Of a stretch of DNA of 38,025 nt, positions 1 through 38,025 are shown piece by piece (position 1 is the stretch's first letter; each line of letters begins with the position of its first letter). The stretch covers positions 1 to 38,025 of IMG/VR virus record IMGVR_UViG_3300030331_003119; one strand, 5' to 3'. Under the pieces are notes generated by a model. The model worked only from the letters and a program-made list of their open reading frames with translations, was not told the DNA's origin and searched no databases. Both the position numbers and the translations under genes were made by a program. The DNA comes from a virus.

Positions 1-554
1 CTGCAAACGTATTGAACCAAGCGCAATTTACTGCTGTAACAGGTGGTGACGGAGTATCTTTAATTAACTCTTCACACCCACTTGCAACTGGTGGTACATT
101 CTCAAACGTTCTTGCAACTGCTGCAGATCTTAATGAAACTTCATTAGAGCAGTCATTAATTGACATCTCAGGATTTGTCGATGAAAGAGGCTTGAAAATA
201 GCTTCTACTGGAAGAAAAATGATTATTCCAAAAGAACTTCAGTTCACAGCGGAAAGAATCATGAAATCTCCAATGAGAACGGCAACTGCAGACAACGACA
301 TTAATGCGATCAATAACATGGGTATGGTGCCTGAAGGTTATAGAATTAATAATTTCTTAACTGATACAGACTCATACTTCTTGTTAACTGATGTACCTAA
401 TGGACTAAAAATGTTTGTTAGATCACCGATCAAAACTGCTATGGAAGGTGACTTCGATACAGGTAATATGAGATTTAAGGCAAGAGAAAGATACTCTTTT
501 GGATTTTCTGATCCAAGATGTGTATTTGGTAACGGAAATTTACCAACTAGCTAA
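1..554 (+). CDS. Major capsid protein, C-terminal part (partial at left edge)
   Basis: The frame is open to the left edge of the window, so the gene begins outside it; the TTG at 12 is not a credible start. The visible part (about 183 codons) resembles the C-terminal half of an HK97-fold, Mu gpT-like major head subunit. It has the extended acidic and beta-rich body and the end motif RERYSFGFSDPR with a short tail GNGNLPTS, which I know from marine phage capsid proteins. The role would be forming the icosahedral shell. It is followed at once by a strong rho-independent terminator, as expected for a highly expressed capsid gene. The family call rests on recognition of motifs, not on a search. 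Confidence 0.75.
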   Translation, partial: ANVLNQAQFTAVTGGDGVSLINSSHPLATGGTFSNVLATAADLNETSLEQSLIDISGFVDERGLKIASTGRKMIIPKELQFTAERIMKSPMRTATADNDINAINNMGMVPEGYRINNFLTDTDSYFLLTDVPNGLKMFVRSPIKTAMEGDFDTGNMRFKARERYSFGFSDPRCVFGNGNLPTS

Positions 555-580
555 TAAATAGCATATCAATTGAATATTAA

Positions 581-609
581 GGGGCGGTGTTCACATCGCC
601 CCTTTTTTT
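581..609 (+). terminator. Rho-independent terminator after the capsid gene
   Basis: A 9 bp stem (581-589 pairing with 594-602, one G-U pair, six G-C pairs at the base) encloses a TTCA tetraloop and is followed directly by seven T residues (603-609). It lies 27 bases after the capsid stop codon. In a genome this AT-rich the GC-rich stem stands out. It is the clearest terminator in the window. Confidence 0.9.
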
Positions 610-618
610 ATGTATAAT
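590..618 (+). promoter_or_regulatory. Candidate sigma70-type promoter embedded in the terminator
   Basis: TTCACA at 590-595 (5 of 6 to TTGACA) and TATAAT at 613-618 (perfect) are separated by 17 bases. The -35 element lies in the loop and right arm of the capsid terminator, so one site could end one transcript and start the next. The predicted start point near 625 leaves a leader of about 80 bases before the gene at 706. AT-rich sequence produces such matches by chance, so this is a candidate only. Confidence 0.4.
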
Positions 619-705
619 ATTAAAACCTAGATAAAATTATTATGTAGACTGGCTAGGCAGACGGTATAGAGACTACGTAATCAACGCTATACAAAGGAGA
701 AAATT

Positions 706-1476
706 ATGGCAGGAACACACTTTACAAACGCAGTAATGTTTGCTGGTTTGAATAACAACAAAAAATGGTTCAGAGATTTACCAGTAGATAACAATCCTAA
801 CTACATATGTTATAAAGATGATTTTATTTACAACACGCTACCTTCATCAGAATGGTCAACAGCTATTGCAGATGGTGGAGCAGCAGCTGGAATATCTAAC
901 GAAGTAGGTGGAGCGGTCACTTTGACTTCAGCTAATACTACAGATAATAATGGATTAGCTTTAGTAAAAACTGCAAACACTTTTCAAGCGGTAGCAGAAA
1001 CTCGTGACAGCACTGGAGCAATAACTAACCCTGGAACAATTATTTGGTATGAGGCGAGAATTAAGAATAATGACGCTAACGCTACTGACTATGGAACTGG
1101 ATTAGTTGAAACTTTTACTGGAACTTCAGGATGGAGATCTGCAAACAGAATATCTATTGAATCTAACAATGGTGAACAGTTTTACAGATTCGTGACTAAA
1201 AACGCTTCAGGAACAAATCAAGTTCAACACACTACACACACTATTGTAGATGATCAATATGATACTGTAGGTTTTAGATGTGATAGAGCAGGAAAAGTTG
1301 AGTTTTTTGTAAACAGAGTATTAGCAGCTACTGTTACAGCAAATATCAATACTGATGATATGCAAATGTTTGCAGCTTCAGTATCAGCTTCTGCATCTGG
1401 ACAGAGAGTAACAACATTAGACTATATTAGTACAACTCAGAACAGAAATGCTTCTGAATTGATTGGTAAAATCTAA
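706..1476 (+). CDS. Putative virion structural protein with lectin-like beta-sandwich
   Basis: This 256-residue protein has no signal peptide or membrane segment. Its middle and C-terminal parts alternate short beta strands and polar loops (for example GTIIWYEARI, YRFVTKNASG and GKVEFFVNRV). That pattern is typical of concanavalin-A-like jelly-roll domains on phage decoration proteins or fibres. Its place directly after the capsid gene suggests a capsid-surface or head-associated role. A strong Shine-Dalgarno AAAGGAG lies at 693-699, six bases before the ATG. The fold is an inference from pattern, and no catalytic residues are recognisable. Confidence 0.6.
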   Translation: MAGTHFTNAVMFAGLNNNKKWFRDLPVDNNPNYICYKDDFIYNTLPSSEWSTAIADGGAAAGISNEVGGAVTLTSANTTDNNGLALVKTANTFQAVAETRDSTGAITNPGTIIWYEARIKNNDANATDYGTGLVETFTGTSGWRSANRISIESNNGEQFYRFVTKNASGTNQVQHTTHTIVDDQYDTVGFRCDRAGKVEFFVNRVLAATVTANINTDDMQMFAASVSASASGQRVTTLDYISTTQNRNASELIGKI

Positions 1477-1485
1477 TAATTAATT

Positions 1486-1507
1486 AGTGGCTCCTACGGG
1501 AGCCACT
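1486..1507. other. Perfect 9 bp hairpin between structural genes
   Basis: A perfect 9 bp stem (1486-1494 with 1499-1507) has a TACG tetraloop. It sits between the stop at 1476 and the Shine-Dalgarno of the gene at 1521. No T tract follows on either strand, so it is not a normal rho-independent terminator. An mRNA-stabilising or processing hairpin, or a weak terminator, is more likely. Confidence 0.5.
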
Positions 1508-1520
1508 TAATAGGAGTGTT

Positions 1521-1850
1521 ATGAGTTTTAAGACTGATATACAAGCAACAAGATCAGATGCTGCTGCAGGAGCTTCTGCAATTATTGCACAACCAGTAAG
1601 ACTACGTGGTATAATAATTGCTTCAAGTGGAGGCGGTGCAGGAGTATTGGAATTAACTACTACATCAAATTCTGGAACAACTTTGTTTCAAGCTGATGTT
1701 CCAACAGGAGATGTGATTAATTTTAATTTTCCAGAAGATGGTATTTTGTTTCCAAAAGGAATATTTTGTAAAACAAAAACACATGTAACTGCATATACTT
1801 TGTTAACAGATAAATATTCTGGACCAAATTTAACTACTAGTAACGGATAA
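1521..1850 (+). CDS. Small virion-associated protein, first of a tandem paralogue pair
   Basis: A 109-residue protein rich in Gly, Thr and Ser with alternating beta strands and no membrane segment. It shares its layout with the next gene: a hydrophobic strand pair, a Gly/Ser-rich turn (SSGGGAG), a Gly-Thr-Thr strand (NSGTTLFQAD), then a matching motif DGILFPKGI followed by a threonine-rich last strand. The function is unknown. Location after the capsid module and the beta-rich composition suggest a capsid decoration or fibre-tip protein. The start has a GGAG Shine-Dalgarno just upstream. Confidence 0.6.
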   Translation: MSFKTDIQATRSDAAAGASAIIAQPVRLRGIIIASSGGGAGVLELTTTSNSGTTLFQADVPTGDVINFNFPEDGILFPKGIFCKTKTHVTAYTLLTDKYSGPNLTTSNG

Positions 1851-1852
1851 TT

Positions 1853-2146
1853 ATGAGTGGTGGCGGAAGTTTTACCTCTGATCAATCGGTAGCACACGCC
1901 ACCTCTACAGGTCAAATGGTTCCTACTACTCAAAGAGCAAGATTAACGTCTATTCAAGGAAAAGGTAATGATGCGAACGGATCTATTATTTTTAAAAGTG
2001 GTGGTGGTAGTGGCACAACAATAGCTACCTATTTATTTGGCGAAGAGGGTTTAGATATGTATTTACCTGGTTCTGGTATACTTTTTAAAGAAGGAATTCA
2101 CGCAACAATTTCTGGCACGGCTGGAGTAACAATAACATTTACGTAA
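1853..2146 (+). CDS. Small virion-associated protein, second of the tandem pair
   Basis: A 97-residue Gly/Thr/Ser-rich beta protein two bases after the previous stop. It shares the order of elements with its upstream neighbour, including SGGGSGTT and GSGILFKEGI (compare DGILFPKGI), which suggests an old tandem duplication. It contains no Cys and no transmembrane segment. The function is unknown, with a virion-surface role likely from context. The gene at 16905 is a possible third, more distant relative of the same size class. Confidence 0.6.
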   Translation: MSGGGSFTSDQSVAHATSTGQMVPTTQRARLTSIQGKGNDANGSIIFKSGGGSGTTIATYLFGEEGLDMYLPGSGILFKEGIHATISGTAGVTITFT

Positions 2147-2147
2147 T

Positions 2148-2861
2148 ATGAGCAAAATAAATCATATAATTTCTGGTGGCAAATTTGCTGGAAAAAAAAT
2201 GTCTGAATTATTAAAAAAAATTAAACATAAAAAGTCTAGTGTTAAATCAAAACAAAATATTGAAAAATTAGGATTTGGAACAAAAAGTTTACAAAAATAC
2301 AATATAAGAGCTAGGGACGCACAAACCAAAGTTGTTCCTACAAAAAGTCAATCTCAAGTTGGCGGTTCTTTTCAAACACATAGAGTAAGAACTAGAATGG
2401 GAAGAGCAGCTGCAGGATCTGAAAGTAAAATAAATTTTAAACCATTTCCAACCATGGAAAGAATGTTTAAAAAAGATATTCAAAAAGGTAGTTTACAAGA
2501 TTACGCTGATACAAAAAAATATTTAAAAAATACATTATCAGATGTTAAAAAGAAAAAAACTGGAGGAATTTTAAAATTAAAAAGAGGCGGTGATAACATG
2601 CCTAAAAGAAATAAAAAAAATTTTAGACCGACAGAAAAAGGTGCCGGAATGACAAAAGCTGGTGTTGCAGCTTATAGAAGAGCTAACCCAGGTTCAAAAT
2701 TACGAACAGCTGTGACAGGTAAAGTTAAACCAGGTTCAAAAGCTGCTAAAAGACGTAAATCTTTTTGCGCACGATCAGCAGGACAAATGAAAAAATTTCC
2801 AAAAGCTGCTGCAGACCCTAATTCTAGACTAAGACAAGCGAGAAGAAGATGGAAGTGTTAA
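2148..2861 (+). CDS. Highly basic protein with C-terminal DUF6321-like domain
   Basis: A 237-residue protein extremely rich in Lys and Arg. The N-terminal 150 residues are a Lys-rich, low-complexity region. The C-terminal part (from about residue 151) carries the pattern KGAGMTKAGVAAYRR, NPGSKLRTAVTG, KRRKSFCARSAGQMKKFP and a final RQARRRWKC. I recognise this as a DUF6321-type domain common in marine phages. Nucleic-acid binding or DNA packing in the virion is a reasonable inference from charge, but no function is established. An internal ATG at 2598, preceded by GAGG, could yield the 87-residue domain alone. The gene ends inside the next one (13 nt overlap). Confidence 0.75.
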   Translation: MSKINHIISGGKFAGKKMSELLKKIKHKKSSVKSKQNIEKLGFGTKSLQKYNIRARDAQTKVVPTKSQSQVGGSFQTHRVRTRMGRAAAGSESKINFKPFPTMERMFKKDIQKGSLQDYADTKKYLKNTLSDVKKKKTGGILKLKRGGDNMPKRNKKNFRPTEKGAGMTKAGVAAYRRANPGSKLRTAVTGKVKPGSKAAKRRKSFCARSAGQMKKFPKAAADPNSRLRQARRRWKC

Positions 2862-3037
2862 ATTGTACTTTATGTTTACACCCTTGTCATTGTAAAGGAG
2901 TGGGTCAATATATTAATACCAATCAATGTATTGGATATGATTGCGAGTGTAGGACTTGCACTCATCCAAAAGAGGAGGAGAAAAAAATGTTAAAAAAAAT
3001 ATGGAAAAAAATAAAAAGCTGGTTTTGGGTTAAGTAA
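2849..3037 (+). CDS. Small Cys-rich protein with cationic amphipathic tail
   Basis: 62 residues in two parts. Residues 6-37 hold eight Cys and one His (CTLCLHPCHC, then CIGYDCECRTCTH), a likely zinc-binding knuckle pair. Residues 47-62 form a Lys/Trp-rich amphipathic helix, MLKKIWKKIKSWFWVK. The start overlaps the upstream gene by 13 nt and has a purine-rich GAGAAGAAG just upstream. The function is unknown; it may bind nucleic acid or membranes. A second start at 2987 has a much better ribosome binding site and would make only the cationic tail. Confidence 0.55.
   Translation: MEVLNCTLCLHPCHCKGVGQYINTNQCIGYDCECRTCTHPKEEEKKMLKKIWKKIKSWFWVK
2973..2978 (+). promoter_or_regulatory. Perfect internal Shine-Dalgarno
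   Basis: AGGAGG with an 8-base spacer to an in-frame ATG at 2987. It is stronger than the site for the full gene start at 2849. The same bases encode a run of Glu codons, so it could be coincidental. Confidence 0.4.
2987..3037 (+). CDS. Possible separately translated 16-residue cationic peptide
   Basis: In-frame internal start giving MLKKIWKKIKSWFWVK. The peptide has six Lys and three Trp, with hydrophobic and charged residues spaced to form an amphipathic helix much like cationic membrane-active peptides. The upstream AGGAGG is near ideal. It sits at the head of a run of small membrane proteins and about 2 kb before an M15 peptidase, so a role in host membrane disruption or lysis is conceivable. 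This is inference; the peptide may only exist as the tail of the 62-residue protein. Confidence 0.3.
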   Translation: MLKKIWKKIKSWFWVK

Positions 3038-3052
3038 TGAAAGAGGGTAGTA

Positions 3053-3193
3053 ATGAATATCAAATTCACAGCATTACTAATATTTTTAATATGTTTGTTG
3101 GCCTTGTTTGTAAGGCCAACATCTTATACGCCATTGAAACTAGATAAAAAAAATTATATAATTCCTTTACCAAAACCAAAAATAAATGAGTAA
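3053..3193 (+). CDS. Small single-pass membrane protein
   Basis: A 46-residue protein. After a short positively charged start (MNIK) comes a hydrophobic stretch of about 16 residues (TALLIFLICLLALFV), then a Pro/Lys-rich tail ending IPLPKPKINE. This fits a signal anchor or a cleavable signal peptide; no proper lipobox precedes the single Cys. GAGGG lies a few bases before the ATG. It overlaps the next gene by 8 nt, which supports it being real. The position within a run of small membrane proteins suggests a part in lysis or envelope interaction, but nothing more specific can be said. Confidence 0.6.
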   Translation: MNIKFTALLIFLICLLALFVRPTSYTPLKLDKKNYIIPLPKPKINE

Positions 3194-3608
3194 TAAACCT
3201 TTATCAATATCTGAATCCGCTGCCGTGCAAATGCCAATGAAGACGGTTGCTAGTTTGATAATTATCGTGGCACTTGGCACCATGGGTTATTTTCAAATGG
3301 TTGAACGTTTAAATATAGCTGACACTAAGATTAAAATAATGGAGCAAGATGTTGAGCAGAACACAGAGTTTAGGATAAAATGGCCACGTGGTCAGATGGG
3401 ATCATTACCCGCAGATTCTGAGCAGTACATGATGTTAGAGGATCTTTATAAAACCACTGATCGTATTAACAAACACATTGAGGACATGGCTTTAAATAAA
3501 GTTAACATTGAGTTTTTAACAAAACAGATGGATAAAGTTTTATCTGATATTGAAAAATTAAAAGATGCAAACAGAGATATGCACTATAAGAATGGTAATG
3601 GACAATGA
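3186..3608 (+). CDS. Conserved marine-phage membrane-anchored coiled-coil protein
   Basis: 140 residues with one N-terminal transmembrane segment (about residues 20-40, VASLIIIVALGTMGYF) followed by a long helical, coiled-coil-prone domain of heptad-like character to the C terminus. The motif TEFRIKWPRGQMGSLPADSEQ is very conserved among marine phages that I recall. The topology (N-in, coil outside) resembles an inner-membrane spanin subunit or a holin-associated protein. No outer lipoprotein partner is encoded directly beside it. Its function is unproven. Confidence 0.7.
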   Translation: MSNKPLSISESAAVQMPMKTVASLIIIVALGTMGYFQMVERLNIADTKIKIMEQDVEQNTEFRIKWPRGQMGSLPADSEQYMMLEDLYKTTDRINKHIEDMALNKVNIEFLTKQMDKVLSDIEKLKDANRDMHYKNGNGQ

Positions 3609-3817
3609 TAGAAACTGTTGTAGGATTACTTATGTTTGTAAACGGAGAAATTAAGGAAGCTCGTTTGCAAGACTCAATGGCAATGTGCCTCCGTGGGAAG
3701 CGCAAAGCTGAGAGACAATACTCAGAAACGGTATCTTACAAATGCTGGAAGGGTTCTGCGGAGTTAGAGGACAATATTGACGGTAGTAAAAGCATAAAAA
3801 AATTAATAATAAAATGA
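3605..3817 (+). CDS. Conserved small marine-phage protein
   Basis: A 70-residue protein whose start overlaps the previous stop as ATGA, a sign of translational coupling. The first 12 residues (ETVVGLLMFVNG) are hydrophobic, then comes a charged body with two Cys (MCLRGKRKAERQ; YKCWKG) and the ending GSKSIKKL. I recognise the family as widespread in marine phages, without a known function. The N terminus could be a weak signal sequence or buried strand. Confidence 0.65.
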   Translation: MIETVVGLLMFVNGEIKEARLQDSMAMCLRGKRKAERQYSETVSYKCWKGSAELEDNIDGSKSIKKLIIK

Positions 3818-3951
3818 TTAAACTATTAAAAAAACTTTTAGGATTTGATATACTAGAAAAACGTATTAGAATTTTAGAAAGAAAAAACTATTGGAGGGAA
3901 AAATACAAACATGGCATATCTGAACGCAAACATACCTCCAATATATTGTAA
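3814..3951 (+). CDS. Small basic helical protein
   Basis: A 45-residue, Lys/Arg/Ile/Leu-rich protein starting MIKLLKKLLGFDILEK. Its ATG overlaps the previous TGA (ATGA), and its C terminus overlaps the next gene by 41 bases. The first 25 residues are amphipathic helix-like. The coupling supports expression, but the long overlap means the tail may be constrained by the other frame. The function is unknown. Confidence 0.5.
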   Translation: MIKLLKKLLGFDILEKRIRILERKNYWREKYKHGISERKHTSNIL

Positions 3952-4558
3952 AGTTAGAAAAGAATATCTTTATGACATGGACGAAAAATATAAGAAACAA
4001 AGTAGTGACTGTGTTGTCTTTGGTCTTACTTCCATTTCAGGTCGTGCTTTATTATTTAACATTATGCTTCCAAATGGTGCATGTTATTGGAGATTACCTA
4101 TCTCAGCGTTTTTTCAAAAAGAGTTTGAAAGATTTCAAGTCCCAGATATGGCAGTACAAGAATTGGAACTATGGAATTGTTTTAGCTATTGGCCTAGTGT
4201 TCATTGTTTTGATTGGTTGGATGGTTTAAATGGAAAATATATGGGTATCGATAAAAAATTTCATCATGGTAAATATTTATTCACAATTGATTGGGCTAGT
4301 CCAGATACTAACATCTTGGACACTGAACATTCTGAAATACCTCAAGAACATAAGTGTGCACACATACTGGCTCTTACTAACGGCAATTATGCAGGTCAGC
4401 CTAATAATCGTCTTTTGTGGCATGTTAATAGCTACACTGTTGATAACAGTTGGCCTGACTATAAAGTCCAAACTACGTATTGGGATGCAGAAGATACAAC
4501 AATGGTGACAGAAGATACAGATAAAATGTTTTATCAAATGAAAGAAAAATGGAAGTAA
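3911..4558 (+). CDS. Conserved hypothetical protein
   Basis: A 215-residue soluble protein rich in Trp, Tyr, Phe and His with no membrane segment. It has the look of a folded beta-rich protein (for example LLFNIMLPNGACYWRLP, LWNCFSYWPSVHCFDW and YLFTIDWASP). Homologues occur in many marine phages near lysis and tail genes as I recall, without an assigned function. GGAGGG precedes the ATG by about 13 bases. Out-of-frame open stretches inside this gene are shadows. Confidence 0.7.
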   Translation: MAYLNANIPPIYCKVRKEYLYDMDEKYKKQSSDCVVFGLTSISGRALLFNIMLPNGACYWRLPISAFFQKEFERFQVPDMAVQELELWNCFSYWPSVHCFDWLDGLNGKYMGIDKKFHHGKYLFTIDWASPDTNILDTEHSEIPQEHKCAHILALTNGNYAGQPNNRLLWHVNSYTVDNSWPDYKVQTTYWDAEDTTMVTEDTDKMFYQMKEKWK

Positions 4559-5019
4559 TAGATAATTTTTTATCTAAAGAAGAATTTATCAATATAAAAA
4601 AAACTATAATAGATAGATCGTTCCCTTTATATTTTGCAGATTATATTAATGATAATGACAAATTAAATTATTATTTTTTACATTTTTTTTATGATGAATT
4701 TGTTCCCATGAGTCCTTTTTTAAATATCTTAAAACCTTTATTTGAAAAATTAAAAATTAAAGCACTCTTGAGAGCAAAAGTTAATTGTTTTCCAAGAACA
4801 GAGAAACTTATAATTTATGAACCACACCGAGACTATGATTTTAGTCATAATGGTGCTATACTGTATTTAAATAATTGTAATGGGGGAACATATGTTGGAG
4901 ACAAATTTTTTCAATCAAAAGAAAACAGAGTCCTTTTATTTGACTCCTCACAAAAACATAGTAGTACAAACTGCACAGATCAAAAGTGTAGATATAATAT
5001 TAATATAAATTTTTTTTAA
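4549..5019 (+). CDS. 2OG-Fe(II) oxygenase, prolyl-4-hydroxylase type
   Basis: A 156-residue compact double-stranded beta-helix enzyme. The Fe(II) triad is visible as H93-x-D95 (EPHRDYDFSHNGAILYLN) and H137 (LLFDSSQKHSS), with R148 about ten residues later as the 2-oxoglutarate-binding residue. Family members hydroxylate protein side chains, nucleobases or small molecules using 2-oxoglutarate and O2; the substrate is not predictable here. It overlaps the preceding gene by 10 nt and shares one base with the M15 peptidase gene that follows. The gene is markedly AT-rich. Confidence 0.8.
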   Translation: MEVIDNFLSKEEFINIKKTIIDRSFPLYFADYINDNDKLNYYFLHFFYDEFVPMSPFLNILKPLFEKLKIKALLRAKVNCFPRTEKLIIYEPHRDYDFSHNGAILYLNNCNGGTYVGDKFFQSKENRVLLFDSSQKHSSTNCTDQKCRYNININFF

Positions 5020-5495
5020 TGAATCTTTCACGTAACTTTACCCTTTCAGAGCTAACAAAAAGCGACACCGCCATTAGAAGGGGCATCAATAATAATCCTA
5101 ATGCAGAACAAATAGAAAAATTAAAAGCACTTTGTGAAAATATTCTCCAGCCGGTGCGTGATCATTTCGGCAGGGTTAAGGTGACCAGCGGGTTCCGTAG
5201 CGTAGAGTTGTGTGAAGCCATCGGCAGCTCAAGCAGGTCACAACATGCAAAAGCTGAGGCAGCAGATTTTGAATGTATTGGTGTAGACAACGCAGAACTT
5301 TTTGATTGGATCAAATCTAACCTTACACCAGATCAACTAATACTTGAGTTTTATACTCCGGGTGAACCCAATAGTGGATGGATACATTGTTCATGGGTTG
5401 AGGGAACACCAAGAGCTAGTTTTCTACATGCTTTTAAATCAGAAGGGAAAACTAAATATAAACCTATTCTTGGAAAAGCAAAAGATTTAGTATAA
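5019..5495 (+). CDS. M15-family peptidase, endolysin candidate
   Basis: A 158-residue zinc peptidase of the M15_3 (D-Ala-D-Ala carboxypeptidase-like) type. The signature is clear: VTSGFRS at about 55-61, SQHAKAEAADF with zinc ligands H76 and D83, and GWIHCSW with H123. Such proteins cut peptidoglycan cross-link peptides and commonly serve as phage endolysins, or more rarely as tail-tip lysins. There is no signal peptide, so export would need a holin. The start shares a base with the previous stop (TAATG). Base composition in the middle of the gene is far richer in GC than in its neighbours. Confidence 0.9.
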   Translation: MNLSRNFTLSELTKSDTAIRRGINNNPNAEQIEKLKALCENILQPVRDHFGRVKVTSGFRSVELCEAIGSSSRSQHAKAEAADFECIGVDNAELFDWIKSNLTPDQLILEFYTPGEPNSGWIHCSWVEGTPRASFLHAFKSEGKTKYKPILGKAKDLV

Positions 5496-5505
5496 AAATC
5501 TTTTA

Positions 5506-6030
5506 ATGGTTAAATTACTTACACACTTAGAAATACCAGTGCAACAACAAATATTTTTTTATGAGGCACAAATGCCCTCTTTTAACGAAAACTATTTTAT
5601 ACAAAAAATAGAAGAGGGTATTAAATTACAAAATAACTTTAATTATAAAACTAATGTAAAAGGTTTTATGACATCATGGAAATATTTTAATGAAGATCAG
5701 GAATTTCACAATTTATTAACAAATTTTTTTACAGGCATAAAATTTAGAAAACCTTGTAATTATAAATTAATGGATTCATGGGGTTTAAAATGTATACAAG
5801 GTAATAGAACAGAGTTTCACAACCACATGGAAGCATCTGCATCAGGTATTTTTTATTTGTCTGATTGCACCTCACCAATAATTTTTCCACAATTAGAAAA
5901 AGAATTTTATCCTAAAAAAGGTAAAGTTTTATTTTTTGATCCAACTTTAACGCACGGGACAGCTGAAATAAAAGAAGGCGAAAAATATGCTATAGCTTTT
6001 AATCTATTTGAATCAAAAGCCTGGGACTAA
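5506..6030 (+). CDS. 2OG-Fe(II)/cupin-type oxygenase-like protein
   Basis: A 174-residue protein with the pattern WGLKCIQGNRTEFHNHMEA followed by SGIFYLSD, giving putative metal ligands H105 and H107, and H150 in FFDPTLTHGT. This is the arrangement of the putative 2OG-Fe(II) oxygenase family (TIGR02466-like) found in marine phages, in which an HxH replaces the usual HxD. The last strand (YAIAFNLF) is typical. No Arg is seen at the usual 2OG position, so cofactor use is uncertain. Very AT-rich; it follows the endolysin by 10 bases and overlaps the next gene by one base. Confidence 0.7.
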   Translation: MVKLLTHLEIPVQQQIFFYEAQMPSFNENYFIQKIEEGIKLQNNFNYKTNVKGFMTSWKYFNEDQEFHNLLTNFFTGIKFRKPCNYKLMDSWGLKCIQGNRTEFHNHMEASASGIFYLSDCTSPIIFPQLEKEFYPKKGKVLFFDPTLTHGTAEIKEGEKYAIAFNLFESKAWD

Positions 6031-6530
6031 TGATTTTTAAATATGAAATACCTAATTTTGAAAGTCACAAGGATACTTTAATTAATTTATTAGATAATAA
6101 TATTAATTACACAATTCAAAATGATAAAGAAACAATAAGTAAAACAGATTGGCAATTACCAGAAAATTTAAAACAAGAATATTGGTCCTATTTAAAAGAC
6201 AATATATTAATTGATTTTAATAAGAACTTTACAAAAAAAGTTAATGCAAAAAAAATATTTTATAACAATTATTGGTTTCAAATTTATCAATTAGGTGATT
6301 CTCATCATGCACACCGACACCCAAATTGTATGTTCACAAACATTATTTTTGTAAATTTACCTAAAGATCGCTTAAAAACTAATATTTGGGATCTTAATAA
6401 TGTTAAATTTGACTTGTCGGTTCAAGAGGGTGACATCATAACTTTCCCAAGTTATTTACTACATGAATCTCCAAAAAATATATTTTTTGAAAGGAAAGTC
6501 ATTATTTCTTTCAACACTAATATAGCATAA
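6030..6530 (+). CDS. 2OG-Fe(II)/cupin-type oxygenase-like protein
   Basis: A 166-residue protein with the same beta-helix layout as its upstream neighbour. The pattern is WFQIYQLGDSHHAHRHPN (putative ligands H95 and H97), then GDIITFPSYLLHESP (H145), with R155 ten residues later in the 2OG-binding position. It is divergent from its neighbour, so ancient duplication or separate acquisition are both possible. This is one of the most AT-rich genes of the window. It is separated by 71 bases from the head-tail module that follows. Confidence 0.7.
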   Translation: MIFKYEIPNFESHKDTLINLLDNNINYTIQNDKETISKTDWQLPENLKQEYWSYLKDNILIDFNKNFTKKVNAKKIFYNNYWFQIYQLGDSHHAHRHPNCMFTNIIFVNLPKDRLKTNIWDLNNVKFDLSVQEGDIITFPSYLLHESPKNIFFERKVIISFNTNIA

Positions 6531-6601
6531 ATCAACAAATGAGGGTACTATACTGTTTAATACAAAAATGTTAATATATCTTAAATACCATTTGGAGGAC
6601 T

Positions 6602-6907
6602 ATGCCATTAAATAAAAAAGGTAAAAAAATCATGAGCTCTATGAAAGATCAATATGGAGACAAAAAAGGAGCAGCGGTTTTTTATGCTTCAGTAAACAAA
6701 GGTAAACTGAAGGGTGTTAAAAAAGCGGCAATGGGTAGAGCTATGTTTAGACAAACTACTTCAAAAGCTCCTGGCGATGCACAAATGAAAGTAAAAGAGC
6801 CTTATGTTGGAAGTTATATAAAATCAGAAATTGATGGCACTAAAATTTCTAATAAAAGTTATGAAAAATATTATGGAAGTTTATTGAAAGGATTTAAAAA
6901 TGGCTAG
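6602..6907 (+). CDS. Small basic conserved marine-phage protein
   Basis: A 101-residue Lys- and Gly-rich soluble protein beginning MPLNKKGKKIMSSMKDQYG, a start pattern common in small marine phage proteins near structural modules. It has a second half ending YEKYYGSLLKGFKNG. GGAGG sits about 6 bases before the ATG. It opens the adaptor/tail module and overlaps the next gene by 8 nt. The charge is compatible with DNA contact in the virion, but the function is unknown. Confidence 0.65.
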   Translation: MPLNKKGKKIMSSMKDQYGDKKGAAVFYASVNKGKLKGVKKAAMGRAMFRQTTSKAPGDAQMKVKEPYVGSYIKSEIDGTKISNKSYEKYYGSLLKGFKNG

Positions 6908-7085
6908 AGATTCATCAGGACTAAAAAAAATTGGATTGCAAGTACCTAAAATAGTTTTAAGAGCAGCAGGTAATGATCCTAAAAGATTAAAAAAAATTAA
7001 AGAAATATTTGGTAAGAAAAAACAAATGAAATTTCCAGGCATGAAAATGGGTGGGTTAACAGATTACTATAAAGATATATTATAA
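6900..7085 (+). CDS. Small basic protein of the head-tail module
   Basis: 61 residues, Lys-rich, ending in a motif GMKMGGLTDYYKDIL that looks like the Gly-Gly-Leu-x-x-Tyr-Tyr endings of small structural phage proteins. It is coupled to both neighbours (8 nt overlap upstream, one base shared with the next start). The function is unknown; coexpression with the adaptor genes suggests a virion or assembly role. Confidence 0.6.
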   Translation: MARDSSGLKKIGLQVPKIVLRAAGNDPKRLKKIKEIFGKKKQMKFPGMKMGGLTDYYKDIL

Positions 7086-7780
7086 TGGCTACATCAGGAA
7101 CTACAGCATTTAATTTAAATATCGATGATATTATTCAAGAGGGCTATCAAAGATGTGCAGTAACAACCACTTCAGGATATGATTTAAGATCTGCAAGAAG
7201 AAGTTTAGATTTATTATTTGCTGAATGGGGTAATCGTGGAATTCATCTTTGGAAAGTAGAGTTAAATGAGAATGCTTTAGTTTCTGGACAAGCTGAGTAT
7301 TCTGTGCAATCTGATGTTAGTGATGTATTAGAGGCGTTCGTTTCGTCTACAGCAACTGCAAGTGATAATGCAAACACACAAGACATATCATTAACCAAAA
7401 TTGATAGATCTGCTTACGCTGCTTTACCTAACAAACTTGCAACTGGTCAACCATCACAATATTATGTTGAAAGAAAAACAACTCCTAAGATTTATCTATA
7501 TCAGGCACCTGATTTAAACACATATACAACTTTGAAATATTATGTAATAAAAAGAATAGAAGATGCTGGAGCTTACACAAATGATGCAGACGTGGTCTAT
7601 AGATTTTTACCATGTATGTGTGCAGGTATAGCTTATTATTTATCAATGAAAGTTGCACCACAAATGGTTCAACAAAATAAATTAATTTATGAGGATGAGT
7701 TAAAAAGAGCGTTGGATGAAGATGGTCAAAGAACATCTGTTTACCTTTCACCTCAATCATTCTATCCGAGCGGAGTTTAA
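7085..7780 (+). CDS. Head-tail adaptor-like protein (P22 gp4/T7 gp11 role)
   Basis: A 231-residue protein with an N-terminal helical segment (DIIQEGYQRCAV, DLRSARRSLDLLFAEWGNRG), a beta-rich centre (SGQAEYSV, GQPSQYYVERKTTPKIYLYQAP) and a C-terminal helix pair (CAGIAYYLSMKV). This order matches the phage adaptor family (SU10-adaptor/P22 gp4-like) that forms the ring between portal and tail. The gene at 8190 has a similar order of elements and may be a distant paralogue. The family assignment is by pattern, and the exact position in the neck is inference. Confidence 0.7.
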   Translation: MATSGTTAFNLNIDDIIQEGYQRCAVTTTSGYDLRSARRSLDLLFAEWGNRGIHLWKVELNENALVSGQAEYSVQSDVSDVLEAFVSSTATASDNANTQDISLTKIDRSAYAALPNKLATGQPSQYYVERKTTPKIYLYQAPDLNTYTTLKYYVIKRIEDAGAYTNDADVVYRFLPCMCAGIAYYLSMKVAPQMVQQNKLIYEDELKRALDEDGQRTSVYLSPQSFYPSGV

Positions 7781-7782
7781 TT

Positions 7783-8190
7783 ATGTCAAAATTTGCAACT
7801 GGTAAAAACTCTTTAGCAATATCTGATAGATCAGGTCAAGCTTTTCCATATAATGAAATGGTTAAAGAATGGAATGGCTCTCTTGTTCACATATCAGAGT
7901 TTGAACCTAAACATCCACAAATACGTAGAAGACAAGCAGTAAGTGATGCAATAGCGTTACAAGATGCAAGACCTATGAGATTTCAACAACCATCAGTAAA
8001 ATTTTCTAACGACACTACAATATCAGATTCAGGTGGAGCATCTGTTGGAGTTGCAAATTTATCTTTACCAGGAGATTTTGGTTTTATAACTCAAGGAACC
8101 TCAGCTATGAAACCTGCAGATCCATCATTACAAAATAGGAGAAGAGAACTTATTGCAACAATAAATTCTGTGGAGGTTAGTATATCATAA
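7783..8190 (+). CDS. Putative virion structural protein between the two adaptor genes
   Basis: A 135-residue soluble protein of mixed composition. It has a region resembling a DNA- or portal-contacting arm (KHPQIRRRQAVSDAIALQDAR) and a Gly/Ser-rich centre (SDSGGASVGVANLSLPGDFG). The final codons overlap the next gene by one base. I recognise it as a conserved neighbour of adaptor genes in marine phages without known function; neck or tail assembly is the likely setting. Confidence 0.6.
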   Translation: MSKFATGKNSLAISDRSGQAFPYNEMVKEWNGSLVHISEFEPKHPQIRRRQAVSDAIALQDARPMRFQQPSVKFSNDTTISDSGGASVGVANLSLPGDFGFITQGTSAMKPADPSLQNRRRELIATINSVEVSIS

Positions 8191-8855
8191 TGGCAATCAC
8201 TCACTCAGCATTTTTAACACAGGTAAGAAATTATACCGAGGTAGATAGTAATGTTTTAACAGACGCTATCATACAAGATTTTATAAGAAATGTAGAGCTG
8301 GATGTAGCAGGTAAAGTAGATTATGATGATTTACGTAAGTATGCTACATCTAATTTTACAGCTGGAAATAGAGCTGTATCAATGCCATCAGATTTATTAA
8401 TATTAAGATCTGTTGAACGAATAGACTCTGGTGGTAACAGAGAATTTTTAGAAAAAAGAGACACAAGTTTTATATCTGAATTTAATGGGACTGGTAAACA
8501 AGGTACACCAAAATATTATGCTAATTATGATGATTTTAATATTATTGTTGCTCCCACACCTGCCGCAGCTGATACTGTACAAATAAATTATATTAAGGAC
8601 GCACCAAATTTTACTTCAACCAATAATACTTTTTTGTCTACTTATCAAGAATCCATGCTTTTACATGGTGTTCTATCTGAGGCATTCAGATTTTTAAAGG
8701 GACCACAGGATATGTACAAGTTATATGAAACAAAGTATAATGAAGAATTACAGAATTTTGCTCTACAACAAATGGGCAGAAGAAGACGTGGCGAGTATGA
8801 TGATGGGGTTCCAAGAGTAAAAATTCAATCTCCTACTCCAAACACAACTTATTAA
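8190..8855 (+). CDS. Phage adaptor protein (SU10-adaptor-like)
   Basis: A 221-residue protein. An N-terminal helix pair (AFLTQVRNYTEV, DAIIQDFIRNVELDVAG) leads to strands AVSMPSDLLILRSVERI and the characteristic central block GTPKYYANYDDFNIIVAPTP, AADTVQINYIKD. It closes with a C-terminal helix (YQESMLLHGVLSEAFRFLKG) and a helix rich in Arg. This is the typical layout of phage head-tail adaptor proteins forming a dodecameric ring under the portal. Its first base is shared with the previous stop. Confidence 0.75.
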   Translation: MAITHSAFLTQVRNYTEVDSNVLTDAIIQDFIRNVELDVAGKVDYDDLRKYATSNFTAGNRAVSMPSDLLILRSVERIDSGGNREFLEKRDTSFISEFNGTGKQGTPKYYANYDDFNIIVAPTPAAADTVQINYIKDAPNFTSTNNTFLSTYQESMLLHGVLSEAFRFLKGPQDMYKLYETKYNEELQNFALQQMGRRRRGEYDDGVPRVKIQSPTPNTTY

Positions 8856-8870
8856 TAATAGGAGGCCATT

Positions 8871-9317
8871 ATGGCAATAACAACAAATGCAATATGCGAT
8901 AGTTTTAAAAAAGAACTATTACAAGGTAAGCATGATTTTGACACATCGTCTGATACTTATAAATTAGCGATGTTTACAAACTCGGCATCATTAGGAAAAT
9001 CAACAACAAACTATACTACAGGGAATGAAGTTTCATCTCCATCAGGTTACAGTGCTGGTGGAAAAGCTTTGGTAAACCAAGGTGTAAAAGTTTCATCATC
9101 TGTAGCTATAACTGATTTTGCTGATTTATCTTTTGTTGGTGTAACTCTTACTGCAAGAGGTGCATTAATTTATAATACAACTACAGATGGTGGTTCTAAT
9201 ACAACTGATGCTGTAGCTGTTTTAGATTTTGGTGGTGACAAAACTGCAACTTCGGGAACATTTACAATTCAATTTCCTGCATTTACTACATCCGCTGCAA
9301 TATTAAGATTAGCATAA
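8871..9317 (+). CDS. Conserved marine-phage tail-associated protein
   Basis: A 148-residue Thr/Ser/Ala-rich beta protein. Recognisable blocks are FKKELLQGKHDF, YKLAMFTNSASLG, SAGGKALVNQG, FADLSFVGVTLTARGALIYN, AVAVLDFGGDK and FTIQFPAF. The family is very common in phage tail modules of marine phages and prophages, and its members are taken to be virion proteins, possibly at the tail or fibre base. AGGAGG precedes the ATG. There is no membrane segment. Confidence 0.7.
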   Translation: MAITTNAICDSFKKELLQGKHDFDTSSDTYKLAMFTNSASLGKSTTNYTTGNEVSSPSGYSAGGKALVNQGVKVSSSVAITDFADLSFVGVTLTARGALIYNTTTDGGSNTTDAVAVLDFGGDKTATSGTFTIQFPAFTTSAAILRLA

Positions 9318-9334
9318 TTTAAAGGAGGAGCCTC

Positions 9335-10321
9335 GTGGCTGACATTACAGTTTTAGTACAGTCGCCAGGCTCCGAATATTGGGGCCAATCCACTTGGGGT
9401 TCTAATGATTGGGGTGGATCAGGATTATCATTAACAACATCTCAAGGTTCAGTTACAACAACAGCTGACGCAACTGTAAGTGTAACTGGTGTTCAAATTG
9501 CATCCTCACAAGGCACAACAGTTGGTGGCACTTCAGCTTTAATTGAAAATCCTGGACCTGTAACTATGTCTAGTGGCATTGGTAGTGCTACGATAGGAAT
9601 TGGTGTTCCAGTAGGAAGCGTTTCTGCTACGTTCAGTATTGGCACTGCTACTGTAGATGAATCAGAATTAACAGGTATAGGTTGGGGTAGAAGAGCTTGG
9701 GGTAATCTTGCATGGGGTGAAGCTTTTTCAGTAATTGCAACAGGACAAACTTTAACATCATCTGTAGGAACTGCTGTCGGTAAAACTGATGTAACAGTTT
9801 CTGTTACGAGTGCAGGTCAATTGTCTGGAACTCTTGGAAGTTTCTCACTTCAAATAGATCAAGACATAACTGTTTTTGCAGCAGAGGATCAATTAGATTT
9901 TACAATTGGGACTTCTACTTTTGATGCTGATGCAAATGTAACTGTAACGAGTGCTGGTTCTTTAACAGGTTCAGTAGGTACAACTGTTGCAGGATTGAAA
10001 ACTCCAGTGGATGTTAGTGGTATTTCTGCCACGTTCTCACAAGGATCTTTTACTCTTGTTCAAAGCACAACTGAACCAGTAACAGGTATTCAAGCTACAT
10101 TCTCTTTGGGTCAACATGCTGAAATACCTGGTCAAATAATTGGTGTCTCAGGCCAACAAATGACAGCTTCAGTTGGGTCTGTATCGGTTACAGGAACTGC
10201 TGGTATCGATGTTACCGGAATACAAATGTCAGCTTCTGTGGGCAATGTAAATATCACTGCTTGGGAAGAGGTTGACTTGGGAGTTAATAATGTTTGGACA
10301 GAGGTTGATTTGGCAGCTTAA
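9335..10321 (+). CDS. Repetitive tail/fibre protein
   Basis: A 328-residue, Thr/Ser/Val/Gly-rich protein made of repeated short beta units of the form (V/I)TGxQxxxSxGxxxV, for example TGIQATFSLG, SGQQMTASVG and TGIQMSASVG. Two Trp-Gly blocks, YWGQSTWGSNDWGG near residue 15 and GWGRRAWGNLAWGE near residue 116, look like a duplication. A near-repeat EEVDLG/TEVDLA closes the chain. Such repeats build elongated fibres. The start is GTG, preceded by a long AAAGGAGGAG at 9321-9330. Confidence 0.7.
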   Translation: MADITVLVQSPGSEYWGQSTWGSNDWGGSGLSLTTSQGSVTTTADATVSVTGVQIASSQGTTVGGTSALIENPGPVTMSSGIGSATIGIGVPVGSVSATFSIGTATVDESELTGIGWGRRAWGNLAWGEAFSVIATGQTLTSSVGTAVGKTDVTVSVTSAGQLSGTLGSFSLQIDQDITVFAAEDQLDFTIGTSTFDADANVTVTSAGSLTGSVGTTVAGLKTPVDVSGISATFSQGSFTLVQSTTEPVTGIQATFSLGQHAEIPGQIIGVSGQQMTASVGSVSVTGTAGIDVTGIQMSASVGNVNITAWEEVDLGVNNVWTEVDLAA

Positions 10322-10359
10322 TTGAGTTAAAATATTAAAATTACTAAGGAGAATTTTTT

Positions 10360-11538
10360 ATGGGATCAAATTATTCAAGTGACCTAAAACTAGAATTAAT
10401 GACTACTGGTGAAAATGCCGGTACATGGGGTGATAAAACAAACACAAATTTAAATTTAGTTCAACAAGCAATTGCAGGTTTTGAACAAATTACACTTTCT
10501 TCAGGTGGAACAGTTGCACTTGTAATGTCAGATGGTGCACTTTCAACTGCACGAAATATGGTAATTAAATTTGCAACAATTACCGCAGGTTCATCTACAG
10601 TTTGTACAGTGCCAGATTCAATAGAAAAATTTTATATCTTTGATTGTAGATTAGTTACTAATCCAAGTAACCTTACAATCAAAACAGTTTCAGGTACTGG
10701 ATTTTCTCCAGACGCACAAAAAATTTATGCGGCCTATTCAGACGGCACAAATATTACTGAAGTATCTTTAGATACTTTGGGAGGCACAATAGGTACAGCT
10801 CAAATAGCAGACGATGCAGTTGATAATGATAAAATCGCAGCAAATGCAGTAAGAGCTGCGCAATTGTCTAACAACGCGGTTACTACTGCTAAAATTGCTG
10901 ACAATGCAGTATTGACTGCTAAAATTTCAAATAAAAACGTAACCACTGCTAAAATTGCTGACGATGCAGTTGGTGCAGATCAATTAGCAAACACCACTGT
11001 TTCAGCTGGTACTTATGCATTAGCAACTATAACAGTTGATGCGCAAGGTAGGATTACTTCTGCTGCTGCAGGATCTGCAGGAGGTGGAGGTTATGTTCCA
11101 AATTTAGAAGCTGGTGGTGGACAAACAGGAACTTTTACTGCACAAACTAATTCTTCATCTGTGTTAGCTTATATGGGAGCTGGTGGTGGAGGAACTAATC
11201 CACAACGTCAAAACGCAGGTAGAGGTGGTTTTGGAATTTATACAGCGACCTTTTCACAACCATTTAGTGCAAACTATGCAGTTGGTACCGGAGGTGGAAC
11301 AAACCAAAGTGGTAATGCAACTAATTTTCATAATTTTACTGCTAATGGTGGTGCTATGAGTCCATCTAATCCTGGCAATGCACCTGGAGCTTCTTGGCCA
11401 GGTAACAACACTAACTTTCCACAACCCTCAAGAGATGGCAGTGGTATTTATTGGGCTAGAGGATCTGGAGGTGGTCAGATAGGAATGACATCTGGAGTTA
11501 ATGGTGGACCTGGAAATTTATGGGTTTGGGAGGCGTAA
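10360..11538 (+). CDS. Tail fibre protein with glycine-rich C terminus (receptor binding candidate)
   Basis: 392 residues in three parts. Residues 1-145 form an N-terminal attachment domain starting with a motif typical of marine phage fibres (LELMTTGENAGTWGDKTN). Residues about 146-210 are near-decapeptide repeats of the type NAVTTAKIAD, suiting a trimeric shaft. Residues about 235-392 are very rich in Gly and Asn (GAGGGGTNPQ, GTGGGTNQSGN, GSGGGQIG), resembling the polyglycine-sandwich adhesins of T4-like phages. This is the best candidate for host receptor recognition. AAGGAG precedes the ATG. Confidence 0.8.
   Translation: MGSNYSSDLKLELMTTGENAGTWGDKTNTNLNLVQQAIAGFEQITLSSGGTVALVMSDGALSTARNMVIKFATITAGSSTVCTVPDSIEKFYIFDCRLVTNPSNLTIKTVSGTGFSPDAQKIYAAYSDGTNITEVSLDTLGGTIGTAQIADDAVDNDKIAANAVRAAQLSNNAVTTAKIADNAVLTAKISNKNVTTAKIADDAVGADQLANTTVSAGTYALATITVDAQGRITSAAAGSAGGGGYVPNLEAGGGQTGTFTAQTNSSSVLAYMGAGGGGTNPQRQNAGRGGFGIYTATFSQPFSANYAVGTGGGTNQSGNATNFHNFTANGGAMSPSNPGNAPGASWPGNNTNFPQPSRDGSGIYWARGSGGGQIGMTSGVNGGPGNLWVWEA
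10885..10970 (+). repeat. Direct repeat in the fibre shaft
   Basis: A 26-base unit at 10885-10910 recurs at 10945-10970 with one mismatch, offset by exactly 60 bases (20 codons). A diverged partial copy lies near 10801-10820. The unit encodes TAKIADxAV. Recombination between copies could change shaft length. Confidence 0.8.
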
Positions 11539-11541
11539 GAT

Positions 11542-11973
11542 ATGGCTTACTTATATATTGATAAAAATCATGTAAATGTATGGGGCCATAATATTCTGAT
11601 AAAAGACGATGTTGAAAAAGCAGCGACCCCTAATGAAAATAATTGTTATAAAGAATTTGATATTTCTGATAGTCAATATGAAGATCTTAAGATGCAAAGA
11701 AAGTTTGTAAGATTTAATGACTCTGATCAATTAGAATTTATGGATGTTGAACCAATGACTTGGAACAACGTAGAAGAAATGAATCAATATGTATCTGATA
11801 ATTTTAGTGGTGACCCAACTGTAGATGGAATTTCCACCGCTACATTAGGAAGAAAAGCAGTTCATGATGCAGTTAATGCAATAGATTGGTCAGGAGAAAC
11901 TTTTCCTATAACAGGTCATTTTAGAGATCTCTGTGCTGCAAAAGGCATGACTTGGAATCCAAAGGATTTTTAA
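11542..11973 (+). CDS. Hypothetical protein after the tail fibre, fibre chaperone candidate
   Basis: A 143-residue acidic soluble protein starting four bases after the fibre stop. It contains AYLYIDKNHVNVWGHN, a Trp- and Asp-rich centre and an ending FRDLCAAKGMTWNPKDF. Small acidic genes directly behind fibre genes often encode assembly chaperones, but no chaperone family is recognised here, so this rests on position only. It is the last gene before the accessory cassette at 12013. Confidence 0.5.
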   Translation: MAYLYIDKNHVNVWGHNILIKDDVEKAATPNENNCYKEFDISDSQYEDLKMQRKFVRFNDSDQLEFMDVEPMTWNNVEEMNQYVSDNFSGDPTVDGISTATLGRKAVHDAVNAIDWSGETFPITGHFRDLCAAKGMTWNPKDF

Positions 11974-12012
11974 TAAAATTGAACTTTTATAATATTTCTA
12001 TATTGTGTTTTA

Positions 12013-12744
12013 ATGAACATAATAAAATTTATTGCACCCAAAGATTATTTAGATGCAAAAGATAATTTTCCAAAACCCATAAAAACAAATATACCAGAAT
12101 GGTTTAAAAAGTTAAATCACTCTGTTGAAAAAAAAACTATTAAGGGTTGCATACCTTTTTTAGAAACTTTAACTACAGGATATTTATTAAGACTGCCAGT
12201 GGATACAAAAATTGAACACTATGTAGACAATGGTAGTTTAAATACGTCCATAGATGAAATTAAAAAAGGTGTTAAGAACCAAATGGGTTTGAACATAGGA
12301 ACAATAGGGTATCATCCAGTTGAACAAGTTACAGGCTGTCCCTTTGAAAAAAAAAATGGAGAGGGTAGAGTCTTTCACAAAATTGCTAACCCTTGGACTA
12401 TAAAAACTCCACCAGGATATTCTTGTTTATTTGTTCCTCCACTTAATAATTCAACTCAAGATTTTTTTGAAATTATACCAGGCATAGTTCATACAGACAC
12501 TTTTGAATTAGAAATTAATTTTCCAATCATATTAAATGCAGAAAAGTATAAAAATATAAATACTGTATTTAAAAGGGGACTACCGTATGTGCAAATAATA
12601 CCATTTAAAAGGGATAATTGGCAAATGAAAATTGAAACAAAAAATAATAAAAAAGCTAGTAAAAATTTTTTACATTGGACACTATCTTTTATACATAGAT
12701 ACAAAGAAAAAATATATAATAAAAATAAAACTAAATGGTCTTAG
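12013..12744 (+). CDS. DUF6065-like protein of unknown function
   Basis: A 243-residue soluble protein with blocks known from marine phages and bacteria: GCIPFLETLTTGYLLRLP, then ANPWTIKTPPGYSCLFVPP, GIVHTDTFELEINFPI and GLPYVQIIPFKRD. The order resembles DUF6065 proteins, which look like cupin-type beta folds; I call this from memory. No HxD triad is evident. The gene opens a cassette with two oxygenases and overlaps the first by 10 nt. There is no Shine-Dalgarno before the ATG, and the leader is nearly pure A/T. Confidence 0.6.
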   Translation: MNIIKFIAPKDYLDAKDNFPKPIKTNIPEWFKKLNHSVEKKTIKGCIPFLETLTTGYLLRLPVDTKIEHYVDNGSLNTSIDEIKKGVKNQMGLNIGTIGYHPVEQVTGCPFEKKNGEGRVFHKIANPWTIKTPPGYSCLFVPPLNNSTQDFFEIIPGIVHTDTFELEINFPIILNAEKYKNINTVFKRGLPYVQIIPFKRDNWQMKIETKNNKKASKNFLHWTLSFIHRYKEKIYNKNKTKWS

Positions 12745-13301
12745 AAGAATTAAAATATATAAGTATTGTTAAAAACGCGTTACCTAAACAAAATTTTGAT
12801 AGATTATTGAAATTTTTTGATAACGATATGATTGAAGAAGAAGCTAGAATTGGATCTGGTAAAGAGGGGAAGGTTGATGAAAATATTAGAAAAGTTGCTA
12901 TGCACTGGTTTCGACCTGATAGTGAAAAAATGACTGACGTTTATTGGTATAATTATTTAAGAAAAATATTTGCTAATCATGCAATACAATTTTTTACACA
13001 AAGAAATATAAATCATTCATTTTCCGATCAATTCGAAATACACTTATTAAAATATTATGAAAATAATTTTTACAACATGCATTCAGATTATGCTAAAAAT
13101 ACACCTAGAGAATTAAGTTTTTCTTTATTACTAAATGATGATTATAAAGGTGGTAATTTTATATTTTTATTTGAAAATAAAGAATATCCCGTTACTATAG
13201 AAAAAAATGATTTGTTAATATTTCCAAGTAATTTTATCTATCATCACAGAATAGATAAAGTGTCTAAAGGTGTACGAAAGGCAGTTGTAGGATGGATTTA
13301 A
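12735..13301 (+). CDS. 2OG-Fe(II) oxygenase, prolyl-4-hydroxylase type
   Basis: A 188-residue enzyme with a full triad: H116-x-D118 (NFYNMHSDYAKN), H170 or H171 (FPSNFIYHHRI) and 2OG-binding R181 (KGVRKAVVGWI). The strands SFSLLLNDDYKGGNFIF and NDLLIFPSNF are textbook P4Hc. The length fits the catalytic domain alone. The substrate is unknown; phage members are proposed to act on proteins, nucleotides or sugars. It overlaps both the DUF6065-like gene and the next oxygenase by 10 nt, so the three are likely one translational unit. Confidence 0.9.
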   Translation: MVLEELKYISIVKNALPKQNFDRLLKFFDNDMIEEEARIGSGKEGKVDENIRKVAMHWFRPDSEKMTDVYWYNYLRKIFANHAIQFFTQRNINHSFSDQFEIHLLKYYENNFYNMHSDYAKNTPRELSFSLLLNDDYKGGNFIFLFENKEYPVTIEKNDLLIFPSNFIYHHRIDKVSKGVRKAVVGWI

Positions 13302-13840
13302 AAAATAAAAAATATTTAATTTTAAAAAATTTTTTAAGCGAAGAAGTTAGAATGTTGTTAGAAAATCATTGTAAAATAGCGCATAGAAATAACAAAGATC
13401 AATTTAGTTCATCTGATGATGTTACTGAAGGTGACAGTTATTTTTATGCAGATCCAATTATGGAAGCTCTACTTATACAAAAAGGACCAGAGATAGAAAA
13501 AAAATTAGGTGTTGAATTGTTACCTACATATAGCTTTTGGAGAATGTATACAAAATATTCTTGTCTAGTAAAACACTCTGATAGACCTAGTTGTGAATAT
13601 AGTATTAGTGTTTTTATTGGTGGTGATCAAACACACAAATGGCCCTTTATTGCAGATGGTAATAAAATTAATATTGATCCTGGAGATGCTATATTTTACA
13701 AAGGATGTGAAGTAAAACATTGGCGCGAAGAATTTTTAGGGGATTATCAAGCACAACTTTTTTTACATTACGTAGATAAAAATGGACCTAATGCTAATTG
13801 TGTGTTAGACGGTAGATTAATGTTAGGACAAAAAATTTGA
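13292..13840 (+). CDS. 2OG-Fe(II) oxygenase, divergent
   Basis: A 182-residue enzyme. The N-terminal KYLILKNFLSEEVRMLLENH is typical of the family, then come H95-x-D97 (YTKYSCLVKHSDRPSCEYS), GDAIFYKGCEVKHW with H143, and YQAQLFLHYVD as the last strand. Where the 2OG-binding Arg/Lys is expected, ten residues after H143, there is Gln153, so cosubstrate binding may differ. The C-terminal tail is short. It overlaps the previous gene by 10 nt and the next start by 4 nt (TTGA). Confidence 0.85.
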   Translation: MDLKNKKYLILKNFLSEEVRMLLENHCKIAHRNNKDQFSSSDDVTEGDSYFYADPIMEALLIQKGPEIEKKLGVELLPTYSFWRMYTKYSCLVKHSDRPSCEYSISVFIGGDQTHKWPFIADGNKINIDPGDAIFYKGCEVKHWREEFLGDYQAQLFLHYVDKNGPNANCVLDGRLMLGQKI

Positions 13841-14061
13841 AATTAGAACAAAAAAAAGACGGGTCTATAAAAATACATTTTTCCTGGAAAGATATTATTT
13901 CAATTATAAAAAATAAAAAAACTTTAAACTTTGATACCAAATTAACAAAAGCAGCAATAACTGTTGCTATGACTTTCTTTGTAAATTTACATGCGAAATT
14001 GCCAAAGGACATTCAAAGCAAACCTTCAGATCAAGAGGACATAGATAAAATCCTAAAATAG
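13837..14061 (+). CDS. Small hypothetical protein, coupled to the oxygenase gene
   Basis: A 74-residue Lys-rich protein starting with TTG in a TTGA overlap with the previous stop. It has an amphipathic N-terminal half (IKIHFSWKDIISIIKNKKTLNF) and a moderately hydrophobic stretch AAITVAMTFFVNLHA that might associate with a membrane but is short for a transmembrane helix. The tail is acidic. The family is not recognised. The overlap argues for expression with the oxygenases. Confidence 0.5.
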   Translation: MKLEQKKDGSIKIHFSWKDIISIIKNKKTLNFDTKLTKAAITVAMTFFVNLHAKLPKDIQSKPSDQEDIDKILK

Positions 14062-14070
14062 TGTTATAAT
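14042..14070 (+). promoter_or_regulatory. Extended -10 promoter candidate directly before the gp10-like gene
   Basis: TGTTATAAT at 14062-14070 is a perfect extended -10 box. TAGATA at 14042-14047 (4 of 6 to TTGACA) lies 17 bases upstream of the hexamer. The predicted start point, about 7 bases after the box, falls on or next to the ATG at 14076, and no Shine-Dalgarno is present. The transcript would be nearly leaderless. Confidence 0.4.
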
Positions 14071-14075
14071 ATGCT

Positions 14076-16229
14076 ATGCCTTTAACAAATGTACAAATAG
14101 CACCAGGATTCAATAAACAAGTAACCCAAACAGGAGCTGAGGGTCAATGGACGGATGGTGATTTCGTTAGGTTTAGATATGGACTACCTGAAAAAATTGG
14201 TGGTTGGGAACAAATTGTAAATGGTAAATTAGTTGGTGCAGCTAGAGAACAATTTATATGGGCAGATCTTGATGGCAGAAGATACGCAGCAATTGGAACT
14301 AATAAATTACTAGTTGTTTATTATGAAGGCGCTTTTTATGATATTACTCCTTTGGACACTGCATTAACAGGTTGTACTTTTACCACAGCAAATACGTCTG
14401 CTAGTGTTACTGTAAACAAAGCTGCGCATAATTTAGAACCAGGAGATTTATTTACGTTTACAAGTGTTACACCTCCTACAGGAGCTGGATACTCCTCATC
14501 AGATTTTGAAACTAATACTTTTCAAGTAGTCACTGTCCCAACTAGTGATACATTTACAATTACTATGGCATCAGCTGCTGGAACTACAGTGGCTGCTAGT
14601 GGTTCGGCTCAAGTTAATCCTTACGTGAAAGTAGGATCATTAACTCAAACTTATGGTTTTGGTTGGGGCACTGCTTTGTGGGGTGGTGGCCAACAAGTTT
14701 TCTCAACTTTAAATGGCGGATTAAATGATGATACTGCAGGGACAGGTGGCTCAGGCACATCAATAACACTCGCATCAACCACAGGTTTTCCATCTACAGG
14801 CACTATTAAAGTTGGGGCTGAATTTATTTCTTATACTGGCACTACATCTACAGAGCTGACCGGTATCACAAGAGCTGTTGCTGGTACGAGATCAGCTCAT
14901 ACAAGTGGTGCGGGGGTAGAATATTTTACTGGTTGGGGTGAAGCTTCTTTGTCTCAAACATTATCAATAGATCCTGCTTCTTGGTCTCTTGATAATTTTG
15001 GTCAACAACTTATTGCAACAATTAAAAATGGTAGATCTTTTTCTTGGAATCCTATTAACGCAGATTCAAATGCTTTACAAACAAGAGCAGTGGTAATATC
15101 TAATGCACCTACTGCATCTGTAATGTCATTAGTTTCTGATAGAGATAGACATTTATTTATGCTTGGAACTGAAACAACAATCGGTAGCACAGGGACTCAA
15201 GATAAATTATTTATTAGATTTTCAGATCAAGAAAACATTTCTGATTATACTGCAACATCAATCAACACAGCTGGATCTTTTAGATTAGACTCAGGAACAA
15301 AGATAGTAGGTGCAGTTAAAGGTAAAGATTATACTCTTGTACTTACTAATACAGCGGCATATGTAATACAATTTGTAGGTCCACCATTTACATTTTCAGT
15401 AAGACAAGTCGGATCTAATTGCGGAGCTATAGGACAACACTCTATTAAATATGTTAACGGTGTAGTGTATTGGATGGGTGAAGCTGGTGGTTTTTTTGTT
15501 TACGATGGTACTGTAAAAGCTTTACCATGTTTAGTTGAAGATTTTGTATTTACCACTAAGGGCGATAACTTAGGTATTAATTATCAAAATGGAGAATCTG
15601 TGTATGCAGGATTGTATACTTTATATGAAGAGGTTGTTTGGTTTTATCCTAAATCTGGTAGTGATAATGTTGATAGGTGTGTTACTTATAATTATCAATC
15701 TGGAGTTTGGACAACAGGCTCTTTAGCTCGAACAACCTATGTAGACGCTAATCTATATGATAATCCATATGCTACAGAATTTACCGCTACAGGTTTACCA
15801 ACATTTCCTACAGTTCAAGGCGTAACAAATATTAACGGATCCACCATATACTATGAACACGAAAAGGGTAACAATCAAGTAGATGCAGAAGGTAATAAAA
15901 CTGCGATACAAGCATTTATACAATCTGGTGATTTTGATTTAGATGTGGAAGGTAATGGTCAATTTTTTATGAGTATGCGAAGGTTTGTGCCAGATTTTAA
16001 AGTTTTAACAGGTGATGCACGAGTAACTATTAATCTTAGAAACTATCCAACGGACACCGCATCCTCATCACCGTTAGGTCCTTTTACAATAAACAGTTCT
16101 ACAGATAAGGTTGATACAAGGGCAAGAACTAGATTTGCCAACCTTAAAATAGAAAATACATCAACCGATCAAAGTTGGCGTTATGGTACTTTTAGAGCTG
16201 ATATACAACCCGATGGTATGAGAGGATAA
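14076..16229 (+). CDS. P22 gp10-like tail/DNA stabilisation protein (T7 gp12 role)
   Basis: A 717-residue protein of the family that plugs the short tail in podoviruses. The N terminus PGFNKQVTQTG, WTDGDFVRFRYGLPEKIGGW is typical, as are IWADLDGRRYAAIGTN, DRDRHLFMLGT and WMGEAGGFFVYDG, and the beta-propeller-like body. Two insertions look like separate small beta domains: residues about 98-182, and residues about 218-283 (GTSITLASTTGFPSTGTI, GAEFISYTG, LTGITRAVAGTRSAH). The start has no Shine-Dalgarno. It ends as TAATG into the next gene. Confidence 0.85.
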   Translation: MPLTNVQIAPGFNKQVTQTGAEGQWTDGDFVRFRYGLPEKIGGWEQIVNGKLVGAAREQFIWADLDGRRYAAIGTNKLLVVYYEGAFYDITPLDTALTGCTFTTANTSASVTVNKAAHNLEPGDLFTFTSVTPPTGAGYSSSDFETNTFQVVTVPTSDTFTITMASAAGTTVAASGSAQVNPYVKVGSLTQTYGFGWGTALWGGGQQVFSTLNGGLNDDTAGTGGSGTSITLASTTGFPSTGTIKVGAEFISYTGTTSTELTGITRAVAGTRSAHTSGAGVEYFTGWGEASLSQTLSIDPASWSLDNFGQQLIATIKNGRSFSWNPINADSNALQTRAVVISNAPTASVMSLVSDRDRHLFMLGTETTIGSTGTQDKLFIRFSDQENISDYTATSINTAGSFRLDSGTKIVGAVKGKDYTLVLTNTAAYVIQFVGPPFTFSVRQVGSNCGAIGQHSIKYVNGVVYWMGEAGGFFVYDGTVKALPCLVEDFVFTTKGDNLGINYQNGESVYAGLYTLYEEVVWFYPKSGSDNVDRCVTYNYQSGVWTTGSLARTTYVDANLYDNPYATEFTATGLPTFPTVQGVTNINGSTIYYEHEKGNNQVDAEGNKTAIQAFIQSGDFDLDVEGNGQFFMSMRRFVPDFKVLTGDARVTINLRNYPTDTASSSPLGPFTINSSTDKVDTRARTRFANLKIENTSTDQSWRYGTFRADIQPDGMRG

Positions 16230-16744
16230 TGGAAAACGAATTTAATAATGAATTAGGTTTTGGTATGCAACCAATGGGTATAGCCACTCTTGGTCCTGAG
16301 CCAATTTTTATTCCTGATGCAAGGACTATAGCTCAAAATATAATTAAACAAAAAGCTTTGGATACTATTGGACGAAAGGTTGGTTTACCTGCTCTAGGAC
16401 AAGTAATGGGTTTTAATCCTATACTTTCAAGCACATTAGGTCTTTCAGCTTTAGGGCCGGTGGGTTTAGGAATCGGTGCTATACAAAATATAAATAATAG
16501 AATTCAATCTAGCACATTTGGAAGATCTGCAACTATTTCAAGTTATCTTGCAAATAAAAGAGCTGAGAAAGCTGCTAAGAGAGATTTTGAAAGAGATAAA
16601 CAAGGTGATGTGCGAACTGTACCAGCTAGAATAATGAACATTCAACCTACTGCTCAAGACACTGCCAGAGGTCAAGGAGGAGGTGGAGGTGGAGGAAATT
16701 ATGGAATGCCTGGAAGAGCTGCAACCGGTTATCAGGACTTATAA
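16229..16744 (+). CDS. Putative virion or ejection-type protein
   Basis: A 171-residue protein with a Gly/Leu-rich hydrophobic centre (ILSSTLGLSALGPVGLGIGAIQNI), a charged helix (LANKRAEKAAKRDFERDKQ) and a Gly-rich tail. The pattern is like small internal or tail-associated virion proteins, with the centre possibly able to enter membranes. No family is recognised. It starts on the last base of the gp10-like gene and shares its own last base with the next start. Confidence 0.55.
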   Translation: MENEFNNELGFGMQPMGIATLGPEPIFIPDARTIAQNIIKQKALDTIGRKVGLPALGQVMGFNPILSSTLGLSALGPVGLGIGAIQNINNRIQSSTFGRSATISSYLANKRAEKAAKRDFERDKQGDVRTVPARIMNIQPTAQDTARGQGGGGGGGNYGMPGRAATGYQDL

Positions 16745-16908
16745 TGGCAAGAATAGATATCGTAATACCTGAACCTACTGTTGAGTATACAGAAGAAAAT
16801 CAAAGACAAGTAACTCAGTCTTTACGAACTATGCAAGATAAGTTAAATACAACTTATCAACAAGAATTAAAAAATGAACAGGATGCTTTTAATTACTTTT
16901 TATCATGA
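16744..16908 (+). CDS. Small helical protein of the tail module
   Basis: A 54-residue protein starting MARIDIVIPEPTVEYTEENQ followed by one long polar helix rich in Gln (QVTQSLRTMQDKLNTTYQQE) and ending FNYFLS. The start overlaps the previous stop (TAATG) and the stop overlaps the next start (ATGA), so translation is tightly coupled on both sides. I recall similar short proteins between tail genes in marine phages. A coiled-coil structural or chaperone role is likely but unproven. Confidence 0.6.
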   Translation: MARIDIVIPEPTVEYTEENQRQVTQSLRTMQDKLNTTYQQELKNEQDAFNYFLS

Positions 16909-17255
16909 CAATTAGATACAAAAATCAAGGTTTCAAACAGGCTAGTACAGGTAAGACAACAGTGTTTACTTGTCCTAGTGATGCAACGGTCATTGTTAAA
17001 AGTGTTTATTGTGCCAACAGTGATGCTTCCTCTGCTATTTTAGTAAACATGAATTTTGTAGATTCATCTGACTCAAACACTGAGTATGAATTTTTTCGAG
17101 ATGATTTAGCTGCTAAATCGCAAGTCAACGCTACACCACAAGGATTAAATCTCGAAGCAGGAGATGCAATAACGGTACAAGCAGCTACAGGTAGTAACAC
17201 AATACAAGGTGTCATAAGTTATGCGCAATTAGATAGATCGCAAGAAAATGGCTAG
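16905..17255 (+). CDS. Small beta-rich virion protein
   Basis: A 116-residue soluble beta protein: QASTGKTTVFTCPSDATVIV, SVYCANSDASSAILVNMNF, DLAAKSQVNATPQGLNLEAG, DAITVQAATGSNTIQGVISY. The repeated strand-turn layout resembles small capsid or tail decoration proteins, and it may be a distant relative of the pair at 1521 and 1853. The start overlaps the previous stop by 4 nt, and the last 8 bases overlap the next small gene. Confidence 0.6.
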   Translation: MTIRYKNQGFKQASTGKTTVFTCPSDATVIVKSVYCANSDASSAILVNMNFVDSSDSNTEYEFFRDDLAAKSQVNATPQGLNLEAGDAITVQAATGSNTIQGVISYAQLDRSQENG

Positions 17256-17379
17256 ACAAAAATTCGTTCATTACGTCCCACGTCCAAAACCTCGTAAACG
17301 TCCAGGTCGTCATAAAAAAAGACTTAACAAAAGTGAAAAAAGATCGTATAAAAAATACCACCGACAAGGTAGAATATGA
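17248..17379 (+). CDS. Very basic 43-residue protein
   Basis: Starts MARQKFVHYVPRPKPRKRPG, and about half of the residues are Lys, Arg or His (later RHKKRLNKSEKRSYKKYHRQ). There is no Cys and no hydrophobic segment. I recognise this small family as conserved in marine phages of several types. Its charge predicts nucleic acid binding, perhaps to packaged DNA or ribosomal RNA. It overlaps the previous gene by 8 nt and the next start by 4 nt (ATGA). Confidence 0.65.
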   Translation: MARQKFVHYVPRPKPRKRPGRHKKRLNKSEKRSYKKYHRQGRI

Positions 17380-17576
17380 CAAAAGACTTACCAAAGATAC
17401 CAGCAGAGGCAAAAGAAATTATTAAAAACAAAAGAACAGGAAAAATATATGCTTCTAAAATTGATTTTGATGCTGATGTTAATGATCCCAATACTGATAC
17501 TACTGCTGATGATTTTCGACAAGACTTAGAAATAAAAGTTACTAGAGTCAATATTGAGGCATTTACAAAAAAATAA
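17376..17576 (+). CDS. Small acidic hypothetical protein
   Basis: A 66-residue soluble protein. The first part resembles KIPAEAKEIIKNKRTGKIYAS, followed by an Asp-rich stretch (DFDADVNDPNTDTTADDFRQD) and a final strand LEIKVTRVNIEAF. ATGA overlap with the preceding basic gene ties the two in translation; the opposite charges could suggest a pair, but that is speculation. The next gene begins after a single base. Confidence 0.6.
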   Translation: MTKDLPKIPAEAKEIIKNKRTGKIYASKIDFDADVNDPNTDTTADDFRQDLEIKVTRVNIEAFTKK

Positions 17577-17577
17577 A

Positions 17578-18126
17578 ATGAAACAAATTTTATTTGATGT
17601 TCCCCTTTGGAAGTGTCCAATAGACCCAACAAAAATAGGATTAGAAAGCAAAAATTTTAAAAATTGTTTTGATTCTAAAACTTTATCTAGCTTCGCAGGT
17701 ATTAACAACTGTACAGAAGAAGGTCATAAATATTTAATTGAAACAATAATGAATGAATTAAAAAAAGATTTAAAAGTTTGGAAATTAGTTAATTTAAGAG
17801 CATGGAGAAATATATACAAAGATAGTTTTCAGGATAGACATAATCATGCAGGAAGTCACTTTACTTTTATAATTTATGAAAAAATACTAAAACCACAGAC
17901 TGTTTTTTACCACCCTGCCAATGATTTAATTAATGCTTCTGAAGGGGGAGATTACTATAAGTTATCTCATGAGTTAGAGGCAGATAAAGACACTATTTTT
18001 ATTTTTCCTGGATACTTGGATCACATGGTCAGATTAACAAAAGAAGGTATGTCAATATCAGGAAATTTTGACGTTATACCGCATCCAAACAAAAAATTAG
18101 GTTTAGACACTGGCGCTGGTTTTTAA
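17578..18126 (+). CDS. 2OG-Fe(II)/cupin-type oxygenase-like protein of the carbamoyl/glycosyl cassette
   Basis: 182 residues. The motif FQDRHNHAGSHFTFIIY gives putative ligands H88 and H90, and FIFPGYLDHMV gives H149, matching the TIGR02466-like phage family with HxH in place of HxD. No Arg is clear at the 2OG position. I chose the ATG at 17578, one base after the previous stop, over an upstream in-frame TTG at 17554 that would lie inside the preceding gene. The stop overlaps the carbamoyltransferase start by one base. Confidence 0.7.
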   Translation: MKQILFDVPLWKCPIDPTKIGLESKNFKNCFDSKTLSSFAGINNCTEEGHKYLIETIMNELKKDLKVWKLVNLRAWRNIYKDSFQDRHNHAGSHFTFIIYEKILKPQTVFYHPANDLINASEGGDYYKLSHELEADKDTIFIFPGYLDHMVRLTKEGMSISGNFDVIPHPNKKLGLDTGAGF

Positions 18127-19625
18127 TGAAATTTTTAGGTCTTCGTTTGTGCGATCACGATTCTTCAATTACATACACTGACGGTGTAGAGATAAAATAT
18201 TTTAAACCAGAAAGACACAAACAAATAAAACATTTTGCTTATGAAAATTTAATAGATTGGGTAGATGACGCTAAAAATTTAGGTATTAATTTAAAAGATT
18301 TAACTGCTGTAGCTATGGTTATTGATGTACACAAACATCCTTACCTTAATAAAGAAGATCCGCAAAAACTTTATGAATTGATTAAAATACCTTATAGTCC
18401 ATTTACAGAATTAGTTTGTCCAATTTTTAGAATAGATCATCATTATGCACATAGCTTATCCTCGTGGATGTTAACGAATGTTAAAGATCATCTTATATTA
18501 GATGGGTTTGGTGATTTAAAAAGATCAATAAGTATTTTTAATAATGAAAAAAGAACAAAATCTTATACATTAGATCAGGTAGGATCATTTGGTATGTTCT
18601 TAGGGGAGATAGGAGAACCATTTCAAATCAAAGGGCATCCAGATGATATAGCTGGTAAGGTCATGGCTCTCCAATCTTTTGGTAAATTAGACGAAAAATA
18701 TTTCAATCATATTAAAGATTTGTCTTTTGAAGATTTAAACTATGTAGGTAACTTTGGTAATTATTTTAAAATCTATGAAAGTTCAATTGCATGTAAATTT
18801 AATTTAATTAATTTTTTATCTACTGTGCATCATTTTGCAGAAAGTAAAGTTCCTTCTTTTGTATCTAAATATTTTACTAATGACACTGCATTTACTTATT
18901 CGGGTGGTGTTGCACATAACATTTGTATTAATACTAAACTTAAAGAAAATTTTCCAAATATGATAATTCCTCCACATTGTGCTGATGAGGGTTTATCATT
19001 AGGGTGTGTTGAGTTTTTACGAAACTATTACAAACAACCATCTTTCTCTAAAAATAATTTTCCGTTTTGGCAAAGTGATGAAGCACCTAAAACAAAACCG
19101 TCTAGTAAAACAATTAATCATATAGCCGATCAACTTGCGAAAGGTAAAATAGTAGGTTGGTATCAAGGTCATGGTGAGATAGGACCCAGAGCTTTAGGTA
19201 ATAGATCGATACTTATGAGTCCTGAAATACAAAATGGTAAACACATTATTAATCAAAGAGTAAAACATAGAGAGGACTACAGACCTTTTGCTGCTTCTAT
19301 TAAATCAGAAGCTACACAGAAATATTTTGATTGGAAACATGACAGTAATTTTATGAAATATAGTGTTAAATTTAAGGATAAAATATTTGCTCCAATTTCA
19401 CATATCGACAACACGAGTAGAATCCAAACTGTTGATGAAAGCCATCATATATTTTATGAACTGCTTGACAAATTCGAAAATAAAACAGGACTACCTATGT
19501 TATTGAATACATCATTAAATGATAACGGTAAGCCAATTGCAGGTTGTCCACAAGACGCTTTAAATTTATTTAAACAATCTGATCTTGATATTTTAGTAAT
19601 TGGAGATAAGGTGATAAAAAAATAA
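18126..19625 (+). CDS. Carbamoyltransferase, NodU/TobZ family
   Basis: A 499-residue, two-domain enzyme. The N-terminal (YrdC-independent, Kae1-like) domain shows CDHDSS near residue 9, the metal-binding HHYAH at 105-109, LDGFGD at 125-130, DDIAGKVMAL at 173-182 and SGGVAHN at 259-265. The C-terminal domain has GWYQGHGEIGPRALGNRSI at 344-362 and REDYRPFAAS. Family members transfer a carbamoyl group from carbamoyl phosphate (with ATP) to a hydroxyl of a sugar or modified base. Somewhat shorter than cellular NodU (about 560-600). It lies in a four-gene unit with an oxygenase-like protein and two glycosyltransferases. Confidence 0.9.
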   Translation: MKFLGLRLCDHDSSITYTDGVEIKYFKPERHKQIKHFAYENLIDWVDDAKNLGINLKDLTAVAMVIDVHKHPYLNKEDPQKLYELIKIPYSPFTELVCPIFRIDHHYAHSLSSWMLTNVKDHLILDGFGDLKRSISIFNNEKRTKSYTLDQVGSFGMFLGEIGEPFQIKGHPDDIAGKVMALQSFGKLDEKYFNHIKDLSFEDLNYVGNFGNYFKIYESSIACKFNLINFLSTVHHFAESKVPSFVSKYFTNDTAFTYSGGVAHNICINTKLKENFPNMIIPPHCADEGLSLGCVEFLRNYYKQPSFSKNNFPFWQSDEAPKTKPSSKTINHIADQLAKGKIVGWYQGHGEIGPRALGNRSILMSPEIQNGKHIINQRVKHREDYRPFAASIKSEATQKYFDWKHDSNFMKYSVKFKDKIFAPISHIDNTSRIQTVDESHHIFYELLDKFENKTGLPMLLNTSLNDNGKPIAGCPQDALNLFKQSDLDILVIGDKVIKK

Positions 19626-19629
19626 ATTT

Positions 19630-20559
19630 ATGGAACCTAGAGGCGCAACAGAATTACAACATGAATTGTTAAATAAATATGTTTCAAAAGATTTATTAGA
19701 TAAGGTGCAAATATGCACCTCTATACCAGGAAAGGTTCCAATTGATCCTAATAAAGTAAATATATTATGGCAAAAAAATTCATATGATCAAGGTAATTTA
19801 CAAAAATTTTTTTTAGATAAGGGGAGGCATCATGAATATGATTGGTATGTTTTCAACTCTCATTGGAATTATGAAAAATTTAGATATTTTTTTCAGCTGC
19901 CAGAGGATAAATGCATAGTAATTAAAAATGGCACTGATAATTTTCCTAAAATAAATCAATATAAAAAAGGTGACCCCATAAAAATTATACATCATTGTAC
20001 ACCTTGGAGAGGTCTTAACGTTCTATTGTTTGCTATGCAAATGTTAAAAAATAAAAATATTACATTAGATGTATATAGTTCATGTGAAATTTATGGTGAT
20101 GAATTTACCAGAGATCATGGCAAAGATTTTATTCCTTTAATAGAACAAGCTAAAAAATTACCAAACGTGAATTACATTGGTTACAAACCAAATGAATATA
20201 TTAAAGAACACATGAGTGATTATCACTTGTTTGTTTACCCGTGTATATTTGAAGAAACTTTTTGTGTGTCTGCATTAGAGGCGTTAGCATCTGGTTTACA
20301 TGTAATTACGACTAATTTTGGTGCATTACCTGAAACCTGTGCTGAATGGCCTGTGTACGTTAACTACTCAAAAAATCATGAGTTGTTAGCGTCCTCAACA
20401 GCAGCTGCGATAGATGTTGCAGCAGATTATCTACATGAAGATTACATACAAGAATACTTACAGCAACAACAAGATTATTACAAAAAATTTTATAGCTGGG
20501 AAAAAAAGGCTCAACAATGGACCAACTTTTTACAAGGAGCTATCAGTGTCAAACGATAA
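19630..20559 (+). CDS. Glycosyltransferase, GT4-like (GT-B fold)
   Basis: A 309-residue protein. The second Rossmann domain is clear: IKIIHHCTPWRGLNVLLFAM near 117-136, NVNYIGYKPNEYI near 179-191, and the donor-binding FEETFCVSALEALASG with the E-x7-E pair E209/E217. The N-terminal domain is short (about 100 residues), so acceptor binding may be reduced. The likely reaction is transfer of a sugar from a nucleotide donor; the acceptor is unknown. Four bases separate it from the carbamoyltransferase. Confidence 0.85.
   Translation: MEPRGATELQHELLNKYVSKDLLDKVQICTSIPGKVPIDPNKVNILWQKNSYDQGNLQKFFLDKGRHHEYDWYVFNSHWNYEKFRYFFQLPEDKCIVIKNGTDNFPKINQYKKGDPIKIIHHCTPWRGLNVLLFAMQMLKNKNITLDVYSSCEIYGDEFTRDHGKDFIPLIEQAKKLPNVNYIGYKPNEYIKEHMSDYHLFVYPCIFEETFCVSALEALASGLHVITTNFGALPETCAEWPVYVNYSKNHELLASSTAAAIDVAADYLHEDYIQEYLQQQQDYYKKFYSWEKKAQQWTNFLQGAISVKR
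20534..20539 (+). promoter_or_regulatory. Shine-Dalgarno that sets a GTG start
   Basis: AAGGAG with a 6-base spacer before GTG at 20546. This decides the start of the second glycosyltransferase, which otherwise has in-frame ATGs far upstream inside the GT4 gene. Confidence 0.7.
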
Positions 20560-21421
20560 ATTTATTAATGAAGACACTTATCAAACATTACAAGATACAA
20601 GAATAGAACCGCAATCTGATTTTGATAAAGCTATTAAGCCTTTATGGAAACCGAACACCGGACCAATGTCAAAAATAAAAATATTTTTAGGCACACCAGT
20701 TCATAGTGATGTATCAATACATTACACTCAAGCTTTACTTGAGTTTCAGGCAGAGTGTTTTAAGAAAAAAATACATGTTCAATTTCAGTTGATGAAATCA
20801 TCTTTAGTTACACAAGGTAGAAATTTAGTGGTCGCAGGTTTTTTAAGCACAGATTGTACTCATCTTTTGTTTATTGATTCAGATATTTACTTTCAAGCAA
20901 AATCTATATTTGCAATGTTAGATGCTGATAAGGAAATTATTTCTGTGCCATACCCTTTAAAAACTTTAATGTGGGACAAAGCTTTCAATAAGATGAGAGA
21001 GGGTAAAATAAAAAAACCTGATGATATAAGACGAGCCTTGCACACTTACCCTATGAAAGTGCCTGATGATAAAGATATTAAGGTTAAACAAGGAGTTATG
21101 GAAGTTACCGACTCGCCTACTGGATGTATGTTGATTAGAAGAGAAGTTATTGAAAAAATGATCAAGGCTTATCCAGACAAAGCTATTGTTCAAAAGACAG
21201 TTATAAATGGTGAATATGTTGATAAACCTAATATGTGGAATTTTTTTGACACATTACATGATCCTGAAACTAAAAGCTTTTTAGGTGAAGATTTTGCTTT
21301 TTGTAATCTTTGGAGAAATCTTGGTGGTAAATGTTATGCATATATCAATGATTCTATAGTCCATGTTGGGGAGCATCAGTATCAAGGTCGATTCTATGAT
21401 GAGTTGATATCTTCTAAGTAA
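20546..21421 (+). CDS. Glycosyltransferase-like protein, GT-A fold
   Basis: A 291-residue protein starting at GTG 20546 and overlapping the GT4 gene by 14 nt. Motifs are FLGTPVHSDVSIHY near 47-60, SLVTQGRNLVV, LLFIDSDIYF with the metal-binding DSD at 111-113, VTDSPTGCMLIRREV, FLGEDFAFCN (acidic catalytic-type motif at 247-249) and VHVGEHQY. This is the usual order for GT2/GT-A enzymes in phages. The substrate is unknown. It closes the oxygenase-carbamoyl-glycosyl unit before the virion module. A later ATG at 20666 has no Shine-Dalgarno. Confidence 0.8.
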   Translation: MSNDKFINEDTYQTLQDTRIEPQSDFDKAIKPLWKPNTGPMSKIKIFLGTPVHSDVSIHYTQALLEFQAECFKKKIHVQFQLMKSSLVTQGRNLVVAGFLSTDCTHLLFIDSDIYFQAKSIFAMLDADKEIISVPYPLKTLMWDKAFNKMREGKIKKPDDIRRALHTYPMKVPDDKDIKVKQGVMEVTDSPTGCMLIRREVIEKMIKAYPDKAIVQKTVINGEYVDKPNMWNFFDTLHDPETKSFLGEDFAFCNLWRNLGGKCYAYINDSIVHVGEHQYQGRFYDELISSK

Positions 21422-21464
21422 AATGGTAATATTAAGCTTTTAGATCTAAAGGAGAATATATTTA

Positions 21465-22469
21465 ATGGGTGCATTAGCTTTTTTACCATACGCGTTAGCA
21501 GCTTACGGAGGCTTACAAGGATACAGACAAGCAAAGGATTCAGGGGCATCTGGTATTGGAAGATTGTTAGGAGCTGCAGGTGGTGCTTATGGTGGTTTTC
21601 AATTAGGTCAAGTTGGAGGTTTTGCACAACAAGCAGGATTTAGACAACCAAGTTTTTTACAAAATATTCCAGGATTTACACAACAAAGACCAGGAGCATA
21701 TCAATTGCCTCCAGGTGCAGGTAGAGATCCAAGTAAGGCTTTAGGCTTTCCAAGTGGATCATCATTACCCTCAGCAGATCCAGGTATGGTAAATACAAGA
21801 TCAGTTACTGATTTATTGTTAAGAAAAAAAGATCCCACAGAGGGTTACGATCCAATTAAAATATCAGCTCTTGTTGGTGGTATTCCCCTAGCATTAGGTG
21901 CATTTGATCAACAACCTACAGATGTCTATTCACCAACTTATAATGTGGGTTATGCACAATTAGCTGCGTCAAGACCAGGATATTCTTATATTGATCCTGC
22001 ATCAGGACAAGAAAAAAAATATGAAGGTGTTTACATACCAGAGGCGGATCCAAGAAATCAAGGAGCCTTTCGTATGGGTCCATTTGCGATGGAAAGAACA
22101 AGATTAAGAACTGGTGGACTAGCAGAAATAAAAAAATTTAACGAGGGTGGAATAAATTATTTACCTTCAAAAGTTTCCCATGATGAGAACGATGCAAATA
22201 ATTATATTCGTGCACATGGATATGTAGAGGACGGATCTGGAAACGGAGACAAAGACGAAGATACAATGTTAGCTCAATTAGCAGACGGTGAGTTTGTAAC
22301 AAGAGCAGACGGAGTGTTAGGTGCTGGAATCATAGCTGGAGCAAATCCAAATAGTATGAGAGACATGCGAGAAAAAGGTGCAGCTTACTTCTATGAACAG
22401 CAAAAAAGATACAAAAGAGTATTTGATTTATTGAAGGATGCACATGGCGACAGCTCAAAAAAAAATTAA
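21465..22469 (+). CDS. Internal virion-type structural protein
   Basis: A 334-residue protein. The N-terminal 60 residues are Gly/Ala-rich and hydrophobic (LAFLPYALAAYGG, LLGAAGGAYGGFQLG), the middle is Pro/Gly-rich, and the C-terminal part has the motif LADGEFVTRADGVLGAG and MREKGAAYFYEQQKR found in phage internal proteins. Together with the next four genes it looks like the ejection-protein module of podoviruses. AAAGGAG lies ten bases before the ATG. Confidence 0.65.
   Translation: MGALAFLPYALAAYGGLQGYRQAKDSGASGIGRLLGAAGGAYGGFQLGQVGGFAQQAGFRQPSFLQNIPGFTQQRPGAYQLPPGAGRDPSKALGFPSGSSLPSADPGMVNTRSVTDLLLRKKDPTEGYDPIKISALVGGIPLALGAFDQQPTDVYSPTYNVGYAQLAASRPGYSYIDPASGQEKKYEGVYIPEADPRNQGAFRMGPFAMERTRLRTGGLAEIKKFNEGGINYLPSKVSHDENDANNYIRAHGYVEDGSGNGDKDEDTMLAQLADGEFVTRADGVLGAGIIAGANPNSMRDMREKGAAYFYEQQKRYKRVFDLLKDAHGDSSKKN
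22433..22437 (+). promoter_or_regulatory. Shine-Dalgarno that picks the second of two ATGs
   Basis: GAAGG directly abuts the ATG at 22438, leaving no spacer, but stands six bases before the ATG at 22444. The second ATG is therefore the likely start of the gp13-like gene. Confidence 0.6.
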
Positions 22470-22902
22470 ACCACTTGTAAGTATTTTACCCATTGAACCT
22501 AAAGATATTGAAAGGTTCTGGCCTCTTATGGAATTTATGATAGCAGAGGCTTTAACATTTTCAGGTAAGTATGCTGATCCAGAATGGTTCTTTAGAGAGT
22601 TAAAAAAAGATGTCATGCAATGTTGGATAATGTTTGGCTCAGATGAGTCAGAAGAAAACAAAGTTTTTGGTGTAACTATTGGAAGAATAGCTGAACTTCC
22701 AAATTTTAGTCAGTATGAAATTATAATTTGCACAGGAAAAAGAAGAGAGTTATGGGAAGATAATCTTGTTAAAGAAATAACTAATTTTGCAAAACATAAT
22801 AAATGTAAAAGATTAAGCATAATGGCCAGACCTGGTTGGGAAAGAGTATCTAAAGACTGGGGTTGGAAAAAGAAACACGTACAATTAGAGAAATGGATAT
22901 AA
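22444..22902 (+). CDS. T7 gp13-like internal virion protein (GNAT fold)
   Basis: A 152-residue protein with a GNAT-like layout: an N-terminal IEPKDIERFWPLMEFMIAEA helix, ADPEWFFRELKKDVMQCWIMF, a strand pair NKVFGVTIGRIAEL, YEIIICTGKRR, a helix (LVKEITNFAKHNKCKRLSIM) and ARPGWERVSKDWGWKKKHVQL. This matches the T7 gp13 family, which is needed for virion assembly and not thought to act as an acetyltransferase. It overlaps the preceding gene by 26 nt and sits in the ejection-protein module as expected. Confidence 0.75.
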   Translation: MATAQKKIKPLVSILPIEPKDIERFWPLMEFMIAEALTFSGKYADPEWFFRELKKDVMQCWIMFGSDESEENKVFGVTIGRIAELPNFSQYEIIICTGKRRELWEDNLVKEITNFAKHNKCKRLSIMARPGWERVSKDWGWKKKHVQLEKWI

Positions 22903-22903
22903 T

Positions 22904-23755
22904 ATGAGTTTTTTTGGAGGAGGAAGATCATCACAACCTGCACCACCTGCAGCTCAAACACAATTTGTTAGAGAGGCTCCTGGTATAGAGGAACGTAAAA
23001 TTGAGTTGATGGACATTGCAAGACAAGTTGCACAACAACCAATTGATCTTCCTGATGTCCAAGCAGCACCCGCAGGTGCTTTAGAACAATTAGGTTTTAC
23101 ACAAGCTGGAACAACAGGTGTAGGAGCTCCTACAGTAGCTCAAGGTATTGCTCAAATCCAGGCAGCAGCAGCTCCAGTGGGTCAAGCACAAATAAATCAA
23201 TTTTTAAATCCATATCAATCTTACGTTACAGATGAAATTGCAAGACAAGGTCAGATTGCACAAAATCAATTAGCTGCTAGAGCAGTTGATGCAGGTGCGT
23301 TTGGCGGAGCAAGAGAAGGCGTTCAACAAGCAGAGCTACAGGCAAGAACTCTTGAAGCTATGGGAAGAGCAAACGCTTTAGGTTTTGGACAAGCTTTAGG
23401 TGCAGCTCAAAATCAACAAAGAGTTGGTTTAGCTGCAGGACAACAATTAGGAAATCTTGGAGCAGGGCAACAACAAATGGCAACTAGAGACATTCAAACG
23501 TTGTTAGGCGCGGGTGGTGTGCAAAGACAACTTGCACAACAAGCATTAGATGCACAAAGAGCATCAACTTTACAACAACAATATGAACCTTATCAAAGGG
23601 CTGAATTCTTAGCTAACCTATATGCTGCAGGACCTAAAACTCAATCAGGAGTTACGATTGGCACACAACCAACTACAAGTCCATTAGCACAAGCAGTAGG
23701 AACGGGTATAGGAGCATTCACAGCTTATCAAGGTTTAAATCCTCAAGGAGTGTAA
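22904..23755 (+). CDS. Internal virion (ejection) protein, gp14-like position
   Basis: 283 residues, extremely rich in Gln, Ala and Gly (for example QNQLAARAVDAGAFGGAREG and GLAAGQQLGNLGAGQQQ), predicted to be mostly helical. The N terminus is Gly/Ser/Pro-rich. The position between gp13-like and larger internal proteins matches T7 gp14, which forms a channel during genome ejection; similarity in sequence is not visible, so the role is positional. It shares its last base with the next start. Confidence 0.65.
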   Translation: MSFFGGGRSSQPAPPAAQTQFVREAPGIEERKIELMDIARQVAQQPIDLPDVQAAPAGALEQLGFTQAGTTGVGAPTVAQGIAQIQAAAAPVGQAQINQFLNPYQSYVTDEIARQGQIAQNQLAARAVDAGAFGGAREGVQQAELQARTLEAMGRANALGFGQALGAAQNQQRVGLAAGQQLGNLGAGQQQMATRDIQTLLGAGGVQRQLAQQALDAQRASTLQQQYEPYQRAEFLANLYAAGPKTQSGVTIGTQPTTSPLAQAVGTGIGAFTAYQGLNPQGV

Positions 23756-25917
23756 TGTCCATAAATAAAATTTTAAATAGACCTTTGTTTAGAAAAGAAG
23801 CTTTAAAAAAAGGCCACCTCAAACCAATAAGTAAACAATTAGGTGGTGAAATAAGAGCTTTACCAAGTCCTTTTTTTGGTCCACCAAAACCAACTTTGGG
23901 TCAAAATATTATGAGAAGTTTACCAGTAAGAGCGGTAACAGGTTTAGGAAGAGGTTTAATGAACCCTGTTATTTTAGGAGGTTATGCAGGAGGTAAAAAA
24001 GTTGCAGATGCTTTTGCCATAGAAAATCCTTTAACACGAGAAGGTATTGGATTAGCTGGATCTATAGGTGCAACTAGATTACCTGGTGCGGCAGCAATTG
24101 GATCTATGGGTATGGGTCCTCAAGCAGGTATTTTAGCTGCTTTAGGCTTAGGTTATATGGGAATGAAAGATCAACAAAGATTTGATGCATTGACTCCTCA
24201 ACAACAAGCAGCAGAAAGAGCAGAACAAGAAAATTTTGCAAGATCTGTTGAAAGCGATGGTGGTATCTCTCCAAATATTTTTACAAGAGCAAAACCTAAA
24301 CCAAATATTTTTCAACAAAATAAAAATATTACTGAAGTAAGACCTGAAGGAGGTGGTAGAGGTAAAAAACCATCACAAGTAAATGTTGACGTGGCTACTG
24401 AACCTCAAAATACAACAGAAGTTGCTGGAACGAAAAAAATTGATACAGCTAAAATTGCAGAGAACGCGATGGAGTTTCCAAATCCACAATTAAACTTACC
24501 AGTTGCTGAAGAAAAAAAAGAAGAATTTAACCCATTGCAACCTGGTAAACAAAAAGAAGATTCGCCTAAAGGTGCGGGACGAGGGTTACAAGCTGATTTA
24601 GATGCGTTACAAAAGGATTCACCATTCATGCAACAGCTTGACGTAGCAAAACAAATTGCAAAAGAAATGAGAGGAGGCAGAACATCTAATTCTAATCTTA
24701 TTTTTTTAAGTAATTTAGCATCAGGATTATTAACGGGAACGACTAGAAAATCAGGTTTAGGAGGTGCAGTTGAAGTGTTTGGTAAGGCACTTGGACCAGC
24801 CGTAAATAATATGGTTATGGTAAAAATGAAAGAGGATGAGATAAATCAAAACTTGTTGGGTAGAGCCATGGAATTTACAACAGATTTTTTAAAAGCACAA
24901 AATGATGCATACGAATTACCTGACACTGATGAAGTTGGTGTAATTCAAAGAACAAATGCAGATGGAGAATTGGTAAATGTTGCTGGACGTAGACTTAAAG
25001 ATGGAACTTTACAAATAAATACAGGACAAATAGGTCGGAATGGTAGAAACATATTTGTAACAGTTCCTGGAAGAGATGTAAATTTCATAGCAGACAAAGA
25101 CAAAAATAAAGATACTTTGGAACTAGCTGGTGATCTTGCAGGTAAATATGCAGCACTAAATTTAATTAATAGAAGTTTAGGAATTATTTTAGAAGAAAAA
25201 GCAGATGCTGGTGTAGGTGGAGCAATACAATTGTATGGTGGTCGTTTAACTAGAGCGTTAGGTGATGTATTTGACTTTGTTAAACCTTCAGGAAATAACA
25301 GAGCTGAATTAAATAGATCAGGTAGAGCTATATTTGAACTTGAAAGAGATAAGGCTGCTAGGCGATTAGTAAATGCTGGTGAATATGAAACAAAAGATGA
25401 AGCAAAAAGATTTTTAGATAAAACTTTTGGAAATTATAATAAAATAAAAACTAATTACTTTAATGAGGCTAAGAGGAGATTAGAAGGTGGTAAATCACTA
25501 GATTATGAAAGACTTGCAATTAATGAAACAGTTTTAGTTTACAAATTAGCTAATTCTTTAAAATCAAAAGATAGATTAACACAAAAAGATATTGAAATGG
25601 CAAAAAATCTTGTAAGAGTATTCCCATTCTTAAGAGGTGAAACAGACGTAACAGCATCACTTCAAGCTACGGCAGAAACAATTCTTGACGATATTAAACA
25701 AAATGAAAGAATGTATCTTAAAGCTGGAGGAGCTTCTTCTTATTTAGAAAATGAAAGAAGAGCATACGGTCTTGATACTAGACCATTCCAAGGTGACAGT
25801 CAAATTGATGTGAGAGCAAAAGAACTACAGGACTTGACTGAAGAAGAATTAGAACAAAAATTTAATATAGTTACACCACTTGTTGGTCAAACAGGTCGTG
25901 GAACTCAAAGAGGTTAA
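23755..25917 (+). CDS. Large internal virion protein
   Basis: 720 residues. Residues 55-145 hold Gly/Ala/Met-rich hydrophobic stretches (GLAGSIGATRLPGAAAIGSM, AGILAALGLGYMGMK). A Pro/Asn-rich linker follows to about residue 290, then a helical, charged C-terminal half (QLDVAKQIAKEMRGG, MVKMKEDEINQNLLGRAMEF, LIFLSNLASGLLTG). No enzyme motif is recognised. The layout fits an ejection protein with a membrane-active N-terminal part. It starts on the last base of the previous gene. Confidence 0.65.
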   Translation: MSINKILNRPLFRKEALKKGHLKPISKQLGGEIRALPSPFFGPPKPTLGQNIMRSLPVRAVTGLGRGLMNPVILGGYAGGKKVADAFAIENPLTREGIGLAGSIGATRLPGAAAIGSMGMGPQAGILAALGLGYMGMKDQQRFDALTPQQQAAERAEQENFARSVESDGGISPNIFTRAKPKPNIFQQNKNITEVRPEGGGRGKKPSQVNVDVATEPQNTTEVAGTKKIDTAKIAENAMEFPNPQLNLPVAEEKKEEFNPLQPGKQKEDSPKGAGRGLQADLDALQKDSPFMQQLDVAKQIAKEMRGGRTSNSNLIFLSNLASGLLTGTTRKSGLGGAVEVFGKALGPAVNNMVMVKMKEDEINQNLLGRAMEFTTDFLKAQNDAYELPDTDEVGVIQRTNADGELVNVAGRRLKDGTLQINTGQIGRNGRNIFVTVPGRDVNFIADKDKNKDTLELAGDLAGKYAALNLINRSLGIILEEKADAGVGGAIQLYGGRLTRALGDVFDFVKPSGNNRAELNRSGRAIFELERDKAARRLVNAGEYETKDEAKRFLDKTFGNYNKIKTNYFNEAKRRLEGGKSLDYERLAINETVLVYKLANSLKSKDRLTQKDIEMAKNLVRVFPFLRGETDVTASLQATAETILDDIKQNERMYLKAGGASSYLENERRAYGLDTRPFQGDSQIDVRAKELQDLTEEELEQKFNIVTPLVGQTGRGTQRG

Positions 25918-25918
25918 T

Positions 25919-28900
25919 ATGAGTGAATTTATTGAAAATCTTCAAAAACAATTAGATGATAAAACTCTTAATCCAGAAAATTTAACTAATGAACAGAAAT
26001 CTATAATTGATGAATTAATTAGAAGAAAAAAATTAAAAGGTCCAACCACTCAACAACTTACAGAAATGAGAGAAGGCGCAAGGGAGGATATTGTAAGTGA
26101 AAAAGAATTTCTTCAACAACCTTTAAAAGCATCAACTGGCGTTGGTTCACCTACTTATGAATTAGCGGGTGACGTTGCTGGTAGTATTTTTCCATATGCT
26201 TATAACAGAAAAGAAATTTTTAAAGCTGCTAAAGATGGAATTTTAAATACCAAGGGGACTGGTTTTTTTGTAGAACAAGCCGATAAACTATCAAGAGCTT
26301 TACCAGGAAGATTTAAATTATTTGGTGGTGCAATTAGAGGTATTGGTAAACTTTTAAATCCATTATCAAGAGCTTATCGAGGCCCACTTTTAAAAACTGA
26401 AATTCAGTCTGTATTAGGAGGAACTCTAGGAGCAGGAGCAGGAGCTTTTACATATGATACATTAAATGAACAAGTGGGTGTAACTGTTGCCTCAGCACTT
26501 GCAGACGATTTATCTGAAATACCAGAGGGTGAAGTAGAGAGAGACCAACTTGTAAATACAGCAGTAGCAATGAAAAATGCTTTATTGTTTAACACAGGAG
26601 CATCTATATTATCTCCATTTGTTTTTGGACCTTTTGGCAAACTATTAAAAAATGGTTTTGGCACAGTAGGACCTAAACAAAAAGAACTTGCTATGTTTGC
26701 AAGAGACAAAGGTTTACCTTTACCTATGCTATCGGCTCTTAAAGAAGGACAAGGAACTTTTTCAGGACTTGGAAGAAATTTTTTTAAATTTATGGGGGTA
26801 TTCCCACTTGTAGCTCCTATTGGTAAAGTTGCAAAATCTGAGGCAGAAATTGCCGGAGGTAAAAGATATCTTGAAGATTTACAAGCTTACTCTCCACTAC
26901 TAAAAGTAAGTGCAATAAACAGCAGTGTTCGAAAACAAGCTGAAAAGGTGTTTATTCAAAATACGGATCTTTATAATAGTGCTTATAAACAATTTGATAA
27001 TTTAGCTGTTAATTCAGGAAACCCTAGAATGATTAGTTTAAAAAAGACACAACAAGCGGCAAGAGAATTTATTGAGGAAAACGCAGAACAATTTCCTGAG
27101 TTTCAACAATATTTAGGAGTTAGAAATATTGAGGCGGCACCTTTAAAAGACATTGAAAAAATACTAACAATGCAAGGTGATCCTATAAACATGTTTATGA
27201 AAGCGATGCTTCAAATAGGTGATAACAATTTACTTTCACCAAAACAATTTAAGGGTGTTATGACAATGTTAAACAATGCAATTGAAGGTAGTCGTTACTC
27301 TACACTTAAAGATAATATGTTTATTATGCGTGAAGCTATGGAAACAGATTTTGCAAGGTTTGGTAACGACATTGAAAATCTTTCATATTTTTTAAAAGAT
27401 GAAGGCATAAAAGCAACTTATGATACTATTCAATCTACAAGTGGTAAAAATTTAGCTGATCAATTTTTAGAAAAAAGTAGAGACTCAGCAAGGTTATTAA
27501 AAGACCAATTAATGTTAGCAAATAAAATTTTTGCTGATGTACAAGGATTTTATCAACTCTCTCCAGTAATACAAACGTTAAGAAAATTTGACAGAAACGC
27601 TTTTACGGCAAAAAGTTTAGAGGGATTTCAGGGGGCTGGAACTCAATACAGAGATCAATTATTTAAAAACATTGGACAAGCAGTCTTTGAAAATGATTCA
27701 GTTGATGCACTTGTTCAATTTAAAAAATTAATAGGTGCAGAGGGTTCTTCAGAAATTGGAGTAAAAGCTACGGAGGGTGGTGAAAATTTATTTAAAGCTG
27801 TTCAAGCAAAATATGCTTTCAATAAATTTTTAAGAGCTTTTAAAAGCCCCTCTGATGCTGGTGCAAATTCATTAATTAATTTTGTTGATGAAGATGTATC
27901 AATAAAATCTGGTACAAAATATTTAACTGATACTTTGAAAGTAATGACTCGTGATGAAAAACGTGCCCTAAAAGATTTTAGTATCAAAGAAGTTAAAAAA
28001 AATAACGGTATATTTGATGTTACAGAATTAAAATTTGGTGCTGATGATTTTGCTGAGTTTGATGCTGACAAATTTATGAGATCTTTTGGTATTGCAAATT
28101 CATTTGATGAGGGTGGTAGAAGAAAAATACAATATATGCTTGGTAATAAAGGTGCAGAAGAATTTTATAATTTTGCATCTTATATGAAAGCGATTGGTGA
28201 AACACAAATTTCCGACCCTTCTCAATTTTTAGCTAGAAGATTAACACTTGGTGGAGGATTAATTGGAGGTTTAGGTTTAGCCTTTGGAGGTTCTGGACTT
28301 ATAGCTGCTGCTGCTTTTCTTTTACTATCAAGAAGAGCTGGACAAATTTTGTCAGACCCTATTGCTATAAGAGCTATGAATGACGCTCTTTTGCCAGATG
28401 AAACATTAAAAATATTAAGAGGTGAAAAGCTTGGAACAGGAACGCCTAAAGCAACTTTTTTACCTGGCAGAGATTACTATTCAGGAAGAAGTGTGCAAAC
28501 TGTAGTGGACGCTTTAAAAGTAAATAGTGTATTAGGTAAAACAAAAGCTGTAACAGAGTCAGCTATGAAATTAGGGATGACAAGAAAAAGAGATGCTTTA
28601 GCAAGATTAATAAATTATTTAGCAGAAGAAGATAAAGATATACCAAAAGTTGATCCAAAAACTATTAGTGAAGCTGAAATAATTGATAGGTTATCTGAAT
28701 TACCTATGTCTATTCCAGAGCCAATATTTAAAGATAACATACCAGAAAAGGTTGATGAGGTAATGTTTGCAAATGATTTTAGTAATTCATCAGGTGATAC
28801 AAATGAAGATAATAACTTAGTTGGAATGATTAATAGATCAATTCAGAATAACGCAATAATAGAGAATCAAGAATTGGAAGCACAAAGACAAGAAGATTCT

Positions 28901-29047
28901 TCAGTCATGGGTGATTTACAATTACAAAGTCCTGTTCAAGAAACAGCGCAAACCGGACAAGTAGTGAACCCGCAACAATTTGCAGCTTTATTTCCAGATG
29001 ATTCTTTAGGAGCTCAGATAGCACAACGAGGTACTAGAAATGTCTAA
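25919..29047 (+). CDS. Very large internal virion protein (gp16-like position)
   Basis: 1042 residues, the longest gene of the window. I chose the ATG at 25919, preceded by AGAGG, over an in-frame TTG at 25880 inside the previous gene. The chain is mostly helical. Hydrophobic Gly/Ala stretches lie near residue 170 (SVLGGTLGAGAGAF), near 230 (LLFNTGASILSPFVFGPFG) and near 790 (GGGLIGGLGLAFGGSGLIAA). No lysozyme or transglycosylase motif is visible, unlike T7 gp16. Length, position and hydrophobic patches suggest the main genome-ejection protein. The C terminus is Gln-rich. Confidence 0.7.
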   Translation: MSEFIENLQKQLDDKTLNPENLTNEQKSIIDELIRRKKLKGPTTQQLTEMREGAREDIVSEKEFLQQPLKASTGVGSPTYELAGDVAGSIFPYAYNRKEIFKAAKDGILNTKGTGFFVEQADKLSRALPGRFKLFGGAIRGIGKLLNPLSRAYRGPLLKTEIQSVLGGTLGAGAGAFTYDTLNEQVGVTVASALADDLSEIPEGEVERDQLVNTAVAMKNALLFNTGASILSPFVFGPFGKLLKNGFGTVGPKQKELAMFARDKGLPLPMLSALKEGQGTFSGLGRNFFKFMGVFPLVAPIGKVAKSEAEIAGGKRYLEDLQAYSPLLKVSAINSSVRKQAEKVFIQNTDLYNSAYKQFDNLAVNSGNPRMISLKKTQQAAREFIEENAEQFPEFQQYLGVRNIEAAPLKDIEKILTMQGDPINMFMKAMLQIGDNNLLSPKQFKGVMTMLNNAIEGSRYSTLKDNMFIMREAMETDFARFGNDIENLSYFLKDEGIKATYDTIQSTSGKNLADQFLEKSRDSARLLKDQLMLANKIFADVQGFYQLSPVIQTLRKFDRNAFTAKSLEGFQGAGTQYRDQLFKNIGQAVFENDSVDALVQFKKLIGAEGSSEIGVKATEGGENLFKAVQAKYAFNKFLRAFKSPSDAGANSLINFVDEDVSIKSGTKYLTDTLKVMTRDEKRALKDFSIKEVKKNNGIFDVTELKFGADDFAEFDADKFMRSFGIANSFDEGGRRKIQYMLGNKGAEEFYNFASYMKAIGETQISDPSQFLARRLTLGGGLIGGLGLAFGGSGLIAAAAFLLLSRRAGQILSDPIAIRAMNDALLPDETLKILRGEKLGTGTPKATFLPGRDYYSGRSVQTVVDALKVNSVLGKTKAVTESAMKLGMTRKRDALARLINYLAEEDKDIPKVDPKTISEAEIIDRLSELPMSIPEPIFKDNIPEKVDEVMFANDFSNSSGDTNEDNNLVGMINRSIQNNAIIENQELEAQRQEDSSVMGDLQLQSPVQETAQTGQVVNPQQFAALFPDDSLGAQIAQRGTRNV

Positions 29048-29228
29048 AGAAGCTTTACAAAAAATAGAATCGCATGAAAAACTTTGTAGAATAATGCAAA
29101 AACAAACCCATGATAAAATTCATAATTTAGAAAAAGCAGTAAGCAGAATAGAAAAAATAATGTTGACTTCTGCAGGTGTATTAATTACAGGTATGGCTAG
29201 TGTCATAATTGTATTAATCACAAAATGA
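29040..29228 (+). CDS. XhlA-like small membrane protein, holin candidate
   Basis: A 62-residue protein: an N-terminal coiled-coil-prone helix (SHEKLCRIMQKQTHDKIHNLEKAV) followed by one C-terminal transmembrane segment (about residues 42-60, LTSAGVLITGMASVIIVLI) and a final Lys. This is the layout of haemolysin XhlA/holin-like phage proteins. It overlaps the ejection protein by 8 nt and the exonuclease by 4 nt (ATGA). With the M15 peptidase 24 kb away, a split lysis system is possible. Confidence 0.65.
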   Translation: MSKEALQKIESHEKLCRIMQKQTHDKIHNLEKAVSRIEKIMLTSAGVLITGMASVIIVLITK

Positions 29229-29878
29229 AGTTAAATAAAAAATATCCTTACAAACATTATAATAGATTCTCAGATACAACCGGCAGAAAATATTTAGTTG
29301 ATAATATAAAAGTCCCTTCAGTAACAACAATTTTAGGAGCCACAAAAGATAAAAGATTTTTAGATAATTGGCGTAGGCGTATTGGTGACAAAGAAGCAGA
29401 TCGAATCATGAGACAAGCATCGACTGTAGGAACAGAAATGCACCAAGTCCTTGAATATTATCTTACAGGTCAAGGTTATTACAATGCAGCTGAAGAGGGC
29501 ACTAAACCTAGAATGATGGCAAAAACCATTTTGGACAACATTAAACTAGATGAAGTGTGGGGTAATGAAATAAGCCTTGAATATAAAAATCAATTTGCAG
29601 GAACTTGTGATCTAACAGCAGTTGCATATGGTAAACCCAGTATAGTTGATTGGAAGCAATCAAATAGGCCAAAAAAAGAAGAATGGGTAGAGGACTATAA
29701 ACTACAGCTAGGTGCCTATTATTTAGCCCATACAACGAACTACGGGCCCATAGAACAGGGGGTAATTAGTATTTGCACCCGTGACCTCCAATATCAGGAA
29801 TTTAGGCTCTCAGAGGCTGATTTGAAAGAATATGCAGATAAATTTTTATTAAGAGTTGATCAATTTAATAAATTATAA
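29225..29878 (+). CDS. PD-(D/E)XK exonuclease
   Basis: A 217-residue nuclease of the RecB/lambda-exonuclease-like superfamily. Visible motifs are GTEMH at 69-73, a Glu-rich strand WGNEISLEY near 112-120, GTCDL with D129, VDWKQS with D142 and K144, and DYKLQLGAYYLA near 157-168. Family members digest DNA during replication or recombination, or degrade host DNA for nucleotides. This is the first gene of the replication block. It converges on the reverse-strand helicase with a 6-base overlap of coding ends. Confidence 0.85.
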   Translation: MKLNKKYPYKHYNRFSDTTGRKYLVDNIKVPSVTTILGATKDKRFLDNWRRRIGDKEADRIMRQASTVGTEMHQVLEYYLTGQGYYNAAEEGTKPRMMAKTILDNIKLDEVWGNEISLEYKNQFAGTCDLTAVAYGKPSIVDWKQSNRPKKEEWVEDYKLQLGAYYLAHTTNYGPIEQGVISICTRDLQYQEFRLSEADLKEYADKFLLRVDQFNKL

Positions 29879-31300
29879 CAACCAGTCTTTAAGGTCTTCT
29901 TCTCCCAAAGTTTTAGCAGCTATTTGACCCTTACTTACTAAAGACTTCATTATTGCTTCATCTAGGGTATTTTTAGCTACAATATCAATATAAACAACAG
30001 AACCCTTTTGACCCATTCTGTGCGCTCTATCTTCTGATTGTTTACGCACTTCTAAATTGTAGTTATTTGAGTAATAAATTACTGTATTACAAGCAGTAAG
30101 AGTAAGACCAAACCCACCAGTAGTTGGGTTGCCAACAAGAAATCTACACGTTGGATCCTTCTGTATACGTTCAACAGCCTTTTTTCTATTTTCAACATTA
30201 ACTTCTCCATAGATAGATACGACAGCATTGTTGCCATATTTTTTTTGCAAAAACATTATAATTTCTTTAATATTATAAATATAGTTAGCCCAGATAATAA
30301 CTTTACCATCTGTTTCCTCTAATATCTCCTCTAGTGTATTTAATTTTGATTTATGTAAAGCCATAATTTGACCATCATCATTTTTAGTAAAACCATTACA
30401 TACCTGATGTAATTTTATTATTTCAGTAAGTTTATTTGAAAAAGATATGGTACTATCCTCAACGATAGCTAGAGCGGTTGTTCTGAGTTTTTCATAAATT
30501 TTTTTACCTTCACCCTCTAATTCTATATATCTTTTCTGACGAATTTTTGGTTTTAAATCAAGACATTGATCCTTTCTAATCCTAGTAGAAAATTGTTGTA
30601 ATTTTGTTTCTAACTCTTCCAGGCGTTTATAGTATTTAGGCACACTGATAAATCTACCTGAACCCACTTGTATGTCAGTCATTTCAGCATATCTATTTCT
30701 AAAAGCTAAGTAACTAGAAAAACCTAATAGTTCTGGACTTAAAAATTGACATTGTGTATAAAGGTCTAATGGAGATTTTGTTATTGGCGATCCTGTTAAT
30801 ATGCGCCTTATACGAGACAATGATCTTAATCCTAAAATGTTTTTTGTTCTTTTTGCTGATCTGTTTTTTATTGTGGTTGATTCATCCAGTGCTACAAAAT
30901 TTAATTTATTTGTAGATAAATAATTTACACAAGCATTAAATCCTCTTTTAGTTGATAGTGCTTCCACGTTGATTAGAAAGATTCTAAGTTTATTTGTTTT
31001 GTTAAGCTTTTCGAAATCTTTAGGTTTATCTAAATTCCATTTATATATTTTATATTCAACAGCTTTTGGTAAATGTGTTTGTATTTCAGTTTCCCATACT
31101 GTATAAACTGACTTAGGTGCTATGATTAACGCTGATGTTATTTGTTTTTTGAAAAACAAATAAGCCATGTTATCTATTGTAACTTTTGTTTTTCCAGTGC
31201 CCATTTCCATAAAGTATGCCCACTGCATTTTTTCTGCAGATTGATTTAAAGCATTCCTTTGATGTTCATAAGGAATTGTCTTATACGGGTATTTCCACAT
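29873..31300 (-). CDS. SNF2-like superfamily 2 helicase/ATPase
   Basis: A 475-residue ATPase with a full set of SF2 motifs. MEMGTGKTKV carries the Walker A at 34-38, LNFVALDESTTIKN is the DEAH-like motif II (DEST), and LTGSPITKSPLDLYTQC, VIIWANYIYNIKEI, GGFGLTLTACNTVIYY and RKQSEDRAHRMGQKG follow. These are typical of SNF2-type proteins. It probably remodels or unwinds DNA in replication or repair. I chose the ATG at 31300 because MWKYPYKTIPYEHQ matches the usual N terminus and a longer frame would run into the divergent gene. It is the only gene on the reverse strand. Confidence 0.9.
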   Translation of the reverse strand: MWKYPYKTIPYEHQRNALNQSAEKMQWAYFMEMGTGKTKVTIDNMAYLFFKKQITSALIIAPKSVYTVWETEIQTHLPKAVEYKIYKWNLDKPKDFEKLNKTNKLRIFLINVEALSTKRGFNACVNYLSTNKLNFVALDESTTIKNRSAKRTKNILGLRSLSRIRRILTGSPITKSPLDLYTQCQFLSPELLGFSSYLAFRNRYAEMTDIQVGSGRFISVPKYYKRLEELETKLQQFSTRIRKDQCLDLKPKIRQKRYIELEGEGKKIYEKLRTTALAIVEDSTISFSNKLTEIIKLHQVCNGFTKNDDGQIMALHKSKLNTLEEILEETDGKVIIWANYIYNIKEIIMFLQKKYGNNAVVSIYGEVNVENRKKAVERIQKDPTCRFLVGNPTTGGFGLTLTACNTVIYYSNNYNLEVRKQSEDRAHRMGQKGSVVYIDIVAKNTLDEAIMKSLVSKGQIAAKTLGEEDLKDWLL

Positions 31301-31310
31301 CCTATACACA

Positions 31311-31338
31311 TATATATTTTTTTTGTTTACAAGATCAA
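31311..31338 (-). promoter_or_regulatory. Candidate reverse promoter, leaderless helicase transcript
   Basis: On the reverse strand TTGATC (31338-31333) and TATATA (31316-31311) are 16 bases apart, and the spacer ends in eight A residues. The predicted start point, about 7 bases on, is within a few bases of the ATG at 31300, and no spaced Shine-Dalgarno exists. The whole divergent gap is 70 bases (31301-31370). Confidence 0.35.
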
Positions 31339-31370
31339 GTAAATAATTTAAGACCCCAACAGGAGGATTT

Positions 31371-31910
31371 ATGGATATTGAAAAAATGTCAAATTTAGAC
31401 ATTAGTCAAGATAGTGTAAAATCTATTTCTGATAAATGTAATCAACTCAAAGACCTTCAAACTCAAATTGAAAATGCAGAAGAAAAATTAAAAACTTTAA
31501 AAAATCAATCGAGAGATTTGGAGGAGAGAATAATTCCAGAGATGATGCAGGAAGCCGGTGTATCTTTGCTTAAATTAGCTGATGGGTCAACTGTAGAAGT
31601 TAAACCATTCTATGCAGCAAAAATTCCTGAGTCACGTGTTGATGAAGCCTTCGGTTATTTAAGAAGTAATGGATTCGAAGATTTAATTAAGAATACTGTT
31701 ACTGCTTCATTTGGTCGAGGACAAGACAACCAAGTCTCTGAATTAATAAATGTGTGTGAGAAGTTTGGTTTTAACTATAATAAAAAAGAAAAAGTTGAAC
31801 CTATGACTTTAAAGGCATTTGTTAAAGAACAAGTTGAGGGCGGTAAAAAATTACCATTTGATTTGTTCGGTGTGTACATCGCAAATAAAACGAAAATAAC
31901 AAATAAATAA
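31371..31910 (+). CDS. Coiled-coil protein of the replication module
   Basis: A 179-residue soluble protein. Residues about 20-55 are a strong coiled coil (KDLQTQIENAEEKLKTLKNQ, DLEERIIPEMMQEAG), followed by a short beta unit (LLKLADGSTVEVKPFYAAKI) and helical domain. I recognise the layout from marine phages next to single-strand-binding-like proteins and primases, but know no function; a Gam-like or host-nuclease inhibitor role is only a guess from layout. AGGAGG precedes the ATG by four bases. Confidence 0.65.
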   Translation: MDIEKMSNLDISQDSVKSISDKCNQLKDLQTQIENAEEKLKTLKNQSRDLEERIIPEMMQEAGVSLLKLADGSTVEVKPFYAAKIPESRVDEAFGYLRSNGFEDLIKNTVTASFGRGQDNQVSELINVCEKFGFNYNKKEKVEPMTLKAFVKEQVEGGKKLPFDLFGVYIANKTKITNK

Positions 31911-31920
31911 TAGGTAACAT

Positions 31921-32712
31921 ATGAAAATAAAAGACGGACAATCGAACGAAGTGGCGATTAAAAAACCTGCAGGAGCAGTAGCATCAATTAATATTGAGCA
32001 ATTTGCAGACGCAGGATTTGAAAATGTAGACTCTAAAAGTCTAGCATTACCATTTCTAAAAGTTCTTGGTCAGCTTTCACCACAGGTAACACAAGGTGAT
32101 AGCCAGTTTATGGCACAAGCTAGAGCAGGAATGATATATAACACTGTAACAGACGAGTTATATGAAGGTCAAAAAGGCATAACTGTAATTCCTTGTTACT
32201 ATAAGTTGGAATATATTGAATGGAGAGACAGAGAAAAAGGTGCTGTAGCTCCGGTAAATGTTTATCCAGCTGATTCAGATATCATGAGTAAAACTACTCG
32301 TGGAGATGATGGTAAGGATAGACTTGAGAATGGCAATTACATAGAAGAGACAGCATCTCACTATGTTATGATTCTTGAGGAAGAAAAATCATCTACAGCC
32401 TTAATTACTATGAAGTCTACTCAAAGAAAAAAATCAAAGAAGTGGAATTCCATGATGATGTCCTTAAGGCAAAAGAGAAAAGACGGCAAAGGTTTTTTTA
32501 AACCAGCACCGTTTACTCAAATGTATTCACTTAAAACCGTATTAGAAAAGAATAATTTAGGTTCTTGGTTCGGTTGGGAGATAGAACATTTAGGACAAGT
32601 GGAGAGCGAAGATACAATCAAAGCTGCTTATGACTTTTATGAGTCTTGTAAAAAAGGAGCAGTAAGAGTTAACCACGGAAAAGAAGAACAAGTAGAAAAA
32701 ACTCCATTCTAA
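31921..32712 (+). CDS. Putative single-stranded DNA-binding protein of marine phages
   Basis: A 263-residue protein. The order is an acidic N-terminal linker, LALPFLKVLGQLSPQVTQGD, GMIYNTVTDELYEGQKGITVIPCYYKLEYIEW, a Lys-rich SMMMSLRQKRKDGKGFF and FTQMYSLKTVLEKNNLGSWFGWEI. Beta-rich composition, aromatic and basic patches and its place between a coiled-coil protein and the primase suggest an OB-fold-like ssDNA binder. No recognised OB signature is certain, so this is an inference. The next gene follows after one base. Confidence 0.5.
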   Translation: MKIKDGQSNEVAIKKPAGAVASINIEQFADAGFENVDSKSLALPFLKVLGQLSPQVTQGDSQFMAQARAGMIYNTVTDELYEGQKGITVIPCYYKLEYIEWRDREKGAVAPVNVYPADSDIMSKTTRGDDGKDRLENGNYIEETASHYVMILEEEKSSTALITMKSTQRKKSKKWNSMMMSLRQKRKDGKGFFKPAPFTQMYSLKTVLEKNNLGSWFGWEIEHLGQVESEDTIKAAYDFYESCKKGAVRVNHGKEEQVEKTPF

Positions 32713-32713
32713 C

Positions 32714-34285
32714 ATGGATCTACTTGACAAAACCCTGGAGGAGTTTATAGAACTCTTCCAGGGCTCATCTACATATTTTGGTGTTTCCAAACCCACGGGT
32801 AAGAAAAACTCAAAAGGTAAGGCAGAATTCAAACATTGGGTTGAACCTACTCCAATGACAAAGGATCATTGGGTGCAACATTTAAAAGGAGAAACTTATT
32901 ATGGATCTGTCCCTATCAGAGATGATAATACATGCAGTTGGGGGGTCATCGATGTTGATCGTTATAATATACAGCATAAAGAAATTATATCGATTATACG
33001 GAAAAGAAAATACCCACTCGTACCATTCAGGTCAAAATCGAACGGACTCCATTTAATTTTATTTATTGAAGGTGTAGTTCCTGCATCTGCAATGAGAAAA
33101 AAATTAATAGAGTTAGCGTCAGATTTAGGTATTAACGATACTACAACAGATATTTTTCCTGCTCAAGATGAAGTGGATCTTTCACCAGAAAACTGGGATG
33201 ATAAGAGAAAAGGTAATTTTGTAAATCTACCATATCAAAAAGCCCATATGACAACAAGAGTTGCTATGGACGATGAATGCAACTCAATAAAATTAGAAAA
33301 TTTATATTCGTTTATATTACAATACAGATTAAAAGTAACAGAATTTAAAAAATTAAAAATATTTCAAGATAATGAAACAAAAGATTATCCACCTTGTGTA
33401 GTAAACTTTATGAAAAATAAAGTTAAAAAAGGTGAGGGTCGTAATGATGCAATGTTCAATGTTGCCGTACTTGCAAAAAAAATTAATCCTGATCCTGTTA
33501 TGTATCAAGATTGGACTAGAGATATGATGATTAAAGTTTGCGAGGAAAGATTACATCCTAAAGAATTAGAAAACATATTTAAAGGCGTTGAAAACAAAGA
33601 GTATGCTTATAAATGTAAAACATCTATAGCAAGAATGCATTGTGTATCTACAGAGTGTGTAAAAAGAAAATTAGGTATAGGAGCAAATGAAGCTTTACCT
33701 GAGGTAGGTAAATTAATCAAAGTAAATTCTTATCCAGAACCATATTGGATTCTGCCTATTCAAGGTAAATCTATAAGACTATCTACAAAACAATTATATC
33801 AGCAGCAACTTTTAGGAGAACAGTTATTAAATTATGATATTGTGTGGCGACCTCTAAAGCCCACAAAGAGAGATCCAGATCCATACAGAGATTGGCTTGA
33901 GGAACTTGTTTCAAATAAACAAGACATGGAGGGATTTGACTCTGTGGAAGAATTAGGAGATGTATTTAATTCAAGGATGGCAAGATTTTTAGAAGATGTT
34001 GAGGATACTACAGAATTTGATCAAATAGATTCAGGTAATATATGGCGAGACGAAACAGAAATGAGATTTAAGTTAGAAACCTTTAAATCTTTTATGAAAA
34101 AAATGGGTTATAATTGGAATGAAAAAGAGTGTACTAAATTTTTAGAAACAGGAGGTGCAAAGCCAAAGTCTAAGTTTAAAGCTATACAAACTAGACATTG
34201 GGTTGTAGCATTACCAAAACAGAGTGAACACAAAAACAAAAATGTCAAATTCGTTAAAGCAAAGGCTGCGTGGGAAGACAATTAA
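32714..34285 (+). CDS. Archaeo-eukaryotic-type primase (AEP/PrimPol)
   Basis: A 523-residue protein. The N-terminal domain has the AEP motifs: CSWGVIDVDRYN with catalytic D80-x-D82, FRSKSNGLHLILF giving the sxH-type motif at H113, and TTDIFPAQDEVDL with a further acidic residue near 146. This is similar to the primase of TOTE-type elements. A later Cys cluster (YKCKTSIARMHCVSTECV near 300) may bind zinc. The C-terminal half (PEPYWILPIQGKSIRL and on) is not assigned. The role is primer synthesis for phage replication. It overlaps the helicase gene by 44 nt. Confidence 0.8.
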   Translation: MDLLDKTLEEFIELFQGSSTYFGVSKPTGKKNSKGKAEFKHWVEPTPMTKDHWVQHLKGETYYGSVPIRDDNTCSWGVIDVDRYNIQHKEIISIIRKRKYPLVPFRSKSNGLHLILFIEGVVPASAMRKKLIELASDLGINDTTTDIFPAQDEVDLSPENWDDKRKGNFVNLPYQKAHMTTRVAMDDECNSIKLENLYSFILQYRLKVTEFKKLKIFQDNETKDYPPCVVNFMKNKVKKGEGRNDAMFNVAVLAKKINPDPVMYQDWTRDMMIKVCEERLHPKELENIFKGVENKEYAYKCKTSIARMHCVSTECVKRKLGIGANEALPEVGKLIKVNSYPEPYWILPIQGKSIRLSTKQLYQQQLLGEQLLNYDIVWRPLKPTKRDPDPYRDWLEELVSNKQDMEGFDSVEELGDVFNSRMARFLEDVEDTTEFDQIDSGNIWRDETEMRFKLETFKSFMKKMGYNWNEKECTKFLETGGAKPKSKFKAIQTRHWVVALPKQSEHKNKNVKFVKAKAAWEDN

Positions 34286-35852
34286 AATCTTTGGACCACC
34301 AGGAACTGGAAAGACTGAAAATTTACTCAAGAGAGTTGAGCGCTATCTCAAAAAAGGACACTCTCCAGATGAAATCTGTTACATATCATTTACCAACAAA
34401 GCAGTTAATGAATGTGTTTCAAGGGTCAGAAAAAGATTTAAAGGTTACGATGAAGACGATTTTAGATATTTCAGAACCTTGCATTCTCTGGCAAGACAAC
34501 AGTTTGCTGAGATTCCCGTTTTAGATCCAAAAGCTGATATGCTTATGTTTCATACACAATACGGGACAATAAAGGTAAATTATAAAGAGGGTCACGATGA
34601 ACAAAAAGTTTTTAATAATTGGTCATTACAAATCTATGATAGGGCAAGAAATATGAAAGTAGATCCTGTGTGGCTTTACAAACAGCAATCTAGAAAAGCT
34701 GTAAGGTTGCAGCAGTTTAAATCTATTATTAATGGTTACGAAGAATTTAAAACAATGGAAATGGAGAACGGACAACGGACACCAGATAGATTAGACTTTA
34801 CAGATATGGTGCAAAAATTTATTGATGAGGGAGTATCAATACCCTTTAAAGTATTAATGGTAGATGAAGCACAAGATCTAACTCCCCTGCAATGGGACTT
34901 GGTTGTAAAATTAGCTAAAGCAGTAAATAGAGTTTATATAGCAGGTGATGATGATCAAGCCATTTATGAATGGAATGGAGCTGAAGTTGAATTTTTTCAA
35001 AATTTTCCTGGTAGATCTTTAGTTTTAAAAAAATCTGTTAGATTAAATAAAAACATACATCACTTTTCATCTTGTTTATTGTATTCAATGGGTGAAAATA
35101 GAATAGAAAAAGAATTTTATTCTAATGGTAAGGAGGGTGCAATCTATCGTTGGAATGGATTAAAAAAAGTGCCTTGGGATTTAGAGGGTGATTGGATGAT
35201 TCTTGCTAGAATAAATGATGTAAAAAGGGAACTTCAGGAGGAGGCAAAAAATCTTGGTCTTTACTATCAAGATCAGAAAAATAATAAATCTTTTGACCCA
35301 AATCAATTTGCTGCAATAGAGTATTGGAAAAAAATATGTCAAGGCGGTTCCATAACTAGAGAGGAAGCATGTATAATGTATGAATTTTTATTAAACATTG
35401 ACCACGGATACCGGTCATCAGATAGCAAAAAATGGTCTTTTGCTCACGCAAATCAGGTATTTAATTTTGATGAATTACATCTCAGATGTGGTATGAGAGA
35501 TGAAAGGGCACCTTGGGAGGAAGTGTTTAAAAGAAAATTTAAAGATAAAGATAAAAAATATTTAAAAAAACTTATGAGTGAAGGTGTAGATTTATCACAA
35601 CCACCAAAAATTATAATAGATACTATTCATCAAGTGAAAGGTGGAGAGGCAGACAATGTTATTTTAGCTAGTAAATGTAATTTTCCATCACATTTTGATA
35701 AGAAAAATCTATCTGAAAAAGTAAAAGAGCTTCGAGTATGGTATACGGGAGCCACGAGATCGAAGCAAACTTTACACTTGCTTGGAACTAATCATCAATA
35801 TAATTTTCCATTAGGTAAATATTTTAAATTATATGAGGCCAACTATGTTTAG
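34242..35852 (+). CDS. UvrD/Rep-like superfamily 1 helicase
   Basis: A 536-residue helicase. Motifs are IKIFGPPGTGKTENLL (Walker A near 18-25), ISFTNKAVNECVSRV (motif Ia), VLMVDEAQDLTPLQWDLV (Walker B), VYIAGDDDQAIYEWNGA (motif III), DTIHQVKGGEADNVILA (motif V) and VWYTGATRSKQTLHLLG (motif VI). Presumed 3'-5' DNA unwinding in replication. I take the ATG at 34242; an in-frame GTG at 34224 would add six residues. Shorter than cellular UvrD (about 700), lacking most of the accessory domains. Confidence 0.9.
   Translation: MSNSLKQRLRGKTIKIFGPPGTGKTENLLKRVERYLKKGHSPDEICYISFTNKAVNECVSRVRKRFKGYDEDDFRYFRTLHSLARQQFAEIPVLDPKADMLMFHTQYGTIKVNYKEGHDEQKVFNNWSLQIYDRARNMKVDPVWLYKQQSRKAVRLQQFKSIINGYEEFKTMEMENGQRTPDRLDFTDMVQKFIDEGVSIPFKVLMVDEAQDLTPLQWDLVVKLAKAVNRVYIAGDDDQAIYEWNGAEVEFFQNFPGRSLVLKKSVRLNKNIHHFSSCLLYSMGENRIEKEFYSNGKEGAIYRWNGLKKVPWDLEGDWMILARINDVKRELQEEAKNLGLYYQDQKNNKSFDPNQFAAIEYWKKICQGGSITREEACIMYEFLLNIDHGYRSSDSKKWSFAHANQVFNFDELHLRCGMRDERAPWEEVFKRKFKDKDKKYLKKLMSEGVDLSQPPKIIIDTIHQVKGGEADNVILASKCNFPSHFDKKNLSEKVKELRVWYTGATRSKQTLHLLGTNHQYNFPLGKYFKLYEANYV
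35835..35838 (+). promoter_or_regulatory. Shine-Dalgarno that sets the start at 35845
   Basis: GAGG six bases before the ATG at 35845; an in-frame ATG at 35833 has no ribosome binding site. Confidence 0.5.
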
Positions 35853-36048
35853 AAGATTAATTATTGAGGCGCTAACAGATAGATATAATGCACAGATATC
35901 TGAGGCTGAAGCTACATTAAAAATTTATTTAGAAAAGCCTGTAGCAATAGGTGAACATCCACAACATATTGATGAGGCAGATAAATTAGTAGAAAAAATT
36001 GCACAAGCAGAAGAAAAATTACAAATATTACAAGAGTTTAAATTATGA
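35845..36048 (+). CDS. Small conserved marine-phage helical protein
   Basis: A 67-residue protein starting MFRRLIIEALTDRYNAQISE, then EATLKIYLEKPVAIGEHPQ and a coiled-coil-like end (EADKLVEKIAQAEEKLQILQ). I recognise it as a small family widespread in marine phages, including cyanophages, without known function. It overlaps the helicase stop by 8 nt and the next start by 4 nt. Confidence 0.65.
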   Translation: MFRRLIIEALTDRYNAQISEAEATLKIYLEKPVAIGEHPQHIDEADKLVEKIAQAEEKLQILQEFKL

Positions 36049-36290
36049 CAAATAAAGATATGTTTGATGAGGCATTTCCACAAGACAAACAAATTGGAGG
36101 ATCTCATTACAAACATTTTCATATACAGCCTTATGAATTTATATCTAAGAATGAACTTTCGTTCTTTCAGGGTAATGTCATAAAGTACGTTTGTAGGTAT
36201 CGTTTTAAAAATGGTGTTGAAGATTTAGAAAAAATTAAACATTATTGTGATTTAGAAATTTTAAAATTAAAAAGTAAAAAATCTGAATGA
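36045..36290 (+). CDS. DUF3310 protein (T7 gp1.7-like)
   Basis: An 81-residue protein with the DUF3310 signature QIGGSHYKHFHIQPYEFISK, NELSFFQGNVIKYVCRYRFK and NGVEDLEKIKHYCD. The domain occurs in T7 gp1.7, described as a nucleotide kinase acting on dGMP and dTMP, although this stand-alone short form lacks an obvious P-loop. A role in nucleotide metabolism for replication is likely. ATGA overlaps link it to both neighbours. Confidence 0.85.
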   Translation: MTNKDMFDEAFPQDKQIGGSHYKHFHIQPYEFISKNELSFFQGNVIKYVCRYRFKNGVEDLEKIKHYCDLEILKLKSKKSE

Positions 36291-36373
36291 TTAATTATTT
36301 GAGTTTTTTATTAATTATGTTAATTATATTTGGTGCAATAACTTTATTATTAGTGTTTTGGAATAATGAGTAA
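36287..36373 (+). CDS. 28-residue single-pass membrane peptide
   Basis: The ATG overlaps the DUF3310 stop (ATGA) and the stop overlaps the next gene by 8 nt. Nearly the whole chain is one hydrophobic helix: MINYLSFLLIMLIIFG, then AITLLLVFWNNE. Such micro-proteins can act as pinholins, inhibitors of membrane proteins or membrane anchors of partners. The position in the early replication module argues against a classic lysis role. No homologue is recognised. Confidence 0.5.
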   Translation: MINYLSFLLIMLIIFGAITLLLVFWNNE

Positions 36374-37013
36374 TTTATTATCAAGGTTTCATTTTTTTGG
36401 TCCACTACTTTATCATGTTAAACTAGATTTAAGTCACATTGAAAAGATAAAAGCTATGTGTTTAAAAGATAAAAATAAATTTTATAGAAACAATTTAGCA
36501 GGTCATATTAAAGATGAATATAGAATAGATCATGTAAATTTACAAATTTTGTTACAAGAAGCGATAGATGATTTTAGAAAAAGTTTTACGGCTTTTTACA
36601 AAATAGAAGCTCCAGAAATCTACATTTACAACGCTTGGGTAAATTTTATGAAACCTGGTGATTTTAATCCTCCACATACACATGCTGGAGATTTTTCAAG
36701 CGTACTCTTTATAAGTATGCCACAAGAATTATTAGATGAAAATAAGGAACACAATTCTCAACACATAAATAGTGCAGGTCCTGGATCTATAAGTTTTTTC
36801 GCAGGTGTAGGTGGCGGCATGTCTAATTGGAGACAAGACTTTACACCAGATGCAGGAGAATTATTTATGTTTCCTGCAGATTTAATGCATATGGTTTATC
36901 CTTACAAAAGTAATGTTGAAAGAGTTACAGTTGCGTTTAACATGAGGATTGAGGATGAACAAGGATATCGTAATAAAATTTTGAGGGATAAAAAAACACG
37001 AGATGAAAGATGA
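36366..37013 (+). CDS. 2OG-Fe(II) oxygenase, TIGR02466-like
   Basis: A 215-residue enzyme with the typical motif YIYNAWVNFMKPGDFNPP followed by HTHAGDFSSVLFIS, giving ligands H104 and H106, then GELFMFPADLMHMVYP with H175 and a likely 2OG-binding R186 (NVERVTVAFN). This is the clearest member of the HxH-type group in the window. The substrate is unknown. It sits between two micro-protein genes in the replication module, unlike the other oxygenases, which lie among virion genes. The ATGA overlap at its end couples it to a lipoprotein gene. Confidence 0.85.
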   Translation: MSNLLSRFHFFGPLLYHVKLDLSHIEKIKAMCLKDKNKFYRNNLAGHIKDEYRIDHVNLQILLQEAIDDFRKSFTAFYKIEAPEIYIYNAWVNFMKPGDFNPPHTHAGDFSSVLFISMPQELLDENKEHNSQHINSAGPGSISFFAGVGGGMSNWRQDFTPDAGELFMFPADLMHMVYPYKSNVERVTVAFNMRIEDEQGYRNKILRDKKTRDER

Positions 37014-37129
37014 TAAAGATAATTATTATGCTTGGTATTGTTATGATCCTGACTTCGTGCGTAAAAGATTTCGATTTAAACCCGGCTACTACTATCGTAA
37101 GATATATCATAAATGACTCATCAACTTAA
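37010..37129 (+). CDS. Tiny phage lipoprotein
   Basis: A 39-residue protein with a complete lipoprotein signal: MIKIIIMLGIVMI followed by the lipobox L14-T15-S16-C17. The mature part, from Cys17, is 23 residues (CVKDFDLNPATT, then IVRYIINDSST). Val at position +2 predicts outer-membrane sorting. The start overlaps the oxygenase stop (ATGA) and the end overlaps the polymerase start by 17 nt. Placement among early genes suggests a superinfection-exclusion type lipoprotein (as with T5 Llp) more than an outer spanin, but both are inference. Confidence 0.6.
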   Translation: MIKIIIMLGIVMILTSCVKDFDLNPATTIVRYIINDSST

Positions 37130-38025
37130 TTTTATTTACAATGATAGTGATTGGGTTTGTCCAAGTGAGTATCCTGACTTAAGCGGTGCAAAAGAAATTG
37201 CAATTGATTTAGAAACAAAAGATACAAATATAAAATCTAAGGGTTCCGGTTGGGCAACTTTTGACGGAGCTATTATAGGCTTTGCTGTAGCTGCATTAGG
37301 TCAACAATGGTATTTTCCAATACAACATGATGCAGGAGGTAATATGGATTTAGGTATTACAACCGCTTGGATGCAAAGTGTACTAAGAACTCCAGCCACA
37401 AAAATATTTCATAATGCGAGTTATGATGTTGGTTGGTTATTAGTAAATGGTTTTGAAATCAATGGTCCTATTGTTGATACTATGATCGCAGCTGCTTTGA
37501 TAAATGAAAATAGATACAGTTTTAGTTTGAATGCTTGTGCTAAAGATTATTTAGGTGAAATTAAAAACGAAACATTTTTAAATGAAAAAGCTAAAGAGTG
37601 GGGTATAGATGCAAAAGCTGACTTATGGAAGTTACCTGCAGGTTATGTAGGATTTTATGCTGAGCAAGATGCAGGTTTGACCTTACGTCTTTGGGAGAGA
37701 TTAAAATCAGAGATAAGTAAACAAAGTTTAAATGATGTTTGGGAAATGGAAATGGAGCTGTTGCCTATATTAATAGAGACAAGAAGGCGAGGTATAAGGG
37801 TAGATGAGACTAAGGCAGAAAAGTTAAAAAAAGAATTTAAAGAAAAAGAATTTCATGTATTAAAAAAAATTAAAGATGAGACTACGATTAAGCCTGACAT
37901 ATGGGCTGCAAGATCCGTAGCACAAGTGTTTGATAGAATAGGTGTTGAATACCCACGGACACCGAAAACTGGAGAACCAAGCTTTACCCAAAACTGGTTA
38001 GTGAATTGTAATAACCCGATAGCGC
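37113..38025 (+). CDS. Family A DNA polymerase, N-terminal part (partial at right edge)
   Basis: 304 codons are visible; the frame runs off the right edge. The 3'-5' exonuclease domain is complete: Exo I AIDLETKD with D32 and E34, Exo II HNASYDVGW with N101 and D105, and Exo III YAEQDAGLT with Y182 and D186. The start of the polymerase domain follows (EMELLPILIETRRRGIRVD). The proofreading residues are all present, so the exonuclease is probably active. This is the main replicative polymerase of the phage. It has no Shine-Dalgarno and starts inside the lipoprotein gene, which suggests coupled translation. Confidence 0.9.
   Translation, partial: MTHQLNFIYNDSDWVCPSEYPDLSGAKEIAIDLETKDTNIKSKGSGWATFDGAIIGFAVAALGQQWYFPIQHDAGGNMDLGITTAWMQSVLRTPATKIFHNASYDVGWLLVNGFEINGPIVDTMIAAALINENRYSFSLNACAKDYLGEIKNETFLNEKAKEWGIDAKADLWKLPAGYVGFYAEQDAGLTLRLWERLKSEISKQSLNDVWEMEMELLPILIETRRRGIRVDETKAEKLKKEFKEKEFHVLKKIKDETTIKPDIWAARSVAQVFDRIGVEYPRTPKTGEPSFTQNWLVNCNNPIA

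Follow-up and report, generated by a model that had tools for sequence, protein, structure and literature searches.

Phage gene clusters that hypermodify DNA by the TET/JBP route carry an Fe/2OG oxygenase, a carbamoyltransferase and glycosyltransferases, and in antibiotic pathways pairs of a dioxygenase and an O-carbamoyltransferase act on small molecules, polyoxin being an example. The O-carbamoyltransferases GdmN and NovN require a hydroxyl acceptor and NodU-type enzymes carbamoylate sugars; we know of no protein on which an amino acid is both hydroxylated and O-carbamoylated. A hydroxyl acceptor is likewise required by TobZ and by the phage 5hmC carbamoyltransferase (5hmC-CT), whose hydroxyl-making partner enzyme is a thymidylate-synthase-like dCMP hydroxymethylase (PMC8670742). 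The 2OG oxygenases and glycosyltransferases of pelagiphages have been listed as loose auxiliary genes in a paper whose main text does not contain the word carbamoyltransferase (PMC9599517).

The window analysed here, a stretch of 38,025 nucleotides (IMG/VR record IMGVR_UViG_3300030331_003119), is part of the genome of a pelagiphage of HTVC023P type. Phages of this type are abundant in the ocean and have SAR11 bacteria as their hosts. An earlier note on the window had described four joined genes, for an oxygenase-like protein (OX), a carbamoyltransferase (CT) and two glycosyltransferases (GT4 and GTA), and all the ORFs between 17578 and 21421 and the junctions between them were confirmed (Table 1), as were the gene identities (phrog_81/PF13759 for OX, PF16861/PF02543 for CT, PF00534 for GT4 and phrog_1574 for GTA). 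OX starts with an ATG at 17578, one base past the stop of h17376, and its own stop shares the single base 18126 with the start of CT (TAATG). The stop of CT ends at 19625, leaving a gap of 4 nt before GT4 starts at 19630, and the GTG start of GTA at 20546, preceded by AAGGAG, lies 14 nt inside GT4 (stop at 20557-20559), an overlap that is identical in the HTVC023P annotation. A longer GTA ORF from 20414 was rejected as a mechanical extension, relatives beginning at the same MSNDKYINEDTYQT. The same gene order was found, at 97-100% identity, in the independent contigs L006, L007, L009, L077 and L078 and is therefore not an assembly artefact. Each of the four genes has a dN/dS of 0.12-0.15.

Table 1. 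The four genes, their neighbours and the other oxygenase-type genes of the window
Feature	Positions	Strand	Description
Further 2OG-Fe(II) oxygenase	12735..13301	+	Lies ahead of the tail gene; PF13640, phrog_61
Further oxygenase-like protein	13292..13840	+	phrog_2954, family annotated 'ferrochelatase'
TAIL717	14076..16229	+	Virion structural (tail) protein; phrog_3287, E 1e-81
h16905	16905..17255	+	Small conserved protein encoded between the tail and GT genes
h17376	17376..17576	+	Conserved small protein of 66 aa; left border of the cargo slot
OX	17578..18126	+	2OG-Fe(II)-oxygenase-like protein of 182 aa, phrog_81/PF13759 type
CT	18126..19625	+	NodU/TobZ-type O-carbamoyltransferase of 499 aa; Kae1-like and YrdC-like domains
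GT4	19630..20559	+	GT-B retaining-type glycosyltransferase of 309 aa; core pair member
GTA	20546..21421	+	GT-A-fold glycosyltransferase of 291 aa, phrog_1574; core pair member
EJ334	21465..22469	+	First gene past the GT pair; assigned to the ejection/internal virion region from its position and from synteny in relatives
Third additional oxygenase-type gene	36366-37013

The oxygenase and the carbamoyltransferase

OX matches the 2OG-Fe(II) oxygenase family phrog_81 (E 1e-20) and, below the cut-off, PF13759 (E 0.002), the sole family in a Pfam search extended to E 1; PF12851 (TET/JBP) gave no match in that search, and the enzyme was thus rightly described in the earlier note as not TET-like. The structure model has a double-stranded beta-helix fold according to its best matches, 2rg4 (Z 13.9) and 3bvc (Z 13.6), which are followed by prolyl hydroxylases among others. 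Since the nucleic-acid enzyme AlkB (Z 10.9) scores almost like the prolyl hydroxylases, the fold leaves the class of target undecided. OX is like the PF13759/phrog_81 oxygenases in its fold and its HxH...H metal ligands (His88-x-His90 and His149, all invariant), but differs from them in having S-G-N for S/A-F-N, an invariant Lys102 across its subfamily, and G, S, A or T at the 2-oxoglutarate-binding Arg of the RISxxFN motif, which aligns with GMSISGN in OX (Arg to Gly157) and is kept as Arg in most other phrog_81-type relatives. Without the usual Arg, OX may bind 2-oxoglutarate otherwise or have an altered activity. The idea that Lys102 takes the place of the Arg exclusively was dropped, several Arg-bearing relatives also having Lys there. 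A scan of a genome collection for the OX subfamily yielded one contig, within a MAG.

CT is matched by phrog_1601 (E 5e-158) and, above the cut-offs, by PF16861 (E 7e-56) and PF02543 (E 1e-10); its PDB matches are TobZ, GdmN and novobiocin-type enzymes and its architecture is that of TobZ. The metal and active-site motifs HDSS, HHxAH, LDGxG, SGGVAxN and GPRALGNRS are all present and are conserved across the CT alignment, so that CT has both domains and the catalytic motifs in common with the TobZ/NodU O-carbamoyltransferases and differs from them in being phage-borne and oxygenase-coupled. The 5hmC-CT system is likewise a phage carbamoyltransferase acting on a hydroxyl made by a partner enzyme, but the partner here is an oxygenase of PF13759 type. 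CT is also canonical at W345, G358 and R360, the equivalents of TobZ W408, G421 and R423 (the published numbering was related to the PDB chain by an offset of +6, a mapping of our own), whereas 5hmC-CT differs at these positions, where it reads RALCNTT and the aligned Trp is missing; the two proteins are 25% identical over 246 aa.

A 2OG-type oxygenase adjoins CT in 22 of the 24 close CT clusters (directly upstream in 21), as against 4 of the 25 distant CTs, which are mostly of cyanophage type (Fisher P 7e-8). The OX/CT junction in relatives is nearly everywhere an overlap, usually of 4 nt (ATGA), otherwise of 1 nt. Within the OX subfamily CT is directly downstream in 15 of 25 clusters, and OX is not exclusively the partner of CT, as it stands before GT4 without CT in L018, L191 and L198. 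The two genes occupy two insertion sites, one between h17376 and GT4 and the other between w13292 and TAIL717, and are thus found on either side of TAIL717, depending on the phage; six contigs in which CT precedes TAIL717, and which are short (14-19 kb), gave no PF00534 match. No further biosynthetic genes accompany OX and CT in the neighbourhoods of the relatives. The cultured T4-like SAR11 phage HTVC008M has an unannotated OX-type gene at one end of its record, while the opposite end holds CT together with two 2OG oxygenases; the whole gene set would span about 4.4 kb if the record ends are joined. By its sequence features (motifs, fold and coupling) and by the inheritance of both genes together in different lineages and at different sites, OX-CT is a mobile, translationally coupled two-gene cassette.

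The left border of the slot, h17376, occurs in nearly all relatives with the GT pair (55-100% identity), immediately ahead of the cargo or of GT4. Small 2OG oxygenases have a hotspot in the slot before GT4, where they are the cargo in 17 of 28 lineages, and the window holds three oxygenase-type genes besides OX. Such numbers of oxygenases per genome might be explained by a role in metabolism, as has been proposed for cyanophages (PMC3037559), in which the enzymes would serve the balance of 2-oxoglutarate and iron during infection and make no specific modification, but we regard this as highly improbable, for it leaves unexplained the partnership with CT, the 4-nt coupling and the conserved motif of the subfamily.

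The glycosyltransferase pair and the question of DNA modification

GT4 matches PF00534 (Glycos_transf_1, E 2e-15) with an intact E-x7-E motif (EETFCVSALE), and a PDB sequence search with it gave no match; in GTA (phrog_1574, E 4e-36) the DxD at 111-113, E248-D249 and His273 are invariant. GT4 adjoins GTA in 66 of 67 loci and lies directly upstream of it, in the tail/ejection interval, in 30 of 31 dereplicated clusters. By gene content, then, the two are a core pair, permanently present in HTVC023P-type phages; the cultured HTVC023P and HTVC027P have this pair but no CT. The single four-gene pathway envisaged in the earlier note is not borne out, OX-CT and GT4-GTA each occurring without the other: independent occurrence with no conserved order in relatives, which that note had considered, is what the quartet shows, but within each of the two pairs the order is strict.

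GTA shares a GT-A fold (Z 14-16) with the collagen lysyl hydroxylase/glycosyltransferases LH3 and COLGALT1, with Mimivirus R699 and with Mnn9, at sequence identities of 10-17%. The best LH3 match covers residues 293-519, which we take to be the accessory domain. The combination of hydroxylase and glycosyltransferase is reminiscent of LH3, but the likeness to collagen enzymes is one of fold alone and extends to Mnn9 and others. The T4 alpha- and beta-glucosyltransferases are unrelated in sequence to the enzymes here, GT4 and GTA matching no T4 alpha-GT, beta-GT or TAGT family in Pfam at E up to 1.

Both GT families also co-occur in the T4-like phages Cr30, phiM12, DLP6 and RHph_I1_18, where the genes are unlinked (an adjacency like that of the pelagiphages was considered for them and rejected) and the GTA homologue is found next to the sliding-clamp gene or not far from it. 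The old work behind the statement that rhizophage DNA is modified is reportedly that of the phiM12 and phiN3 papers. This T4-like context keeps a DNA target in view for GT4-GTA, with OX-CT, where present, adding a further or alternative base modification. The sliding clamp of T4, gp45, is bound by the alpha-glucosyltransferase of that phage (PMC13216743), heavy modification of DNA is stated to be common among rhizophages (PMC6992544), and some HTVC023P-type clades carry TS and aG/PT-PPlase1 (PMC9599517). Nevertheless we consider DNA glycosylation with such additions unlikely. PF00303 (TS/dCMP hydroxymethylase) was found in none of 26 records, of which most, including the window, may be incomplete, but which include the complete HTVC023P and HTVC027P; the positive control was matched. 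A search for PF12851, made without any positive-control match, gave none in 16 records. The TS-like genes of three T4-like carriers have the Asn177 (position located by eye) of the dUMP type and are therefore ordinary TS, so that a dCMP hydroxymethylase in these phages was rejected. Moreover, MetaGPA found CT beside a group-1 GT in unmodified contigs (PMC8670742), and the genes discussed here are located in the late tail region.

The combination of genes in the TET/JBP clusters is also present in the window, but OX is not TET/JBP by Pfam and the GTs also occur apart from OX-CT. A carbamoylation of 5hmC type by CT was rejected both on partner genes, PF00303 being absent from the 26 records, and on the W, G and R residues. 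The new route of DNA hypermodification suggested in the earlier note is thus, for OX-CT, not supported by these family searches and residue comparisons, and decoration of a virion protein, another of its suggestions, is the preferred reading for the cassette.

Possible reactions and targets

We would give an even chance to a scheme of two independent modification modules, OX-CT for hydroxylation followed by carbamoylation, most likely of a tail or other virion protein, and GT4-GTA for glycosylation. OX, as an Fe(II)-dependent enzyme of 2OG-oxygenase fold, would put a hydroxyl on the target, and CT with ATP would activate carbamoyl phosphate and transfer the carbamoyl group onto that hydroxyl. 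We infer these reactions, their order and the virion (tail) protein as the most likely target. GT4-GTA would act in a separate step and glycosylate a target that all of these phages possess; what the sequences establish is that the pair is core, that its catalytic motifs are intact and that both families also occur together in T4-like phages. Residues tracking the OX-CT cassette in tail, GT and ejection proteins gave no clean signal, clade being a confounding factor. The more specific proposal that a residue of a virion protein is hydroxylated and then O-carbamoylated by the Arg-less oxygenase subfamily, mobile with CT among SAR11 phages, is put forward tentatively.

Other substrates can be envisaged. 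The GTs and CT could modify a surface glycan of SAR11, for example to block superinfection, given the activity of NodU-type enzymes on sugars, the heptose genes beside the GT4 homologue of Cr30 and, in ACG-2014f, the presence of a nucleotide-sugar epimerase and a GT in the vicinity of the GTA homologue; this seems quite improbable, however, as CT tracks the oxygenase and not the GTs, no lipid-carrier, flippase or polymerase gene was seen at the locus, and the OX, CT and GT genes sit among late structural genes. A role of OX-CT in making or tailoring some free metabolite or a sugar nucleotide for use elsewhere, after the manner of the carbamoylpolyoxamic acid of polyoxin, is very improbable, for although CT belongs to the superfamily that is paired with dioxygenases in antibiotic pathways, the cassette travels without further biosynthetic genes.

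With a mobile oxygenase-carbamoyltransferase cassette defined and a related gene set in the cultured HTVC008M, what had been a list of loose auxiliary genes becomes a testable chemical hypothesis, one that could reveal the purpose of the many oxygenases of these phages.

Two modules at one locus

The window, an IMG/VR virus record of 38,025 bases that gene order and protein identity group with the SAR11 podophages HTVC023P and HTVC027P, carries the four genes of the earlier note with their junctions as described there, and all four are under purifying selection. The glycosyltransferase gene GTA starts at the GTG at 20546, behind AAGGAG, and not at the start of the longer ORF. The proposal that the four form one pathway is not supported. 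The oxygenase-like gene (OX) with the carbamoyltransferase gene (CT), and the glycosyltransferase genes GT4 and GTA, constitute two modules in their mobility, motifs and co-inheritance.

Coordinates of the genes discussed
Feature	Record	Position
OX, 2OG-Fe(II)-oxygenase-like	window	17578-18126
CT, NodU/TobZ-type carbamoyltransferase	window	18126-19625
GT4, glycosyltransferase	window	19630-20559
GTA, glycosyltransferase	window	20546-21421
w13292, oxygenase-like ORF (phrog_2954)	window	13292-13840
TAIL717, tail gene	window	14076-16229
EJ334	window	21465-22469
Two overlapping oxygenase-type genes (PF13640; phrog_2954, the latter being w13292)	window	12735-13840
PF13759-type oxygenase	window	36366-37013
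OX-type oxygenase ORF	HTVC008M	146761-147267
GTA homologue	L181 (ACG-2014f)	5974-6732
ORFs on either side of CT	L232	4298-4855; 7726-8529

The GT4-GTA pair is core in relatives. An IMG/VR scan with GTA gave 70 loci, onto which the window genes were mapped. Of the 67 loci that could be tested, 66 had GT4 immediately ahead of GTA (30 of 31 clusters formed at 90% identity), with TAIL717 and the small-protein genes h16905 and h17376 on one side of the pair and EJ334 on the other. The same pair occurs in HTVC023P (77% and 76% identity) and in HTVC027P. The slot between the tail gene and GT4 is an oxygenase hotspot whose cargo differs among relatives. A few cargo ORFs look structural. The others encode small proteins of several sequence groups with no relation to each other, and their matches are to 2OG-Fe(II) oxygenase, DUF6445 or cupin/JmjC families; at least one of these was present in 17 of the 28 lineages with a complete slot, and CT in three. 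This oxygenase cargo is in line with a published account of eight non-orthologous 2OG oxygenases in the HTVC023P phage type (PMC9599517).

The oxygenase and its partner

OX has a beta-helix fold like that of 2rg4 and 3bvc (Z 13.9 and 13.6), which we take to be PF13759 structures, and the protein carries HxH and a distal His. By its motifs OX belongs to a distinct subfamily, in which the oxygenases partnering CT read G/S/A/T-x-S/T-I-S-G-N after the distal His, against R-I/V-S/T-x-S/A-F-N in other phrog_81-type relatives. Every member of the subfamily has Lys102, 14 residues past the first His, and this Lys also occurs outside the subfamily; it recalls by position the Lys with which FIH/JmjC enzymes bind 2-oxoglutarate, and may have the same role.

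Scans with CT were followed by mapping of neighbouring genes. Among the 24 CT clusters with 55% identity or more, 22 had an adjacent oxygenase (counting those outside the OX subfamily), which stood directly upstream in 21; among the 25 clusters of distant CT, mostly of cyanophage type, 4 had one (Fisher P 7e-8; the test assumes independent clusters, an optimistic assumption where phages are related). Conversely, 15 of the 25 OX-subfamily clusters had CT as the next gene downstream, and several of the remainder were directly before GT4. OX and CT usually meet in an ATGA (4 nt) or overlap by 1 nt. The pair occupies two sites, one between h17376 and GT4-GTA, sometimes followed by other genes, and one between w13292 and TAIL717. 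Six contigs that carry CT ahead of the tail gene, each only 14-19 kb long, yielded no group-1 glycosyltransferase. The cultured T4-like SAR11 phage HTVC008M (NC_020484), unrelated to the window, has an unannotated OX-type ORF at the record end and CT (gp003) with two 2OG oxygenases (gp004, gp005) near its start. In five records (L102, L104, L085, L107, L109) CT has a different oxygenase on each side, in some cases one with the Arg motif, so CT can exchange its partner oxygenase or have two. On the HTVC008M-type contig L232 both ORFs flanking CT begin, by eye only, like GT42 sialyltransferases (GNGESR...CN).

The window has other oxygenase-type genes. The PF13759-type gene (E 4e-15, usual motif) adjoins a DNA polymerase exonuclease gene at 37113, apart from the tail region, and two lie ahead of the tail gene; the 'ferrochelatase' label of phrog_2954 looks doubtful, the protein reading like a 2OG-type enzyme.

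Candidate targets

GT4-GTA would transfer sugar. The GT-A catalytic residues (D111-S-D113, E248-D249, H273) are intact in GTA, and its model resembles, in fold only, STIV A197, LH3 residues 293-519, Mimivirus R699, Mnn9 and COLGALT1 (Z 14-17). The pair may act on DNA. Both families occur, though unlinked, in each of the T4-like phages DLP6, Cr30, phiM12 and RHph_I1_18, where GTA directly adjoins the sliding-clamp gene (phiM12, RHph_I1_18) or is separated from it by one small gene (DLP6) or a few (Cr30); the clamp is bound by T4 alpha-GT (PMC13216743), and rhizophages are said often to have modified DNA (PMC6992544). No PF13640/PF13759 oxygenase was found in three of these four phages or in the 57-kb GT-pair record L068, and GT4-GTA therefore seems not to depend on one. 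GT4 of T4-like phages also lies near glutaredoxin (L087-L090, L174-L177), in Cr30 beside heptose-synthesis genes, and the cyanophage GTA homologue of L181 has tail collar fibre genes around it, with a second glycosyltransferase and a nucleotide-sugar epimerase close by.

For OX-CT, the evidence is against the known routes of DNA hypermodification, a possibility that the earlier note had raised. No thymidylate-synthase-type gene occurred in any of 26 records, among them the complete genomes of two isolates and two records with OX-CT of 62-63 kb, and a TET/JBP search, run without a positive control, gave no match. CT is 25% identical over 246 residues to the characterised 5hmC carbamoyltransferase. 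In MetaGPA, three CT positions distinguish modified from unmodified contigs, and CT beside group-1 glycosyltransferases is noted in unmodified contigs (PMC8670742); the CT of the window keeps W, G and R at these positions, as numbered by our mapping.

Virion-protein decoration, another of its suggestions, is favoured for OX-CT, although a search for a candidate target residue found none. When the fold of OX was compared, AlkB, a nucleic-acid enzyme, came close in score to the protein hydroxylases. A virion protein is preferred because the cassette adjoins virion genes at both sites, many protein hydroxylases are among the fold neighbours of OX and the known DNA routes fail; OX would hydroxylate this target, which CT would then carbamoylate.
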